From Pseudomonas fluorescens (GTDB lineage Bacteria; Pseudomonadota; Gammaproteobacteria; Pseudomonadales; Pseudomonadaceae), in contig NZ_OZ024668.1 in NCBI RefSeq assembly GCF_902497775.2, positions 3,828,326 through 3,892,325 on the forward strand: a DNA stretch of 64,000 nucleotides. Direction: 5' to 3'. Made by a program: the position numbers and the translations under genes. Below the pieces are notes generated by a model that did not search any database, was not told where the DNA came from, and worked only from the letters and a program-made list of their open reading frames with translations. Positions 1-64,000 of this stretch are shown here, one piece after another (within the stretch, counting starts at the first letter, position 1; every line of letters starts with the position of its first letter).

Positions 1-674
1 GCATGGGCGCCAGCATCCTATTGCTGTGCGTGCTGGGCCTGGCCCTAGCCTGGCAAAAAACCGCCGCACCGGTGGTTGCCGGCGAACGCTTGCCGTTTCT
101 GCACGTACTTGGCCGGGTGTTCGGCCATGGCTCGGGGCTGGCCCTGGGCTCGATCGGCTTCGGCACCATCGCCACCTTCATCACCCTGTACTACGCCAGC
201 CACAGCTGGAACAACGCCGCCCTGTGCCTGAGCCTGTTCGGCGCCTGCTTTATCGGCGCGCGCTTGCTGTTCGGCAACCTGATCAACCGCATTGGCGGTT
301 ACCGGGTGGCCATTGCCTGTCTGTCTGTGGAAACCCTCGGCCTGCTGCTGCTCTGGCAAGCGCCAAGCGCCGAGCTGGCCCTGGCCGGTGCGGCGCTGAG
401 CGGCTTTGGTTTCTCCTTGGTGTTTCCGGCCCTGGGAGTTGAAGCGGTCAATCTGGTTTCCGCTTCCAACCGCGGCGCGGCCGTGGGCGCCTACTCGCTG
501 TTCATCGACCTGTCACTGGGTATCACCGGGCCATTGGCGGGTGCGATTGCCGCCGGATTCGGCTTTGCCTCGATCTTTGTCTTTGCCGCTGGCGCCTCGT
601 TCTGCGGCCTGCTGCTGAGCCTGTACCTGTATCGCCAGGCCCGACTGCACCCACCAAAGCAGCTGTCTCAGTAA
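1..674 (+). CDS. MFS transporter, 5'-truncated by window edge
   Basis: This is the C-terminal half of a major facilitator superfamily permease. The 223 visible residues form about six hydrophobic helices with the usual short basic loops ([17 protein letters not shown] resembles the conserved cytoplasmic loop of MFS drug/sugar exporters such as YhhS). The Met codon at position 3 is probably internal because MFS proteins are about 400 residues long. Substrate cannot be told from the sequence. The gene ends convergently with arfB, overlapping it by 7 bp. Confidence 0.8.
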
Positions 675-1081
675 TCAATCTTGCCGCGCCCGGCCTTGAT
701 CGCCCCACGCTTGCTCTTGGTGTCCAGGCGCCGGGTTTTCGAACCCAGGGTCGGACGGGTCGGGCGTCGCGCCTTTTCGACCTTGGTTGCAGCCAGGATC
801 ATCTCTCGCAGGCGCTCCAAAGCATCGGCACGATTCTGCTCCTGGGTCCGATACTGCTGGGCCTTGATGATGATCACCCCGTCTCGGGTGATACGGCTGT
901 CACGCAGGGCCAGCAAGCGCTCCTTGTAGAAGGCTGGCAACGACGAAGCCTGGGTGTCAAAACGCAGGTGCACAGCACTGGAGACCTTGTTGACGTTCTG
1001 CCCACCCGCGCCCTGGGCACGGATGGCGGTCAACTCAATCTCGTCGTCCGGTATCTGCACCGCGTCGGATAACTGCAACAT
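668..1081 (-). CDS. arfB: Alternative ribosome-rescue peptidyl-tRNA hydrolase ArfB (YaeJ)
   Basis: This 137-residue protein rescues ribosomes stalled on mRNAs without a stop codon by hydrolysing the peptidyl-tRNA. It has the class I release-factor GGQ motif ([12 protein letters not shown] at about residues 26-28). Its strongly basic C-terminal tail (about residues 105-137, rich in Arg and Lys) is the part that in ArfB inserts into the empty mRNA channel. Length matches the family (about 140). The ATG at 1081 is chosen over the GTG at 1084 because an AAGGA lies 6 nt upstream of the ATG. Confidence 0.93.
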
Positions 1082-1121
1082 CACACATCCTTAAAAGGAA
1101 ACACGCAGGCCGCTGCAGCGC

Positions 1122-1310
1122 TCAAGACACGTTGCCACTGCCTGCCTGCGCCCCCTGAAACAGCACTTGGGCCACACGCTGCACACAGTCCTGATCGCCT
1201 GGGTTCAACTGGCGAAACAAAATCAACAGATCGCTTTCAATATCGCTCAAGGCTTCGGCAGACACAGTGAAACTGTCCTTGAGGGGGGCGCAGCTTGCAT
1301 GCTCCGACAT
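1122..1310 (-). CDS. Small conserved-type hypothetical protein (62 aa)
   Basis: I do not recognise this family with certainty. The protein is acidic and mostly helical, with no signal peptide or membrane segment (core: VSAEALSDIESDLLILFRQL). The ATG at 1310 is preferred to the one at 1316 because AGGA sits about 5 nt before it, while it abuts the upstream ATG. It lies between arfB and an XRE regulator on the same strand. A short Pseudomonas protein controlled by the neighbouring regulator is possible, but nothing shows it directly. Confidence 0.55.
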   Translation of the reverse strand: MSEHASCAPLKDSFTVSAEALSDIESDLLILFRQLNPGDQDCVQRVAQVLFQGAQAGSGNVS

Positions 1311-1412
1311 GATCATCCTTCCCTATCGAGAGTACGCATCGACAGTACGAGCAAACCTCTGCGGCCCAACTAGGACCGTTCCGAGAGCTTTGTAGGAAAT
1401 CTGAGTTTATGG

Positions 1413-1778
1413 CTATGAGCCACTATTTTTCACGTCATGCATGGCGCCGACGATTCTATGCACAACTTCCTGGTCAGGTACAGCCAACGACCGGTACTGG
1501 GCCAGCAAGCGTTGCTCCGGTTCGCTCAAGGAAGTGCCAGCATCGATGGCATGCACTCCGGTGATCACATAACGAACATCAACACCCGCCGCGGCTACCG
1601 CAGCAAGGTAAGCGGCGTCGGGATTGCGCTCACCTTTTTCGTAACTGCCCTGAGTATTGCGATTGACCCCACCAAGCCGGGCAAAATCATCCTGCCGCAG
1701 CCCCAGGCGAGTGCGCTCCTGGCGCAGTCGCTCTCCGCTCTCTACCGATCTCGGCGCGTCGGAAGCACAATTTTTCAA
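1413..1778 (-). CDS. XRE-family helix-turn-helix regulator
   Basis: This 121-residue protein has an N-terminal Cro/CI-type HTH (about residues 15-72, with LRQERTRLGLRQDDFARLGG and the recognition segment NRNTQGSYEKGERNP). A helical tail follows (EPEQRLLAQYRSL), common in small Pseudomonas prophage-like or stress regulators. The start appears to be TTG at 1778, because a GAGG lies 6 nt upstream and no ATG fits. It is transcribed away from the fimbrial cluster across a gap of about 315 bp, so regulating that cluster is possible but unproven. Confidence 0.75.
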   Translation of the reverse strand: MKNCASDAPRSVESGERLRQERTRLGLRQDDFARLGGVNRNTQGSYEKGERNPDAAYLAAVAAAGVDVRYVITGVHAIDAGTSLSEPEQRLLAQYRSLAVPDQEVVHRIVGAMHDVKNSGS

Positions 1779-2093
1779 TCACCACCTCTTTACAAGAACG
1801 TTTTATTGGGCATAATCGGCACCCTGAAAACACAAACCCAGCCGCAGGGCACACTACCCATGCTGCTTAGAGCCGGGCAAGCGTAAGAAAAGCACATAAA
1901 TGCTGGCATTCGCATCGCCAAACGCTCAAACAATGCGTCAGAAATATCGTCACGGATGACACAAAATCAGGGTTTGCCCCTGGTAACTGGCATGTTCGAG
2001 CAATCGATCACTGCCACTGAAGCCTTCCGGCGTCGATGCTACCAAAGAGTGCGCAACGGCCCGGAGGTTCCTTCTCTTTCAAAGGACCGAACC
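1779..2093. other. Divergent intergenic region between XRE regulator and fimbrial cluster
   Basis: The 315 bp between the divergent XRE and DUF1120 genes contain no convincing ORF. An in-frame extension from 1956 exists, but the ATG at 2094 with its own AAAGGA fits better. The only structure I see is a short inverted repeat GTCA-N4-TGAC at 1949-1960, which is weak evidence for an operator. No confident promoter hexamers were assigned. Confidence 0.4.
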
Positions 2094-2747
2094 ATGAGCA
2101 AAAAACGGCTGTGTACCCTGACGGCGCTGCTTACCTTTGTCAGTGCCGGCGCCAATGCCAGCAGCACCGATGTCAGCCTGACCGGCATGATCACGCCAAC
2201 GGCTTGCATCCCGACACTGTCTGCAGGCGGGCGTGTCGACTTCGGCGATATCAAGATCGCCGACCTGCCGATCGAGCCGGGCATGCCCAACCACTCGCTG
2301 CTACCCCAACGCTCCTTGACCCTGCAGGTCAGCTGTGGGGCCCCAACAGCGCTGGCGCTGGTGGCCACAGGCAATCGACGCGACAGTTCCTCCACCGGCG
2401 ACCCCTGGTCTTTCGGCCTGGGCAACGCCCCCAGCGGCGACACCATCGGGCACTACACCGCCGGCTGGGTCGGAAGCGCGGTGACGCTCGACAACCTCCC
2501 GGCAGAAACCCTGTACTCAGCAGACCGCGGTGCCACATGGGAACGCCTGTCCGCCGCGCTGCTCGAGCACTTGGGTGATAGCCCCAACGTGCTCCTGGGC
2601 TTTGCCACTCGTGGCCAGGCAACTCCGACGCCGGCGCAACTACTGACCCTTGGGCTGGCAGTCAACGGCTGGGTTCGCAACGACGTCGAGCATATCGACC
2701 AGGCCCTCATGGACGGCAGCCTGACCGTGGAGGTCCGGTACCTGTAG
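2094..2747 (+). CDS. DUF1120-type fimbrial subunit 1
   Basis: This exported protein of 217 residues has a Sec signal peptide (MSKKRLCTLTALLTFVSAGANA). It shows the family pattern of this cluster: an N-terminal strand TDVSLTGMITPTACIPTLS, a Cys pair (about 36 and 84), and a C-terminal strand ending VEVRYL that could act as the donor-strand/chaperone-binding strand. ATG 2094 is used because AAAGGA lies 7 nt upstream. It is the first of three similar subunits before a chaperone and an usher. A role as a pilin or surface-fibre subunit is inferred from context; DUF1120 has no well-defined function. Confidence 0.8.
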   Translation: MSKKRLCTLTALLTFVSAGANASSTDVSLTGMITPTACIPTLSAGGRVDFGDIKIADLPIEPGMPNHSLLPQRSLTLQVSCGAPTALALVATGNRRDSSSTGDPWSFGLGNAPSGDTIGHYTAGWVGSAVTLDNLPAETLYSADRGATWERLSAALLEHLGDSPNVLLGFATRGQATPTPAQLLTLGLAVNGWVRNDVEHIDQALMDGSLTVEVRYL

Positions 2748-2905
2748 CGCAATCGTAACCTCGAACAAAAATGGCCTTACGGCCATGAAGAATCCCGGCA
2801 GACGCTGACATCCGCCCTGTTTCCGGCAAACAGGGACGGCGTGCTTGTGCCCGCAAAACGGGACCCCCGTAACACCCAACACCAACATCACATAAGGAAA
2901 ACCAA
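2748..2905. other. Intercistronic hairpins between DUF1120 subunits 1 and 2
   Basis: Two compact inverted repeats lie here. The first is ATGGCC-TTAC-GGCCAT at 2770-2785. The second has 8-bp arms CCCTGTTT/AAACAGGG at 2815-2835 with a 5-nt loop. Neither is followed by a U-run, so they look more like mRNA-stabilising or differential-expression hairpins than terminators. Such structures can set unequal dosage of pilus subunits. Confidence 0.5.
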
Positions 2906-3523
2906 GTGAAAAAATCCGTACTGACCCTGTCCCTGCTCATGACCCTCGCTGGCACCCAGGCCTTTGCCTCGACCACCGACCTGACCATCACCGGCACCAT
3001 TACGCCTTCGGCGTGTACCCCGACCCTGAGCAATGGCGGTGTGGTCGACTACGGCCGCCTCAATGTCGAAGGCCTGGAAGAAACCGCCGGCGGCTACAAC
3101 CTTCCAGACAAGGCCCTGGCCCTGACTGTCGCTTGCGGCGCCTCGACCCCCTTTGCACTGATCGCCACCGACAATCGTCGCGACAGCACCACCAACCCGC
3201 TCGGGTTTGGCATGGGCCTGCACGAGACCCAGCCCATCGGGACCTACTCGATGATCTTTACAGGCGCCGAGCTTGACGGCCAGCAGCACGGACCCTTGAC
3301 CTCACAGGACGGTGGTACCAGCTGGAGTCCAATAACCAACGCGCGGCTGCTCGACTCGGTCTCCTATCCTGACTACCGCGTAGGTTTTGGCGCAACCGCT
3401 CCGGTTGCCGCCACCCAACTCAATGCAAACATGGCTGTGCAGGCCAGTATTGCCAAAGACCTGTCGTTCAACGACGACATCCTGCTCGATGGCAGCAGCA
3501 CCCTCGAAATCGTCTACCTCTGA
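2906..3523 (+). CDS. DUF1120-type fimbrial subunit 2
   Basis: This 205-residue paralogue of the flanking subunits starts at GTG 2906 behind AAGGA (2894-2898). The signal peptide is MKKSVLTLSLLMTLAGTQAFA. The mature N-terminus STTDLTITGTITPSACTPTLS and the C-terminus STLEIVYL follow the family pattern, with two Cys likely forming one disulphide. It is most similar to subunit 3 (same MKKSV leader, DYGRLNVEGL and ALIATDNRRDS blocks). It probably assembles through the downstream chaperone and usher. Confidence 0.82.
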   Translation: MKKSVLTLSLLMTLAGTQAFASTTDLTITGTITPSACTPTLSNGGVVDYGRLNVEGLEETAGGYNLPDKALALTVACGASTPFALIATDNRRDSTTNPLGFGMGLHETQPIGTYSMIFTGAELDGQQHGPLTSQDGGTSWSPITNARLLDSVSYPDYRVGFGATAPVAATQLNANMAVQASIAKDLSFNDDILLDGSSTLEIVYL

Positions 3524-3592
3524 TCAACCGCACTCTTGAGCAACAGGCGATAAAGGACACAGAAGCCTTCGCCACCCTACAAGGAATCACTT

Positions 3593-4204
3593 GTGAAAAA
3601 GTCCGTAATCACCCTTTCCATCCTTCTGGGCCTGGCGTGCAGCCATGCCATGGCCTCTACCACCGAACTGACCATTACCGGCACCCTTACCCCAACAGCC
3701 TGTACACCGCTACTGGGCAACAACGGGGTGGTTGACTATGGACGCCTATCCGTTGAAGGCTTGCCAGAGATAGGCTCTTACTACGAGCTGCCGGTAAAAC
3801 AGTTGAGCCTGACCATTGAGTGCAATGCCTCAACATCATTTGCGCTTATTGGTACCGACAATACCAACGGCTCAGGGAGCGGTAGCTTTGGTTTGGGCAA
3901 GCATAACAACCAGGACATTGGCCAGGTCGCCCTACAGTTTACCCCCCCACAACTGGATGGTATTACGCGCACCATACTGGTGTCGGAAGACGCCGGCCAA
4001 AGCTGGCGGGCGACCGCCCTGGGCGCTATGAAACCAAGCCAAACCTACCCTGATCACCGTATTGCCTTCGGCGACACAACCCCTATTGCGGGAAGCAACC
4101 TGAGCACCAACCTGATTGTTCGCGGGCTGGTAGACAAATCGCTGCCCTACAACGACGACATTCAGCTCGCCGGCAGCGCGACCCTCGAGGTGTTTTACCT
4201 CTAA
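3593..4204 (+). CDS. DUF1120-type fimbrial subunit 3
   Basis: This is the third tandem DUF1120 subunit, 203 residues, with GTG start at 3593 behind AAGGA. The signal peptide is MKKSVITLSILLGLACSHAMA. It shares VDYGRLSVEGLPE and the C-terminal TLEVFYL with subunit 2. The central region is diverged and shows more A/T-ending codons than its neighbours, consistent with diversifying selection or a different history for this copy. The function as a fimbrial subunit is inferred from the operon. Confidence 0.82.
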   Translation: MKKSVITLSILLGLACSHAMASTTELTITGTLTPTACTPLLGNNGVVDYGRLSVEGLPEIGSYYELPVKQLSLTIECNASTSFALIGTDNTNGSGSGSFGLGKHNNQDIGQVALQFTPPQLDGITRTILVSEDAGQSWRATALGAMKPSQTYPDHRIAFGDTTPIAGSNLSTNLIVRGLVDKSLPYNDDIQLAGSATLEVFYL

Positions 4205-4334
4205 TTCCATAAGGGGTGAATAACGGATGTTCGTCCCTTCCTGACACACGCCCGGCCGGCGCCGCCCCTGCTTGAAGCTCAATGGAGTTGACTCAAGGGG
4301 CCTCGCGTCGCGCGCCGATAGCGAACGTGAAACT

Positions 4335-5048
4335 ATGAATCCTTTACGCAACCCCGTTGCGGGCCGACTGCTGCCTGCGTTTCTTCTACTTGCCTTGTCA
4401 TCCACCAGCCAGGCCGACGGCATGGTGCCAAAAACCTCGGTGGTCATCGTCGAAGAGGCCAAGGCCGCCGGCAGCGCTTTCGTGGTCACCAACACCGACC
4501 CCAGCCCTTCTCTGCTGGCGGTGTTCATCGAGAACCTGCCCGAAGACCAGGACAACCTGATGGTGGTCCAGCCAACGGTTGCTCGCGTCGAAGCCGGCAA
4601 GGAGCAACAGGTGCTGTTCCACTATGTCGGCACCGAACCGCTCAAAGAGCAACGCCTGCGCCGGGTGATCTTCGAGGGCATCCGCGAACAGCAGCCCGGC
4701 GCCAGTACCGGCATGCGGGTCAACTTTGGCGTGCGCCAGAACCTGCCGGTGATCCTGCACCCCAAGGGCCTGGCGAAGAACAGCACGCCGTGGAAAGGCC
4801 TGACCTGGCACCTGGACGGCAATCAACTGCGGGTAGAAAACAACACCCCCTATGTGGTGCGCATGGGCCGCGAGCTGCTGCTCAGCCCCGGCCAGCAGCG
4901 CCTGGACCTGCCACGCAGCTACCTGCTGGCCAACGAGCAGTTGTCAATCGACCTGCCGCAAGGCACCGCCACCGCCACCTCCGTACGTTTCCAGCCGGCG
5001 ACTGTGTACGGATTTGCCACTGACCCCTTCGAGGCCAGCATCCAGTGA
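4335..5048 (+). CDS. Periplasmic fimbrial chaperone (PapD/FimC family)
   Basis: This 237-residue chaperone binds and folds secreted subunits by donor-strand complementation. A signal peptide (MNPLRNPVAG...STSQA) precedes a two-domain immunoglobulin-like fold. The N-terminal domain contains VVIVEEAKAAGSAFVVTNTD, the conserved LRRVIFEGI strand and RQNLPVIL at the domain linker. The C-terminal domain runs from about residue 155. ATG 4335 is chosen because it gives an immediate signal peptide; a TTG at 4272 would add 21 implausible residues. Its stop overlaps the usher start (GTGA), so the two are translationally coupled. Confidence 0.88.
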   Translation: MNPLRNPVAGRLLPAFLLLALSSTSQADGMVPKTSVVIVEEAKAAGSAFVVTNTDPSPSLLAVFIENLPEDQDNLMVVQPTVARVEAGKEQQVLFHYVGTEPLKEQRLRRVIFEGIREQQPGASTGMRVNFGVRQNLPVILHPKGLAKNSTPWKGLTWHLDGNQLRVENNTPYVVRMGRELLLSPGQQRLDLPRSYLLANEQLSIDLPQGTATATSVRFQPATVYGFATDPFEASIQ

Positions 5049-7507
5049 ACGCCACCGACCTTAACAAGAGCAGAGCCAACTGCCGCGATCATCTGCTGGT
5101 CGGCCTGTGCCTGGGCCTGATCAGCCTGGACTGCATCAAGCCCGCCCGCGCCGCCAACGAAGCCCAAGGTAACGATACCACCGTGTTCGACCAGCAGGTG
5201 CTGCGCCTGCGCGGCATCGATCCGCAGTTGGCGCAGCTGTTCGGCCGCCAGGCACGCTTTGCCCCCGGGCGCCAGCAAGTGCGCCTGAGCGTCAACGGCC
5301 GCGACAAAGGTACGCTGCAGGCGCGCTTCGACGCCAATGGCGCACTGTGTTTCGACGACGCCCTGCTGCGCCTGGCCGGCATCAACAAGCCGGCCGACTG
5401 GCCAACCGTCAACGACGACCTGCAGATCCCGCGGGCACCGGACTGCCGCGACTTGAGCGAAGCCTACCCGCACACCCAGGTTGAACTGGACCCGGGCCAG
5501 CACCTGGTCAGCCTGCTGGTGCCCGACCAGGCTCTGGAGCGGCGCAGCGACATCGATGACGGCTACAGCCAGGGCGGCGTCGCCGGCCTGTTCAACTACG
5601 ACGTGTTCGGTAGCTTCAACCGTTATGCCGGGGAGTCGAGCCGCTATGCCGCGGCCAACACCGAAATCGGCTTGAACATGGACAACTGGATTTTGCGCAG
5701 CCGCCAGGTGCACAGCCGCTCCGATGGCCGGGTGCACAGCGAAATGCTCGACACTTACGTACAACGCAGCTTCGCCCGCACCCGCAGCCTGTTTCAGGCC
5801 GGCGAGATCAGCCTGGTCAACCCGGTGCTCAACGGCGCACAGATCATCGGCGCACAACTCACACCCGAGTACGGTCTGCTCTCGCAACTGGACAACGCCA
5901 GCGTGCAAGGCATCGCCAACAGCCAGGCGCGGGTGGAGATTCGCCAGAACGGTGCCTTGCTGTATTCCACCGTGGTCCAGCCAGGACCGTTCAGCATCAG
6001 CAACATTCCACGTCTGACCTCACGCTCGGACCTCGATGTGACGGTGATCGAAACCAATGGCGAGCAGCGCAGCTTTCGCGTTCCGGCTAACCTGGCGGCG
6101 GCGCCACGGCTGCAAAGTGGCTTCAGCGTCGGCGCCGGGGTGGTCAGAAGCTACAGCGACGAAAACGACGAACCTGCGGTACTCAGCCTCGGCCAGAGCG
6201 CCGCCATCGGCCAGACCGCCAGCCTCAGCAGCGGCCTGATCGTCGCCCAGGGCTACCGCAGCCTGGGTGCGAGCCTGGACGGCGCCCTGACCCCGGCCCT
6301 TAGCGGCCAGGCGTTCGCCCTCGGCTCCCAGGCCACGACCCTGGATCAGCAAGGGGTCCAGCTGGGTGGCCAGCTCAACTGGCAGTTGCACGAACAATGG
6401 TCGAGCCTGATCGCCGGCAACCACCGCAGCCGCGGCTTTCGCGAACTGCTCGACAGCACCGTGCGCGACAGTGACAGCAACCCCTCCAGCTACCGCGACC
6501 AGCTCAGTACCAGCTTGCGCTGGGCCAGCCCGAGCATCGGCAGTTTCAGCCTTGGCTACACCCAGACCACTTACTACGAACACGACAGCAACCAGCGCCT
6601 GTTCCTGTCCTGGGGCAACAGCTACAACGGTGTCAGTGTCTCGGCAACGGTGGAGAAGTCGGTCGGTAACAACAATGGCAACAACGATGACGCTGTGTAC
6701 CTGAGCGTCAGCCTGCCCCTGGGCAGCAAAGGCCGGGTGCGTGGCAGCGTGCGCAATCGCGACAGCGGCACCACCAGCACACTGAACTACACCGAACAGG
6801 TCAGCGACAGCTTGGGTTACCGGCTGGGTGCCGAACACCGCTCAGGCGACGGCAACAACCTGGCCAGCGCCGGTATTTCGGCGTTGCCGCGCTACACCCA
6901 GCTTGACCTGAACTACGCCGGCAACGGTGACGACGCCAACTACAACATCGGCCTGCGCGGTGGCCTGGCCCTGCATGAAAACGGCATCACCCCTTCGCCC
7001 TATCCGATCCGCGACACCTTTGCGATCCTCACCGTAACCGATACCCCGGGGGTCAAGGCGAGCACCGCCAACGGCCCGGTATGGACCGACTATGGCGGCC
7101 GCGCGGTGATTCCTTCGTTGAGTGCCTACGGCCGCAGCCCGGTCGAGGTGGACAGCCAGAGCCTGCCGATCAACGTCAACGTCGAGGAAGGCGCCGCGGT
7201 ACTCAAGGCCAGCCGTGGCGCGGTACCGCGCCTGACCTTCAACGCCTGGAGCGTGCGCCGGATGCTGCTGACCCTGACCGACAACCGCGGTCAAGCCATC
7301 ACCGCCGGCGCCTCGGTATTCGATGACCGCGGCCGCTTCATCAACCTGGTGCAACCCGGTGGCCTGGTGTTCATCGACAACAGCGAAGCGATCAGCCATC
7401 TGATCGTCAGCGACCCGCAGGCCCGCGAATGCCGGGTCACCCTCGATGCCGATCCGAACGCGCCGCGAGATACCTATTACAGCAGCGCCCAGCGCACCTG
7501 CAGCTAG
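5045..7507 (+). CDS. Outer-membrane fimbrial usher (FimD/PapC family)
   Basis: This 820-residue protein is the outer-membrane pore that receives chaperone-subunit complexes and assembles the surface fibre. It has an N-terminal periplasmic domain (FDQQVLRLRGIDPQLAQLFG), a long alternating beta-barrel region (about 150-650) containing the plug region near PGPFSISNIPRL, and C-terminal domains from about 690. The end carries a Cys pair (ECRV and RTCS). Start is GTG 5045 inside the chaperone stop. Length is at the short end for FimD-type ushers. The N-terminus keeps a hydrophobic leader (LLVGLCLGLISL). Confidence 0.9.
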   Translation: MNATDLNKSRANCRDHLLVGLCLGLISLDCIKPARAANEAQGNDTTVFDQQVLRLRGIDPQLAQLFGRQARFAPGRQQVRLSVNGRDKGTLQARFDANGALCFDDALLRLAGINKPADWPTVNDDLQIPRAPDCRDLSEAYPHTQVELDPGQHLVSLLVPDQALERRSDIDDGYSQGGVAGLFNYDVFGSFNRYAGESSRYAAANTEIGLNMDNWILRSRQVHSRSDGRVHSEMLDTYVQRSFARTRSLFQAGEISLVNPVLNGAQIIGAQLTPEYGLLSQLDNASVQGIANSQARVEIRQNGALLYSTVVQPGPFSISNIPRLTSRSDLDVTVIETNGEQRSFRVPANLAAAPRLQSGFSVGAGVVRSYSDENDEPAVLSLGQSAAIGQTASLSSGLIVAQGYRSLGASLDGALTPALSGQAFALGSQATTLDQQGVQLGGQLNWQLHEQWSSLIAGNHRSRGFRELLDSTVRDSDSNPSSYRDQLSTSLRWASPSIGSFSLGYTQTTYYEHDSNQRLFLSWGNSYNGVSVSATVEKSVGNNNGNNDDAVYLSVSLPLGSKGRVRGSVRNRDSGTTSTLNYTEQVSDSLGYRLGAEHRSGDGNNLASAGISALPRYTQLDLNYAGNGDDANYNIGLRGGLALHENGITPSPYPIRDTFAILTVTDTPGVKASTANGPVWTDYGGRAVIPSLSAYGRSPVEVDSQSLPINVNVEEGAAVLKASRGAVPRLTFNAWSVRRMLLTLTDNRGQAITAGASVFDDRGRFINLVQPGGLVFIDNSEAISHLIVSDPQARECRVTLDADPNAPRDTYYSSAQRTCS

Positions 7508-7592
7508 CCCCCCTGATCGACGACATGACGCCAGACGGCAGCCCCTTTCGACCACAGCGCAGGGCCTCGCCCGCCCTGCCAAGGACGCGTCC

Positions 7593-8720
7593 ATGAAAGC
7601 AATACCCCTCCTGATCCTCGGCCTGACCGGCCTGCAGCTGTCGCAGACAGCCCACGCCGACGAGTGCCGACTGCTGAGCAGCCCCGACGTGCTCGACTAT
7701 GGCACCCTTGACCGTTCCCGGCTGAACCCGCAGCAAGCCAGCCTGGCCCTGCCCGGGCAAACCACGCAAATCAGCCTGAGTTGCAACTCGGACCAGGACC
7801 TGAGTCTGTTCTTCAGGGCCGATGCCCTCGACAACGAGCGCTGGCGCCTTGCCGAGGGCAGCCACTACCGCCTGCGTGCGAGCAACGCCGCAGTCGACGG
7901 CGAGTCGGTCGAACTGGGTTTGCTGGCCCATCCCGGTGCCGTGCCCGGCCCCGCCAGCGCCAACCTGGATTGGCGCCCACAACAAGGCCTGGTGCCGGTG
8001 CGCGCTGGCCAGCCGCTGCGCGGGCGCACCCTGACTCTGACCCTGACCGTGGATGCCGAACTGGCCGCTGCGGCGTTCAACGTGCGCGACGTGATTCAAA
8101 GCAGCAGCAATGGCCAGCTGCATGCGCCGGCCAGCGACACCTCCACCCACCTGGCGCTGCAATGGCAGATCCGCCCGGCGGCCTGCACGCCGCATCTGTC
8201 GAACAATGGCGTGGTCAACTACGGCAAGATCTCCGCCCAGTCGCTCAATGCCGAAAAACGTACCCGTCTGCCGACCCGGCAACTGAACCTGAGCATCAGT
8301 TGCGACAGCCCGGCACGCTACGCCCTGCTCATGCATGACAACCGTGACGGCACCTCGCTGGTCAATTCCATGGTGTTCTATGGCCTGGGGCGCGATGCCT
8401 CAAGCAATCCGATCGGCCTGTACGAGGTGGTGTTCGACCCGCAGGATGTCAGTGCCGACCAGCTCCCGGTGGTCTACCTCACCCAGTCCACTGGCGGCGG
8501 CACCTACTGGAGCAACGCCAGCAGCCTGAAAAACAGCATCGCCAGCACCACCTTGCTGGCCTTCACCGACGAGGACAACAGCACCAAGGGCCCGGTGCCG
8601 TTTCGCAACTTCAACACCACCATCAACATCCAGCCAGTGATCGCCCCGACCCAGGACCTGGACCTGCGCCAGGACATTCCCCTGGATGGCTCGGCAACCA
8701 TTGAAATCATCTACCTGTAA
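7593..8720 (+). CDS. Two-domain DUF1120-type protein, probable fimbrial tip adhesin
   Basis: This 375-residue exported protein (signal peptide MKAIPLLILG...TAHA) has two similar halves. An N-terminal domain (CRLLSSPDVLDYGTL..., about 25-190) precedes a C-terminal DUF1120 pilin-like domain (ACTPHLSNNGVVNYGKI to ATIEIIYL). A two-domain subunit encoded last in a chaperone-usher operon is usually the tip adhesin, with the first domain binding the receptor. That role is inferred. ATG 7593 is used because AAGGA at 7581 precedes it by 7 nt. A strong terminator follows. Confidence 0.78.
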   Translation: MKAIPLLILGLTGLQLSQTAHADECRLLSSPDVLDYGTLDRSRLNPQQASLALPGQTTQISLSCNSDQDLSLFFRADALDNERWRLAEGSHYRLRASNAAVDGESVELGLLAHPGAVPGPASANLDWRPQQGLVPVRAGQPLRGRTLTLTLTVDAELAAAAFNVRDVIQSSSNGQLHAPASDTSTHLALQWQIRPAACTPHLSNNGVVNYGKISAQSLNAEKRTRLPTRQLNLSISCDSPARYALLMHDNRDGTSLVNSMVFYGLGRDASSNPIGLYEVVFDPQDVSADQLPVVYLTQSTGGGTYWSNASSLKNSIASTTLLAFTDEDNSTKGPVPFRNFNTTINIQPVIAPTQDLDLRQDIPLDGSATIEIIYL

Positions 8721-8726
8721 ACGCAA

Positions 8727-8750
8727 ACGCCCCGCAGTGCGGGGCGTCTT
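8727..8750 (+). terminator. Bidirectional terminator between fimbrial cluster and aroP
   Basis: A 9-bp perfect stem (ACGCCCCGC/GCGGGGCGT, 8727-8735 and 8739-8747) with a 3-nt loop is followed by CTTT on the plus strand and by GTTTGCGTTT on the minus strand. It lies between the convergent fimbrial operon and aroP. Confidence 0.8.
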
Positions 8751-8765
8751 TGCAACAACTGTGGC

Positions 8766-10187
8766 TTAGCGCTTCAGCGAACTGGCAGCGACAGCCTCCA
8801 GGTTTTTGCTGCGGTTGGTTTTCAGGCTGTAGCACACGCCCATCACCAGCAGCCAGACCGGAATGGCGTAGACCGACACCTGGATGCCCGGAATCATCAG
8901 CATGATGCCCAGAATCAGCACCACGAAGCCCAGGCAGATGTAGTTGCCGTAGGGGTACCACAGCGCCTTGAACAGCGGCGTCTGGCCGGTCCTGTCCAGG
9001 TGCTGGCGGAACTTCAGGTGCGAGTAGCTGATCATCGCCCAGTTGATCACCAGGGTGGCTACTACCAGCGACATCAGCAGCTCCAGCGCGTGCTGCGGGA
9101 TGAAGTAGTTCAGTACCACGGCAACCAGGGTCACCGCCGCCGAGGCCAGGATCGAACGCACCGGCACGCCGCGCTTGTCGATTTTCGCCAGGCCCGCCGG
9201 GGCGTCGCCCTGCTCGGCCATGCCGTAGAGCATGCGGGCGTTGCAGTAGGTACCGCTGTTGTACACCGACAGCGCCGCGGTCAGGACCACGAAGTTGAGG
9301 ATGTGCGCGGCAACATCACTGCCCAGCAGCGAGAACACCTGGACGAACGGGCTGGCGCCGTAAGTTCCGCCGGCGGCGTCGAGGCTGGTGACCAGGCTGT
9401 CCCATGGGGTCAGCGACAGCAGCACCACCAGGGCACCGATGTAGAAAATCAGGATGCGGTAGATGACCTGGTTGATCGCTTTGGGGATCACGGTTTTCGG
9501 CTTGTCGGCTTCAGCTGCGGTGAAACCGAGCATTTCCAGGCCGCCGAAAGAGAACATGATGATCGCCAGGGCCATCACCAGGCCGCTGACCCCATTCGGG
9601 AAGAAGCCACCGTGCTCCCACAGGTTGCTCACCGACGCTTGCGGGCCGCCGCTGCCGCTGACCAGCATCCAGCTGCCCAGGGCGATCATGCCGACGATGG
9701 CCAGCACCTTGATGATCGCAAACCAGAACTCGGCCTCGCCAAACACTTTGACGTTGGCCAGGTTGATCGCGTTGATCAGGATGAAGAAGGCGGCTGCCGA
9801 GGCCCAGGTCGGGATCTCCGGCCACCAGTAGTGCACGTACTTGCCGACCGCGGTCAGCTCCGACATACCTACCAGAATGTACAACATCCAGCAGTTCCAG
9901 CCCGACAGGAAGCCGGCGAAACCGCCCCAGTATTTGTGCGCAAAGTGACTGAAAGAACCGGCTACCGGTTCTTCGACGATCATCTCGCCAAGCTGGCGCA
10001 TGATCATGAAGGCGATGAAGCCACAGATCGCATAGCCGAGAATCATCGACGGGCCCGCCGACTTCATCACCCCGGCCGATCCCAGGAACAGCCCGGTACC
10101 AATTGCACCGCCCAGGGCGATCAACTGAATGTGGCGATTTTTCAGGCCGCGTTTCAGCTCGCCTGAATGTGTGTTTTGTCCACTCAT
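8766..10187 (-). CDS. aroP: Aromatic amino acid transporter AroP (APC superfamily)
   Basis: This 473-residue, 12-helix inner-membrane permease imports phenylalanine, tyrosine and tryptophan by proton symport. It is collinear with E. coli AroP: ELKRGLKNRHIQLIALGGAI, IGTGLFLGSAG, MRQLGEMIVEEPVAGSFSHF and the ASVSNLWEHGGF loop all align from memory. ATG 10187 is chosen because AGGTGA lies 8 nt upstream and the protein then begins as the family does; the longer 507-residue form would add a polar leader. A closely related APC permease with another substrate cannot be fully excluded. Confidence 0.85.
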   Translation of the reverse strand: MSGQNTHSGELKRGLKNRHIQLIALGGAIGTGLFLGSAGVMKSAGPSMILGYAICGFIAFMIMRQLGEMIVEEPVAGSFSHFAHKYWGGFAGFLSGWNCWMLYILVGMSELTAVGKYVHYWWPEIPTWASAAAFFILINAINLANVKVFGEAEFWFAIIKVLAIVGMIALGSWMLVSGSGGPQASVSNLWEHGGFFPNGVSGLVMALAIIMFSFGGLEMLGFTAAEADKPKTVIPKAINQVIYRILIFYIGALVVLLSLTPWDSLVTSLDAAGGTYGASPFVQVFSLLGSDVAAHILNFVVLTAALSVYNSGTYCNARMLYGMAEQGDAPAGLAKIDKRGVPVRSILASAAVTLVAVVLNYFIPQHALELLMSLVVATLVINWAMISYSHLKFRQHLDRTGQTPLFKALWYPYGNYICLGFVVLILGIMLMIPGIQVSVYAIPVWLLVMGVCYSLKTNRSKNLEAVAASSLKR

Positions 10188-10259
10188 GAACGAAGTCACC
10201 TGCTTGTTTTTATCTGTGACGGAATCGGACCCACCGCGCTCGTGGCGCAGCGGAATTAA

Positions 10260-10275
10260 CAAGGTGATTACCTTG
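10260..10275 (-). promoter_or_regulatory. Perfect inverted repeat upstream of aroP
   Basis: CAAGGT-GATT-ACCTTG lies 73-88 nt before the aroP start. It could be a repressor operator or a leader hairpin. No regulator is assigned. Confidence 0.35.
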
Positions 10276-10779
10276 AGTATCTTGGACAACTGCTGCCCAT
10301 CCAGGGCAAAAGCCGTGGGCGAATCAGCCGGGTGTCAACAAGAGTGCGCGGTACGCATTGGGGTCACAGTTAAAACGCGGCGCATTGTATACCCCTACAG
10401 ACGCGCAGGGGTCAACACGTTGCGTGACTGTCTGACGACAAAACGCACCGGTCCTGAGGAAGGGATCTAGCCTGGGGGGGTAATTGGCGTACATGGCGCC
10501 TCCATTTGTTCTTATTGAATGCCCGGCTCTCCGGCCCTGGCTTTGCACGCGGCAATGGCGCCTATCTCACCGCTCCCGGCGCTGCCGAACAAGCCGTTGA
10601 CGGTCACGTAAACCGCCCTGGCCCGGGCATTTCGGCAAGTTCTGTTTACAGCCGAAAAAATCTGCAGCCAGCCCCCGATAATGGGCAGGCATTTGTAACG
10701 ATTTATTTACAATATGGTGTAAAAACTTTCCACCGCTTACGGAAGTGTCTGTAAGACAAGGAAATTTCAGGCAAAAAAA

Positions 10780-10927
10780 GGTTCTTCACGGGTTGCCGGG
10801 GGCTATGATCCTTGGGTTGGGATGTTGAGGTTTCTAGCTTATCCATTCACTGTGGCGCTGCTGCCAGCAGCAGCGCCACAGTGAATGGATAAGCTCGCGC
10901 CCCCAACCCAGGATTCCGTGAAGAACC
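10780..10927. mobile_element. 148-bp fold-back element, probable MITE
   Basis: The termini are perfect 12-bp inverted repeats, GGTTCTTCACGG (10780-10791) and CCGTGAAGAACC (10916-10927). Inside, 10808-10821 pairs with 10902-10914, and the core is a perfect 28-bp stem (10836-10863 with 10868-10895) closed by a 4-nt loop. It is flanked by A-tracts of 7 (left) and 8 (right), compatible with an 8-bp A/T target duplication with one change. No transposase is encoded. The GG-start, CTTCAC-containing ends and 8-bp A/T-rich duplication recall ISL3-family elements, but that parentage is inference. Confidence 0.6.
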
Positions 10928-10953
10928 AAAAAAAAGCCAACCCTAAGGTTGGC
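10928..10953 (-). terminator. rluB: Rho-independent terminator of rluB
   Basis: Read on the minus strand, GCCAACC-TTAG-GGTTGGC is followed directly by eight U residues. It lies 48 nt past the rluB stop. The U-tract coincides with the right-hand A-tract of the fold-back element, so the element sits exactly at the terminator's end. Confidence 0.85.
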
Positions 10954-10963
10954 TTCTTTAACA

Positions 10964-10987
10964 CTGTGGGAGCGGGCTTGCCCCGCG
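10964..10987 (+). repeat. REP element
   Basis: CTGTGGGAGC followed by GGGCTTGCCCCGCG is the common Pseudomonas REP hairpin. The same sequence recurs inverted at 47203-47226 and in part at 47254-47277. Confidence 0.75.
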
Positions 10988-11001
10988 CCTACCCACCCCA
11001 A

Positions 11002-12159
11002 TTACGGGCGTGGCTTGTTACGGGTGCTGCCCGGACGCTTGGGCGCCGGCTTGCCGCGCTTGTTCATGTCGCTCGGGCGCTCAGCCACGGCGCTGCCACG
11101 ACCGCCGTCCTTGCGTGGGGCTTCACCCCGTGGCTGGCGAGCTGGACGCTCATCGCCGCGCGGCTGACGGGCTGGACGCTCGGCTTCAGCACGCGGTTGG
11201 CGTGCAGGGCGCTCGGCTTCCCCGCGCGGTTGACGTGCAGGACGCTCACCGGTGGCGGCATCCTGTGCCGGACGCAGGGTGCGCACGCGCTCGCCGCGAC
11301 CCAGAGGACGGGTGGATTTGCGCTGCAAGCGCTCCAGTTTGTCCTTGGACTTGTGGTTCAGCGTCGGCATGGCGACAGGCGTCAGGCCCACTTCGGCGGC
11401 AAGAATGTCGACTTCCTGCTGGCTCATTTCGCGCCAGCGGCCCATCGGCAGGTCGGAGTTGAGGAATACCGGACCGAAACGCACGCGCTTCAGGCGGCTG
11501 ACCACCAGGCCCTGGGATTCCCACAGGCGACGCACTTCACGGTTGCGGCCTTCCATTACCACGCAGTGGTACCAGTGGTTGAAACCTTCACCACCCGGTG
11601 CTTCCTGGATATCGGTGAACCGCGCCGGGCCGTCTTCGAGCACGACACCGGCCTTGAGGCGGGCAATCATGTCTTCGTCGACTTCACCACGCACACGCAC
11701 CGCATACTCACGGTCCATTTCGTAGGACGGGTGCATCAGGCGGTTGGCCAGCTCACCGTCGGTGGTGAACATCAGCAGGCCGGTGGTGTTGATGTCCAGG
11801 CGGCCGATGTTGATCCAGCGGCCTTCTTTCGGACGAGGCAGGCGATCAAACACGGTCGGACGGCCTTCCGGGTCGTCACGGGTGCAGATCTCGCCGTCCG
11901 GCTTGTTATACATGATCACCCGACGCACGGTTTCGGCGGCTTCTTCGCGCTTGATCACGCGGCCGTCGACCGAAATGGCATCGTGCAGGTCAACACGCTG
12001 GCCAAGGGTGGCATTGACGCCATTGACCTTGATCCGGCCCTGGCCGATCCAGGCCTCGACGTCACGGCGCGAGCCCACGCCGATACGCGCGAGAACTTTT
12101 TGCAGTTTCTCGCCTGATGGCGGCAATGGCTGGGTTTCTTGCAGGTCTTTTTCACTCAT
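11002..12159 (-). CDS. rluB: 23S rRNA pseudouridine-2605 synthase RluB
   Basis: This 385-residue enzyme isomerises U2605 of 23S rRNA. An S4 RNA-binding domain (about 18-65, KLQKVLARIGVGSRRDVEAW) precedes the RsuA-type catalytic domain with GRLDINTTGLL, catalytic Asp at about 122. From about residue 285 there is a long Arg/Pro tail with four near-repeats of ERPARQPRG, absent from the E. coli enzyme core and likely an RNA-binding extension. ATG 12159 is used (GGGAGGTG 6 nt upstream); the GTG at 12168 overlaps that Shine-Dalgarno. It lies last in the scpA-scpB-rluB series. Confidence 0.92.
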   Translation of the reverse strand: MSEKDLQETQPLPPSGEKLQKVLARIGVGSRRDVEAWIGQGRIKVNGVNATLGQRVDLHDAISVDGRVIKREEAAETVRRVIMYNKPDGEICTRDDPEGRPTVFDRLPRPKEGRWINIGRLDINTTGLLMFTTDGELANRLMHPSYEMDREYAVRVRGEVDEDMIARLKAGVVLEDGPARFTDIQEAPGGEGFNHWYHCVVMEGRNREVRRLWESQGLVVSRLKRVRFGPVFLNSDLPMGRWREMSQQEVDILAAEVGLTPVAMPTLNHKSKDKLERLQRKSTRPLGRGERVRTLRPAQDAATGERPARQPRGEAERPARQPRAEAERPARQPRGDERPARQPRGEAPRKDGGRGSAVAERPSDMNKRGKPAPKRPGSTRNKPRP

Positions 12160-12309
12160 GCTGGGCACCTCCCGGTGTATTTACAAAAATCTGGTTTGGC
12201 GAACAAGCGCCAAAACGGGTCGCGAATCATACGCTGATCACGGCGTGAACGCACCTGAGACTAGCCGAAATTGCAAAAGTTGCCGCGACTATCCGCTCGA
12301 AGGCCAGGG

Positions 12310-13089
12310 TTACTGATGCGGCGTCTGCGGTTCGGATTCCAGCGGCTCGTCGTCGAGGTCGAGTTGGGTGTCGTCGACCAGGTCATCGAAATCGGTCTTG
12401 AGCCCTTCTTCCATGGCGTCCAGTTCGGTCAACAGGCTGCGGAAGCTGGTTTCTTCCTGGGGCTCCTGCGGCTCGGCACTGGCATCGGCCAGGGCCTGTA
12501 GGTGCGCCGGTACCGGCGCGTCGTCCAGCTCCAGCAGCGGTTCAGGCGCAGGCTCCATCTCGCGCAGTTCGGCCAGTGGCGGCAGATCGTCGAGATTCTT
12601 CAGGTTGAAGTGATCGAGAAAGGCCTTGGTGGTGGCGAACATTGCCGGCTTGCCGGGCACTTCGCGGTAGCCGACGATGCGGATCCACTCGCGTTCGAGC
12701 AGGGTCTTGACGATGTTGGTGTTGACCGCCACCCCGCGCACGTCTTCGATCTCGCCGCGGGTGATGGGCTGGCGGTAGGCGATCAGTGCCATGGTCTCCA
12801 GCAGCGCGCGGGAGTAGCGCTGCGGGCGCTCTTCCCACAGCCGGCCGACCCAGGGAGCGTAGTCCTCGCGAATCTGCAGGCGGTAACCCGAGGCCACTTC
12901 CTTGAGCTCGAAGGCGCGGCCGTTGCAGGACTTGCGCAGCACCTCCAGGGCCTTCTTGAACGCCGCAGGCTCCGGGCGCTCGGCTTCCTCGAACAGCTCA
13001 TACAGGCGCTCGAGGGATTGCGGTTTGCCCGAGGCCAGCAAAAAGGCCTCGAGCAGGGGCGCCAGGTCGCGCGGTTCGTTCAGGTTCAT
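12310..13089 (-). CDS. scpB: Segregation and condensation protein B (ScpB)
   Basis: This 259-residue protein is the winged-helix kite subunit that joins ScpA and SMC to form the condensin complex compacting the chromosome. Its two winged-helix domains (about 10-170) include LLEAFLLASGKPQSLERLYELF and the motif ALLETMALIAYRQPITRGEIEDVRGV, both characteristic. An acidic tail (170-259) follows, as is usual in Pseudomonas. It starts 15 bp after the scpA stop, in the same operon. In Pseudomonas the SMC partner may be replaced or supplemented by MksB; that gene is not here. Confidence 0.93.
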   Translation of the reverse strand: MNLNEPRDLAPLLEAFLLASGKPQSLERLYELFEEAERPEPAAFKKALEVLRKSCNGRAFELKEVASGYRLQIREDYAPWVGRLWEERPQRYSRALLETMALIAYRQPITRGEIEDVRGVAVNTNIVKTLLEREWIRIVGYREVPGKPAMFATTKAFLDHFNLKNLDDLPPLAELREMEPAPEPLLELDDAPVPAHLQALADASAEPQEPQEETSFRSLLTELDAMEEGLKTDFDDLVDDTQLDLDDEPLESEPQTPHQ

Positions 13090-13104
13090 GGGTTGGCTCA
13101 GTTG

Positions 13105-13932
13105 TTACTCGGCGCGGGCGCGGACATGGATCGGTGCGAAAGGCTCATTTTGCACCAGTTCGATCAAGGATTCCTTGACCAGTTCGAGAATCGCCATGAA
13201 GGTCACCACCACCCCGAGCTTGCCCTCCTCGGCAGTGAACAGCTCGACGAAGGGCACGAAGCCGCCGCCCTTGAGACGTTCGAGCACTTCGCTCATGCGT
13301 TCGCGGGTCGACAGCGCCTCGCGGCTGACCTGGTGGCTTTCGAACAGGTCGCCACGGCGCAGCACCTCGGCCATCGACACCAGCAGTTCTTCCAGGCTGA
13401 CCTCGGGCAACAGCTTGCGCGCCTTGGCCTGCGGGGCGTCCAGGCGCGGCACGATCACCTCGCGGCCGACCCGGCTGAGGCCATCGATGCCTTCGGCAGC
13501 GGCCTTGAAGCGTTCGTACTCCTGCAAGCGGCGGATCAGTTCGGCTCGCGGGTCGGCTTCCTCTTCCTCGATCTCGGCCGAACGCGGCAGCAGCATCCTC
13601 GACTTGATCTCGGCCAGCATCGCTGCCATCACCAGGTACTCGGCAGCCAGCTCCAGGCGCACGGTTTTCATCAGTTCGACGTAGCCCATGTACTGGCGGG
13701 TGATCTGCGCCACGGGGATATCGAGGATGTCGACGTTCTGCTTGCGGATCAGGTACAGCAGCAGGTCCAGCGGGCCTTCAAAGGCCTCCAGGAACACTTC
13801 CAGGGCATCCGGCGGAATGTACAGGTCCACCGGCATCTCGGTCATGGCTTCGCCATACACCAGCACCAGCGGCAGTTCCTGCTGGGCGCCTTGTGGGTCG
13901 ATGCTCGCTTTGGTGGTCGTCGCCTGGCTCAC
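13105..13932 (-). CDS. scpA: Segregation and condensation protein A (ScpA)
   Basis: This kleisin subunit of the SMC-ScpAB condensin is 275 residues long from the GTG at 13932. It contains the diagnostic N-terminal block FEGPLDLLLYLIRKQNVDILDIPVAQITRQYM, given here as FEGPLDLLLYLI and DILDIPVAQITRQY, and the C-terminal winged helix (residues about 195-270). The GTG overlaps the stop of the YciO gene (GTGA), suggesting translational coupling. A shorter start at MTEMPVDLYIPP is also possible. It functions with ScpB immediately downstream. Confidence 0.92.
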   Translation of the reverse strand: MSQATTTKASIDPQGAQQELPLVLVYGEAMTEMPVDLYIPPDALEVFLEAFEGPLDLLLYLIRKQNVDILDIPVAQITRQYMGYVELMKTVRLELAAEYLVMAAMLAEIKSRMLLPRSAEIEEEEADPRAELIRRLQEYERFKAAAEGIDGLSRVGREVIVPRLDAPQAKARKLLPEVSLEELLVSMAEVLRRGDLFESHQVSREALSTRERMSEVLERLKGGGFVPFVELFTAEEGKLGVVVTFMAILELVKESLIELVQNEPFAPIHVRARAE

Positions 13933-14558
13933 GCTTCGACCATGAACGGCGCAGGGTCGCCGCAACCCACGCGGATCACTTCCGGCTCGTCACCGGCCAG
14001 GTTGATCACGGTGGAGGCCTTGAGGTCGCCAAAGCCGCCGTCGATGATCAGGTCGACGTGGTGCTCCAGGGCCTGGCGGATCTCGTAGGGGTCGGTCATC
14101 GGCTCGTCTTCGCCGGGCATGATCAGGCTGACGCTCATCAGCGGCTCGCCGAGCTCTTCAAGCAGGGCCAGGGCGATCGGGTTGGACGGTACGCGCAAGC
14201 CGATGGTGCGGCGCTTTTCGTGCAACAGCAGGCGCGGCACTTCGCGGGTGGCGTTGAGAATGAAGGTATACGGCCCCGGCACATGGGCCTTGAGCAGGCG
14301 GAAGATCGCGGTGTCGATCTTGGCGAACAGGCCCATCTGCGACAGGTCGCAGCAGATCAGGGTGAAGTTGTGGTTCTTGTCCAGTTGACGCAGGCGACGC
14401 ACCCGCTCAATGGCGTTCTTGTCGCCGATCTGACAACCCATGGCGTAGGAGGAGTCTGTTGGGTAGACCACCACACCGCCCTTGCGAATGATTTCGACGG
14501 CCTGTTTGATCAGGCGCGGTTGCGGGTTTTCCGCATGAATCTGGAAAAACTGACTCAC
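13929..14558 (-). CDS. YrdC/Sua5-family protein YciO
   Basis: This 209-residue protein is of the YrdC/Sua5 fold that in TsaC/Sua5 makes threonylcarbamoyl-AMP for t6A tRNA modification. Conserved parts include GGVVVYPTDSSYAMGC, KNHNFTLIC and GPYTFILNAT, with RTIGLRVPSNPIA. The length and pattern fit the YciO branch, whose enzyme activity is debated, better than TsaC. GTG 14558 is selected because AGGAAGAG lies just upstream; the longer forms extend into the PHP gene. It sits between the PHP gene (13 bp) and scpA (4-bp overlap), one operon. Confidence 0.85.
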   Translation of the reverse strand: MSQFFQIHAENPQPRLIKQAVEIIRKGGVVVYPTDSSYAMGCQIGDKNAIERVRRLRQLDKNHNFTLICCDLSQMGLFAKIDTAIFRLLKAHVPGPYTFILNATREVPRLLLHEKRRTIGLRVPSNPIALALLEELGEPLMSVSLIMPGEDEPMTDPYEIRQALEHHVDLIIDGGFGDLKASTVINLAGDEPEVIRVGCGDPAPFMVEA

Positions 14559-14571
14559 GTTCTCTTCCTGT

Positions 14572-15435
14572 TCAGACTGCCGCGATAGGCTGCTCATGTT
14601 TGAATCGGCGCCACAACGGTGGCAGGTCCTCTGGCAACGGCCGGTAGACACCGATCTCACCCCAGGTGCCAGGGCCATGGAAGTCACTGCCGGCACTGGC
14701 CAGCAGACCGAACTCACGGGTCAGGATGGACATAGTGCCCACCTGCTCGGCCGGCATCATCCCATTGACCACTTCCAGTGCCTGGCCGCCTGCTTGAATA
14801 TAGTCGGCAATCAGCCGGCGGCGCTTGCTGCGGGTTAAATCGTAGTGCATCGGATGGGCCAGGCTGACCCAGGCATCGGACTGACGCAGGGTCTGGACGG
14901 TCTCTTCCAGGGTGGGCCAATGCAGTTTCACATCACCCAGCTTGCCGGCCCCCAGCCACTTGCGAAAGGCCTCTGCGCGGTCTTTTACGTAGCCTGCGCG
15001 CACCAGGTACTCGGCGAAATGCGGCCGTGCCGGGGCATTGCCGCTGTCGCCCAGCTCCTGCTGAATGGCCCGTGCACCGTCCAGCGCGCCTTTCATGCCC
15101 TTGAGCGCCAACCGTCGGTCGATTTCTTCCGAGCGCAGCCAGCGGCCGTGGTGCAACGACTCGACGGCGGCCTGCAACGGCGCGGCATCGAGGGGGAAGT
15201 TGTAGCCCAGCACGTGGATGGTCGCGCCACCCCAGGTGCACGACAGCTCGATGCCACTGACCCACTGCATGCCCAGGGCCTGGGTGGCGGCGCGGGCTTC
15301 GAGCAGGCCTTCGAGGGTGTCATGGTCGGTCAGCGAGAGCATCCGCACCCCGTGCTCATGGGCCCGGGCAACCAGAGCCGTCGGCGACAAGGCGCCGTCG
15401 GAGGCCGTACTGTGGCAGTGCAGATCAACATTCAT
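14572..15435 (-). CDS. PHP-domain phosphoesterase (YciV/RNase AM-like)
   Basis: This 287-residue PHP metallophosphoesterase resembles E. coli YciV, a 3',5'-nucleotide phosphatase/5'-3' exonuclease acting on short RNAs. The metal-binding motifs visible are HCHSTASDG at the N-terminus, LTDHDT (about 38-43), GIELS, SLAHPMHY and the C-terminal GSDFHG. ATG 15435 is used because family members begin with this MNVDLHCHS; an ATG at 15456 gives seven extra residues. It is divergent from YciB across 66 bp and heads the yciO-scpA-scpB-rluB operon. Confidence 0.88.
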   Translation of the reverse strand: MNVDLHCHSTASDGALSPTALVARAHEHGVRMLSLTDHDTLEGLLEARAATQALGMQWVSGIELSCTWGGATIHVLGYNFPLDAAPLQAAVESLHHGRWLRSEEIDRRLALKGMKGALDGARAIQQELGDSGNAPARPHFAEYLVRAGYVKDRAEAFRKWLGAGKLGDVKLHWPTLEETVQTLRQSDAWVSLAHPMHYDLTRSKRRRLIADYIQAGGQALEVVNGMMPAEQVGTMSILTREFGLLASAGSDFHGPGTWGEIGVYRPLPEDLPPLWRRFKHEQPIAAV

Positions 15436-15501
15436 AGGTGGCGCTTTCGCTGTCATTGATGTTTGTTATTATGCCGTCACATCCTGCTTCTGGCTGCCAC
15501 T

Positions 15502-16110
15502 GTGAAACAATTCATCGATTTCATCCCGCTGCTCCTGTTCTTCATCGTCTACAAGCTCGAACCGCGTGCCGTCGAATTCGCCGGGCACAGCTTCGAACTC
15601 GGTGGCATCTACAGCGCCACGGCGATGCTGATCATCAGCTCGCTGGTGGTCTACGGCGCCCTGTTCATTCGCCAGCGCAAGCTGGAGAAAGGCCAGTGGC
15701 TGACTCTGGTCGCCTGCCTGGTGTTCGGTGGCCTGACCCTGGCCTTCCACAGCGAAACCTTCCTCAAATGGAAGGCGCCAGTGGTCAACTGGCTGTTCGC
15801 CCTGGCCTTTACCGGCAGCCACTTCATCGGTGACCGGGTGCTGATCAAGCGTATCATGGGCCATGCCCTGACCCTGCCGGATCCGGTATGGACGCGCCTG
15901 AATATCGCCTGGATCGGCTTTTTCCTGTTCTGTGGCGCGGCCAACCTGTTCGTCGCCTTCACCTTCCAGAGTTTCTGGGTCGACTTCAAGGTGTTCGGCA
16001 GCCTGGGCATGACCGTGCTGTTCCTGGTGGCGCAGGGCGTCTACCTGTCCCGTCACCTGCACGACAGCGACCCGACCACTCCGCCTTCCACTCCCAAGCA
16101 CGAGGAATGA
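15502..16110 (+). CDS. yciB: Inner-membrane septation-type protein YciB (IspZ)
   Basis: This 202-residue integral membrane protein has about five or six helices and the family hallmarks [18 protein letters not shown], the central [19 protein letters not shown] and [17 protein letters not shown]. YciB proteins are linked to cell-envelope synthesis and septation; the mechanism is unsettled. GTG 15502 is used because it gives the conserved N-terminus. It is followed by YciI 1 bp downstream. Confidence 0.9.
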
Positions 16111-16111
16111 C

Positions 16112-16411
16112 ATGCTTTACGCCATCATTGCCACAGACGTAGCCGATTCGCTGGAAAACCGCCTGGCCGCGCGCCCGGCGCATATCGAACGCCTGCAGCA
16201 GCTCAAGGAGCAAGGCCGCGTGGTACTGGCTGGCCCGCACCCGGCCATCGACAGCAATGACCCGGGCGCCGCCGGTTTCAGCGGTAGCCTGATCGTCGCC
16301 GAATTCGACTCGCTGAGCGCCGCCCAGGCCTGGGCCGATGCCGACCCGTACATCGCCGCCGGCGTCTACGCCAACGTCATCGTCAAGCCGTTCAAGCAAG
16401 TCCTGCCGTAA
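16112..16411 (+). CDS. YciI family protein
   Basis: This 99-residue protein of the YciI/dimeric alpha-beta barrel family starts one base after the yciB stop. It has the family's conserved His ([11 protein letters not shown]) and Asp ([13 protein letters not shown]) residues that form the putative active site. The function is unknown in most species. YciB-YciI adjacency is conserved across gammaproteobacteria. A GC-rich hairpin (16420-16445) follows. Confidence 0.88.
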
Positions 16412-16419
16412 ACAGCAGC

Positions 16420-16445
16420 GGCGGTGCCCGTCTCGGCGCACCGCC
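16420..16445 (+). other. GC-rich hairpin after YciI gene
   Basis: GGCGGTGC and GCACCGCC form a perfect 8-bp stem with a 10-nt loop, 9 bases past the YciI stop. No clear U-run follows, so it may be a weak or Rho-assisted terminator. Confidence 0.4.
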
Positions 16446-16532
16446 CCTTGCAGCTTTCTCTTCGCGATTGCTCATTATTCTCGCCTGATGGCCGACAACC
16501 TCCTGTACCACTCAATGGAATCAGGAGTTCCG

Positions 16533-16937
16533 ATGCGTCAAGGTCCGTTGTCCCTGCTGCTGTGCCTGTTGCTGCTGACCCCATTGGCCCAGGCCGAAGA
16601 GCCCGCCGGCTCCAGCACCCCACTGTCGCTCAGCGCCGGTAGCCAGATTACCGAGCTGCAACAGCGCCTGAAGGAAAGCGAGCGCCTGCGCGAAACCCTG
16701 ACCCAGCAACTGCACAACGCCGACAGCGAACGCGAAAGCGCCCAGCTCACCCGCCTGCGCCAGGAAAACCAGCGCCTGAAGCTGGCGCTCAAGGAATTGC
16801 AGGCCAGCGCCGCACCGAAACTCATCACCGACCAGCAACAATGGTTCCTGATTGGTGGCGCAGTTGCCCTGTTTGCGGCACTCTGCGGTATCTTTGCCAG
16901 TGGCGGACACAGAAAGCGTCGGCAATGGTTGAATTGA
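16533..16937 (+). CDS. Coiled-coil, membrane-anchored exported protein
   Basis: This 134-residue protein has a signal peptide (MRQGPLSLLLCLLLLTPLAQA), a coiled coil (about 38-92, ITELQQRLKESERLRETL and similar), one C-terminal transmembrane helix (WFLIGGAVALFAALCGIFA, about 103-121) and a basic end (HRKRRQWLN). This matches the anchor half of YgiM/TIGR04211-type proteins but lacks the SH3 domain. ATG 16533 has TCAGGAG at suitable spacing. It ends 7 bp before cpxR, so it is probably co-transcribed with the stress system. Older annotations as a translation factor are not supported. Confidence 0.75.
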   Translation: MRQGPLSLLLCLLLLTPLAQAEEPAGSSTPLSLSAGSQITELQQRLKESERLRETLTQQLHNADSERESAQLTRLRQENQRLKLALKELQASAAPKLITDQQQWFLIGGAVALFAALCGIFASGGHRKRRQWLN

Positions 16938-16944
16938 GTGAGTC

Positions 16945-17622
16945 ATGAGCGAGCTGTTACTGATTGATGATGACCAGGAACTCTGCGAGCTGCTCGGCAG
17001 CTGGCTGACCCAGGAAGGTTTCGTGGTACGTGCCTGCCACGATGGCCAGAGTGCCCGTAAGGCCCTGGCCGAACAGGCGCCTGCCGCCGTGGTGCTGGAC
17101 GTGATGCTGCCCGACGGCAGCGGTCTTGAGTTGCTCAAGCAACTGCGCAGCGAACACACCGAACTGCCAGTCTTGATGCTGTCGGCCCGGGGCGAGCCGC
17201 TGGACCGCATTCTCGGCCTGGAACTGGGCGCCGATGACTACCTTGCCAAACCTTGCGACCCGCGCGAACTCACCGCCCGCCTGCGCGCCGTGCTGCGCCG
17301 CAGCCATCCGAACGCAACGCCGAGCCAGGTGGAAATCGGCGACCTGTGCTTCAGCCCGGCCCGTGGCGTGGTCAGCATCGACGAGCACGAACTGACCCTG
17401 ACCCTTTCTGAAAGCCGCATTCTCGAAGCCTTGCTGCGCCAACCCGGCGAGCCGCTGGACAAGCAGGAACTGGCGCAACTCGCCCTGGGCCGCAAGCTGA
17501 CCCTGTATGACCGTAGCCTGGACATGCACGTCAGCAACCTGCGCAAGAAGATCGGCCCGCACGCCGATGGCCGCCCGCGCATCGTTGCCCTGCGCAGCCG
17601 CGGTTATTACTACAGCCTGTAA
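16945..17622 (+). CDS. cpxR: Envelope-stress response regulator CpxR
   Basis: This 225-residue OmpR/PhoB-type response regulator has a receiver domain (1-118: LLIDDDQ acidic pocket, phospho-acceptor Asp at about 52 in VLDVMLPDG, Lys in YLAKPCDP). A winged-helix DNA-binding domain follows (about 128-225, ending DMHVSNLRKKIG...RSRGYYY). With the downstream cpxP-like and cpxA genes it forms the Cpx pathway that senses misfolded envelope proteins. The order regulator, CpxP-like, sensor on one strand is the usual Pseudomonas arrangement. Confidence 0.9.
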   Translation: MSELLLIDDDQELCELLGSWLTQEGFVVRACHDGQSARKALAEQAPAAVVLDVMLPDGSGLELLKQLRSEHTELPVLMLSARGEPLDRILGLELGADDYLAKPCDPRELTARLRAVLRRSHPNATPSQVEIGDLCFSPARGVVSIDEHELTLTLSESRILEALLRQPGEPLDKQELAQLALGRKLTLYDRSLDMHVSNLRKKIGPHADGRPRIVALRSRGYYYSL

Positions 17623-17645
17623 TGTCAGCACGGCGCGCCGGCATC

Positions 17646-17661
17646 TTTACCCAAGCTTTAC
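17646..17661 (-). promoter_or_regulatory. Putative CpxR box upstream of cpxP-like gene
   Basis: Two TTTAC blocks (17646-17650 and 17657-17661), reading GTAAA-N6-GTAAA on the minus strand, lie about 81-96 nt before the cpxP-like ATG. The CpxR consensus is GTAAA-N5-GTAAA, so spacing differs by one base. Autoregulation is the natural interpretation. Confidence 0.6.
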
Positions 17662-17741
17662 CCTTGCCTGACCGCCGCTGACCTTGATCTCCCTAGACTG
17701 GGCACATCCGGTAACGACCGGCCTCAGAAAGGAGAGTCACC

Positions 17742-18158
17742 ATGCGCAAGACCCTTATCGCCCTGATGTTCGCTGCCGCCCTGCCCACCGTCGCCATGGC
17801 CATGCCTGATGGCGACGGCCCGCGCCACGGCGAGCACCACCGCGGTGGAGCGCCTTTCGCCCAGCTGGACCTGAGCCGCGAACAGCGCCAGCAGATCGGC
17901 ACGCTGATGGGCGAGCAGATGAAAAGCCGCCACGAAATCACCCAGCGCTACCTGGAAAAACTCCCGGCCGCTGACCAGAAGGCCCTCAAAGACGAGCTCA
18001 AGGCCAAGAAGGACAAGACCCAGTCCGAGATTCGCGCCCTGCTCAAACCCGACCAGCAAAAACAGTTCGACGAAATGATGAAGAAACAGGATGAACGCAG
18101 CGCCGAATGGGCCGAGTTCAAAGCCTGGAAAGCTGAAAAAGCCAACAAGGCCCAGTAA
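17742..18158 (+). CDS. CpxP/Spy-like periplasmic protein (LTXXQ family)
   Basis: This 138-residue exported helical protein has signal peptide MRKTLIALMFAAALPTVAMA. Two LTXXQ-like motifs follow (LSREQRQQIG and LKPDQQKQFDEM), typical of CpxP and Spy, which act as periplasmic chaperones and, for CpxP, damp the CpxA sensor. It lies between cpxR and cpxA behind a CpxR-like box. AGGAGA precedes the ATG. A hairpin with a U-run follows its stop, so it is likely transcribed more strongly than cpxA. Confidence 0.85.
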   Translation: MRKTLIALMFAAALPTVAMAMPDGDGPRHGEHHRGGAPFAQLDLSREQRQQIGTLMGEQMKSRHEITQRYLEKLPAADQKALKDELKAKKDKTQSEIRALLKPDQQKQFDEMMKKQDERSAEWAEFKAWKAEKANKAQ

Positions 18159-18172
18159 GCTGTCAGCCACCC

Positions 18173-18203
18173 GCCCGGCCTGCCCCAGCAAGCCGGGCTT
18201 TTT
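18173..18203 (+). terminator. Terminator/attenuator between cpxP-like gene and cpxA
   Basis: GCCCGGC (18173-18179) pairs with GCCGGGC (18192-18198), followed by TTTTT. Placed 15 nt after the cpxP-like stop and just before the sensor gene, it would limit read-through. Confidence 0.7.
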
Positions 18204-18221
18204 CCGTTAGAGGTGCCTCTT

Positions 18222-19556
18222 TTGCGTTCATTGTTCTGGCGCATCCTGGCCAGTTTCTGGCTGGCCATCGCCCTGGTTGCCGGGTTGTCGATCCTGCTTG
18301 GCCACATGCTCAATCAGGACGCCTGGATTCTCAGCCGCCACCCGGGCCTCAACACCCTGGCCAAGAACTGGACCCAGCACTATGAGCAGCAAGGGCCCGA
18401 GTACGCCCAGCGCTACCTCGAACACCGCAAGCGCCGCTACAACATCGACGTGCAGGTGCTCAATGACAGTGGCGATGCGGTCGTCCCCGGCACCTTCCCG
18501 CGCCGCGCCGCCGCCTTTGAGGCACGCCGGCACAATGATGAGCGGCACCTGCCATGGCGACGGCTGACCGAGGAATACACCAGCCCCGACAGCGGAGAGA
18601 CCTACCTGCTGATCTATCGCATCCCGCACCCGGAACTCGACGCCTGGCACCGCGACAGCCTGCTCTGGCCGTTGAGTGCCTTAGGGATTGCCCTGGTGGT
18701 GCTGACCCTGTTCAGTTTGCTCGTCACCCTGTCGATTACCCGCCCCCTGAGCCGCCTGCGCGGTGCCGTGCACGACCTGGGGCAGACCACCTACCAGCAG
18801 AACAGCCTGGCGCGCCTGGCCAACCGTCGCGACGAATTCGGCGTCCTGGCCAACGATTTCAACCGCATGGGCGCACGACTGCAGAGCCTGATCGGCAGCC
18901 AGCGTCAGCTGTTGCGTGACGTTTCCCATGAGCTGCGCTCGCCGCTGGCGCGCCTGCGCATTGCCCTGGCCCTGGCCGAACGGGCCGAACCCGAGCAGCG
19001 CCAGGCCCTGTGGCCGCGCCTGACCCGCGAGTGCGACCGCCTGGAAGCCTTGATCAGCGAAATCCTGGTGTTGGCCCGGGTCGATGCCGAACAAACGCGG
19101 GCGGAGCCGGTGGACCTCGACGCGCTGTTGGCTTCAGTACACAAGGACGCGCAACTGGCAGCGCCCGAGCAGGAGATCCAGCTGCAGCATGAACCCGGGC
19201 TCAACCTGCAAGGCTGGCCGACATTGCTGGAGCGGGCGCTGGATAACCTGCTGCGCAACGCCATGCGTTTCAACCCGGCCGGGCAGCCGATTGAAATCAC
19301 CGGGGTGCGCGATAACGACAAGATTGTGTTGAGCGTGCGTGACCACGGCCCGGGAGTGGCCGCAGAGCACTTGGCACAGTTGGGCGAGCCGTTCTACCGT
19401 GCGCCCGGGCAAAGCGCCGCCGGCCATGGTCTGGGCCTGGCCATTGCGCGCAAGGCGGCTGAGCGCCATGGCGGCAACCTGAGCCTGGGCAATCACCCAG
19501 AGGGCGGTTTTGTTGCCCGGCTGGAGTTGCCGCTGGCCGGGCCGGGCAAGGCTTGA
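18222..19556 (+). CDS. cpxA: Sensor histidine kinase CpxA
   Basis: This 444-residue inner-membrane kinase pairs with CpxR. TM1 lies at about 7-28, the periplasmic sensor at about 30-150 and TM2 at about 152-172. A HAMP domain follows, with the H-box RDVSHELRSPLARLR (His at about 235), N-box NLLRNAMRFN and the G-boxes DHGPGV and GHGLGLAIARK. I choose TTG 18222 because AGAGGTG stands 6 nt upstream and the protein then begins LRSLFWRILASFW; GTG 18213 would overlap the ribosome-binding site. It is preceded by a terminator-like hairpin. Confidence 0.88.
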   Translation: MRSLFWRILASFWLAIALVAGLSILLGHMLNQDAWILSRHPGLNTLAKNWTQHYEQQGPEYAQRYLEHRKRRYNIDVQVLNDSGDAVVPGTFPRRAAAFEARRHNDERHLPWRRLTEEYTSPDSGETYLLIYRIPHPELDAWHRDSLLWPLSALGIALVVLTLFSLLVTLSITRPLSRLRGAVHDLGQTTYQQNSLARLANRRDEFGVLANDFNRMGARLQSLIGSQRQLLRDVSHELRSPLARLRIALALAERAEPEQRQALWPRLTRECDRLEALISEILVLARVDAEQTRAEPVDLDALLASVHKDAQLAAPEQEIQLQHEPGLNLQGWPTLLERALDNLLRNAMRFNPAGQPIEITGVRDNDKIVLSVRDHGPGVAAEHLAQLGEPFYRAPGQSAAGHGLGLAIARKAAERHGGNLSLGNHPEGGFVARLELPLAGPGKA

Positions 19557-19576
19557 GATTGCCGGGGCTGCTGCGC

Positions 19577-19660
19577 AGCCCATCGCTGGCAAGAACAGCT
19601 CCCACAGGTCCGGTGCACACAGGCTAACGGGGAGCCGGCGTTGCCGGCGATGAGGCCGGT
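19577..19660. repeat. REPIN-like inverted pair of REP sequences
   Basis: An inverted REP (ATCGCTGGCAAGAACAGC then TCCCACAG, 19582-19607) faces a direct one (GGAGCCGGCGTTGCCGGCGA, 19631-19650). It lies between the convergent cpxA and nitroreductase genes. Confidence 0.6.
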
Positions 19661-19677
19661 ACAGCCCCTACAAAACC

Positions 19678-20232
19678 TTACCCCCAGGCACTGACAAAAT
19701 CAGCCGTCGCCAGCACCGGCGCCGTGCGCGGTTCATTTTGCGGGGTACCCAGGTACAGAAAGGCGATGATCTCTTCGCTATCGGCCAGCCCCAGCCCCTT
19801 GGCCACATGCTTGCTGTACGAAAGCTCACCGGTGCGCCACACCGCGCCGATCCCCTGCGCATGGGCCGCCAGCAAAATACCATGGGCCGCGCAACCGGCC
19901 GCCAGGCGCTGTTCCGACGCCGGCACCTTGAAGTGATCCTGCAGGCGCGCCACCACAACCACCAGCAACGGCGCCCGCAATGGCATGGCGCGGGCCTTGT
20001 CCAGTGCGGCCTGGCTGGCTTCGCCATTGAGCTGTACCGCTTCGGCGAGCAGTTCGCCGAGCTTTGCCCGTGCCTCGCCTTCGACCGTCAGAAAGCGCCA
20101 GGGCCGCAACTGGCCGTGGTCCGGTGCACGCAGGGCGGCCTGAAACAGCGCCTCGCGTTGTGCGTCATTGGGTGCCGGATCCAGCAGACGTGGAACCGAA
20201 ACACGGTTGAGCAATGCGTCGAGAGCCTCCAT
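19678..20232 (-). CDS. Nitroreductase family protein (YdjA-like)
   Basis: This 184-residue flavoprotein of the minimal nitroreductase type reduces nitro compounds or quinones with NAD(P)H and FMN. It shows an FMN-binding N-terminus (ALRAPDHGQLRPWRF), a central helix (AAGCAAHGILLAAHAQGIGAVWRTG) and the C-terminal EEIIAFLYLGTP. Length fits YdjA (183). AAGGGG precedes the ATG. It is convergent with cpxA and divergent from trkH. Confidence 0.88.
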   Translation of the reverse strand: MEALDALLNRVSVPRLLDPAPNDAQREALFQAALRAPDHGQLRPWRFLTVEGEARAKLGELLAEAVQLNGEASQAALDKARAMPLRAPLLVVVVARLQDHFKVPASEQRLAAGCAAHGILLAAHAQGIGAVWRTGELSYSKHVAKGLGLADSEEIIAFLYLGTPQNEPRTAPVLATADFVSAWG

Positions 20233-20332
20233 TGGCTACCCCTTGTGAATTAATGTCGGGCTATTCTAGCGTTTACTTAAAAAGGTCCATAGGTAGAATG
20301 GCGCCCTTCCGTTTCGAGTCAGAGCAGATCAC

Positions 20333-21787
20333 ATGGCGTTGCCGACCTTAAGGATCATTGGTTTCATCATCGGCATCTTCCTGATCACCCTGGCGATCAG
20401 CATGGTCGTGCCCATGGCCACCCTGGTGATCTTCGACCGCACGGGCGACCTGCCGTCGTTCCTCTGGGCCAGCATGATCACCTTCATTGCCGGCCTTGCC
20501 CTGGTCATCCAGGGCCGCCCCGAGCACGTGCACCTGCGCCCGCGCGACATGTACCTGCTGACGGTCAGCAGCTGGCTGGTGGTGTGCATCTTCGCCGCCC
20601 TGCCGTTCCTGCTCACCCAGCACATCAGCTACACCGACGCCTTTTTCGAAAGCATGTCCGGTATCACCGCCACCGGCGCCACCGTGCTCAGCGGCCTGGA
20701 CACCATGTCGCCGGGCATCCTGATGTGGCGCTCGTTGCTGCACTGGCTCGGCGGTATCGGCTTTATCGCCATGGCCGTGGCGATCCTGCCGCTACTGCGC
20801 ATCGGTGGCATGCGCCTGTTCCAGACCGAATCCTCGGACCGTTCGGAAAAGGTCATGCCGCGTTCGCACATGGTCGCCAAGTCGATCGTGCTGGTGTACA
20901 TCGGCATCACCACCCTCGGCGCCCTGGCGTTCTGGCTGGCCGGGATGAACCCCTTCGATGCGATCAACCACGCCATGTCGGCGATTTCCACTGGCGGGTT
21001 CTCCACCTCCGACCAGTCCCTGGCCAAGTGGGACATGCCGGCGGTGCACTGGGTCGCGGTGGTGGTGATGATTCTCGGCAGCTTGCCGTTCGCCCTGTAT
21101 GTGGCGACCATCCGTGGCAATCGCAAGGCGCTGATCAAGGACCAGCAGGTCCAGGGTTTGCTGGCCATGCTGGTAGCCACCTGGCTGGTGCTCGGCACCT
21201 GGTACTGGGCCACCACCAACCTGCACTGGCTCGACGCCTTGCGCCACGTGGCCCTGAACGTCACCTCGGTGGTCACCACCACCGGCTTCGCTCTGGGCGA
21301 CTACAGCCTGTGGGGCAACTTCTCGCTGATGCTGTTCTTCTACCTGGGCTTTGTTGGCGGCTGCTCGGGCTCGACCGCAGGCGGCATCAAGATCTTCCGC
21401 TTTCAGGTGGCCTACATCCTGCTCAAGGCCAACTTGAACCAGCTGATTCACCCGCGGGCGGTGATCAAGCAGAAGTACAACGGTCACCGGCTCGACGAAG
21501 AAATCGTGCGTTCGATCCTGACCTTCTCGTTCTTCTTCGCCATCACCATCTGCGTCATCGCCCTGGCCCTGTCGCTGCTGGGCGTGGACTGGATGACTGC
21601 GCTGACCGGCGCGGCCAGTACCGTGTCGGGCGTCGGCCCGGGCCTGGGCGAAACCATCGGTCCGGCGGGCAACTTCGCTACCCTGCCGGATGCCGCGAAG
21701 TGGATCCTGGCCTTCGGCATGCTGCTCGGGCGCCTGGAGATCATTACGGTGCTGGTGCTGTGCATGCCGGCGTTCTGGCGTCACTGA
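20333..21787 (+). CDS. trkH: Trk potassium uptake protein TrkH
   Basis: This 484-residue membrane protein is the K+-translocating subunit of the Trk system. Four pore-loop repeats are visible (SGITATGATVLSGL, AISTGGFSTSD, SVVTTTGFALGDY and SGVGPGLGETIGPAGNF), with SGSTAGGIKIFR and the helix pairs between. Activity needs the peripheral NAD-binding TrkA, not in this window. Its last 44 bp overlap the convergent AraC gene. Confidence 0.94.
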   Translation: MALPTLRIIGFIIGIFLITLAISMVVPMATLVIFDRTGDLPSFLWASMITFIAGLALVIQGRPEHVHLRPRDMYLLTVSSWLVVCIFAALPFLLTQHISYTDAFFESMSGITATGATVLSGLDTMSPGILMWRSLLHWLGGIGFIAMAVAILPLLRIGGMRLFQTESSDRSEKVMPRSHMVAKSIVLVYIGITTLGALAFWLAGMNPFDAINHAMSAISTGGFSTSDQSLAKWDMPAVHWVAVVVMILGSLPFALYVATIRGNRKALIKDQQVQGLLAMLVATWLVLGTWYWATTNLHWLDALRHVALNVTSVVTTTGFALGDYSLWGNFSLMLFFYLGFVGGCSGSTAGGIKIFRFQVAYILLKANLNQLIHPRAVIKQKYNGHRLDEEIVRSILTFSFFFAITICVIALALSLLGVDWMTALTGAASTVSGVGPGLGETIGPAGNFATLPDAAKWILAFGMLLGRLEIITVLVLCMPAFWRH

Positions 21788-22823
21788 CCGGCTCACTCTC
21801 TACCGGGGCCGCCACGGCCCCGTTCAAGCGTGCCCGGTACTCGCCGGGGGTGACATCGAACCAGCGGCGGAAGGCCCTGAAGAAATTGCTCGGGTCGGCG
21901 AAACCCAGTAGATAGGCCGCCTCCAGCAGGGTCATATTGGCCTGGGCCAGATATTGCTCGGCCAGTTCGCGGCGGGTGTCGTCCAACAGCGTCTGAAAGC
22001 TCGTACCCTCCTCCTGCAAACGCCGCTGCAAAGTGCGTTGGGACAGGTGCAGGGCCTGGGCGATGGTTTCACGCTTGGGCTCGCCCTGGGGCAGCACCCG
22101 ACACAATACCTGGCGCGCGCGGTGGGTCACGCGGCTTTCCGAAAACCGTGCCAGGTATTCGCCGGCAAAGCGGTCGTGCAACGTGGCCATGGCCTCATTG
22201 GCGGTCGGCAGCGGCGCCTCCATGTCGGCGCGTTCGAGTACCAGCGCATCGTAAGGCGCACTGAACACCAGCGGCGCATGGAAGGCGGTCTTGTACGGCG
22301 TAAGGTCTTTGGGCTGCGGCCCCTGGATCAGCACCCGGCGCGGCTGGATCACCCGCCCGCTGAGCCAGCTGCACAGCGACAGGGCGCAGGCCAGCGAGGC
22401 CTCGGCACTGTGCCGGGTGGGTGGCAGGTGATCGCCATGAACGGTCAGAATCAGCGCATAGCCGTCGGGCTCCAGGCGAAAACTCAGGTCGGAGCTTTCG
22501 GCGATGATCCGCTGGTAACGCACCAGCCGCTCGAAGCCTTCGGCCAGGGTCCGGCTCGACATCAGCGCATAGCCGACCACATGAAAGGACGCCGGGCGCA
22601 CCACTCGCGCCATGTTCAGGCCGATGGCCTGGTTGCCGGAAAGCTCGACCGCCAATTGCCACAGACGGGTCATGGAGTCCTGGGTGAAGCGTGCGTCGGG
22701 GTCGTCTAGCGCGGCGAAATCCAGGCCAAGTTGCTTGAACATGGCGCGGCAATCGAGCCCTTCCAGTTCGAGTGCCTTGACGATCCCTGATGCCCAGCTT
22801 GCTGAAGTGGTTCTTTCGCTCAT
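21744..22823 (-). CDS. AraC-family regulator with arabinose-binding-like N-terminus
   Basis: This 359-residue regulator has an N-terminal domain (about 25-210, with VRPASFHVVGYALMSSRTLAEG) of the type found in OruR/ArgR-like Pseudomonas regulators. The C-terminal AraC HTH domain (about 235-335) has two helix-turn-helices (ETIAQALHLSQRTLQRRLQE and EAAYLLGFADPSNFFRAFRR). The tail beyond residue 335 is low complexity. The target genes are unknown. It overlaps trkH by 44 bp and faces an Mpo1-like gene. Confidence 0.85.
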   Translation of the reverse strand: MSERTTSASWASGIVKALELEGLDCRAMFKQLGLDFAALDDPDARFTQDSMTRLWQLAVELSGNQAIGLNMARVVRPASFHVVGYALMSSRTLAEGFERLVRYQRIIAESSDLSFRLEPDGYALILTVHGDHLPPTRHSAEASLACALSLCSWLSGRVIQPRRVLIQGPQPKDLTPYKTAFHAPLVFSAPYDALVLERADMEAPLPTANEAMATLHDRFAGEYLARFSESRVTHRARQVLCRVLPQGEPKRETIAQALHLSQRTLQRRLQEEGTSFQTLLDDTRRELAEQYLAQANMTLLEAAYLLGFADPSNFFRAFRRWFDVTPGEYRARLNGAVAAPVESEPVSDARTPACTAPAP

Positions 22824-22984
22824 GGCTGGCTTCTTTTCTTACCGACAAGCCGCTCCTGCGGCGAACTCAAAGGATACTCAATTGGCGCCTATTGTCACTG
22901 CTCTGTAGTGTTACTCACTCTAGACTCAGATCAGGCTCCACGCCGTGTATCTTCGTCAGATCGACCAGACCCTGGAGCAGTGTC

Positions 22985-23296
22985 GTGACCAGCCCTCAGC
23001 AATTTCGCAGTTTTGCCGAGTTCTACCCCTACTACCTGGGTGAGCACAGTAATCCCACCTGTCGCCGCCTGCATTTCGTCGGTACCAGCCTGGTTATCGC
23101 CTTGCTCGCCTTTACCCTGGGCAGCGGTAATTGGTTGCTGCTGCTGGCACTGCCGTTTGCCGGCTACGGCTTTGCCTGGGTCGGACACTTCTTCTTCGAG
23201 AAAAACCGCCCGGCTACCTTCAAACACCCGCTGTACAGCCTGATCGGCGACTTCGCCATGTACCGCGACATGCTGCGCGGCAAGGTCAGCTTCTGA
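22985..23296 (+). CDS. Mpo1-like (DUF962) membrane protein
   Basis: This 103-residue protein of the DUF962/Mpo1 family starts at GTG 22985. Conserved features are the His-containing FYPYYLGEHSNPTCRRLHFVG, two hydrophobic stretches (LVIALLAFTLGSGNWLLLLAL and FAGYGFAWVGHFFFEKN) and FKHPLYSLIGDFAMYRDMLRG. In yeast Mpo1 is a dioxygenase of 2-hydroxy fatty acids; bacterial members keep the His residues, but their substrate is not established. Confidence 0.82.
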   Translation: MTSPQQFRSFAEFYPYYLGEHSNPTCRRLHFVGTSLVIALLAFTLGSGNWLLLLALPFAGYGFAWVGHFFFEKNRPATFKHPLYSLIGDFAMYRDMLRGKVSF

Positions 23297-23392
23297 TTTC
23301 GGCCCACAAGGTCAGAAACCCGTCCCGCGCGGCCACTGCCCCGACCAACGGTACGGGTACAGTGCCCTGAAACCTCGCGTTTCGGAGCGCCG

Positions 23393-23986
23393 ATGAATCA
23401 GCAGGCCCGTTTCAACCACATGCAGGACGGTACCGAACAGGACTGGGCGATCATCGCCGAGGACTTCAGGGCCTATGCCAGCCAGCTGGCCGATCGCATC
23501 CTGGCGCACCTGCGCCTGCTCGACGGTGATTTCGGGGGGTTCCCCATCGACCGCCTCAGCCACTCCCTGCAAACCGCGACCCGTGCCTGGCGCGACGGCC
23601 GCGATGAAGAATACGTGGTCTGCGCGCTGCTGCACGACATCGGCGATACCCTCGGCAGCTACAACCATCCGGACATCGCCGCCGCCATCCTCAAGCCCTT
23701 CATCAGCCCGGCAAACCTGTGGATGGTGGAAAAACACGGGATCTTCCAGGGCTACTACTTCTTCCATCACCTGGGCATGGACCGGCACCTGCGCGAGCAA
23801 TTCCAGGACCACCCGCAGTACCAGCAAACCATCGAATTCTGCGCCCGTTACGATGCTGCGGCGTTCGATCCAGGCTACGACAGCCTGCCCTTGAGCTTCT
23901 TCGAGCCCATGCTGCAGCGCCTGTTCGCCCAGCCTCGGCAATCGATCTACAAGGCCGCGCTAGAGCAGCCCGCCGCCACCGCCTGA
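23393..23986 (+). CDS. HD-domain phosphohydrolase-type protein
   Basis: This 197-residue HD-superfamily protein is of a type also related to MIOX-like oxygenases. The metal-binding pair is in LLHDIGDTLGSYNH (about 82-95), with a preceding His in SHSLQTATRA and a later His in WMVEKHGIFQGYYFFHHLG, all expected ligands. No regulatory domains are attached. The substrate is unknown. Its 3' end overlaps the convergent LpxH-like gene by 27 bp. Confidence 0.8.
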   Translation: MNQQARFNHMQDGTEQDWAIIAEDFRAYASQLADRILAHLRLLDGDFGGFPIDRLSHSLQTATRAWRDGRDEEYVVCALLHDIGDTLGSYNHPDIAAAILKPFISPANLWMVEKHGIFQGYYFFHHLGMDRHLREQFQDHPQYQQTIEFCARYDAAAFDPGYDSLPLSFFEPMLQRLFAQPRQSIYKAALEQPAATA

Positions 23987-24799
23987 ATCAACCAGTTCCT
24001 CAAGCCCGGCCAGGCGCCGGGCGGCCTCGGCCTGAGCGTCGGCCAGGCGATAGAGTTCGATGTTGCCGTCCCAGTGCTCGATCAGCGCCGTGCACGACTC
24101 GACCCAATCGCCGCAGTTGAGGTAGTCCACCTCGCCGACCTTGCGGATCTCGGCGTGGTGGATATGCCCGCAGACTACGCCGTGAAAACCGCGCTTGACG
24201 CATTCATGGGCGATGGCCTCCTCGAAGTCGCTGATGAAGCTGACCGCGGTCTTGACCTTGTGCTTGAGGTACGCCGACAACGACCAGTAGCCGTAGCCAT
24301 AGCGCGCACGCCAGTGGTTGAGCCAGCGGTTGAGGGTCAGGGTGAACTCGTAGGCTGAGTCGCCGAGAAACGCCAGCCAGCGGTGATAGCGGGTGATCAC
24401 GTCGAACTGGTCGCCATGGATCACCAGCAGGCGCCGGCCATCGGCGGTCAGGTGCTCGGCCTGGTCGACCAGCTGGATATTGCCCAGCACCAATTTGGAG
24501 TAGCGGCGCAGGAACTCGTCATGGTTGCCGGTGACGTAGATCACCTCAGTGCCGCGCTTGCTCATGGTCAGCAGCCGGCGGATCACGTTGGTGTGCGCCT
24601 GGGGCCAGTACATACCGCCACGCAGCTTCCAGCCATCGATGATGTCGCCGACCAGGTAGATGCGATCGGCCTGGTAGCCCTTGAGGAACTGCGACAGGTG
24701 TTCGGCCTGGCAATCCCGGGTGCCCAGGTGCACATCCGAGATCCACAGGGTGCGCACGCGCTGTTTGCGCGAGGGTCTGGCAAGCTCGGCACGGGTCAT
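23960..24799 (-). CDS. LpxH-like metallophosphoesterase (UDP-2,3-diacylglucosamine diphosphatase family)
   Basis: This 279-residue calcineurin-type phosphoesterase has all five metal blocks: ISDVHLGTRD, GDIIDGWKLRGG, VTGNHDEFLRRY, IHGDQFDVITRYH and GHIHHAEIRK. LpxH itself makes lipid X in lipid A synthesis and is about 240 residues; this longer branch is often annotated the same way but is probably a paralogue, so the substrate is uncertain. ATG 24799 is the first start consistent with the family N-terminus. It is divergent from an AraC gene. Confidence 0.8.
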   Translation of the reverse strand: MTRAELARPSRKQRVRTLWISDVHLGTRDCQAEHLSQFLKGYQADRIYLVGDIIDGWKLRGGMYWPQAHTNVIRRLLTMSKRGTEVIYVTGNHDEFLRRYSKLVLGNIQLVDQAEHLTADGRRLLVIHGDQFDVITRYHRWLAFLGDSAYEFTLTLNRWLNHWRARYGYGYWSLSAYLKHKVKTAVSFISDFEEAIAHECVKRGFHGVVCGHIHHAEIRKVGEVDYLNCGDWVESCTALIEHWDGNIELYRLADAQAEAARRLAGLEELVDSGGGGGLL

Positions 24800-24934
24800 C
24801 GGCAGGCTCCGGAAAGGTTTGCGCCAGCTTGCCAAGCAGCAGTGAATCGAACGTGACCGCCAGGTGTCGGTCTGATGACATGCCCGGCCCGCCTGCTTGC
24901 CTGTACACTGCTGCGATTGCCGGAGGAACCTTCG

Positions 24935-25699
24935 ATGAGCAGCGGCCCGATACTTTCCCTGCGCCATTATCGCCACGACCTGATTGCCCATAGCCACGAA
25001 CACCCACAACTGGTGTTCGGCCTGCGCGGGCGCCTGGAGTTCGAGGTTGAAGGCCGCGGCGCGCAGTTGCACCGCCAGGACCTGATGGTGGTTCCGGCTG
25101 GCAGCCATCACACCTGCGGCAGTGCCGTCGGCAGCGACTGCCTGGTGCTGGATGTCCCCGCCGACAATTGGCTGAGCCAATCTCTGGGCGGGCACCTGGA
25201 TGCTAGCCAGCGCCTGCTGGACCGCGCCGGGCCATTGAACCTGGACCATCGCCAGCAGCAGTTGGTCGACTGGCTGGCCGCCAGCCCGATCGACGACCCG
25301 CTGATTGCCCAGCAGGGCGCAATATTGCTGCTGGCCAGCCTGAACCGCGGCGCGATACCAACTGCGGCGACCACCTTACTGCCCTACGCCCGCTTCGACG
25401 CCTATATCGAGCAGAACGCCGCCTACCCGCTGCAGGTGGCCGACCTTGCGCGACTGGCGGGGCTGTCCAGCGCACGCCTGCATGCGCGGTTCATGGCCGA
25501 ATGCGGGGTCACGCCCATGGACTATGTGCGCCAGCGCCGCCTGCTGCGTGCCCGGCAACTGCTGCGCGATACCCGCTTGCCGATCGGCGAGATTGCCTGC
25601 CAGGTCGGCTACAGCTCGCAAAGCGCTTTTGCCGCCGCCATGCTCAAGGCCTTTGGCCGCTCCCCCGGCGCCCTGCGCCGCGATTGTGCAGACAATTGA
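24935..25699 (+). CDS. AraC-family transcriptional regulator with cupin N-terminus
   Basis: This 254-residue regulator has an N-terminal cupin-like sensor (HDLIAHSHEHPQLVFGLRG, DLMVVPAGSHHTCG) and a C-terminal AraC HTH (about 155-250: LQVADLARLAGLSSARLHAR, IGEIACQVGYSSQSAFAAAM). The start ATG has a strong GGAGGA 7 nt upstream. The DMT exporter gene 78 bp downstream on the same strand is its likely target or operon partner, an arrangement common for AraC-exporter pairs. Confidence 0.87.
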   Translation: MSSGPILSLRHYRHDLIAHSHEHPQLVFGLRGRLEFEVEGRGAQLHRQDLMVVPAGSHHTCGSAVGSDCLVLDVPADNWLSQSLGGHLDASQRLLDRAGPLNLDHRQQQLVDWLAASPIDDPLIAQQGAILLLASLNRGAIPTAATTLLPYARFDAYIEQNAAYPLQVADLARLAGLSSARLHARFMAECGVTPMDYVRQRRLLRARQLLRDTRLPIGEIACQVGYSSQSAFAAAMLKAFGRSPGALRRDCADN

Positions 25700-25777
25700 C
25701 GCGAGGACCGCGACAGACAGTGGCAGAGCCGCCCCCGTAAACTGGCGCCGCTGCCCTGCTCTATCACAAGGATCACC

Positions 25778-26662
25778 ATGAATCACCGCACTGCCCTCGG
25801 CGCCCTGCACATCGGCGCACTGTTCTTCGGCCTCACCGGCGTGTTCGGCAAGCTGGCCAGCGCCGCACCTGCAATCATCGTCTTCGGCCGTGCCGCCTTC
25901 GCCGTACTGGCCCTGGCCGTGTTCGCAGGCTTTGCACGCAAGGCCTGGCAGCCCCTGCAGGCTCAGGACTGGCGCCGCCTGCTACTCGGTGGCGTGCTGT
26001 TGGCCGGGCACTGGGTGAGTTTTTTCATCGCCGTGAAAGTCGCCGGCGTCGCCATCGCCACCCTGGGTTTCGCCAGTTTCCCGGCCTTCACCGTGATCCT
26101 TGAAGGGTTGCTGTTTCGCGAACGTATCCGCAGCAACGAGATCGTTCTGGTGCTGCTGGTGAGCATCGGCCTGGTGCTGGTGACACCGGACTTCGACCTG
26201 GCCAGCCAGGCCACCGGCGGACTGCTTTGGGCGCTGCTCTCGGGCCTGCTGTTTTCACTGCTGTCATTGACCAACCGCGCCGGCTCCGGGCGGATTCCGG
26301 CGGTGCAGGCAGCCTTGTGCCAAAACGCCGTGGTCGCCTTGTGCCTGTTGCCCGCGGCAGCGCCAGCGCTGAGCGCCGTCAGCGCCATGGACTGGCTGTG
26401 GATAGGCCTGCTCGGCGTCTTCTGCACGGGCGTGGCGCATAGCCTGTTCGTCGCCAGCCTGGCGGTGATCAAGGCCCGCACCGCCGCCGTGGTATTTGCC
26501 CTGGAGCCGGTCTACGGCATTGCCTTGGCCTGGTTGATTTTCGCCGAAACGCCGACCCTGCGCATGCTCCTGGGCGGCGCACTGATCATCCTCGCCATTG
26601 TCATTTCCAGTCGGCTGGCAGCCAGCAACCCGCCGGTCAAAGCCGCTGCCGCCAGCGGTTGA
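25778..26662 (+). CDS. EamA/DMT-superfamily exporter
   Basis: This 294-residue inner-membrane protein has ten predicted helices made of two EamA repeats (first about 8-140, second about 150-285). GALHIGALFFGLTGVFGKLA starts repeat one and FALEPVYGIALAWLIFAE is the conserved region of repeat two. Members export amino acids, metabolites or drugs; the substrate is not predictable. It follows an AraC gene that may control it. Confidence 0.85.
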   Translation: MNHRTALGALHIGALFFGLTGVFGKLASAAPAIIVFGRAAFAVLALAVFAGFARKAWQPLQAQDWRRLLLGGVLLAGHWVSFFIAVKVAGVAIATLGFASFPAFTVILEGLLFRERIRSNEIVLVLLVSIGLVLVTPDFDLASQATGGLLWALLSGLLFSLLSLTNRAGSGRIPAVQAALCQNAVVALCLLPAAAPALSAVSAMDWLWIGLLGVFCTGVAHSLFVASLAVIKARTAAVVFALEPVYGIALAWLIFAETPTLRMLLGGALIILAIVISSRLAASNPPVKAAAASG

Positions 26663-26665
26663 GGC

Positions 26666-26950
26666 TCAGGGGCGGTCGTTGTGGCCAAGGTCGCGCTGCG
26701 GGTCGATCTGGTCGCGGACCCGCTGCTTGAGCACCTTGGCTTCGGGAAAGCCGCCATCGGCCTTGCGCTCCCAGATCTGCACGCCATCACAGGTGATCCG
26801 GAAGGTGCCGCCGGTGGCGGGCTCAAGGGCCACCCGGGCCAGGTCGTCACTGAACGTGCTCAGCAGTTCCTGGGCCAGCCAGGCGGCACGCAGCAGCCAC
26901 TGGCACTGGGTGCAATAGGTAATGACAATTTCCGGTTTAGGCGCAGACAT
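26666..26950 (-). CDS. Rdx/SelW-family thioredoxin-fold protein
   Basis: This 94-residue protein of the SelT/SelW/SelH family has a redox CxxC near the N-terminus (ITYCTQCQW, Cys13 and Cys16) where selenoprotein W carries Cys-x-x-Sec. The domain core ATGGTFRITCDGVQIWERKADGGFPEAKVLKQRVRD, seen as GGTFRITCDGVQIWERK and GGFPEAKVLKQRVRD, is typical. It is probably a cytosolic redox protein of unknown target. It is convergent with the DMT gene (3-bp gap). Confidence 0.85.
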   Translation of the reverse strand: MSAPKPEIVITYCTQCQWLLRAAWLAQELLSTFSDDLARVALEPATGGTFRITCDGVQIWERKADGGFPEAKVLKQRVRDQIDPQRDLGHNDRP

Positions 26951-27017
26951 ACTCTGAAGGTCTCCTGACAGGTGGGCGCGCTTATACTAGCGGTCTTTAG
27001 CCTTCGCTCCGAGAGCC

Positions 27018-29210
27018 ATGATGCACCGCCTGCTGTTATCCCTGCTGCTGATGTTCGTTTGCTTCCCGCTGCTGGCAGCCGAAGCGCCCCGACCGAAAGT
27101 CGGCCTGGTGCTCTCCGGCGGTGCTGCCCGTGGCCTGGCCCATATCGGCGTACTCAAGGCCCTGGAGGAACAGGGCATCAAGGTCGATGCCATTGCCGGC
27201 ACCAGCATGGGCGCGGTAATCGGCGGCCTGTACGCTTCCGGCTACAAGATCGACGAGCTGGAGAAACTCGCCCTGAACATCGACTGGCAGCAGGCGCTGT
27301 CCGATGCCCCGCCGCGCAAGGACGTGCCGTTCCGGCGCAAACAGGACGACCGCGACTTTCTCGTCAAACAGAAGCTCAGCTTTCGTGACGACGGCAGCCT
27401 GGGCTTGCCGCTGGGGGTGATCCAGGGCCAGAACCTGGCGCTGCTGCTGGAAAGCATGCTCGCCCACACCAGCGACACTCGCGACTTCGACAAGCTGCCG
27501 ATCCCCTTCCGCGCCGTGGCCACCGACATCGCCAGCGGCGAAAAAGTGGTGTTCCGCCGTGGCCACCTGCCCCAGGTGATTCGCGCCAGCATGTCGATCC
27601 CGGCGGTGTTCGCCCCGGTCGAGCTCGATGGCCGGCTGCTGGTCGATGGCGGCATGGTCGACAACATCCCTCTGGATGTCGCGCGGGAAATGGGCGTGGA
27701 CGTGGCCATCGTCGTCGATATCGGCACCCCGCTGCGCAACCGCAAGCAATTGGCGACCGTGGTCGATGTGCTCAACCAGTCAATCACCCTGATGACCCGA
27801 CGCAACTCCGAAGAGCAACTGGCCGCCCTGCACCGCGACGACATCCTCATCCAGCCACCGCTGTCGAGCTTTGGCGTCACCGACTTCGGTCGCGCCCAGG
27901 AAATGATCGACGCCGGCTACCGCGCCGCCCGCGCCCTGGACGCTCGCCTGGCGGTGCTCAAGCGCCCGCAGGCTACCGATGGAGAGCTGCTGGCCGCACG
28001 CTCTCCCAATCAGCGCACCCCGGTAATCACCTCGATCCGCATCGAGAACGACTCGAAAGTCAGCGACGACGTGATCCGTTACTACATTCGCCAACCGATC
28101 GGCGAGCCGCTGGAACTGGGCCGCCTGCAGACCGACATGGGCACGCTGTACGGCCTCGATTACTTCGACCGGGTGCAGTACCGCGTGGTCCACAAGGGTG
28201 ACGACAACACCCTGGTGATCAACGCCCGTGGCCGTCGTGGCGGCACCGACTACCTGCGCCTGGGCCTGAACCTGTCGGACGACATGCGCGGCGACAGCGC
28301 CTTCAACATCGGCGCCAGCTACCGGGTCAACGGTATCAACACCCTCGGCGCCGAATGGCTGACCCGCGCGCAGATCGGCGACCAGCAGGAGCTGTACAGC
28401 GAGTTCTACCAACCGCTGGATGCCGGCTCGCGCTACTTCATCGCGCCGTACATTGACCTGGGCTCGCAAAACATCGAAGCCACTCTGGACGACGACCCGA
28501 TTGCCGAGTACCGCCTGGAACGCTACGGCTTCGGCCTCAATCTGGGCCGGCAGATCGGCAACAGCGGCGAAGTGCGTTTCGGCGTAGGTCAGGCCTGGGG
28601 CAAGGCTGACGTGCGTATCGGTGATCAGGACTTGCCAAGCTTCAGCTTCAACGAAGGCTTCTACGAGCTCAAGTACTCGTTCGACACCCTCGACAACGTC
28701 TACTTCCCCCATAGCGGCGAGGACATCAACCTGACCCTGCGCCAGTACGAAGAAAGCCTGGGTTCGGACCAACGCTACCGGCAATGGGATCTCAAACTGG
28801 ACAAGGCCATGAGCAGCGGGCCCAACACCTGGGTGGTGGGCGGTCGTTACGGCAGGACCCTGGATGATGCCGAGGTGGTCACCTCAAGCTTCGTGCTCGG
28901 CGGTGCCCGGCAACTGTCGGGCTTTCGCCAGGATTCGGTGTCCGGGCAGAACGTCAGCCTGATGCGCGTGGTCTACTACCGCCGCCTGACCCCGCGTGCC
29001 TACCTGCCGCTGGACTTCCCGCTGTACCTGGGCGGTTCGCTGGAACGCGGTCGGGCCTGGAACAACGACAACGAGTTCGACAGTGGCTACATCAATGCAG
29101 CCAGCATCTTCGTCGGTTTCGAGACGCCCCTTGGGCCGCTGAACTTCAGCTACGGGGCCAACAGCGAGAATCAGAAGGCGATGTACCTGAACCTGGGCCA
29201 CACCTTCTGA
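27018..29210 (+). CDS. plpD: Patatin-like phospholipase autotransporter, PlpD type (type Vd secretion)
   Basis: This 730-residue protein closely matches the layout of P. aeruginosa PlpD. A signal peptide (1-21) precedes a patatin lipase domain (about 26-320) with oxyanion loop SGGAARGLAHIG, nucleophile Ser at about 63 in GTSMG, and catalytic Asp at about 211 in VDGGMVDNIP. A POTRA domain (about 335-410: TPVITSIRIENDSKVSDDVI) leads to a 16-strand Omp85-like barrel ending in YLNLGHTF with a terminal Phe. It is expected to export its own lipase domain, acting as phospholipase A1. Length equals the family (728). Confidence 0.92.
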   Translation: MMHRLLLSLLLMFVCFPLLAAEAPRPKVGLVLSGGAARGLAHIGVLKALEEQGIKVDAIAGTSMGAVIGGLYASGYKIDELEKLALNIDWQQALSDAPPRKDVPFRRKQDDRDFLVKQKLSFRDDGSLGLPLGVIQGQNLALLLESMLAHTSDTRDFDKLPIPFRAVATDIASGEKVVFRRGHLPQVIRASMSIPAVFAPVELDGRLLVDGGMVDNIPLDVAREMGVDVAIVVDIGTPLRNRKQLATVVDVLNQSITLMTRRNSEEQLAALHRDDILIQPPLSSFGVTDFGRAQEMIDAGYRAARALDARLAVLKRPQATDGELLAARSPNQRTPVITSIRIENDSKVSDDVIRYYIRQPIGEPLELGRLQTDMGTLYGLDYFDRVQYRVVHKGDDNTLVINARGRRGGTDYLRLGLNLSDDMRGDSAFNIGASYRVNGINTLGAEWLTRAQIGDQQELYSEFYQPLDAGSRYFIAPYIDLGSQNIEATLDDDPIAEYRLERYGFGLNLGRQIGNSGEVRFGVGQAWGKADVRIGDQDLPSFSFNEGFYELKYSFDTLDNVYFPHSGEDINLTLRQYEESLGSDQRYRQWDLKLDKAMSSGPNTWVVGGRYGRTLDDAEVVTSSFVLGGARQLSGFRQDSVSGQNVSLMRVVYYRRLTPRAYLPLDFPLYLGGSLERGRAWNNDNEFDSGYINAASIFVGFETPLGPLNFSYGANSENQKAMYLNLGHTF

Positions 29211-29217
29211 GGCGTGC

Positions 29218-29667
29218 TCAGGACTTTTCCAGGTTGGCCAGGATCCGCGCATGGACGCGCATGCAAATGCGCAGTTCCTCTTCGTCGACACCGACGAACA
29301 GTTCGGCGCGCAAGGCGTTGGCGATGGTTTCGATCTGGTCGATCAACGGCTTGGCCGGCGGGCAAAGGAGGATTTTTTTCGCCCGGCGATCTTCCAGTAC
29401 CGCCTGACGGCGGACCAGGCCCTGGGTTTCCAGGCTGTCGAGCAGGCGGGCCAGGGTCGGGCCTTCGACGCCGACGCTCTGGGCCAGCTCACGCTGGGTT
29501 GGCGCCTCGTCGAAACGGGCCAGGTGCAGCAACACCAGCCAGCGGGCCTGGGACAGATTCAACCCGGCCAGGCGGCGATCGAGTTCGGCGCGCCAGCCGC
29601 GGGACATGTGTGCCAGCTGCATCCCGAATTTATGTTGGTCGGTCAACGGCATAGTAAAACTCATCAT
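29218..29667 (-). CDS. MarR-family transcriptional regulator
   Basis: This 149-residue MarR-type winged-helix regulator has helix-turn-helix PTQRELAQSVGVEGPTLARLLDSLE and the wing QAVLEDRRAKKILLCP, given as VEGPTLARLLDSLE and LEDRRAKKILL. MarR proteins bind palindromes as dimers and release them on ligand binding or oxidation. Starts at 29667, 29664 and 29652 are all possible; none has a clear ribosome-binding site. A perfect palindrome lies directly upstream. It is convergent with plpD (7-bp gap). Confidence 0.87.
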   Translation of the reverse strand: MMSFTMPLTDQHKFGMQLAHMSRGWRAELDRRLAGLNLSQARWLVLLHLARFDEAPTQRELAQSVGVEGPTLARLLDSLETQGLVRRQAVLEDRRAKKILLCPPAKPLIDQIETIANALRAELFVGVDEEELRICMRVHARILANLEKS

Positions 29668-29671
29668 CAGA

Positions 29672-29684
29672 ACTAATTATTAGT
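29672..29684 (-). promoter_or_regulatory. Palindrome upstream of the MarR gene, candidate autoregulatory operator
   Basis: ACTAAT-T-ATTAGT is a perfect palindrome with 6-bp arms, just upstream of the MarR start codons. A second partial repeat TTAG-N4-CTAA overlaps it on the upstream side. MarR dimers commonly bind such AT-rich sites in their own promoters. Confidence 0.55.
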
Positions 29685-29770
29685 CAGCTAACCATGACCT
29701 TGAGCCACAGGCAAGGCTCATACAGCTGCCGGTGACTCGATAATCGTTATAAATGATGACAAAGCCGGGT

Positions 29771-31909
29771 TTACATCTCGAATTCGGCGGCCAGCGCAGC
29801 CCGCACGCAATACAACACGCCTTCGGGCACTCGCCCGCCAAACTGCTCGGCAATGGCCGACACCGGCGGCAACTCGCCCTCGCCATCGAGGAAGGCATCC
29901 TGTATCTCGCCCAACAGGTCTTCCGGCAGGTCCAGGGCCTGGTCCAGCGACAGTTCCTGGCGGCCAATGGCTTCGGCGAGCAAGCTGTAGACGTTCTTTT
30001 CGCTGCAGTTCAGCTGCCCGGCGATCTGCATCGGCGTCATGCCGGCGCGGGCCAGGCTGACCAGCTCGTGGCGCAGGTCGGTGACGATTTTCGGCGCCTC
30101 GACGCCGCCACCCAGCACTTCGAGGAAGGCTTCGCCGTAGCGCTCCAGCTTGCGCGCACCGACACCACTGACCCGGCCCATCTCGCTGAGGCTGGTGGGC
30201 TGGCTGCGCAGCATCTCCAGCAGGGTCGAGTCGGGGAAGATCACATACGGCGGTACGCCATGTTCTTCGGCCAGCTTGCGACGCAGCGTGCGCAGGGCTT
30301 CCCACTGCTCGCGCTCATCGCCACGCACCAGTTGGCTGGCCGGGCTGCCGCCACTGCTGCTGCCACCCTTGCTGCTGGATTGTGGCTTGAGGTCCTTGCG
30401 CAACTCGAGGCTGACGTCCCCGCGCAGCAACGGCCGGCAGGTGTCGGACAGGCGCAGGCCGCCGTAGCCTTCCAGGTCGATATCGGCCAGGCCACGGGCG
30501 ACCAGCTGGCGGAACAGCGAACGCCAGTCGTGCTCGGAGCGGTCCTTGCCAACGCCGTACACAGCCAGTTTCTCGTGGCCGAAGTTGCGGATCTTTTCGT
30601 TGTCGCGGCCCAGCAAGACATCCACCAGGTGGCCAACGCCGTAGCGCTGACCGGTGCGGTACACCGCCGACAGCGCCTGACGCGCGGGCTCGGTGGCATC
30701 CCAGGTCTGCACGCCATCGATGCAGTTGTCGCAGTGACCGCACGGCTGGGGCAGCTCTTCGTCGAAATAATTGAGCAGGGTCTGGCGCCGACAGCGGGTT
30801 TCTTCGCACAGGGCGAGCATGGCGTCGAGCTTGTGTTGCTCGATGCGTTTGTGGCGCTCGTCGCCTTCGGAGTTCTGCAGCATCTGCTTGAGCATCACCA
30901 TGTCCTGCAGGCCGTAGGCCATCCAGGCGTCGGCAGGCAAGCCGTCACGACCGGCGCGACCGGTCTCCTGATAGTAGGCCTCAAGCGACTTGGGCAGGTC
31001 CAGGTGGGCAACGAAGCGCACGTTGGGTTTGTCGATGCCCATGCCAAAGGCAATGGTGGCGACCATGATCAGGCCTTCCTCGTTGAGGAAGCGCCGCTGG
31101 TTCGACGCGCGGGTCTCGGCAGGCAGGCCGGCGTGGTAGGGCAAGGCCGGGAAGCCCTGCTCGCACAGGTAGGCGGCGACGTCATCGACCTTCTTGCGCG
31201 ACAGGCAATAGACGATACCGGCGTTGCCGCGCCGCTCGCCGAGGAACGCCAGCAACTGCTTGCGCGGCTGTTCCTTGGGCACGATGCGGTAAAAGATGTT
31301 CGGCCGGTCGAAACTCGACAGGAAGCGCTCGGCGTTCTGCAGGTGCAGGCGGGTGACGATCTCTTCGCGGGTACGCATGTCCGCAGTGGCGGTCAGGGCG
31401 ATGCGCGGCACATTCGGGAACAGTTCGGCCAGTTGCCCCAGTTGCAGGTATTCGGGACGGAAGTCATGGCCCCATTGCGACACGCAGTGGGCTTCGTCGA
31501 TAGCGAACAGGGCGATGTCGAGTGTGCGCAAGAAGTCGAGCATGCGCGGCTGCACCAGGCGCTCTGGCGCCAGGTAGAGCATCTTCACTTCGCCTCGGCG
31601 GATACGCCCGGCCAGCTCGCGCTGCTGCTCGGCGCTGAGGGTGGAGTTCAGCGATGCGGCGGCCACGCCCAACTCGTCGAGGGTCGCGACCTGGTCATCC
31701 ATCAACGCGATCAAGGGCGACACCACCACCGCCAGTCCCGGGCGCAACAGGGCCGGAACCTGGAAGCACAGCGACTTGCCGCCGCCGGTGGGCATCAGTA
31801 CCAGCGCATCGCCACCCTTGGCCACGCATTCGATGATCGCGCCCTGGCGACCCCGAAAACTGTCGTAACCGAAGATGTCCTTGAGGACGCGCTGAGCCTG
31901 TTCGAGCAT
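29771..31909 (-). CDS. recQ: ATP-dependent DNA helicase RecQ
   Basis: This 712-residue 3'-5' superfamily 2 helicase acts in recombination and replication-fork repair. Visible are [10 protein letters not shown] and Walker [19 protein letters not shown] box [18 protein letters not shown], motif [12 protein letters not shown], the zinc-binding Cys cluster ([10 protein letters not shown]...CGHCDNC), an RQC winged helix and an HRDC domain (about 515-590). A further helix-turn-helix-like tail (about 600-712) goes beyond the E. coli enzyme (609 aa). ATG 31909 is used because GGAG lies 5 nt upstream. Confidence 0.94.
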
Positions 31910-32154
31910 AAAAACTCCAAAAATCGCAGAACCATCCTGGGCACAGGCTGGACGAAAAACCCGCTGGCGACACCCGAAAATGCGTAAGCGGCTTTTACCC
32001 GACCCCCAAGTTGCAAGGGCCCTGGAATAAAAGCCGGGCATTATACCGGAGCCTGCGGCCTTGCAGGATGCTCTGCGATAGACGTCTTCCTTTGCCTCGT
32101 TTGCGCTGCAAGGTGCTAGAATTCAGTATCGTTTATTCCCAAGGTAGCCCCGTA

Positions 32155-32742
32155 ATGTCCTTCGCCGAGCAACTGACCCGCCTGCAAGCCTTCCTCGACG
32201 CCGACGAGCTGCACGAAGAGGCGCTGGACTACGTGGCCGCTCACGGCTTTCTGACCGCGCTGTCGATTGGTGCCGAGGAAGTCCCCGAGCGCGAATGGAT
32301 CGATGCCCTGTTCGCAGAAGAGCCGCACTACAAGGATGACGCCCAGCGTCAGGACATCGAAACCACGCTGATCCAGCTCAAAGCCCACGTTGCCCGCCAA
32401 CTGGCCAGCGACGAGGAATTCGAACTGCCTTGCGACCTCGACCTCGGTGAAGACCCGGACGACTCCGACCTGCGCGGCTGGTGCATCGGCTTCATGGAAG
32501 GCGTGTTCATGCGCGAAGAGGCCTGGTTCGAGACCGCTGAAGAAGAAGTCAGCGAAATGCTCCTGCCGATCATGGTCGGTTCCGGTCTGTTCGATGAACA
32601 GCCAGAATTCGAAGACATCGCCAAGGACGCCAACCTGCAGGACGACATGATCGTGCAGATCCCGGAAGCGCTGACCGCACTGTACCTGCTGCTGCACGCC
32701 CCGGACGAAAAACCGGCGCTGCTCAAGCCACGCCACCACTGA
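32155..32742 (+). CDS. UPF0149/YecA (YgfB) family protein
   Basis: This 195-residue acidic helical protein of the YgfB/YecA family has the hallmarks YVAAHGFLTALSIGAEEVP, RGWCIGFMEGVFMRE and MLLPIMVGSGLF. In E. coli and P. aeruginosa YgfB modulates gene expression; this form lacks the C-terminal SEC-C metal-binding motif of YecA. ATG 32155 with AAGGTA upstream. It is followed 10 bp later by the DUF454 gene and is divergent from recQ. Confidence 0.85.
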   Translation: MSFAEQLTRLQAFLDADELHEEALDYVAAHGFLTALSIGAEEVPEREWIDALFAEEPHYKDDAQRQDIETTLIQLKAHVARQLASDEEFELPCDLDLGEDPDDSDLRGWCIGFMEGVFMREEAWFETAEEEVSEMLLPIMVGSGLFDEQPEFEDIAKDANLQDDMIVQIPEALTALYLLLHAPDEKPALLKPRHH

Positions 32743-32752
32743 GTCGGCGTCT

Positions 32753-33118
32753 ATGCGCTACCTGCTGCTGGCCATCGGCTGGCTCAGCGTTGCGCTGGGG
32801 GTGATCGGGATCTTCCTGCCGGTACTGCCCACCACCCCGTTCCTGCTTTTGGCCGCTGCGTGCTTTGCACGCAGTTCGCCGCGCTTTCACCACTGGCTGG
32901 TCAACCACCCGCGGCTCGGGCCGTGGATTCGTGACTACCTCAGTGGCGAAGGCATTCCCCTCAAAGGCAAGGTCTACGCCATCGGCCTGATGTGGCTGAG
33001 CATCGGCCTGTCGTGCTATCTGGTGCCGTTGATCTGGGCACGGGGGTTCATGCTCACCAGCGCGGTGCTGGTGAGCATCTACATCTTGCGCCAGAAGACC
33101 CTGCGGCGACCGTCCTGA
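32753..33118 (+). CDS. YbaN-family (DUF454) membrane protein
   Basis: This 121-residue inner-membrane protein has three or four helices and the conserved LGVIGIFLPVLPTTPFLLLAA, CFARSSPRFHHWLV and GPWIRDY blocks of the YbaN/DUF454 family. The function is unknown. It probably forms a unit with the upstream YecA-like gene. It is convergent with the giant adhesin gene (20-bp gap). Confidence 0.87.
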   Translation: MRYLLLAIGWLSVALGVIGIFLPVLPTTPFLLLAAACFARSSPRFHHWLVNHPRLGPWIRDYLSGEGIPLKGKVYAIGLMWLSIGLSCYLVPLIWARGFMLTSAVLVSIYILRQKTLRRPS

Positions 33119-33138
33119 GCCCCCCCAGATCTACAGGG

Positions 33139-36100
33139 TCATACGGTATCCACCTTCAGCGAATGATCATTGAGCATGCCGTTGATGATCGTCGCCGTGT
33201 CCTGCCCCGCCGCAATCACTCCGCCCGCGCCTGCGGTCACACCATAGTGCTGAGCCAGGTTGACCCCTGCCAAGTCGATGGTCTGGGTCGGTGCAGCCCC
33301 CGCCACCGAACTGACCTCGATGGTCGACACCACACTGGCGCCACTGCCGGTGACCTTGAAGTGCAGGTAGTCATCCAGCGATGCTGTCGTCGTATTTTCA
33401 CCCTGCAGCAGTTGCGACAGGTCCAGGTGATCGGTACCCGGAGTAAAGTCGGTGACCACATCGTGGCCAGTGTTGCCCTGCTGATACAGGAAGGTATCGC
33501 TGCCAGCCCCGCCGGTCAGGGTGTTGTTACCCCGGCCGCCGATCATCACATCGTCGCCGCCACCTCCGATCAGGGTGTCATTGCCCAACCCGCCGTTGAG
33601 CACGTTGGCGTTGTCGTTACCGGTCAGGTTGTCGTTGTAGTCCGAACCGATCAGGTTCTCGATCGATATCAGGTTGTCGCTACCCGCACCACCGGTATTC
33701 TGCGCACCGCCAGTATTCAGGTTGACCGTCACCGCACTGCCGGCGCCGGCATAGCTGGCGGTGTCGATACCCGCGCCACCGTCGAGCAGGTCATTACCGG
33801 CACCTGCGATCAACAGGTCGTTGCCATCGCCACCGTAGAGGAAGTCGTTGCCATCTCCGCCGACTAGCACGTCGTTACCCGCCCCGGCATTGAGGGTGTC
33901 GTCGCCGGTACCCGCCAGCAGGGTATCGTCGCCGCTGGTGCCGGTAAGGGTATTGCCCTCCTGGTAAGCAAAATCGACATTGCCGGTACTGCTGCCGCCA
34001 TGCCCGTCGCTGAGGGTGTAGGTGCCGTAGGCGGTTTCGTTCTGGGCGTTGGAATAGTCGACGGTCATGGTCAATGCGTAGTTTTCAAAACCGTTGGCGT
34101 TGCCACCTGAAGGGTTGGTGAGGTTGACCAGGTGGATGCTGTACAGGCCGGCATGGCTGGCAGTGAAGGAGCCGCCGTCAGCGATGGTCTGGTAGCTGCC
34201 GGTTTCATCCTTCCATTCCATCAGGATGTTGCCAGCCGTCAGATTGTGATCGAGGGTCAGGGTCTCGCCTTTTTTCAGGGTGACGGTCAATACGTCCTCA
34301 TCGTTGGCATTGGCGTTAGTCACCATTCCCAGGTAACCACTGACGACCAGCGCGGCAGTCATGGCATCTGCAGGGCCTCTGAAGGCACTACGCGGTAAAT
34401 CCCGCAACTGGTTACCGCTGCTGTTGTTGGTGCCATTGAAGCTAACGGTCGGCGGTGTAGCACTGCCCACCGTAAAGCCGGCCCCCTTGGCCGCCCAACC
34501 GGTATCGAAGGTGGTCGTCGAAGGCACGCTGAGTCGGTCGTTGTTGGCATCGCTGTCATTGGCCAGCAGCGCCTCGGCGGGCACGGTGATACTGCTCGAG
34601 TTAATGTTGCTGATGATATGGTCGGCCCCGGCAACCGGCGCGGTATTGGCGTAGACATTGATCACCAGGTTGGCACTGGCGGTATCGCCATCGTTGTCAC
34701 TGGCCACGAAGCCGATCTGCTCGACCTGGCCGCTGCCGGAGTCTTTGGGCGGCGTGTAGGTAAAATCGCCGGTGTCCATGTTGACCACGATGCTGCCGCC
34801 TATCGCCGTCTTCACGGTAATGCTGTTGGTGCCGGTATCGAAGGTGCCCCGATCCGCTGCACCGCTGGTGGCATAAGAGCCTGCACCGCCGTTGCCCTTC
34901 GGATCGTAGGTGTAGGTGGTGCCGTCAATCACCAGCGACTTGATGAAGCCGCCATCAGCGCCAAACTGCCCGCCACTCATCAGGCTGCCGGTAATCGGCG
35001 CGCCCTGTACGGTGCCGGACAGCACCGAGTTGAGCTGGTTGAGGTCGGTGACCACGGTCGCATTGGTGTCGGTATGGGTGCTGCCATCGTAGGACAACGG
35101 GTTGAGGTTGCCGGCGTTGACACCGCCACCCAGGCCAATGGCGTAGGACTTGATACCGTTGCTGTCGAGGAAGTTCTCCCAGACTGTTTCCCGCGGCGCA
35201 GTGATGGAGTGCCCCGAGGTCGGCTCGCCATCGGAGAAGAAGTACACGATGTTCTGCGCGCCGGTAATTTTGCCATTGGTGGTGTAGGCCGACTGCGCCG
35301 AGTTGATTGCCGAGTCGTAATAGGTCGAGCCACCGGCGCTGAGGCCATTGACGATAGCCTTGGCCTGATCGACGGTTACCCACACGGCTGACGGCTGGTT
35401 GGCCCCTGTGGAGAAGGTCACCAACTGGACCTTCACATCGCCCATTTCATCATACTTGTCGAGCAAGGCATTGATTGCCTGCTTGGCCAGTTGCATGCGC
35501 GTCAGCCCGGGTACACCAGAGGCTTCCGCCATACTGCCGGACACGTCGATGACCAGCAGCAGGTTGGAGTCCACCTGCCCCGGTGTAACCGAGCGCTCGG
35601 CCCCCGTTGCGTTCGGCACGTCGTCGACGATCTTCACGTCTATCGTGGCGCTGGCGGAGCTGCCATCGGTATCGGTGGCGACGACATTGATGCTCTCGTT
35701 CAGGTTGTTGATGCCATTGGCGTTCGGATGGTTTTCGCTGTCGAGCAAGGTGTAGGTGTAACTGACCACCCCGGTGGCCGGGTTGTACCCGGTGATGGTG
35801 ATGGAGTTACCCAGCGGCGTAGTACCCGTCTGCGGGAAGCCACTGACCACACCACCACTGACGACGCTGATGCCACCCACGGTCAGGCTCTGCAGGCCAT
35901 CGGGCGCCGTCACGGTGAAGCTGCCGTTCTGGGTCAGGCCCGGAGCGTCCGGGCTGGTGCCGTCGCTGAGGTTCTTCTCATAGACGGTCAGCTCGCCACC
36001 GTTGACGTTCAAACCGTCAATGGTCACCGGGTTGTCGAGGTTGCTGACATTGAGTTTCAGCGTCGCCGTGCTGGTGTCGCCATCGGCATCGCGCAAGGTG

Positions 36101-39100
36101 TAGGTGAAGCTCTCGACCCCAGTGCCACCACCGTGCAGGTTGATGAAGTCCTGGTCGTTGGGGTTCAGGGTGTAGGTGTAGGAACCATCGGCGGCCAGCA
36201 CCAGAGTGCCGTAGGTACCGACGAAGGTGCCCGCGGTGATCGGCCCAGTTACCCGGTCAGCACCTTGCACGTCATTGGTCAGCACATTACCGGTCAAGGT
36301 CAGTTGCACTTCAGTGGCGGTGACTGCGTTGGTGTCGTTAACCGCGGCTGGCAAATCATCGACGATATTGACGTCGATCGAGCCGCTGGCGGTACTGCCG
36401 TCGGTGTCTGTAGCCGTTACGGTGAAGCTTTCGCTCAGGCTGTTGGCGCCATTTGCCGTCGGGTGATTTTCATTGTCCAGCAAGGTGTAGCTGTAGGTCA
36501 CCACACCCGTCGAGGCGTCGTAACCGGTAATGGTCAGGGTGTTGCCCAGGGCGGTGGTCGCCGATTGCGGGAAGCCGCTGGATACGCCGCCGCTGACCAC
36601 GGTGATGCCGCCAACGGTCAGGGTTTGTACACCGTCAAGCGCGGTGACGGTAAAGCTGCCGCTCTGGGTCAGCGCCGCACTGCCCGGGCTGCTGCCATCG
36701 CTGAGGTTCTTCTCAAAGACAGTCAGCTCGCCGCCGTTGACGTTCAAGCCATTAAGGGTGACCGGGTCGTTGAGGTTGCTGATATTCAGCACCAGGTTGG
36801 CGGTGCTGATGTCGCCGTCGGCGTCCTTCAGGGTGTAGGTAAACGTCTCGATGCCATTGCCGCCACCGTGCAGGTTCTTGAAGTCTGTGTCGGTGGTGTC
36901 GAGGGTGTAGGTGTAGGAGCCGTCGGCGGCCAGGACCAGGGTGCCGTAGGTGCCGACGAAGGTGCCGGCAGTAATTGGCCCGGTCGGAACCCGATCCGCC
37001 CCCTGCACGTCGTTGCTCAGCACGTTGCCGGTCAGGGTCAGCTGGTTCTCGGTGGCAGTAACCGCGTTGGTATCCCCTGCCGCAGTCGGCACATCGTCGA
37101 CGATATTCACGTCGACCGAACCACTGGCGGTACTGCCGTCAGTATCGGTGGCGGTTACGGTGAAGCTTTCGCTGAGGCTGTTGGCGCCATTTGCCGTCGG
37201 GTGATTTTCATTGTCCAGCAAGGTGTAGCTGTAGGTCACCACACCCGTCGAGGCGTCGTAACCGGTAATGGTCAGGGTGTTGCCCAGGGCGGTGGTCGCC
37301 GATTGCGGGAAGCCGCTGGATACGCCGCCGCTGACCACGGTGATGCCACCAACGGTCAGGGTTTGTACACCGTCAAGCGCGGTCACGGTAAAGCTGCCGC
37401 TCTGGGTCAGCGCCGCACTGCCCGGGCTGCTGCCATCGCCGAGGTTTTTCTCAAAGACAGTCAGCTCGCCGCCGTTGACGTTCAAGCCATTAAGGGTGAC
37501 CGGGTCGTTGAGGTTGCTGATATTCAGCACCAGGTTGGCGGTGCTGATGTCGCCGTCGGCGTCCTTCAGGGTGTAGGTAAACGTCTCGATGCCATTGCCG
37601 CCACCGTGCAGGTTCTTGAAGTCTGTGTCGGTGGTGTCGAGGGTGTAGGTGTAGGAGCCGTCGGCGGCCAGGACCAGGGTGCCGTAGGTACCAACGAAGG
37701 TGCCGGCAGTAATTGGCCCGGTCGGAACCCGATCCGCCCCCTGCACGTCGTTGCTCAGCACGTTGCCGGTCAGGGTCAGCTGGTTCTCGGTGGCAGTAAC
37801 CGCGTTGGTATCCCCTGCCGCAGTCGGCACATCGTCGACGATATTCACGTCGATCGAACCACTGGCGGTACTGCCGTCAGTATCGGTGGCGCTGACCGTG
37901 AAGCTCTCACCCAAACTGTTGGTGCCGTTGGCGCTCGGGTGCGCTTCGTTATCGAGCAAGGTGTAGCTGTAGGTCACCACACCCGTCGAGGCGTCGTAAC
38001 CGGTAATGGTCAGGGTGTTGCCCAACGCCGTGGTCGCCGATTGCGGGAAGCCGCTGGATACGCCGCCGCTGACCACGGTGATGCCACCAACGGTCAGGGT
38101 TTGTACACCGTCAAGCGCTGTGACCGTGAAGCTGCCGGTCTGGGTTAGCGCCGCATTGCCCGGGTCGCTGCCATCGCCGAGGTTCTTCTCGAACACGGTC
38201 AGCTCGCCGCCTCCGACGTTCAAACCAGTGAGGGTCACCGGATCATTGAGGTTCGTGACGTTGAGCACTAGGTTGGCGCTGGACACATCGCCGTCAGCAT
38301 CGGTCAGGGTGTAGGTAAAGGTCTCGATGCCATTCCCACCACCATTCAGGTTGAAGAAGTCCGGATCGGCAGTGTCGAGGGTATAGGTGTAGGAACCGTC
38401 CGCGGCCAGGACCAGAGTGCCGTAAGTACCAACGAAGGTGCCGGCAGTAATTGGCCCGGTCGGAACCCGATCCGCCCCCTGCACGTCGTTGCTCAGCACG
38501 TTGCCGGTCAGGGTCAGCTGGTTCTCGGTGGCAGTAACCGCGTTGGTATCCCCTGCCGCAGTCGGCACATCGTCGACGATATTCACGTCGATCGAACCAC
38601 TGGCGGTACTGCCGTCAGTATCGGTGGCGGTTACGGTGAAGCTTTCGCTGAGGCTGTTGGCGCCATTTGCCGTCGGGTGATTTTCATTATCCAGCAAGGT
38701 GTAGCTGTAGGTCACCACGCCGGTCGCCGGGTTATAGCCGGTGAGGGTCAGGGTGTTGCCCAGGGCGGTGGTCGCCGATTGCGGGAAGCCGCTGGCCACA
38801 CCGCCGCTGACCACGGTGATCCCTCCTACAGTCAGGGTTTGCAGGCCGTCCGGCGCGGTGACGGTAAAGCTGCCGCTCTGGGTCAGCGCCGCACTGCCCG
38901 GGCTGCTGCCATCGCCGAGGTTTTTCTCAAAGACAGTCAGCTCGCCGCCGTTGACGTTCAAGCCATTAAGGGTGACCGGGTCGTTGAGGTTGCTGATATT
39001 CAGCACCAGGTTGGCGGTGCTGATGTCGCCGTCGGCGTCCTTCAGGGTGTAGGTAAACGTCTCGATGCCATTGCCGCCACCGTGCAGGTTCTTGAAGTCT

Positions 39101-41742
39101 GTGTCGGTGGTGTCGAGGGTGTAGGTGTAGGAGCCGTCGGCGGCCAGGACCAGGGTGCCGTAGGTACCAACGAAGGTGCCGGCAGTAATTGGCCCGGTCG
39201 GAACCCGATCCGCCCCCTGCACGTCGTTGCTCAGCACGTTGCCGGTCAGGGTCAGCTGGTTCTCGGTGGCAGTAACCGCGTTGGTATCCCCTGCCGCAGT
39301 CGGCACATCGTCGACGATATTCACGTCGATCGAACCACTGGCGGTACTGCCGTCAGTATCGGTGGCGGTTACGGTGAAGCTTTCGCTGAGGCTGTTGGCG
39401 CCATTTGCCGTCGGGTGATTTTCATTGTCCAGCAAGGTGTAGCTGTAGGTCACCACGCCGGTCGCCGGGTTATAGCCGGTGAGGGTCAGGGTGTTGCCCA
39501 GGGCGGTGGTCGCCGATTGCGGGAAGCCGCTGGATACGCCGCCGCTGACCACGGTGATGCCACCAACGGTCAGGGTTTGTACACCGTCAAGCGCGGTCAC
39601 GGTAAAGCTGCCGCTCTGGGTCAGCGCCGCACTGCCCGGGCTGCTGCCATCGCCGAGGTTTTTCTCAAAGACAGTCAGCTCGCCGCCGTTGACGTTCAAG
39701 CCATTAAGGGTGACCGGGTCGTTGAGGTTGCTGATATTCAGCACCAGGTTGGCGGTGCTGATGTCGCCGTCGGCGTCCTTCAGGGTGTAGGTAAACGTCT
39801 CGATGCCATTGCCGCCACCGTGCAGGTTCTTGAAGTCTGTGTCGGTGGTGTCGAGGGTGTAGGTGTAGGAGCCGTCGGCGGCCAGGACCAGGGTGCCGTA
39901 GGTGCCGACGAAGGTGCCGGCAGTAATTGGACCGGTCGGAACCCGATCCGCCCCCTGCACGTCGTTGCTCAGCACGTTGCCGGTCAGGGTCAGCTGGTTC
40001 TCGGTGGCAGTAACCGCGTTGGTATCCCCTGCCGCAGTCGGCACATCGTCGACAATGGAAACATCGATACTCATGCTCGCGCTGCTGCCATCGGTGTCGG
40101 TGGCAATCACATTGAAACTCTCGCCAAGCGAGTTGCTGCCATTGCCTGCGGCATGCGCTTCGCTGACGTTGAGGGAATAGCTGTAGGTCACTTCACCGGT
40201 GGCCGGATTGTAGCCGCTGATGGTCAGGGTATTGCCCAGGGCGGTGGTGAGCGATTGCGGGAAGCCATTGACCACCCCGCCACTGATCACATTGATGCCG
40301 CCAACCGTCAGCGATTGCAGGCCGTCGGCTGCAGTCACGGTAAAGGTCCCGCCCTGGGTTAGCGCCGCCGCATCGGGGCCGCTGCCTGCCGTCAGGTTTT
40401 TCTCGAACAGCACCAGCTCGCCGCCGTTGATGCTCAGCCCGTTGAGCTCCACCGGATCATTGAGGTTGGTGACGTTGAGCACCAGGTTGGCGCTGGAGAC
40501 ATCACCATCGGCATCGGTCAGGGTGTAGGTAAAGGTCTCAACACCGTTACCACCGCCATGCAGATTGACGAAGTCCGGATCGGCAGTATTGAGCGTATAG
40601 GTGTAGGAGCCATCGGCGGCCAGCACCAGGGTGCCGTAGGTGCCGACGAAGGTGCCGGCAGCTATCGGCCCGGTCGGTACCCGGTCCGCGCCCTGCACAT
40701 CGTTGGTCAGCACGTTGCCGGTCAGGGTCAGCTGGTTTTCCGTCGCGGTGACGGCATTGGTATCGGCCACCGCCCGCGGTACGTCGTCAATCACCGTGAT
40801 GTCCAGCGAGCCACCGGCTACGTCGCCATCGGTGTCACTGACCAGTACCGCGATGCGTTCGCCGAGCCCATTGGCGCCAGCACCGCTCGGGTGAGTGTCG
40901 GCAACGCCAAGGGTATAACTGTAGCTGACCACGCCAGTAGCAGGGTCATAACCGGTGATGGTCAGTACATTGCCAAGGCCCGTGGTGATCGACTGGCCAA
41001 CACCCGTCACCGCCCCTGCGGTGACAACATTGATGCCACCAACATTGAGGTTGAACACACCATCCGGTGCCTGCACCGTGAAGCTGCCCACCTGGGTCAG
41101 GGCTGCGGCATCGCTGGCAGAACCCTGAGCCAGATTGGCCTCGTTCAACGACAGCTCACCACCCTCGACGTCAAGCCCTTGAAGGCCGACCGGATTGTCG
41201 ACCGCCGGCAGCGGCGGTGCATCGTCATTATTGTTGATCAGGCCAACATCCAGCTCCGGCAGTTCGGGAAAGCCGTTGAAGCCTGCAGTGGGAAAGCCAA
41301 TGTGTGGATCAACGCGCCCGGCCACCTCGTCGAGAATGACGAAGGTATGCCCACCGCCCAATGCCCCTGGCGCACCACCGCTGCCTGGCCCCGCTGCAGT
41401 GGGATCGGCTTCCTGGCTCGGGTCGGCGCCAGCGGCGATGGCTTGCTGGAGTTTCTCGACATCGGTCAGTTGCGCCTGGCTGGGGGTCGATGACTCCGGG
41501 GTGTCGACATGCGGCGCCTGGTTGGCCAGCAGCTCAGGAGTCAGGGTCAGACTGCTGCCACGGCCGAGGGTCAGTTCGTTACCGTTTTGCAGGTGGACGG
41601 CAACAGCGCCCGCCAGGCCTGTGTCCAACTGCTCGCCGGCATATACCTTATCGCCTTCGACCAGCGGCCGGCGGCTGCCATCGCTGCCGACAGCGAAGAC
41701 TTCACCCACCACCTTGCTGACGATACCGATTAACTTAGCCAT
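33139..41742 (-). CDS. Large repeat RTX adhesin with LapG-type cleavage site (LapA/MapA class)
   Basis: This 2,867-residue type I-secreted adhesin starts at ATG 41742 behind GGAGGAGT. The N-terminal retention module (1-140) contains DPTAAGPG with the LapG protease site T-A-A-G at 115-118. Next come half a repeat and seven 246-residue repeats (about 319-2039), each a cadherin-like/VCBS part plus a T1SS-143-like part. A VWA domain follows (about 2055-2235; MIDAS VIDVSGSMAE), then RTX nonapeptides (about 2595-2760, GGDGNDFLYGGDGNDLL) and a C-terminal secretion signal. By analogy with LapA, LapG would release it when c-di-GMP is low. Its exporter genes lie divergently upstream. Confidence 0.93.
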   Translation of the reverse strand: MAKLIGIVSKVVGEVFAVGSDGSRRPLVEGDKVYAGEQLDTGLAGAVAVHLQNGNELTLGRGSSLTLTPELLANQAPHVDTPESSTPSQAQLTDVEKLQQAIAAGADPSQEADPTAAGPGSGGAPGALGGGHTFVILDEVAGRVDPHIGFPTAGFNGFPELPELDVGLINNNDDAPPLPAVDNPVGLQGLDVEGGELSLNEANLAQGSASDAAALTQVGSFTVQAPDGVFNLNVGGINVVTAGAVTGVGQSITTGLGNVLTITGYDPATGVVSYSYTLGVADTHPSGAGANGLGERIAVLVSDTDGDVAGGSLDITVIDDVPRAVADTNAVTATENQLTLTGNVLTNDVQGADRVPTGPIAAGTFVGTYGTLVLAADGSYTYTLNTADPDFVNLHGGGNGVETFTYTLTDADGDVSSANLVLNVTNLNDPVELNGLSINGGELVLFEKNLTAGSGPDAAALTQGGTFTVTAADGLQSLTVGGINVISGGVVNGFPQSLTTALGNTLTISGYNPATGEVTYSYSLNVSEAHAAGNGSNSLGESFNVIATDTDGSSASMSIDVSIVDDVPTAAGDTNAVTATENQLTLTGNVLSNDVQGADRVPTGPITAGTFVGTYGTLVLAADGSYTYTLDTTDTDFKNLHGGGNGIETFTYTLKDADGDISTANLVLNISNLNDPVTLNGLNVNGGELTVFEKNLGDGSSPGSAALTQSGSFTVTALDGVQTLTVGGITVVSGGVSSGFPQSATTALGNTLTLTGYNPATGVVTYSYTLLDNENHPTANGANSLSESFTVTATDTDGSTASGSIDVNIVDDVPTAAGDTNAVTATENQLTLTGNVLSNDVQGADRVPTGPITAGTFVGTYGTLVLAADGSYTYTLDTTDTDFKNLHGGGNGIETFTYTLKDADGDISTANLVLNISNLNDPVTLNGLNVNGGELTVFEKNLGDGSSPGSAALTQSGSFTVTAPDGLQTLTVGGITVVSGGVASGFPQSATTALGNTLTLTGYNPATGVVTYSYTLLDNENHPTANGANSLSESFTVTATDTDGSTASGSIDVNIVDDVPTAAGDTNAVTATENQLTLTGNVLSNDVQGADRVPTGPITAGTFVGTYGTLVLAADGSYTYTLDTADPDFFNLNGGGNGIETFTYTLTDADGDVSSANLVLNVTNLNDPVTLTGLNVGGGELTVFEKNLGDGSDPGNAALTQTGSFTVTALDGVQTLTVGGITVVSGGVSSGFPQSATTALGNTLTITGYDASTGVVTYSYTLLDNEAHPSANGTNSLGESFTVSATDTDGSTASGSIDVNIVDDVPTAAGDTNAVTATENQLTLTGNVLSNDVQGADRVPTGPITAGTFVGTYGTLVLAADGSYTYTLDTTDTDFKNLHGGGNGIETFTYTLKDADGDISTANLVLNISNLNDPVTLNGLNVNGGELTVFEKNLGDGSSPGSAALTQSGSFTVTALDGVQTLTVGGITVVSGGVSSGFPQSATTALGNTLTITGYDASTGVVTYSYTLLDNENHPTANGANSLSESFTVTATDTDGSTASGSVDVNIVDDVPTAAGDTNAVTATENQLTLTGNVLSNDVQGADRVPTGPITAGTFVGTYGTLVLAADGSYTYTLDTTDTDFKNLHGGGNGIETFTYTLKDADGDISTANLVLNISNLNDPVTLNGLNVNGGELTVFEKNLSDGSSPGSAALTQSGSFTVTALDGVQTLTVGGITVVSGGVSSGFPQSATTALGNTLTITGYDASTGVVTYSYTLLDNENHPTANGANSLSESFTVTATDTDGSTASGSIDVNIVDDLPAAVNDTNAVTATEVQLTLTGNVLTNDVQGADRVTGPITAGTFVGTYGTLVLAADGSYTYTLNPNDQDFINLHGGGTGVESFTYTLRDADGDTSTATLKLNVSNLDNPVTIDGLNVNGGELTVYEKNLSDGTSPDAPGLTQNGSFTVTAPDGLQSLTVGGISVVSGGVVSGFPQTGTTPLGNSITITGYNPATGVVSYTYTLLDSENHPNANGINNLNESINVVATDTDGSSASATIDVKIVDDVPNATGAERSVTPGQVDSNLLLVIDVSGSMAEASGVPGLTRMQLAKQAINALLDKYDEMGDVKVQLVTFSTGANQPSAVWVTVDQAKAIVNGLSAGGSTYYDSAINSAQSAYTTNGKITGAQNIVYFFSDGEPTSGHSITAPRETVWENFLDSNGIKSYAIGLGGGVNAGNLNPLSYDGSTHTDTNATVVTDLNQLNSVLSGTVQGAPITGSLMSGGQFGADGGFIKSLVIDGTTYTYDPKGNGGAGSYATSGAADRGTFDTGTNSITVKTAIGGSIVVNMDTGDFTYTPPKDSGSGQVEQIGFVASDNDGDTASANLVINVYANTAPVAGADHIISNINSSSITVPAEALLANDSDANNDRLSVPSTTTFDTGWAAKGAGFTVGSATPPTVSFNGTNNSSGNQLRDLPRSAFRGPADAMTAALVVSGYLGMVTNANANDEDVLTVTLKKGETLTLDHNLTAGNILMEWKDETGSYQTIADGGSFTASHAGLYSIHLVNLTNPSGGNANGFENYALTMTVDYSNAQNETAYGTYTLSDGHGGSSTGNVDFAYQEGNTLTGTSGDDTLLAGTGDDTLNAGAGNDVLVGGDGNDFLYGGDGNDLLIAGAGNDLLDGGAGIDTASYAGAGSAVTVNLNTGGAQNTGGAGSDNLISIENLIGSDYNDNLTGNDNANVLNGGLGNDTLIGGGGDDVMIGGRGNNTLTGGAGSDTFLYQQGNTGHDVVTDFTPGTDHLDLSQLLQGENTTTASLDDYLHFKVTGSGASVVSTIEVSSVAGAAPTQTIDLAGVNLAQHYGVTAGAGGVIAAGQDTATIINGMLNDHSLKVDTV
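35626..40788 (-). repeat. Seven tandem 738-bp repeats inside the adhesin gene
   Basis: The array spans exactly 7 x 738 - 3 bp. One unit, nearest the VWA domain, lacks a single codon (VTGPITAG instead of VPTGPITAG). Central units share stretches of about 240 bp that look identical (for example 37441-37680, 38919-39158, 39657-39896), while the first and last units are more divergent, the pattern produced by unequal crossing-over in the middle of an array. Confidence 0.93.
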
Positions 41743-41935
41743 GAGCACACTCCTCCACTGCAAATCGGATGATTGCAGCAAACGTGCGCTGAACTATCGC
41801 GTGGCCAACCCGGTGGTATTACCCCGGGCCAACGCTGAAACAGCCTGGCAATGCGAGATGATTTCAATGAAATCAATAACTTCGCCTGCCAGTGCTGCGG
41901 TGAAAGTGATTGAACGAAGTGGCCTAGTGACACCT

Positions 41936-41949
41936 GTCAATAAATTGTC
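41936..41949 (-). promoter_or_regulatory. Candidate FleQ box upstream of adhesin gene
   Basis: GTCAATAAATTGTC matches the FleQ consensus GTCaNTAAAtTGAC at all but one position. It lies 194-207 nt before the adhesin ATG. Confidence 0.65.
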
Positions 41950-42217
41950 GACAAACTTCGCCCCGCCTCCATCCCCTCCGCTACATCCATGCCCTATGCT
42001 GCAAAAACACGGGAACTTTCTCTGACGCCCGAAAAAAGCACCCTAGCGCTGATTCCACGGGCTGCCTGATATGAACAATGTCTTGGATTTCTTAGACCGC
42101 ATAAGTTTTTTTTCGCATAACTCTTATGAAAAAATCTTCTTAGCTGTGCACGTAAATGTTCTTAGCTCTGTTGTTACAAGCCTGATACGGTTTGACCTCA
42201 GGTTTTCGTCACTTTTT

Positions 42218-42231
42218 TGACGAACTGCAGG
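42218..42231 (+). promoter_or_regulatory. Candidate FleQ box upstream of TolC-type gene
   Basis: GTCACTTTTTTGAC keeps the GTCA/TGAC arms and spacing of the FleQ consensus but has TTT for AAA in the centre. It lies within a longer inverted repeat TTCGTCA-N6-TGACGAA (42215-42234), 30-49 nt before the ATG at 42264. Confidence 0.5.
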
Positions 42232-42263
42232 ACCATTATTAGGAATTCAGGGAGAAGTACCCC

Positions 42264-43637
42264 ATGCGCGTTTTGACCCCCATCACCAGCGCGATTCTGT
42301 TGGCCATGGCATGTGCCAATGCCCAGGCGATGTCAATTAATGAAGCTGTGCAAAACGCCGTGGATAATCATCCGGAGATCAATGCCAGCAGGAACAGCCG
42401 GCTGTCGGCCGATGAAGACGTGAAGTTCGCCAGAGGCGGTTACTTCCCGACCGTCGACCTGGTGGCCGGTTATGGTCGGCAGCGTTCCGACAACACCAAT
42501 ACCCGTGGCTTCAACGCCGACGGCACGCGCAACCACAATAAAGAGACACTGACCTACACCCAGTCCGACCTGCGTCTGCGGCAAATGCTCTTCGATGGCT
42601 TCAACACCCCCAATGAAGTCGGACGTACCGAAGCGGTGGTGAATTCGCGCGCCTACTACACACAGGCCACCGCCCAGTCCATCGCCCTGCGCGCCATCGA
42701 GGTGTATCTGGAAGTGCTCAAGCGCCGCGAGCTGGTAACCCTGGCCAAGAACAACCTGCAGGCGCACCTGCGGGTCAACGACCAGATCGGCCTGCGCAGC
42801 GAGCGCGGCGTCGGCAGCATCGCCGACCGCGACCAGTCCACTGCCCGTCGCGCCCTGGCGGAAAACAACCTGTACACCGCCGAGGTCGACCTGGCCGATG
42901 CTGAAGCCAACTTCTACAGTGTCGTTGGCCGCCCAGCCGATGAACTGGAAACCCCGGTAACCATCAAGGGCGAAGTGCCTGGCGACCTGGGCGCTGCACG
43001 CCAGGACATGCTCGACAACAACCCCTACCTGAAGTCCGCCCAGGCCGACGTCAATGCCGCCGAGCAGCAATACGAAGTGGCCAAGTCGCCGTTCTACCCG
43101 CGCCTGGACGCGGTGCTGGCCACCGGTGCCAACAACAACACCGCAGGCCAGGTCGGCCACGACAACAACGACTGGCAGGCCGGTGTCGAGCTCAGCTACA
43201 ACCTGTTCCGCGGCGGCAGCGACAAGGCCCGCCTGCAGTCCGATGCGCACAAGATCAACCAGGCCATGGACATCCGCAATAACGCCCTGCGCCAGCTCAA
43301 CGAAGACCTGGCGCTGTCGTGGAACGCCATGAACAACGCCCGGGTGCAGTTGCCAGTGGCGCGCGAGTACGCCGAGACCAGCACCCGCGTACGGGCGGCC
43401 TACCAGGACCAGTTCGGCCTCGGCCAGCGCACCCTGCTCGACCTGCTCGACAGTGAAAACGAGCTGTACAACGCCAACCGCCGCTACACCGAAGTGCGCT
43501 ACACCGAAGAGTTCTCCATGTACCGGGTCCTGGCCAACATGGGTGAGCTGCTGAACAAGCAGCGCATCTCGCTGCCGCCCGAGGCGATCGCCAAGAGCGA
43601 AGTGAAGAGCGAGGCGCGTTTGCCCGATATGCGCTAA
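42264..43637 (+). CDS. TolC-family outer-membrane secretion channel (LapE/AggA-like)
   Basis: This 457-residue outer-membrane efflux protein has signal peptide MRVLTPITSAILLAMACANAQA and two repeats of the TolC helical-barrel fold (about 25-220 and 230-430). Conserved pieces include NHPEINASRNSRLSADEDV, RALAENNLYTAEVDLADAEA and FGLGQRTLLDLLDSENELYNA. It should be the trimeric exit duct for the adhesin. GGGAGAAG precedes the ATG. The ABC and HlyD genes follow on the same strand, so the three form the exporter operon. Confidence 0.92.
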   Translation: MRVLTPITSAILLAMACANAQAMSINEAVQNAVDNHPEINASRNSRLSADEDVKFARGGYFPTVDLVAGYGRQRSDNTNTRGFNADGTRNHNKETLTYTQSDLRLRQMLFDGFNTPNEVGRTEAVVNSRAYYTQATAQSIALRAIEVYLEVLKRRELVTLAKNNLQAHLRVNDQIGLRSERGVGSIADRDQSTARRALAENNLYTAEVDLADAEANFYSVVGRPADELETPVTIKGEVPGDLGAARQDMLDNNPYLKSAQADVNAAEQQYEVAKSPFYPRLDAVLATGANNNTAGQVGHDNNDWQAGVELSYNLFRGGSDKARLQSDAHKINQAMDIRNNALRQLNEDLALSWNAMNNARVQLPVAREYAETSTRVRAAYQDQFGLGQRTLLDLLDSENELYNANRRYTEVRYTEEFSMYRVLANMGELLNKQRISLPPEAIAKSEVKSEARLPDMR

Positions 43638-43667
43638 CCCTCTCACCCGCTGCAGGAGTAGGCGACT

Positions 43668-45824
43668 GTGACCAGCATGCAACCTGCGAGCTCGGCAATA
43701 GATCCGCGCCAGAGTTTCGATGACCCGTTACTCGATGGCTTGCTGATCCTTTGCAAGCTGCATGGTTGCTCTGTCAGCCGCGCCGGCCTGAGTGCCGGTC
43801 TGCCCCTGCCCGAGCAACGCCTGAGCCTTGAGCTGCTGCCCCGCGCAGCCGCTCGGGCCGGGCTGCAGGCGCGGGTGCTACGGCGTGAACTGGGAGCGAT
43901 CTCGGCGCTCAACCTGCCGGTGCTGTTGCTGCTCAAGGACGGTCGCTGCGCGGTGCTGCGCCGCTGGGGCGATGACGGCCGGGCGCTGATCCTGCCCTGT
44001 GAGGCCGAAGGTGGCGAGCAGTGGGTCAGCCGCGATGAGTTGCTTGAAGCCTACGCCGGCGAGGCGCTGTTCGCCCGCCCCCGCCACGAACTCGAAGACC
44101 TGCGGGCGCCGTTGATGCCACGGGTCAACGCCTGGTTTCGCGACACCCTGAAGCTGTCACGCTGGCTGTACAGCGACGCCATTCTCGCCAGCCTGCTGAT
44201 CAACCTGCTGGGGCTGATGGTGCCCTTGTTCGTGATGCAGACCTACGACCGCGTGGTACCCAACCAGGCCACCTCGACGCTGTGGGTACTGAGCGCCGGC
44301 CTGCTGATCGGCACCCTGTTCGAATTGACCCTGCGCGTGGTTCGCGCCCACCTGCTCGACCAGGCCGGGAAAAAGACCGACCTGATCCTCTCCGCCACCT
44401 TGTTCGAACGCATCACCGGCATGTCGATGAAAGCCCGCCCGGCCACCGTCGGCGGCTTTGCCCAGAGCATTCATGACTTCCAGGGCTTGCGTGAATTTCT
44501 TACCGCAGTGACCCTGACCAGTATCATCGACCTGCCGTTCGTGGTGCTGATGCTGGCGGTGATCGGCCTGCTTGGCGGCTGGCTGGTGGTGATCCCGCTG
44601 ATCGCCTTTCCGGTCACCATCTTCTTTGCCCTGTTCATTCAGGTGCGCCTGCGCGACACCGTGCAAAAAAGCCTGGCCCTGGGCGCGGTGCGCCAGGCCT
44701 TGCTGATCGAAACCCTCGGCGGCCTGGAAACCCTCAAGGCCTGCAGCGCCGAAAGCGAGCGCCAGTACCAATGGGAAAGCACCCATGGCGCCCTCACCCG
44801 CCTTGACGCCCACGCCCGCAACCTGTCGGCGCTGGCCACCAACGGCACGCTGTTCATCCAGCAGTTCTGCGGCATGGCCACCATTGTTGCCGGGGTTTAC
44901 AGCATCATCGCCGGCAACCTCAGCGTCGGCGCCCTGGTTGCCAGCTATATGCTTGGCAGCCGCGTGCTGGCACCGCTGGGGCAGATCGCTGGACTGATCA
45001 CCCGCTACCAGCAGGCGCAACTGACCATGCGCAGCACCGATGCGCTGATGGCCCTGCCGCAGGAACGCCAGGCCGGCCAGCAGCCACTGGAGCGTACGCA
45101 GTTGCATGGTGCGCTCGACGTCAGCCATGTGAGCTTTCGCTACCACGGGCAGAACGCCGCCGCCCTCAACGGCATCAGCTTCAGCGTCAAGCCGGGCGAA
45201 CGCATCGGCATCATCGGCCGCAGCGGCTCGGGCAAGAGCACCCTGGCGCGGCTGCTGATGGGCTTTTATGCCCCGGACGAAGGGCAGATCCTGCTCGACA
45301 ACCTCGACCTGCGCCAGCTGGACATCGCCGACCTGCGCCACCAACTGGGCTATGTCGCCCATGACCTGCCCTTGCTGGCCGGCAGCCTGCGCGACAACCT
45401 GACCCTCGGCGCGCGCTATGTCAGTGACGCGCGCATGCTCGAAGTCGCCGAACTGACCGGCGTCAGCGAGTTGGCCCGCCAGCACCCGCAAGGCTTCGAC
45501 CGCCCGGTGGGCGAGCGCGGCCAGTTGCTCTCCGGCGGCCAGCGCCAGGCGGTACTGCTGGCCCGGGCGATGCTGCTCGAGCCGCCGATCATGATCCTCG
45601 ACGAACCCACCAGCCATATGGACAACAGCAGCGAAGACCAGCTGCGCCAGCGCCTGCATGGCTGGGTCCAGGGCAAGACTCTGCTGCTGGTCACCCACCG
45701 CACCTCGATGCTCAGCCTGGTTGACCGGCTGCTGGTGCTGGACAACGGCAAGATCGTTGCCGACGGGCCGAAGGAAGCGGTCATCGATGCACTGCGCAAA
45801 GGCCGCGTTGGCGCGGCACTCTAG
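43668..45824 (+). CDS. Type I secretion ABC transporter/ATPase (LapB/HlyB-like)
   Basis: This 718-residue inner-membrane exporter starts at GTG 43668 behind CAGGAG. An N-terminal C39-like domain (about 20-140) lacks the peptidase signature, fitting the non-cleaving docking domain of RTX exporters. A six-helix membrane domain follows (about 160-440), then an ATPase domain with Walker A GRSGSGKSTL, signature LSGGQRQA, and Walker B MILDEPTSHMD. It would power export of the adhesin through the HlyD- and TolC-type partners encoded next to it. Confidence 0.93.
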   Translation: MTSMQPASSAIDPRQSFDDPLLDGLLILCKLHGCSVSRAGLSAGLPLPEQRLSLELLPRAAARAGLQARVLRRELGAISALNLPVLLLLKDGRCAVLRRWGDDGRALILPCEAEGGEQWVSRDELLEAYAGEALFARPRHELEDLRAPLMPRVNAWFRDTLKLSRWLYSDAILASLLINLLGLMVPLFVMQTYDRVVPNQATSTLWVLSAGLLIGTLFELTLRVVRAHLLDQAGKKTDLILSATLFERITGMSMKARPATVGGFAQSIHDFQGLREFLTAVTLTSIIDLPFVVLMLAVIGLLGGWLVVIPLIAFPVTIFFALFIQVRLRDTVQKSLALGAVRQALLIETLGGLETLKACSAESERQYQWESTHGALTRLDAHARNLSALATNGTLFIQQFCGMATIVAGVYSIIAGNLSVGALVASYMLGSRVLAPLGQIAGLITRYQQAQLTMRSTDALMALPQERQAGQQPLERTQLHGALDVSHVSFRYHGQNAAALNGISFSVKPGERIGIIGRSGSGKSTLARLLMGFYAPDEGQILLDNLDLRQLDIADLRHQLGYVAHDLPLLAGSLRDNLTLGARYVSDARMLEVAELTGVSELARQHPQGFDRPVGERGQLLSGGQRQAVLLARAMLLEPPIMILDEPTSHMDNSSEDQLRQRLHGWVQGKTLLLVTHRTSMLSLVDRLLVLDNGKIVADGPKEAVIDALRKGRVGAAL

Positions 45825-45835
45825 GGGGTCCATCC

Positions 45836-47191
45836 ATGTCCGTAAGCCAAGGCCTGCGCAGTTACTTCCAGAGTTTCGGCAAGACCGCCGAACGCGAGTT
45901 CATGCCCGAAGTGGCCGGCGCCACCCTGCAGGACTCGCCGCGCCTGTCACGCATCACTGTGTGGCTGGCTGCGGGCTTGTTGCTGGTGGCGCTGCTGTGG
46001 GCCAAATTCGCCGTGCTCGATGAAGTGACCATGGGCGAAGGCAAGGCCATTCCATCAAGCAAGGTCCAGGTGATCCAGAACCTTGAAGGCGGCATCGTCA
46101 CCGAGATCTTCGTACGCGAAGGGCAGATGGTGAACAAGGGCGATACCTTGCTGCGCCTGGACGACACGCGTTTTCTGTCCAACAAGGGTGAGAGCGAAGC
46201 CGACCGCTTTGCCCTCACCGCCCAGGTCGAGCGCCTTTCCGCCGAAGCCGAAGGCCGGCCGTTCCAACTCTCCGAAGAAGTGCGCAGCAAGGCGCCGCAG
46301 GTGGCTGAGGACGAGCTGTCGCTGTACCAGTCGCGCCAACGCCGGCTGATCAGCGAGAAGCAGACCCTCAACGAACAGCTGCGGCAGAAGACTCAGGAAC
46401 TGGCCGAATTCCGCTCCAAGGTCGAACAGTACCGCTCGGCCCTGGCCCTGTTGCAGCAGGAGCTGAACATGTCGACGCCGCTGGTCGGCACCGGGGCGAT
46501 TTCACCGGTGGAGATCCTGCGCCTCAAGCGCAGCACCGTTGAAGCCCGCGGCTCGCTCAACGCCACCAGCCTGGCGATCCCCCGCGCCGAAGCGGCAGTG
46601 GCCGAGATCAAGAGCAAGATCGAAGAGTCCGAGGCCGGGTTTCGTTCGGAAGCAGCCAAGGAGCTCAACGAGAAACGCACCGACCTGTCGAAGATCACCG
46701 CCTCGAGCATCGCCATCGATGACCGGGTAACCCGCACCACCGTGGTTTCGCCGGTGCACGGGATCATCAAGCTGCTCAAGGTCAACACCATCGGCGGCGT
46801 GGTCCAGCCCGGCAGCGACCTGCTGGAGATCGTGCCGCTGGAAGACAACCTGCTGATCGAGGCCAAGGTGCGTCCGCAAGATGTCGCCTTCCTGCACCCT
46901 GGGCAGTCGGCGATGGTCAAGTTCAGCGCCTACGACTACACCATCTATGGGGGCCTGAAGGCCAAACTCGAACTGATCAGTGCCGACACCGTCACCGACG
47001 ACAAGGGCAACGCCTTTTATCTGATCCAGGTGCGTACCGACAAAAACCACCTGGGCGGTGACAACAAACCGCTGCTGATCATCCCCGGCATGACCGCCAC
47101 GGTGGATATCATCACCGGGCACAAGAGCGTGCTCGATTACCTGCTCAAGCCGGTGCTCAAGGCACGTACCGAAGCGATGCGCGAACGCTGA
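45836..47191 (+). CDS. HlyD-family periplasmic adaptor of type I secretion (LapC-like)
   Basis: This 451-residue membrane-fusion protein joins the ABC transporter to the outer-membrane channel. It has a cytoplasmic N-terminus, one TM helix (about 42-60), a lipoyl-type half motif (VIQNLEGGIVTEIFVREGQMV), long coiled coils (about 120-290) and the returning half VVSPVHGIIKLLKVNTIGGVVQ, seen as VVSPVHGIIKLLKV. A beta-barrel domain ends the protein. It begins 11 bp after the ABC gene, GGGGGTCC upstream. Two REP sequences follow. Confidence 0.93.
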   Translation: MSVSQGLRSYFQSFGKTAEREFMPEVAGATLQDSPRLSRITVWLAAGLLLVALLWAKFAVLDEVTMGEGKAIPSSKVQVIQNLEGGIVTEIFVREGQMVNKGDTLLRLDDTRFLSNKGESEADRFALTAQVERLSAEAEGRPFQLSEEVRSKAPQVAEDELSLYQSRQRRLISEKQTLNEQLRQKTQELAEFRSKVEQYRSALALLQQELNMSTPLVGTGAISPVEILRLKRSTVEARGSLNATSLAIPRAEAAVAEIKSKIEESEAGFRSEAAKELNEKRTDLSKITASSIAIDDRVTRTTVVSPVHGIIKLLKVNTIGGVVQPGSDLLEIVPLEDNLLIEAKVRPQDVAFLHPGQSAMVKFSAYDYTIYGGLKAKLELISADTVTDDKGNAFYLIQVRTDKNHLGGDNKPLLIIPGMTATVDIITGHKSVLDYLLKPVLKARTEAMRER

Positions 47192-47202
47192 GGCGTTCGC
47201 AT

Positions 47203-47277
47203 CACGGGGCAAGCCCGCTCCCACAGAATTGCCGCCTGCAGATCCAAGGTGGCAGAGGGCTTGCCCCGCGATCAGCC
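47203..47277. repeat. Inverted REP pair (REPIN)
   Basis: GGGGCAAGCCCGCTCCCACA (47206-47225) is the inverted form of the REP seen at 10964-10987; a second, partly degenerate copy GAGGGCTTGCCCCGCGATC lies at 47256-47274. Together they form a REPIN between convergent genes. Confidence 0.75.
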
Positions 47278-47280
47278 AGG

Positions 47281-47880
47281 TCAGCGCAAATGATTACGCT
47301 CGTACGTCTCGCGCCCCATCGCCGCAATCTGCCCCTCGATCAGCGCCTCGAACGGTCGTAGTAGCGCATCGAAGTTCTGCGGCGCCTCCAGCACGTTCAA
47401 TGCCTGCACCACCGCCTCAAGGGTGGACAACGCCCCCGCCTGCGGCGCCTTGCGCAGGCGATAGCGCGAAGGCAGCACCTGGGCCAGGGTCACCCGCGGC
47501 AAGGCGGCCAACAACGGATTCACATGCAGCAGCTTGCTCGCCTTGCGCCAGGTGCCATCCGGTACCACCAGTTGCCACGGCCGCTGATCCTCGCCGTCGG
47601 TATACGCCACCAGCGGCTGCGCTTGATCGCCCGGAAACAGCAAGGCACTGCGGTAACCCGGCGCCTGCAGCAGTTGCGCCAGATCCTCGAACACTTCGCC
47701 CACCTGCAGTTCGGCATTGCGCAAGCCAAGCGCCGCCAGCTTGGCGGTATTGAGGGCATGGCGCACTTCGCTGGGATGTTGCAGCAACAGCACGCGGGTG
47801 CGGCTATCGAGGGACGGGATCAACGGGCAAAGGCAATGAGCGTGTGGGCGCAAACAGCGCTCGCAGTGAATTCTGGACAT
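47281..47880 (-). CDS. DTW-domain tRNA-uridine aminocarboxypropyltransferase (TapT/YfiP-like)
   Basis: This 199-residue DTW-domain protein transfers the 3-amino-3-carboxypropyl group from S-adenosylmethionine to a tRNA uridine (acp3U47 in E. coli TapT/YfiP). The N-terminal Cys cluster CERCLRPHAHCLC, the name-giving D-x-T-W (VPDGTWRKA) and the YRLRKAPQAGALSTLEAV block are clear. ATG 47880 is used because the Cys cluster follows directly, and GGAGAACCCG lies upstream. Confidence 0.88.
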   Translation of the reverse strand: MSRIHCERCLRPHAHCLCPLIPSLDSRTRVLLLQHPSEVRHALNTAKLAALGLRNAELQVGEVFEDLAQLLQAPGYRSALLFPGDQAQPLVAYTDGEDQRPWQLVVPDGTWRKASKLLHVNPLLAALPRVTLAQVLPSRYRLRKAPQAGALSTLEAVVQALNVLEAPQNFDALLRPFEALIEGQIAAMGRETYERNHLR

Positions 47881-47958
47881 CGGGTTCTCCTGAGCGGGCA
47901 AAGTGTGCCACAGCAGTCCCGAAAAAAGCCCACTTCCCTGTGGGATAGACGAAAAGCT

Positions 47959-49524
47959 TCAGCGGTTGAAACGTTCAGCCAGGCTGTACAGGTAATCGGC
48001 CATACGTTCGAGGTCCTGGCTGATCTCGGCGCCCTGCTTGGCCTGCCCGGCGCTGTGATCGCAAAGCTGGGCGATGCGGGTGATCTGCTGGTTGATGTCT
48101 TCGGCGACATGGCTTTGCTGTTCGGACGCCGTCGCCATTTGCTGGCTCATGCCAGTGATGCGGCTGACCGCCTGGGTGATCCCCACCAACGCCGACTGCA
48201 CCGCCTCGACGCTGTGCACGCTGTCACGGGAGATCTGCTCGCCCTTGCTGGCACTGGACACCGCTCGCTCGGCCCCGGCACGCAACGAGGCGATGATCTG
48301 GTGGATTTCCTCGGTCGAGGTGCGGGTGCGCTGGGCCAGCGAGCGCACCTCGTCGGCGACCACGGCAAAGCCCCGGCCCTGCTCCCCGGCGCGCGCCGCT
48401 TCAATCGCCGCATTGAGCGCCAGCAGGTTGGTCTGCTCGGCAATCGAGGTGATGACATCGACCACGCTGCCGATCGACTGGGTCTGGTCGGCCAGGGCAT
48501 TGACCGCCTGGCCGATGTCGCTGACCGCCTCGGCCATGCTGCCCATGGCGCGCAGGCTTTGCTGCGCCAGGTCACTGCCCTGCTGGGCCAGGTGATCAGC
48601 GTCAGAGGCAGCTATGGCGGTGTTCTGCACGTTGTGCGTCACTTCCTGGATGGTCGCCGCCATTTGCGCAATCGCCGTGGCCGACTGGTCGGTTTCGCTA
48701 CGCTGCTTGTCGAGCATCTGCGCCTGGGCCCCGGACAGGTCCGAGGATTGCGCGGCGCGCGCCTTGACCCCGATACCGGCATCGACCAGGCGCGTCAGCG
48801 CTGTCTGCAACCGGGCTTCTTCACTGATGATCGCCAGGTCCAGCTGGCCTTGCAGGCCGCTGTTGTCGCTGTAGGTCAGGGCTACCAGGGGGCTGGTGAA
48901 GGCTTTCGGGTGTTCGTCCAGGGTACGCCGGATCACCCGGTTCTGCCGTGCCTCGATCAGGTACCAGGCGCTGAGCAAACTGGTCATCAATACGCCCAAC
49001 GCGGCGTACTGCGGCAGCCACAGGTAGCTGATCGCCGACAGCATGCCCGCCCCCACCAATGGCCAGCCATGCTCCAGGCTCCCGCCAAGCCGCGCCGCCA
49101 ACGGCACCGGGCTTCGCCCCTGACGCAACCGCGCATACAGCGCTGTGGCCCGGCGGATCTGCTCGCGGGTCGGTACCGAGCGCACCGACTCGTAGCCGCT
49201 GATCCGGCCGTTCTCGTAAATCGCCGTGACGTAGGCACTGACCCAGTAGAAATCGCCGTTCTTGGCGCGGTTTTTCACTACGCCCATCCAGGGTTTGCCT
49301 TGTTTGATGGTTTCCCACATATGGCCGAACACTGAGGGCGGCATGTCCGGATGACGCACCAGGTTGTGCGGCTGACCGAGCAATTCTTCATAGGTAAAAC
49401 CGCTGATGGCGACAAAGGCGTCGTTGCAATAGGTGATGCGGCTGTTGAGGTCGGTAGTGGAAATCAGCCGCTGTTCGCTCGCAAAGGTTCTTTCATGCTC
49501 AGTGACGGGCAAATTCATGCGCAT
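47959..49524 (-). CDS. PAS-containing methyl-accepting chemotaxis protein (Aer-like)
   Basis: This 521-residue chemoreceptor has an N-terminal PAS domain (about 20-125: [33 protein letters not shown]) of the Aer type that binds FAD or haem and senses redox or oxygen. Two short membrane helices (about 165-205) and a cytoplasmic signalling domain follow, with hairpin tip [20 protein letters not shown] and [13 protein letters not shown]. There is no periplasmic sensor, as in Aer. Synteny beside gbuR recalls both P. aeruginosa bdlA and P. putida aer3, but one PAS plus membrane anchor favours the Aer type. Confidence 0.88.
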
Positions 49525-49659
49525 CTGGGCGATCCCTGCTTAGGAGATGATGGGAATTTCATCAAGCCAATACAGGTTTAGCAGAGCAATTACGGGGCTG
49601 CGGCCGATATTTTCAGGTTTTTTTGCAGCCGCGACTCAATTTTTCAGTGGCGGTTTCGT

Positions 49660-50553
49660 TCAGGCAGGAGTGAGTTGCGCCTTGAGCAGATCGCGGAAGG
49701 TCTGAATCAAAGGTTCTCGGCTGCGGCCACGGCGAATGATCATGGAGAACGGCGCCTGATAGCCGAAGGTCGCCGGCGATAGCACGCGCAAATCCCCCTT
49801 GTCGGCCCAGGCCTGGGCGTAGTGCTCCGGCAGGTAGCCGATGTAGGCGCCTGACAACACCAGGATCAGCTGCGCCTCCATACTCTCCACCGTTGCCGCG
49901 CTGTGTTTGAAGCCATGGCGAGCGAGCTCGGCCTGGCTCCAGTAACCGCGACCGACCATGCGCTGCTGGGTAATCACCTGCTCGGGAATGCGCCGCTCGT
50001 TGAACAGCGGGTGACGGTTGCTGCAATACAGCCAGTGCTGCTCGCGGTACAACGGCTGATAGACCAGGCCGCTCATACGGGTGGAAAAGGCACCGATGGC
50101 CAGGTCCAGGCGGTTGTCCTGCACCCCCAGTTGCAGCTCGTAGGGGCTCGATACCGACAGGTGCAAATGCACCGCCGGGTGTTCCTGGCTGTAGGCACCG
50201 ATGGCCTCGGCCAAGGGCAAGGCCCGATCCCCCACAGTGGAGTCGATTACTCCCAGGTTGAGAGTGCCGCGCAATTCGCCCTTGAGCGCCGCCGCGTATT
50301 GCTCGAAACCGTCCATTTCCGCCAACAGGCGCAAGGTCTCCTGGTGGAACAGTTCGCCCTTGCTGGTCAGGCTGAAACCGCCGCGGCCGCGATGGCAGAG
50401 GACAATGCCCAATGCCGCCTCCAGCTGGCTCATGTAGGTACTGATCGCCGAAGTCGACAGGTTCAGTTCGCGCTGGGCATTGGCAAACCCCTGATGACGC
50501 ACGACGCTGACGAAGATGCGCAGGAGTTTCAGGTCGGGCAAGGCAGAGGCCAT
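49660..50553 (-). CDS. gbuR: LysR-family regulator, GbuR-like
   Basis: This 297-residue LysR regulator has an N-terminal winged helix (1-60: LKLLRIFVSVVRHQGFANAQ, LNLSTSAISTYMSQLEAALG) and a substrate-binding domain (about 90-295). It is divergent from the guanidinobutyrase gene, with a strong palindrome in the shared 222-bp promoter. In P. aeruginosa the equivalent gene gbuR activates gbuA in response to 4-guanidinobutyrate. The symbol rests on this context and recalled similarity. Confidence 0.78.
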   Translation of the reverse strand: MASALPDLKLLRIFVSVVRHQGFANAQRELNLSTSAISTYMSQLEAALGIVLCHRGRGGFSLTSKGELFHQETLRLLAEMDGFEQYAAALKGELRGTLNLGVIDSTVGDRALPLAEAIGAYSQEHPAVHLHLSVSSPYELQLGVQDNRLDLAIGAFSTRMSGLVYQPLYREQHWLYCSNRHPLFNERRIPEQVITQQRMVGRGYWSQAELARHGFKHSAATVESMEAQLILVLSGAYIGYLPEHYAQAWADKGDLRVLSPATFGYQAPFSMIIRRGRSREPLIQTFRDLLKAQLTPA

Positions 50554-50607
50554 CTGAGAGCGGTCCGTAGGGCAACAGATGGCCGGATTCTAACCCCACC
50601 GACGGCA

Positions 50608-50631
50608 TTAGTTCAGGAAAACCTGAACTAA
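50608..50631. promoter_or_regulatory. Perfect palindrome between gbuR and gbuA, candidate GbuR operator
   Basis: Arms TTAGTTCAGG (50608-50617) and CCTGAACTAA (50622-50631) are separated by AAAA. It lies 55 nt upstream of the LysR start and about 145 nt upstream of gbuA, where a LysR regulator would control both directions. Confidence 0.7.
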
Positions 50632-50775
50632 GTATTTGCCTGTAGCGATTCTTTTCATCCACTACCTTTTGCAGACTCTGCCGCAATCCACCTGCTTGCC
50701 GGCCTTTAAGGGTTTGTCCCGGGCCAGCCAGACAGGTTCCAACAACTACAACAATCGAATCGATGAGGCCCGACC

Positions 50776-51726
50776 GTGGACAAGATTCTGCACCAACCAC
50801 TGGGCGGCAACGAAATGCCGCGCTTCGGCGGCATCGCCACCATGCTCCGTCTCCCTCACTTGCAAAGCGCCGAAGGCCTGGATGCCGCATTTATCGGCAT
50901 CCCCCTGGACATCGGCACCTCGCTGCGCTCCGGCACCCGCTTCGGCCCGCGGCAGATCCGCGCCGAATCGGTGATGATCCGCCCGTACAACATGGCCACT
51001 GGCGCTGCACCCTTCGATTCGTTGTCGGTTGCCGATATCGGCGACGTGGCAATCAACACCTTCAACCTGCTCGACGCCGTGCGGATCATTGAAGAAGCCT
51101 ACGACGAGATCCTCGAACACAACGTCATCCCCATGACCATGGGCGGTGACCACACCATCACCCTGCCGATCCTGCGGGCGATCCACAAGAAGCACGGCAA
51201 GGTCGGGCTGGTGCATATCGATGCCCACGCCGACGTCAACGACCACATGTTCGGCGAGAAGATCGCCCACGGCACCACCTTCCGCCGCGCCGTCGAAGAA
51301 GGCCTGCTGGACTGCGACCGCGTGGTACAGATCGGCCTGCGCGCCCAGGGCTATACCGCCGAGGACTTCAACTGGAGCCGCAAGCAGGGCTTTCGTGTGG
51401 TCCAGGCCGAAGAGTGCTGGCACAAGTCGCTGGCGCCATTGATGGCTGAAGTGCGCGAGAAAGTCGGTGGCGGCCCGGTGTACCTGAGCTTCGACATCGA
51501 CGGTATCGACCCAGCCTGGGCGCCCGGCACCGGCACCCCGGAAATCGGCGGCCTGACCACCATCCAGGCGATGGAAATCATCCGCGGCTGCCAGGGCCTG
51601 GACCTGATCGGCTGCGACCTGGTGGAAGTCTCGCCACCTTATGACACCACCGGCAACACCTCGCTGCTGGGTGCCAACCTGCTGTACGAAATGCTCTGTG
51701 CACTGCCGGGCGTGGTTCGCCGCTAA
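50776..51726 (+). CDS. gbuA: Guanidinobutyrase (ureohydrolase/agmatinase family)
   Basis: This 316-residue Mn-dependent ureohydrolase most likely splits 4-guanidinobutyrate into 4-aminobutyrate and urea in arginine/agmatine catabolism. The metal ligands lie in MGGDHTITLP, HIDAHADVNDH and SFDIDGIDPAWAPGTGTPE. The N-terminus MDKILHQPLGGNEMPRFGGI and RAESVMIRPYNMATGA match P. aeruginosa GbuA as recalled, more than SpeB agmatinases. GTG 50776 is used, with GAGG 7 nt upstream. A sodium:solute symporter gene follows. Confidence 0.85.
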   Translation: MDKILHQPLGGNEMPRFGGIATMLRLPHLQSAEGLDAAFIGIPLDIGTSLRSGTRFGPRQIRAESVMIRPYNMATGAAPFDSLSVADIGDVAINTFNLLDAVRIIEEAYDEILEHNVIPMTMGGDHTITLPILRAIHKKHGKVGLVHIDAHADVNDHMFGEKIAHGTTFRRAVEEGLLDCDRVVQIGLRAQGYTAEDFNWSRKQGFRVVQAEECWHKSLAPLMAEVREKVGGGPVYLSFDIDGIDPAWAPGTGTPEIGGLTTIQAMEIIRGCQGLDLIGCDLVEVSPPYDTTGNTSLLGANLLYEMLCALPGVVRR

Positions 51727-51871
51727 CGGTTGTACACAAGGAGTTGCAACAGGGCAGGAGCCATGACAGTCGGGCCGCAACGACGGCCCGCTGAGTAGAC
51801 GAATGACCTGGCGTCAGGCTTGCCTGGCGCCGGGGTCGATCTCACCATAATAAAGATAATTGGAGACACCC

Positions 51872-53251
51872 ATGGCCTTGGACATATTCGTTGTTCTGAT
51901 CTATGCGGCCGGCATGCTCGCGCTCGGCTGGTTCGGCATGCGCCGGGCAAAAACCCATGAAGATTACCTGGTGGCCGGGCGTAACCTGGGCCCAAGTCTG
52001 TACATGGGCACCATGGCCGCCACGGTCCTGGGCGGCGCTTCGACCGTCGGCACCGTGCGCCTGGGCTATGTCCACGGGATTTCCGGATTCTGGCTGTGCG
52101 CGGCACTGGGCCTGGGCATCATTGCCCTGAACCTGTTCCTGGCCAAGCCGCTGCTGCGCCTGAAGATCTTCACCGTCACCCAGGTGCTGGAAAAGCGCTA
52201 CAACCCCATGGCCCGCCAGGCCAGCGCAGTGATCATGCTGGCTTACGCACTGATGATCGCGGTGACCTCGACCCTGGCCATCGGCACTGTCCTGCAAGTG
52301 CTGTTCGACCTGCCGTTCTGGGGCGCGATTCTGCTCGGTGGTGGCGTAGTAGTGGTGTACTCGACCATTGGCGGCATGTGGTCGCTGACCCTGACCGACA
52401 TCGTCCAGTTCGTGATCAAGACCGTCGGCCTGATGTTCGTCCTGCTGCCCATCTGCCTGTACAAGGTTGGTGGCTGGGATCAACTGGTGGCCAAGCTGCC
52501 GGCCAGCAACTTCAGCCTGACCACCATCGGTTGGGACACCATCATCACCTACTTCCTGATCTACTTCTTCGGCATCCTGATCGGCCAGGATATCTGGCAA
52601 CGGGTGTTCACCGCCCGTGACGAGAAGGTCGCCAAGTACGCGGGTACCACTGCGGGTGTCTATTGCGTGATCTACGGCCTGGTCTGCGCGCTGATCGGCA
52701 TGACCGCGCACATCCTCCTCCCGGACCTGGACAACGCCAACAACGCCTTCGCCGCCATCGTCAAATCCACCCTGCCCGATGGCATCCGTGGCCTGGTAAT
52801 TGCCGCTGCACTGGCCGCGATGATGTCCACCGCCAGTGCCGGCCTGCTGGCAGCCTCGACCGTGCTGACCGAAGACCTGCTGCCAAAACTGCGCGGCGGC
52901 AAACAGTCGAGCCTGGGCATCAACCGCCTGTTTACCCTGCTGACCGGGATTGCCGTGCTGGGTATCGCCCTGGTGGTGACCGATGTGATCAGCGCCCTGA
53001 CCCTGGCCTACAACCTGCTGGTAGGCGGCATGCTGGTTCCGCTGATCGGCGCTATTTACTGGAAGCGCGCCACCACCGGTGCTGCAATCACCAGTATGAC
53101 CCTGGGCTTCGTCACTGCCCTGGGGTTCATGATCAAGGATGGGATGGATGCCAACACGCCGATCTACTACAGCCTTGCGATCGGCCTGGTGAGCTTTGTG
53201 GTAGTCAGCCTGCTGTCGCGCCGCCCGGTAGGCGCCGTCAACCTGGCCTGA
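51872..53251 (+). CDS. Sodium:solute symporter (SSS family)
   Basis: This 459-residue inner-membrane symporter has about 13 helices and SSS hallmarks (VAGRNLGPSLYMGTMAATVLGGAST at the first helices, VVVYSTIGGMWSLTLTDIVQF, GTTAGVYCVIYGLVCALIGM in part). ATG 51872 is chosen since TGGAGA lies 6 nt upstream; the in-frame TTG at 51860 has none. It lies 145 bp after gbuA on the same strand, so it may import guanidinobutyrate or a related compound; this is inference. The gap holds a GGGCCG-N6-CGGCCC hairpin (51772-51789). Confidence 0.87.
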   Translation: MALDIFVVLIYAAGMLALGWFGMRRAKTHEDYLVAGRNLGPSLYMGTMAATVLGGASTVGTVRLGYVHGISGFWLCAALGLGIIALNLFLAKPLLRLKIFTVTQVLEKRYNPMARQASAVIMLAYALMIAVTSTLAIGTVLQVLFDLPFWGAILLGGGVVVVYSTIGGMWSLTLTDIVQFVIKTVGLMFVLLPICLYKVGGWDQLVAKLPASNFSLTTIGWDTIITYFLIYFFGILIGQDIWQRVFTARDEKVAKYAGTTAGVYCVIYGLVCALIGMTAHILLPDLDNANNAFAAIVKSTLPDGIRGLVIAAALAAMMSTASAGLLAASTVLTEDLLPKLRGGKQSSLGINRLFTLLTGIAVLGIALVVTDVISALTLAYNLLVGGMLVPLIGAIYWKRATTGAAITSMTLGFVTALGFMIKDGMDANTPIYYSLAIGLVSFVVVSLLSRRPVGAVNLA

Positions 53252-53267
53252 CCGATAGGTGCACAAC

Positions 53268-53307
53268 GGCCGTCGCATCAGCAATGATGCGGCGGCCTAC
53301 GTGTTTT
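53268..53307 (+). terminator. Terminator of the symporter gene
   Basis: A 13-bp stem (53268-53280 with 53285-53297; one G-U pair on the plus strand) with loop GCAA is followed by TACGTGTTTT. On the minus strand the stem has a mismatch and no U-run but may still mark the end of the small transcript running the other way. Confidence 0.75.
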
Positions 53308-53431
53308 AGCGACGTGGCTGGCGCTTGCGCTGTTCTTCGTCGGTTGGGATCGGCACCGGCTGCAGCGGTGGCGGGATCAGGCCCAAGGCAGCGGCCAGGT
53401 CGTGGAGCCAGTTGAACAGATGGTTTCTCAT
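53306..53431 (-). CDS. 41-residue small protein behind an Anr-type promoter
   Basis: The small ORF encodes MRNHLFNWLHDLAAALGL, then IPPPLQPVPIPTDEEQRKRQ and PRR: an amphipathic/hydrophobic helix, a proline-rich middle and a basic tail. GGGGGAG stands just before the ATG. A perfect Anr box and -10 lie upstream, giving a leader of about 80 nt and a total RNA of about 245 nt. Low-oxygen expression is therefore likely. In P. aeruginosa an Anr-induced short transcript (PA1414/SicX) lies near the gbuA-symporter region; this may be its counterpart, so the RNA could work as an sRNA as well as or instead of a messenger. Confidence 0.65.
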   Translation of the reverse strand: MRNHLFNWLHDLAAALGLIPPPLQPVPIPTDEEQRKRQPRR

Positions 53432-53518
53432 AACTCCCCCTTACGGGTCAGCCTGCACGGCGAATAAATCCTGCGATGCTTCATACAGATCATAGTCCCA
53501 AGTATTGCAATGCGCATG

Positions 53519-53559
53519 TCTCTACAGCATGAGGTGGGGGCAAGTTTGATCTCAATCAA
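53519..53559 (-). promoter_or_regulatory. Anr/FNR-dependent class II promoter
   Basis: TTGATTGAGATCAA (53546-53559, minus strand) is a perfect match to TTGAT-N4-ATCAA. Twenty-one nt downstream is TAGAGA (53524-53519), placing the box centre at about -41.5 from a start near 53511, the classical position for Anr/FNR activation. Confidence 0.8.
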
Positions 53560-53805
53560 GCCTCCTGCGCCATCTGCGCTGCATGAGTAACTGTTTCCCC
53601 TTGTTGCAAATCGATCCAGGCGCTCAAGTTCGCCCCACGCATGCCCTCGCGCCACATCAACCAAGTGGTGGCCTGATCGAACGGCGCCCGCAAACGATGC
53701 ACCGCCACCCGCTCCCGCCCCGGCAGGCTGTCGAGCATCGACTGCGCCATTAGCGCCACCCCGGCCCCGGCAATCACACAGGCCTGCATGCTCGGATACG
53801 ACTCG
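53556..53805 (-). pseudogene. LysR-family regulator remnant (C-terminal part only)
   Basis: The open frame encodes SYPSMQACVIAGAGVALMAQ, SMLDSLPGRERVAVHRL and TTWLMWREGM, the last part of a LysR effector-binding domain. No DNA-binding domain or first lobe precedes it: the sequence instead meets the 3' end of the EamA gene about 50 bp upstream. The first Met (53789) is inside the domain. It is therefore a truncated gene, probably left by a deletion. Its TGA stop lies inside the Anr box. Confidence 0.75.
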
Positions 53806-53856
53806 ATTTGGCCAGCGGCCTGTTGCTCGCGGGCCTGCAGCTGTTGCGCCCGCAGG

Positions 53857-54783
53857 CTAGCCGAGCAGGCTGCGCAGGCGTCGGCGCACCCACTGCTCAG
53901 CGCTGACCAACGTCACCCCGAGCAGCACCATGACCGCCCCGAGGACGAAGTTCAGGCTCAGTGGCTCGCCGAGCAACAGCACACCGAAGGTCACCCCGAA
54001 CAACGGGGTAATGAAGGAGAACACTGCCAGGTTCGAGGCCAGGTAGCGGCGCAGCAGCCAGAACCAGGTCAGGTAGCTGAAGAACGACACGATCAGGCCC
54101 TGAAACAGCAGGCTGCCGAGCGCCAGCGGGGTGAACTGCACGTGGGTGACCTGACCACTGGCGACAGCAATCAGCAGCAAGCCGGCGAAACCCACCGCCA
54201 ATTGGTAGAACAGGGTCAGGGTCGCCGGCGCTTCGGACAGCCGCGAGGCGCGCACCACCACAGTGGTTGCGCCCCAGGCCAGGCCCGCCAGCACACCGAA
54301 GGCATCGCCAAGCAGCATGCGCCCGTCCAGATGCTCAAGGGAAATGCCACCGGCGAAGGCAAAGGCAATGCCGCCAAAGGCCAGGAGAATGCCCAGCCAT
54401 TGCAAAGGCCGCAGCCGCTCGCTGGGCAGCATGAAATGCAGGCCCAGGGCGGTGAACACCGGTGCGGTGTAGAGGAATACCGACATGTGCGCCGCCGATG
54501 TCAGCTTCAGGCCTTCGGCGATGAACAGAAACTCCAGGCCGAACAGGGACCCTGCCAGCAGCCCGCCGCGCCAGGTGCTGGCGACCTGATCCCAGCCGCC
54601 GCGAAAACACATCAACAGGCCGACCAGCACCGCCGCCATGCCCGAGCGCATGGCCTGCTGCATCACCGGGGCGATATCCGGCGCGGCCCACTTGATCATC
54701 ACCTGCTGGATGCCCCAGATCAGGCACAGCACCAGCATCACCTGCAGGGCAAAGGCATCGGTATTGCGGCGGCTGGCGCTCAT
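53857..54783 (-). CDS. EamA/DMT-superfamily transporter
   Basis: This 308-residue membrane protein has ten helices and two EamA repeats (about 15-145, 160-290). It begins ALQVMLVLCLIWGIQQVMIK and ends FITPLFGVTFGVLLLGEPLS then RRRLRSLLG. DMT exporters of this sort are often paired with a LysR regulator; here only a regulator fragment remains downstream. The substrate is unknown. Confidence 0.84.
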   Translation of the reverse strand: MSASRRNTDAFALQVMLVLCLIWGIQQVMIKWAAPDIAPVMQQAMRSGMAAVLVGLLMCFRGGWDQVASTWRGGLLAGSLFGLEFLFIAEGLKLTSAAHMSVFLYTAPVFTALGLHFMLPSERLRPLQWLGILLAFGGIAFAFAGGISLEHLDGRMLLGDAFGVLAGLAWGATTVVVRASRLSEAPATLTLFYQLAVGFAGLLLIAVASGQVTHVQFTPLALGSLLFQGLIVSFFSYLTWFWLLRRYLASNLAVFSFITPLFGVTFGVLLLGEPLSLNFVLGAVMVLLGVTLVSAEQWVRRRLRSLLG

Positions 54784-54892
54784 CGGGCGCCCCCGGTTTC
54801 AGGCAACGACATGGCAGGCTCTCGGCAGAAGTGGATCCAGCGCCGATTATCAGCGGCGGCAACCGCTCAATGCCAGCCTTGTGTGAGCAGCT

Positions 54893-55285
54893 TCAGGCAA
54901 TCTGCGCCTTGGAGGCCAACTGATCGAAGGTCGCTTCGTCGAGTGGATCTGCTTGCTCATCCAGTACCTGACGCGGGTGATCGTTGCCCGGAATACTGCT
55001 GTCCAGCAGGCTCAACAGCCGCGAGCCGCGCTCGGTGAGGATGAAATTCTCGCCGTTGCCGCCCTCGTCTTCCGGGCGCGAAGCAAAGTAACCGCGCTCG
55101 AACAGTAACTTTTCGTACTCACATGCCAGCGTTTTCAGATGATCGAGATCGCCCGGAGCCGCGCCCTCAGCCGCGAGCTGGGCAGCATGCTGCTCGGCGT
55201 AGGGCCGTGGGGTAAAACTGTGCCCGGCGCTGTTCTGTGCCTCGTGCAACAGGCGTTCGATCAGGTCCCAGTCGTAGGTGGTCAT
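54893..55285 (-). CDS. Small winged-helix-like protein (DUF2513-like)
   Basis: This 130-residue soluble acidic protein begins MTTYDWDLIERLLHEAQNSA, a pattern like DUF2513 proteins, and contains a winged-helix-like stretch (HLKTLACEYEKLLFERGYF, NFILTERGSRLLSLLD). A role as a transcription-related factor is possible but not established. ATG 55285 is preferred because GAGG is 8 nt upstream; it is only 2 nt from the ATG at 55291. It is followed by the EamA gene 109 bp away. Confidence 0.65.
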   Translation of the reverse strand: MTTYDWDLIERLLHEAQNSAGHSFTPRPYAEQHAAQLAAEGAAPGDLDHLKTLACEYEKLLFERGYFASRPEDEGGNGENFILTERGSRLLSLLDSSIPGNDHPRQVLDEQADPLDEATFDQLASKAQIA

Positions 55286-55411
55286 CGGCATAGCCTCAAT
55301 CAGGGGTCGGTAAGATTGTGACCGGTGCGCGCGGCGGCGGTTCGACTGAACTTTAGCGGCCGTGCCAGGCTCAACCGCACGACTTCACCGTGATTGCACA
55401 GGAGCCTGCCG

Positions 55412-55681
55412 ATGAAGACCCTGTTGAACATTGCAGCCGCCGCCAGCCTGCTGCTGGCCCTGCCCAGCTGGGCTTGCACCCTGGAAGAAGCGACGGCCAA
55501 ACGCGAAGAACTGGCCAGGGAAGTGAGCAAGCTCACCGAACAGAACCCGCAGAAGGCCAAGGAGATCAACGATGAGTTGCAGAAGATGGCGCTGGGCACG
55601 GCCAGCAAGGATTTGCCGGACAAGTGCCAGCTGATCGACAAGCGGTTGCAGGAACTGAAGACCGCTGAGAAGAAGACTTGA
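55412..55681 (+). CDS. Small exported helical protein
   Basis: This 89-residue protein has a signal peptide (MKTLLNIAAAASLLLALPSWA) and a charged helical mature part (TLEEATAKREELAREVSKLT) with two Cys (about 22 and 67) that may pair in the periplasm. GGAG lies 7 nt before the ATG. I do not recognise a family with a known function; similar small proteins are common in Pseudomonas. Confidence 0.75.
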   Translation: MKTLLNIAAAASLLLALPSWACTLEEATAKREELAREVSKLTEQNPQKAKEINDELQKMALGTASKDLPDKCQLIDKRLQELKTAEKKT

Positions 55682-55695
55682 AATCGGGGTGAAGC

Positions 55696-55768
55696 TATCG
55701 CTGGCAAGCCAACTCCCACAAGGTCTGTAGAAAACCTGTGGGAGCCGGCCTTGCCGGCGATGAGGCCT
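55696..55768. repeat. REPIN (inverted REP pair)
   Basis: ATCGCTGGCAAGCCAACTCC (55697-55716) and, after a short spacer, CTGTGGGAGCCGGCCTTGCC then GGCGATGAGG (55736-55765) are oppositely oriented REP sequences between convergent genes. Confidence 0.75.
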
Positions 55769-55772
55769 GCGC

Positions 55773-57098
55773 TTACTCCGCCGCCGGCGCCGGCTTGCGA
55801 CGCTTGAGCGGTGCCAGGCCATCGGCGCTGGCCAGCGGGGCGTTAGGCTTTGGCTTGGCCGTCGGCTTGCGCTTGGCTACGACCTTCTTGTCGCCTTTCT
55901 TGTCAGCCTTTTTCTTCTTCACACCGGCCGCTTTGCCCGAGGCCTTGACCTTCTTCGGCCCGGTGTAGGTGCCTTTGACTTCTTTGATCACCCGGCGCTC
56001 GAAGGTCTGCTTGAGGTAGCGCTCGATGCTCGACATCAGGTTCCAGTCGCCGTGGCAGATCAGCGACACCGCCAGGCCTTCGTTACCGGCACGGCCGGTA
56101 CGACCAATACGGTGCACGTACTCGTCACCGCTGCGCGGCATGTCGAAGTTGATCACCAGGTCCAGGCCGTCGACGTCCAGGCCGCGGGCGGCAACATCGG
56201 TAGCAACGAGGATCTTGGCGCCGCCCTGCTTCAGGCGCTCGATGGCCAGCTTGCGGTCTTTCTGGTCCTTGTCGCCGTGCAGGACGAAAGCCTTGTAGTC
56301 CTTGGCCACCAGGTGACCGTAGATGCGGTCGGCCATCACCCGGGTGTTGGTGAAGATGATCGCCTTGTCGTAGGTCTCGTTCTGCAGCAGCCACTGCACG
56401 ATCTGTTCTTTGTGCTGGTTGTGGTCGGCGGTGATGATCTGCTGACGGGTGCCTTCGGCCAGTTGGCTGACGCTGTTGAGCATCAGGTGCTCAGGGGTTT
56501 TCAGCACCTTGCCGATCATGTCGCGCAGGCCGGCACCGCCGGTGGTGGCGGAGAACAGCATGGTCTGTTCGCGGTTCGGGCATTCGTTGCACAGGCGCTC
56601 GACGTCTTCGGCAAAGCCCATGTCGAGCATGCGGTCGGCTTCGTCGAGCACGATCACCTGGACATGCTCCAGGTGCAGGTTGCCGGCGTTGAGCTGCTCG
56701 AGCAGGCGGCCCGGAGTGCCGATCAGCACGTCCGGCACCTTGCGCAGCATGGCGGCCTGTTCCTTGAAGTCTTCACCACCGGTGATCAGGCCGGCCTTGA
56801 TGAAGGTGAACTGGGAGAAGCGCTCGACTTCCTTGAGCGTCTGCTGGGCCAGCTCGCGGGTTGGCAACAGTATCAGGGCGCGAATCTCGACACGCTTCTG
56901 CTTGAGGTCAACCAGGCGGTTAAGCATCGGCAGGACGAAGGCTGCGGTCTTGCCGCTACCGGTTTGCGCCGTCACCCGCAGGTCACGCCCTTGCAATGCC
57001 AAGGGAATGGCCGCTGCCTGCACCGGCGTCGGCTCGACAAATTTCAGCTCGGCCACGGCTTTGAGCAGGCGTTCGTGCAGGGCGAATTGGGAAAACAC
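55773..57098 (-). CDS. DEAD-box ATP-dependent RNA helicase
   Basis: This 441-residue RNA helicase shows Q-motif (FVEPTPVQAAAIPLAL), motif I AQTGSGKTAAF, Ia PTRELAQQ, II VLDEADRMLD, III SATTGG, V ATDVAARGLDVDG and VI HRIGRTGRAG. A Lys-rich tail (about 375-441) could bind RNA. It resembles the SrmB/RhlE group involved in ribosome assembly or mRNA turnover; the exact subfamily is not certain. GTG 57098 is used because GAGGT lies 7 nt upstream, giving VFSQFALHERLLKAV. Confidence 0.9.
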   Translation of the reverse strand: MFSQFALHERLLKAVAELKFVEPTPVQAAAIPLALQGRDLRVTAQTGSGKTAAFVLPMLNRLVDLKQKRVEIRALILLPTRELAQQTLKEVERFSQFTFIKAGLITGGEDFKEQAAMLRKVPDVLIGTPGRLLEQLNAGNLHLEHVQVIVLDEADRMLDMGFAEDVERLCNECPNREQTMLFSATTGGAGLRDMIGKVLKTPEHLMLNSVSQLAEGTRQQIITADHNQHKEQIVQWLLQNETYDKAIIFTNTRVMADRIYGHLVAKDYKAFVLHGDKDQKDRKLAIERLKQGGAKILVATDVAARGLDVDGLDLVINFDMPRSGDEYVHRIGRTGRAGNEGLAVSLICHGDWNLMSSIERYLKQTFERRVIKEVKGTYTGPKKVKASGKAAGVKKKKADKKGDKKVVAKRKPTAKPKPNAPLASADGLAPLKRRKPAPAAE

Positions 57099-57241
57099 GG
57101 GTGTACCTCGGGCATGTGCAAAAAATTCAGTTGCATAGGGTAACGTTTTCCGGCGTCGGCGCCGAATTTCTTTTGGCACCTTGGCGCCAATCCGGGCTCT
57201 AATAGCCTTGTTTTCGACTTGCGGACACCTTCGACACGGTT

Positions 57242-58543
57242 ATGGACATTCAACAGATGTGGCAAAACGCCCTGGACCTCTGGGGCACTCTCGATCAACA
57301 CCCGCTGCTGCACGCCGGTATCGGCCTGGGCGTCTTGCTGGTGATCGCCCTGGTGCTCGGCCGCGTGGCGCGTTTTCTGGTGCTGCACGCCGCCCGCCTG
57401 CTCGGTCGCCAACCCGCCCTGCACTGGGTCAATGACCTGCGCGAGAACAAGGTATTCCAGCGCCTGGCCCAGACCACCCCTTCACTGGTGGTGCAGTTTG
57501 GCCTGAAGCTGGTGCCGGAGCTGAGCGCCACCAGCCAGCATTTCCTCGGCAACGTCGCCCTGGCCTTCACCATCCTGTTCCTGACCCTGGCCCTGAGCGC
57601 CCTGCTCGATGCCCTGCTGGACATCTACGCACGCACCGAACATGCCCGCACCCGCTCGATCAAGGGCTATGTGCAACTGGCCAAGATGGTCCTGTTCGTG
57701 TTCGGCGCCATCGTCATCGTCGCCACCCTGATCGACCGCTCGCCACTGTTGCTGCTCTCCGGTCTGGGTGCTATGTCGGCGGTGATCCTGTTGGTCTACA
57801 AGGACACCCTGCTGTCGTTCGTCGCCAGCGTGCAGTTGACCAGCAACGACATGCTGCGGGTCGGCGACTGGATCGAGATGCCCCAGGTCGGCGCCGACGG
57901 CGATGTGGTGGACATTACCCTGCACACGGTCAAGGTACAGAACTTCGACAAGACCATCGTCTCCATCCCCACCTGGCGCTTGATGTCCGAATCGTTCAAG
58001 AACTGGCGCGGCATGCAGCAATCGGGCGGGCGGCGGATCAAGCGCAGCCTGTTCATCGATGCCGGCGGCGTGCGTTTTCTGACCGATGAAGAACAACAGC
58101 GCCTGGGCAACGTACGCCTGCTGAGCGATTACATGGCGCGCAAACGCAGCGAGCTGCATGCCTGGAACGAAGCCCAGGGGCCGGTGGCGGCGCTCTCGGC
58201 CAACCGCCGGCGGATGACCAACATCGGCACCTTCCGCGCCTATGCCCTGGCGTATCTGAAAAGTCACCCGGACATCCAGCCGAACATGACCTGCATGGTC
58301 CGCCAGATGCAAACCACCGCCCAGGGCGTACCGCTGGAGATCTACTGCTTTACCCGCACCACGGCGTGGGCCGAGTACGAGCGGATCCAGGGCGATATCT
58401 TCGACTACCTGCTGGCAGTGTTGCCGGAGTTCGGCCTGAGCCTGTACCAGCAACCCAGCGGCAACGACCTGCGTGCCGGCCTGTTACCCTCGACCCTGCC
58501 CAGCCAGCAGCGGGCGCTGAGTGCCGAGACGACTGAGCCATAG
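57242..58543 (+). CDS. MscS-family mechanosensitive channel (YbdG-like)
   Basis: This 433-residue inner-membrane protein has about five TM helices (from 22, 90, 137, 160 and 175). The MscS pore helix/beta-domain follows: GLGAMSAVILLVYKDTLLSF, SVQLTSNDMLRVGDWIEMPQ, DGDVVDITLHTVKVQNFDKT and SIPTWRLMSESFKNW. The length and the VGDWIEMP...DGDVVDI form fit YbdG (MscM), which opens under osmotic downshock. Its last 60 bp overlap the convergent EamA gene. Confidence 0.88.
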   Translation: MDIQQMWQNALDLWGTLDQHPLLHAGIGLGVLLVIALVLGRVARFLVLHAARLLGRQPALHWVNDLRENKVFQRLAQTTPSLVVQFGLKLVPELSATSQHFLGNVALAFTILFLTLALSALLDALLDIYARTEHARTRSIKGYVQLAKMVLFVFGAIVIVATLIDRSPLLLLSGLGAMSAVILLVYKDTLLSFVASVQLTSNDMLRVGDWIEMPQVGADGDVVDITLHTVKVQNFDKTIVSIPTWRLMSESFKNWRGMQQSGGRRIKRSLFIDAGGVRFLTDEEQQRLGNVRLLSDYMARKRSELHAWNEAQGPVAALSANRRRMTNIGTFRAYALAYLKSHPDIQPNMTCMVRQMQTTAQGVPLEIYCFTRTTAWAEYERIQGDIFDYLLAVLPEFGLSLYQQPSGNDLRAGLLPSTLPSQQRALSAETTEP

Positions 58544-59362
58544 CGACGCCAGGATCACCGCCCCGCCGATGAACAACCGGCCCAGCGGCTCATGCTGGTT
58601 CCAGATCAGCAAGTTGAGCAGCAAGCCGACCGGCACATGCAGGTTGTTCATCACTGCCAGGGTGCCGCCTGAAACCAGGCAGGCGCCCTTGTTCCACCAG
58701 TACAACCCCAACGCCGTCGGGCACAGACCGAGAAACAGCAGCACCAGCCATTGCACGTCGGTGCTCGGCAGGTGCTGGGTGTTGCCGAACAGCAAGAAGG
58801 CCGGCAGCACCACCAGCAAGGCGCCGAGGTAGAAATAGCCGAAACGCCGGTAATGCGGCAGGTCGCTGGGGTTGCGCGCGATCAGGTGGCGGTACAGCAC
58901 CTGCCCGGCGGCATAGGTGAAGTTGGCCAGTTGCAGCAGCAAGAAGCCGATGAAGAAGTCCGGGCTGATGCTGTCGAAGCGAATCACCGCCGCACCGGCG
59001 ACCGCCACCAGCGCCGCCACCAGCGCCCAGGGGTTGAAACGCCGATTGAGGGCGTCTTCGATCAGGGTCACGTGCAAGGGCGTGAGGATGGTGAACAGCA
59101 GCACCTCCGGCACCGTCAGCACCCGGAAGCTCAGGTACAGGCAGACATAAGTGATGCCGTATTGCAGCGCACCGATCAGCAGCATCGAACGCATGAAGCG
59201 CGGTTCAACCTGGCGCCAGCGGGTCAGCGGCAGGAACACCAGCCCGGCCAGCAGCACCCGCGCCAGCACGGCGAAATAGCTGTCGACATGCCCCGCCAGG
59301 TACTCGCCGATCAGGCTGAAGGAAAACGCCTGGATCAGCGCGACGATCAATAAATAGCCCAT
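58484..59362 (-). CDS. EamA/DMT-superfamily transporter
   Basis: This 292-residue membrane protein has ten helices in two EamA repeats (about 5-130, 145-280). It starts MGYLLIVALIQAFSFSLIGE and carries FRVLTVPEVLLFTILTPLHV and WWNKGACLVSGGTLAVMNNL. This layout is that of the carboxylate/amino acid/amine transporter branch. The C-terminus overlaps the end of the MscS gene by 60 bp in convergent orientation. Confidence 0.84.
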   Translation of the reverse strand: MGYLLIVALIQAFSFSLIGEYLAGHVDSYFAVLARVLLAGLVFLPLTRWRQVEPRFMRSMLLIGALQYGITYVCLYLSFRVLTVPEVLLFTILTPLHVTLIEDALNRRFNPWALVAALVAVAGAAVIRFDSISPDFFIGFLLLQLANFTYAAGQVLYRHLIARNPSDLPHYRRFGYFYLGALLVVLPAFLLFGNTQHLPSTDVQWLVLLFLGLCPTALGLYWWNKGACLVSGGTLAVMNNLHVPVGLLLNLLIWNQHEPLGRLFIGGAVILASLWLSRLGTQRPLLAGQGRG

Positions 59363-59673
59363 GTTGGCCCCTTGCTGTGGAGGCGGCGACCTTAGCGGTT
59401 ACCGGCAAACCCGGCAACTGCTGAAGGCCTTGCGGGCCTGCGGGAGCTGGCTTGCCTGCGATCGAGCGCGAAGCGGTCGCAATCCAGACGCCACCTGATG
59501 TGTTGGTGGTACTGGCCTCATCGCAGGTCACGTCGAGTCGTCGCACCGCCGCTCCCACAGACAGTTGCTCGCACAGCAATCACCATAAAAAAGCCCGGTC
59601 ATGCGCAAGGCAGTGACCGGGCAGGTACACCCAAAGGAGCAACAGGTGTCAGGCGGGAAAATTCATTGCTGGC
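59363..59673. other. 311-bp gap with REP-like sequences and azoR terminator
   Basis: It holds the EamA promoter side, a degenerate REPIN (CTGCGGGAGCTGGCTTGCCT at 59439-59458, facing GCCGCTCCCACAG at 59548-59560), and the terminator of azoR. No ORF is convincing. Confidence 0.55.
59587..59622 (-). terminator. azoR: Rho-independent terminator of azoR
   Basis: On the minus strand GCCCGGTCA pairs with TGACCGGGC (59614-59622 and 59593-59601), followed by six U residues. It lies 51 nt after the azoR stop. Confidence 0.85.
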
Positions 59674-60273
59674 TCAGGCCACCGCGGCGAGCTGTGCCTT
59701 GGCCTGGTTCAGGCCCTTCTCGTGGAAGTCACCGCCCATGTTCAGGCCTTCAGCGTGGATGAAGGTCACGTCATGGATACCGATAAAGGCCATGACCTGG
59801 CGCAGGTAGGGTTCCTGGTGATCGCTGCTGGCACCGGCATGGATGCCACCGCGAGCAGTGAGGATGTAGGCGCGCTTGCCGGTCAGCAGGCCCTGGGGCC
59901 CGGTTTCGGTGTACTTGAAGGTGATGCCGGCGCGCAGTACGTGGTCCAGCCAGGCCTTGAGGGTGCTGGGGATGGTGAAGTTGTACATCGGCGCCGCCAG
60001 GACCAGTACATCGGCCGCCAGCACTTCATCAGTCAATTCGTTGGAGCGGGCCAGGGCCTGCAGCTCTTCGGCATTGCGCTGAGCTTCGGGTTTCATCCAG
60101 CCACCGAGCAGGTTGCCATCCAGGTGCGGCACCGGGTTGACGGCCAAGTCGCGCAAGGTCACTTGGTCGCCAGGGTGGGCGGCTTGCCACTGGCTGACGA
60201 AGTCGCGGGTCAGTTGCCGGGAGATCGAGTCCTGCTGGCGGGCGCTGCTTTCGATGACGAGTACACGGGACAT
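59674..60273 (-). CDS. azoR: FMN-dependent NADH azoreductase AzoR
   Basis: This 199-residue flavodoxin-fold enzyme reduces azo bonds and quinones using NADH. It contains the FMN phosphate-binding start VIESSARQQDSISRQLTRDF and the flavin-loop block APMYNFTIPSTLKAWLDHVL, with RAGITFKYTETGPQGLL. ATG 60273 is used since GGAGG is 9 nt upstream, while it would overlap a start at 60288. Upstream (60331-60343 and 60364-60377) there are two ACCTATC-led direct repeats that may bind a regulator. Confidence 0.9.
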   Translation of the reverse strand: MSRVLVIESSARQQDSISRQLTRDFVSQWQAAHPGDQVTLRDLAVNPVPHLDGNLLGGWMKPEAQRNAEELQALARSNELTDEVLAADVLVLAAPMYNFTIPSTLKAWLDHVLRAGITFKYTETGPQGLLTGKRAYILTARGGIHAGASSDHQEPYLRQVMAFIGIHDVTFIHAEGLNMGGDFHEKGLNQAKAQLAAVA

Positions 60274-60382
60274 GGGGCTTGCCTCCATCGGCGAGTTCGG
60301 TAAGTCGATGGAGGCAAGATTAATGATTGACCTATCGATAAAAAAGCGTAAAAACTGGGTCCAACCTATCAGTTAAATTGTT

Positions 60383-60697
60383 TTATTGCGGTTTGCAGCT
60401 CAAGGCGATGCGCAACTTGATGATTTCGCGGTTGAACTTGGCGGTGGCATCGACGCTTTTTTTCGCCGGCACATTCACCCGGCGCACCCGTGGCGCTTCC
60501 GGGCCATTGCGGAAGGTCACCTTGCACTGCGCATCAACCTCGCCATAGTTATTGACGGTAATCGAGCCGATGTCACGGTCGGTGTCGTAGGTGGTGTAGT
60601 CGACCTTGACGCCGTCGATGTCCTTTTCCACGTCGATGGGATAGGCCAGGGCCGTGAGCGGAAGCAGGGCCAGCAATACAGCACAACATTTCTTCAT
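60383..60697 (-). CDS. Small secreted protein of unknown function
   Basis: This 104-residue exported protein has signal peptide MKKCCAVLLALLPLTALA and a beta-rich mature part (YPIDVEKDIDGVKVDYTTYD, GSITVNNYGEVDAQCKVTF) with two Cys that may form one disulphide. Similar Pseudomonas proteins have carried the label 3-phosphoglycerate kinase, which nothing here supports. AGAGCG precedes the start. It lies between azoR and a divergent LysR gene. Confidence 0.78.
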   Translation of the reverse strand: MKKCCAVLLALLPLTALAYPIDVEKDIDGVKVDYTTYDTDRDIGSITVNNYGEVDAQCKVTFRNGPEAPRVRRVNVPAKKSVDATAKFNREIIKLRIALSCKPQ

Positions 60698-60746
60698 ACG
60701 ACGCTCTCCATGAAAGAGCGTCAGCTTAGGACAACAGGAGCCGAAG

Positions 60747-61670
60747 ATGAAAGCGCCGCGCGTTACCCTGGATCAGTGGCGGACCCTGCAGGCGGTGGTC
60801 GACCACGGCGGCTTTGCCCAGGCCGCCGAAGCCCTGCACCGCTCGCAATCCTCGGTGAGCTACACCGTAGCGCGCATGCAGGACCAGCTCGGCGTACCGC
60901 TGCTGCGTATCGACGGGCGCAAGGCGGTGCTGACCGAGGCCGGCAACGTGTTGCTGCGCCGCTCGCGGCAACTGGTCAAGCAGGCCAGCCAGCTCGAAGA
61001 CCTGGCCCATCACATGGAACAGGGCTGGGAAGCCGAAGTGCGCCTGGTGGTCGATGCCGCCTACCCCAATGCCCGCCTGGTCCGCGCCCTGAGCGCGTTC
61101 ATGCCGCAAAGCCGTGGCTGCAGGGTGCGCCTGCGCGAAGAGGTGCTGTCCGGGGTTGAAGAGGTGCTGCATGAAGGCGTCGCCGATCTTGCCATCAGTG
61201 GCTTCAACATTTCCGGCTACCTGGGCACCGAACTCAGTTCGGTGGAGTTCGTCGCCGTCGCCCACCCCGAGCACAGCCTGCACCGCCTGGGCCGGGAACT
61301 GAACTTCCAGGACCTGGAAAGCCAGCTGCAGGTAGTGATCCGTGACTCCGGCCGCGCGCAGCCGCGCGACGTCGGCTGGCTGGGCGCCGAGCAGCGCTGG
61401 ACCGTCGGCAGCCTGGCCACCGCTGCCACCTTCGTCAGCAGCGGCCTGGGCTTTGCCTGGCTGCCGCGTCATTTGATCGAGCGCGAGCTGCGTGAAGGCC
61501 TGCTCAAGCCATTACCGCTGGATCAGGGTGGCAGTCGCCACCCACTGTTCTACCTTTACTCCAACAAGGACAAACCCCTGGGCCCGGCGACGCAAATCCT
61601 CGTCGAATTGCTGCGCAATTTCGACACCGCGCCGCTGGACGTGCCCTTCGCCGCGCCCGCCCAAGCCTGA
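60747..61670 (+). CDS. LysR-family transcriptional regulator
   Basis: This 307-residue LysR regulator starts with VTLDQWRTLQAVVDHGGFAQ and AAEALHRSQSSVSYTVARMQ (winged helix, 1-65) and has an effector-binding domain (about 90-295, FVAVAHPEHSLHRLGRELNF). AGGAG precedes the ATG. It faces the small secreted protein gene and the azoR gene on the other side, and an alpha/beta hydrolase gene 14 bp downstream on its own strand. Which neighbour it regulates cannot be told. Confidence 0.86.
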   Translation: MKAPRVTLDQWRTLQAVVDHGGFAQAAEALHRSQSSVSYTVARMQDQLGVPLLRIDGRKAVLTEAGNVLLRRSRQLVKQASQLEDLAHHMEQGWEAEVRLVVDAAYPNARLVRALSAFMPQSRGCRVRLREEVLSGVEEVLHEGVADLAISGFNISGYLGTELSSVEFVAVAHPEHSLHRLGRELNFQDLESQLQVVIRDSGRAQPRDVGWLGAEQRWTVGSLATAATFVSSGLGFAWLPRHLIERELREGLLKPLPLDQGGSRHPLFYLYSNKDKPLGPATQILVELLRNFDTAPLDVPFAAPAQA

Positions 61671-61684
61671 TAGGAATCACGCCG

Positions 61685-62497
61685 ATGGCCTACTTCGAAC
61701 ATGAAGGTTGCTCGCTGCACTACGAGGAATACGGCCAGGGCGAGCCGCTGGTGCTGCTGCACGGCCTGGGCTCCAGTTGCCAGGACTGGGAAATGCAGGT
61801 ACCGGAGCTCGCCCGCCACTACCGGGTGATCCTCATGGACATCCGTGGCCATGGCCGCTCCGACAAGCCCCGTGAGCGCTACAGCATCGCCAGCTTCAGC
61901 GCCGACCTGCTGGCCCTGCTCGAGCAATTGCAGACCGGCCCCGTGCACCTGGTCGGGCTGTCCATGGGTGGCATGGTCGGCTTTCAGTTTGCCGTCGATC
62001 ACCCCGAGTGGCTGCGCAGCCTGTGCATCGTCAACAGCGCCCCGGAGGTCAAGCGCCGCAGCCGCAGCGACTGGATCTGGTGGGCCAAGCGCTGGGCCCT
62101 GGCGCGGCTGCTGAGCCTTGAAACCATCGGCAAGGGCCTGGCCGAGCGGCTGTTCCCCAAGCCGCAGCAGGCCGATTTGCGCCGCAAGATGGCCGAGCGC
62201 TGGGCCAAGAACGACAAACGCGCGTATCTCGCCAGTTTCGACGCCATTGTCGGCTGGGGCGTGGCGGAACGCCTGGGGCAGATTCGCTGTCCTACGCTGG
62301 TCATCAGCGCCGACCAGGATTACACCCCGGTACAACTCAAAGAGCGCTACGTTGCCCTGATTCCACATGCACGGCTGGCGGTAATCGAAGATTCCCGGCA
62401 CGCTACGCCCCTGGATCAACCTCACGTATTCAATCAGACGCTGCTGCAGTTCCTGGCGGCGTCCACCACCTCTCAAGGATCATTGAGCCCATGCTGA
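61685..62497 (+). CDS. Alpha/beta hydrolase
   Basis: This 270-residue alpha/beta-hydrolase fold enzyme shows oxyanion strand [16 protein letters not shown], nucleophile elbow [10 protein letters not shown] (Ser about 98), the acid ISADQDYTP and the His in [13 protein letters not shown]. The substrate (ester, lactone or similar) is unknown. Its stop overlaps the cyclophilin start by 7 bp, so the two are probably co-translated. Confidence 0.87.
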
Positions 62498-63048
62498 AAA
62501 AACTCCTGCTCGCCACCTGCTCGGTCGTCTTCGCCACCAGCCTGATGGCTGCCGAAAAAGCGCCTCATGTACTGCTGGATACCAGTTTTGGCCAGATCGA
62601 AGTCGAATTGGACCCCGTCAAGGCACCGATCAGCAGCAAGAACTTTCTGCAATATGTGGACAGCGGCTTCTACAACAACACCATCTTCCACCGGGTGATT
62701 CCGGGCTTCATGGTCCAGGGCGGTGGTTTCACCGAGCAGATGGTGCAAAAGAACACCAAAGACCCGATCCGCAATGAAGCCAGCAATGGCCTGCATAACA
62801 CCCGTGGCACGCTGTCGATGGCCCGCACCTCGAACCCCAACTCGGCCACCAGCCAGTTCTTCATCAACGTCGCCGACAACGCCTTCCTCGACCCGGGCCG
62901 TGACGCCGGTTACGCGGTGTTCGCCAAAGTGGTCAAAGGGATGGACGTAGTCGACCAGATCGTCAACTCGCCAACCACGGCCAAGAAAGGCATGCGCGAT
63001 GTGCCGGTCGACCCGGTGTTCATCAAGTCGGCCAAACGTATCGACTGA
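62491..63048 (+). CDS. Periplasmic cyclophilin-type peptidyl-prolyl isomerase
   Basis: This 185-residue cyclophilin has signal peptide [20 protein letters not shown]. The core motifs are [39 protein letters not shown] and [18 protein letters not shown]. The catalytic Arg is present in FHRVIP, as in E. coli PpiA. It speeds proline isomerisation in exported proteins. The start overlaps the hydrolase stop. An ABC exporter follows 64 bp later. Confidence 0.92.
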
Positions 63049-63111
63049 CCCCAGGCTTCACAGGGACGTGAACCAGGCCCAAGGGTCTAATGAACAGGAG
63101 TTACCGTTTTC

Positions 63112-64000
63112 ATGTTGTTTCGCCGTTTCGAAAAACTGATCGACATCTTCCGGGAGGCGCCGACCGCGGCGCCGCCCACCACGGTATGGCCGTTCTACGT
63201 GTATTACCTGCGCCAGGTCTGGCCGAGCTTTGCCGCCCTGCTGGTGATCGGCCTGATCGGTGCGCTGATCGAAGTGGCGCTGTTCAGCTACCTGAGCCGG
63301 ATCATCGACCTGGCCCAGGGCACGCCGAATATCAACTTTTTCAGCGAGCACGCCGGCGAGCTGATCTGGATGCTGGTGGTGGCGCTATTGCTGCGCCCAG
63401 TGTTCGTTGGCCTGCATGACCTGCTGGTGCACCAGACCATCAGCCCGGGCATGACCAGCATGATCCGCTGGCAAAACCACAACTATGTGCTCAAGCAGAG
63501 CCTGAACTTCTTCCAGAGCGATTTCGCCGGGCGCATCGCCCAGCGCATCATGCAAACCGGCAACTCGCTGCGCGATTCGGCGGTGCAGGCGGTGGATGCA
63601 CTGTGGCATGTGCTGATCTACGCGATCAGCTCGCTGGTACTGTTTGCCGAGGCCGACTGGCGGCTGATGCTGCCTTTGATCACCTGGATCACCTGCTACA
63701 TCGGCGCGCTCTACTACTTCGTGCCACGGGTCAAAGCCCGGGCCGTCATCTCCTCCGATGCCCGCTCCAAGCTCATGGGCCGCATCGTCGACGGCTACAC
63801 CAACATCGCCACCCTGAAACTCTTCGCCCACACCGACTTCGAGCAGCAGTACGCCCGCGAAGCGATCAGCGAGCAGACCGAGAAAACCCAGCTGGCCGCC
63901 CGGGTGATCACCAGCATGGACGTGGTCATCACCAGCCTCAACGGCTTGCTGATCGTCAGCACCACGGGCCTGGCCCTGTGGCTGTGGACCCAGTCGCTGA
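63112..64000 (+). CDS. ABC exporter, transmembrane part, 3'-truncated by window edge
   Basis: The open frame from ATG 63112 (AGGAG 11 nt upstream) continues to the window end, giving 296 residues with no stop. It starts MLFRRFEKLIDIFREAPTAA and contains about five membrane helices of an MsbA-type exporter membrane domain (LNFFQSDFAGRIAQRIMQTG, FAEADWRLMLPLITW, IVDGYTNIATLKLFAH). An ATPase domain is expected beyond position 64000. The transported substrate is unknown. Confidence 0.85.
   Translation, partial: MLFRRFEKLIDIFREAPTAAPPTTVWPFYVYYLRQVWPSFAALLVIGLIGALIEVALFSYLSRIIDLAQGTPNINFFSEHAGELIWMLVVALLLRPVFVGLHDLLVHQTISPGMTSMIRWQNHNYVLKQSLNFFQSDFAGRIAQRIMQTGNSLRDSAVQAVDALWHVLIYAISSLVLFAEADWRLMLPLITWITCYIGALYYFVPRVKARAVISSDARSKLMGRIVDGYTNIATLKLFAHTDFEQQYAREAISEQTEKTQLAARVITSMDVVITSLNGLLIVSTTGLALWLWTQSL

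Follow-up and report, generated by a model that had tools for sequence, protein, structure and literature searches.

The PA1414/sicX locus of Pseudomonas fluorescens probably specifies a low-oxygen microprotein behind a structured mRNA leader

Introduction

Does the PA1414 locus of Pseudomonas make a small RNA (sRNA), a protein, or both? In Pseudomonas aeruginosa this locus produces SicX, an infection-linked sRNA reported, in the accessible part of the study, as the most highly expressed gene of this species in human chronic infection (Cao et al. 2023, PMC10247376). According to the same text, a blastn search with filters of >90% identity and coverage detected no SicX homologue in other Pseudomonas species (PMC10247376). 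Among the literature matches listed for PA1414 or sicX (PMC2998477 included), none was seen to describe this locus in a species other than P. aeruginosa, and PA1414 was absent from the available main text of the Anr core-regulon paper (PMC6588701).

We analyzed a 64,000-nucleotide stretch of Pseudomonas fluorescens DNA, hereafter the window, for which a counterpart of this locus had been predicted. The prediction comprised a perfect Anr box, a class II promoter, an 80-nt leader and a 41-codon ORF, offered both as a coding gene and as an sRNA gene.

Results

The genes around the 41-codon ORF were arranged as in P. aeruginosa PA7 (Table 1). Order and strands are common to both genomes for the series gbuR, gbuA, symporter, PA1414, LysR and EamA, where the names gbuR, gbuA and EamA follow in part the original prediction; in PA7, about 4 kb of other sequence separates the symporter from PA1414. 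The encoded peptide matched the NCBIfam model NF041729 (PA1414_fam) over residues 1-41 (profile positions 1-42 of 43) with 71.3 bits for a cut-off of 28, and nothing was found that excludes membership. Match and gene order together identify the ORF as the positional ortholog of PA1414/sicX, and so bear out the likeness to that locus first noticed from the gbuA and symporter neighbours. The adjoining LysR gene, which by tblastn appears full-length at the corresponding position of PA7 and of relative G007, is represented in the window by a remnant whose stop codon overlaps the Anr box; two other relatives retained 23 matched LysR residues or none. A plasmid search matched only the symporter, in 2 records.

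Table 1. Position and basis of the features of the locus, numbered from the first letter of the window
Feature	Position	Strand	Basis
gbuA, conserved neighbour	50776..51726	plus	91% identity to PA7 counterpart
Sodium:solute symporter, conserved neighbour, convergent with the ORF	51860..53251	plus	76% identity to PA7 counterpart
Terminator-like strong hairpin between symporter and ORF	53268..53297	T tract on plus strand	
PA1414-family ORF, 41 codons	53431-53306	minus	NF041729 match and purifying selection
Shine-Dalgarno region AAGGGGGAG, purine-rich	53442-53434	minus	sequence
Small hairpin CCC-GUAA-GGG, covering part of the Shine-Dalgarno	53447-53438	minus	sequence
Candidate leader hairpin GCAU-C-GC ... 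GC-C-GUGC	53479-53455	minus	alignment, drawn by eye
Putative transcription start	53481-53483	minus	about 6 bases downstream of TATGAT
TATGAT, putative -10 hexamer of a class I promoter with the box centred near -71	53494-53489	minus	near-genome alignment
TAGAGA, class II -10 of the original prediction; possible second promoter	53524-53519	minus	28 bases from box centre
Anr/Dnr/FNR-type box TTGATTGAGATCAA	53559-53546	minus	exact TTGAT-N4-ATCAA pattern
LysR C-terminal remnant, 77 codons	53556..53789	minus	tblastn

Both the Shine-Dalgarno and the 41 codons were found where predicted. The ORF had been thought too short for usual gene finding; since NCBI holds a dedicated model, NF041729, it is in fact within reach of routine annotation. 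Of 398 genus genomes sampled, 379 contained the family at E<=0.001, with 374 above the curated cut-off. At E<=0.01 it was present in 207 of 298 genomes sampled at family level (200 above cut-off), spread over 12 of 19 genera, and 14 control genomes gave one weak match, below cut-off. An order-wide sample yielded 4 positive genomes out of 145, all 4 from the same taxonomic family and the window's own among them. The 41-residue protein is thus conserved through nearly the whole genus. To our knowledge, no function is known for the PA1414 family, and no publication was found under the name PA1414_fam. Pfam-A scans of the window peptide and 4 homologues returned no family; the homologue table carries the precomputed Pfam label PF28105.

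The alignment proposed in the original prediction, asking whether substitutions across Pseudomonas are synonymous, gave a clear result. Nine near genomes, the window's included, had a pooled pS of 0.480 and pN of 0.026 (pN/pS 0.054). For the 118 unique sequences among 121 coding sequences pN/pS was 0.201, while the shifted frames gave 1.58 and 2.50, and entropies at the three codon positions were 0.39, 0.27 and 1.29 bits. The window's genome differed from relative G007 by 2 synonymous and 0 amino-acid changes, and from the more distant G089 by 16 synonymous changes and 1 amino-acid change. By these measures the substitution pattern is that of a translated protein under strong purifying selection.

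A structural model of the peptide, of middling confidence (mean pLDDT 69.7, pTM 0.30), predicted a helix at residues 3-15 and a short helix at 31-36. We also considered an amphipathic membrane helix at residues 2-19; its hydrophobic moment was ordinary (626 of 2000 shuffles were as high) and this claim was dropped.

The perfect TTGAT-N4-ATCAA box was confirmed upstream of the ORF. It is the only exact site in the 64-kb window, and 0 of 100 dinucleotide shuffles of the window contained one; genome-wide, 17 exact sites were counted versus 1 for the pattern read backwards. These counts make a chance occurrence unlikely. Loss of the box in close relatives had been named as an observation that would speak against the prediction. 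We found instead that a box of at least 8/10 is kept in 11 of 12 near genomes including the window's own, that is, in 10 of 11 relatives, L191 being the one without. Across the genus, 73 of 143 genomes carried a box matching 8/10 or better upstream of the ORF, compared with 3.0% of shuffled upstream regions, counts that are not independent, the genomes being related. Loci that could not be parsed were left out (2 of 123 in the box set and 3 of 25 in the box-to-hexamer set). Within the upstream region searched, 70 of 143 genomes had no box of 8/10, which, together with L191, argues that Anr control is not universal. For the locus in the window, the box suggests that expression is probably controlled by low oxygen via Anr.

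Five genomes of another group, all with ubiU (L206-L210), carry a perfect Anr box 92-93 bases from the PA1414-family ATG, nearer than elsewhere and in a different arrangement. Scored at a fixed place, the box averaged 7.55 in 62 ubiU-bearing genomes and 5.92 in 59 ubiU-lacking ones, in a comparison that takes no account of relatedness, omits the boxes at the nearer place and includes many loci picked from the best-scoring.

At class I promoters of the FNR/CRP type the activator is centred at -61.5 or -71.5, positions one helical turn apart, as work on FNR and CRP indicates that a class I activator needs. The original prediction assigned the box to a class II promoter instead, with TAGAGA as -10 hexamer, a start at 53511 and an 80-nt leader. 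The spacing stood up to scrutiny: TAGAGA begins 21 bases after the box, exactly the distance from box to TAGACT before ubiU in the same genome. The hexamer, however, did not prove to be the conserved one. Only 2 of 11 near genomes (the window's and one relative) matched 5/6 at this place and the other 9 matched 3-4/6, whereas TATGAT, 30 bases beyond TAGAGA, was present in all 11 alignment rows.

The same picture emerged across the genus, where the TATAAT-like hexamer reads TATTAT, TATGAT or TACTAT in 110 of 121 genomes. In the 73 genomes whose box reaches 8/10, the distance from box centre to the best such hexamer was 57-59 in 58 and 47-48 in 9, so that 67 of the 73 strong boxes are helically phased with respect to it; in the remaining 6 the distance was 12 or 26-27. 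Two main distances one helical turn apart argue for a class I promoter, with the box near -71 in most strong-box relatives and near -61 in nine, positions that are given by sequence geometry alone. No sigma-70-type promoter pair was called at the locus. The conserved box-to-TATGAT geometry points to a class I promoter with TATGAT as -10 hexamer, a likely start near 53482 and a leader of about 50 nt.

A class II promoter that makes the same microprotein mRNA from TAGAGA, with a start at 53511 and an 80-nt leader, is in our view unlikely. Its exact spacing, shared with ubiU of this genome, speaks in its favour, as do TAGAGC at this place in one relative (G285) and the class II-like geometry seen by eye at the locus in PA7 and P. 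nitroreducens. This reading is at odds with the poor conservation of TAGAGA beside a TATGAT kept in all 11 near genomes, and with the genus-wide phasing of the box to the TATAAT-like hexamer. We thus regard a class II -10 with a start at 53511 as probably wrong, and the 80-nt leader as doubtful.

The short leader that a class I start would give is itself unusually conserved. From the hexamer to the ATG, identity among 9 near genomes (L187, L190 and L191 were left out) was 0.885, versus 0.691 for four-fold sites; the spacer that separates box from hexamer reached 0.625, and the sequence preceding the box 0.672. As judged from these identities the leader is constrained as well as the coding part, in a different way.

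Further evidence for structure came from a sister group, in which 64 unique leaders, restricted to peptides beginning MKEK or MKDK, were compared for a stem at the place corresponding to the candidate leader hairpin. All 6 of its 6 pairs showed changes on both sides. There were 23 cells with both-side changes against 5.6 +/- 1.8 after shuffling, and 0 of 500 shuffles reached 23, although relatedness can inflate this comparison. In a control that keeps relatedness, 85.6% of cells were paired versus 31-51% with the partner slid. One of the six pairs was unformed in 29 of the 64 leaders; an unguided consensus fold predicted 3 of the 6, and the six-pair stem was drawn after the alignment had been seen. 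The CCC/GGG pairs of the small hairpin were formed in 99.5% of cells in the same leaders, but vary so little that covariation has no bearing on them. Rfam gave no match of meaningful score in 52900-53900.

Such a leader could instead be a SicX-like sRNA, with a class II start near 53511 and an end in or after the leader, which would open the ubiU mRNA by pairing. We judge this reading quite unlikely for the window, even though its ortholog in P. aeruginosa is proven to make an sRNA, as described in the accessible part of the SicX study (PMC10247376). The genome also carries a ubiU gene that has an Anr box of its own and a 5'UTR able to fold, TAGAGA fits class II spacing, and conservation of the leader exceeds that of synonymous sites. 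Against this reading stands the lack of a terminator call. In PA7 a strong hairpin starts 57 bases before the conserved ATG and was called by our terminator scan; the same scan called no terminator-like site on the minus strand of the window in 53200-53700. A looser search gave calls for 6 of 143 leaders from the genus, none of them the window's, and in three other groups for 3 of 14, 0 of 9 and 1 of 12 of the named leaders. With so few calls, the terminated form is not established outside P. aeruginosa. Three of the six genus calls (L010 of G149, L280 of G018 and L291 of G066) lie 44-46 bases ahead of the ATG, roughly where the leader hairpin would be, so a terminated leader may exist in some relatives.

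Pairing with ubiU was also compared. In PA7 the likely seed-target pair AGUGGG/CCCACU ranked first among computed accessible pairs between the full leader and ubiU. The leader and ubiU UTR of the window's genome lack this pair. This absence is weak evidence against a SicX-like leader, because pairing energies fail to set PA7 apart from shuffled leaders: 5-18 of 30 shuffled leaders paired as well with ubiU in five clade genomes and 5-26 of 30 in the eight genomes tested, and the value for PA7 itself was 22 of 30, so the comparison has little power. Since a PA7-type terminator is absent and no SicX-ubiU pairing was shown, a separate free sRNA in this organism is possible but unsupported. Of the two readings offered by the original prediction, the coding one was thus strengthened by the pN/pS ratios, and the short RNA was weakened by the missing minus-strand terminator.

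Presence of the peptide does not follow ubiU. The latter was found in 94 of 398 genus genomes, and the PA1414 family in 88 of these 94 as well as in 291 of the 304 ubiU-lacking genomes. A tie of the peptide to ubiUVT was accordingly rejected; retained in most sampled genomes that lack ubiU, it cannot serve only UbiUVT.

The promoter region of ubiU was inspected in its own right. In the window's genome ubiU (L162, reverse strand) is preceded by the Anr box TTGATTGCCGTCAA, followed after 21 bases by TAGACT. By eye, a similar arrangement precedes ubiU in 26 of 33 genus rows, with a 5'UTR of about 20 to 80 nt, and the box upstream of PA7 ubiU is 9/10. In the P. nitroreducens/citronellolis group and its kin (L174, L176-L182) there is no good Anr box (5-7/10) in the 230 bases upstream of ubiU.

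The PA7 locus also bears on the annotation of PA1414 in P. aeruginosa. Its conserved ORF has 44 codons and the frame is open upstream, where an in-frame GTG lies 99 bases before the conserved ATG, giving exactly 234 bp (L102, 2402-2635). The published length of PA1414 is 234 bp, and the short SicX transcripts span the annotated start codon, according to the accessible text (PMC10247376). A GTG upstream of the PA7 hairpin agrees with short transcripts that span the annotated start. Annotated PA1414 therefore probably fuses the sRNA and its terminator with an overlooked real ORF, as judged from PA7 and not from PAO1 or PA14. If the annotation starts at the GTG, the start-codon mutant of that study did not bear on the conserved peptide. 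In the accessible account a truncated PA1414 allele kept function (PMC10247376), and this suggests that anaerobic growth yield does not depend on the peptide.

Discussion

We conclude that the locus is the ortholog of PA1414/sicX and that here it probably yields, from an Anr-activated class I promoter, an mRNA that has a structured leader and encodes a microprotein of 41 residues. As oxygen falls, dimeric Anr, or Dnr sharing its site, would bind the box at about -71 and, by class I activation, aid RNA polymerase at the TATGAT -10, so that transcription would start near 53482. A leader some 50 nt long would then fold into a putative hairpin and, behind it, the CCC-GUAA-GGG hairpin over part of the Shine-Dalgarno, probably tuning translation. 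With no terminator to interrupt it, transcription would continue through the 41-codon ORF, which would be translated. The peptide, with its predicted N-terminal helix, proline-rich middle and basic tail, would most likely bind a larger partner in low-oxygen physiology. That the locus is instead a decaying copy, with a leftover box and an ORF no longer used in this strain, is hardly credible: the adjoining LysR gene is indeed a remnant, but the ORF is intact, its changes relative to G007 and G089 are almost all synonymous, and the box is perfect.

With the SicX/PA1414 locus of P. aeruginosa the window shares gene order, an Anr-type box, a downstream PA1414-family ORF and a ubiU gene with its own Anr box. 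It differs in that no leader terminator was called, the geometry is class I-like rather than class II, and the likely seed AGUGGG is missing. These likenesses and differences allow a tentative account, which we hold to be about as open to doubt as to belief, of how SicX arose. It may have originated in the leader region of a low-oxygen microprotein gene that is old and family-wide; in P. aeruginosa the hairpin of that leader would have turned into a terminator and so released the leader as an sRNA. The microprotein would still be encoded downstream, overlooked by virtue of a GTG start inside the sRNA, and tests for a protein would have addressed the wrong start codon.

Several consequences follow for the genus. 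The helically phased box positions offer a testable case of Anr class I activation, and the 17 exact genome-wide sites are a ready list of possible Anr/Dnr targets. SicX was reported as confined to P. aeruginosa (accessible part of PMC10247376), and the PA1414 family is present in nearly all genus genomes sampled here. If the locus is old and family-wide, with a conserved microprotein, the origin of SicX becomes traceable. If our reading is true, a strongly conserved peptide awaits its function, and the locus should be reannotated in P. aeruginosa.
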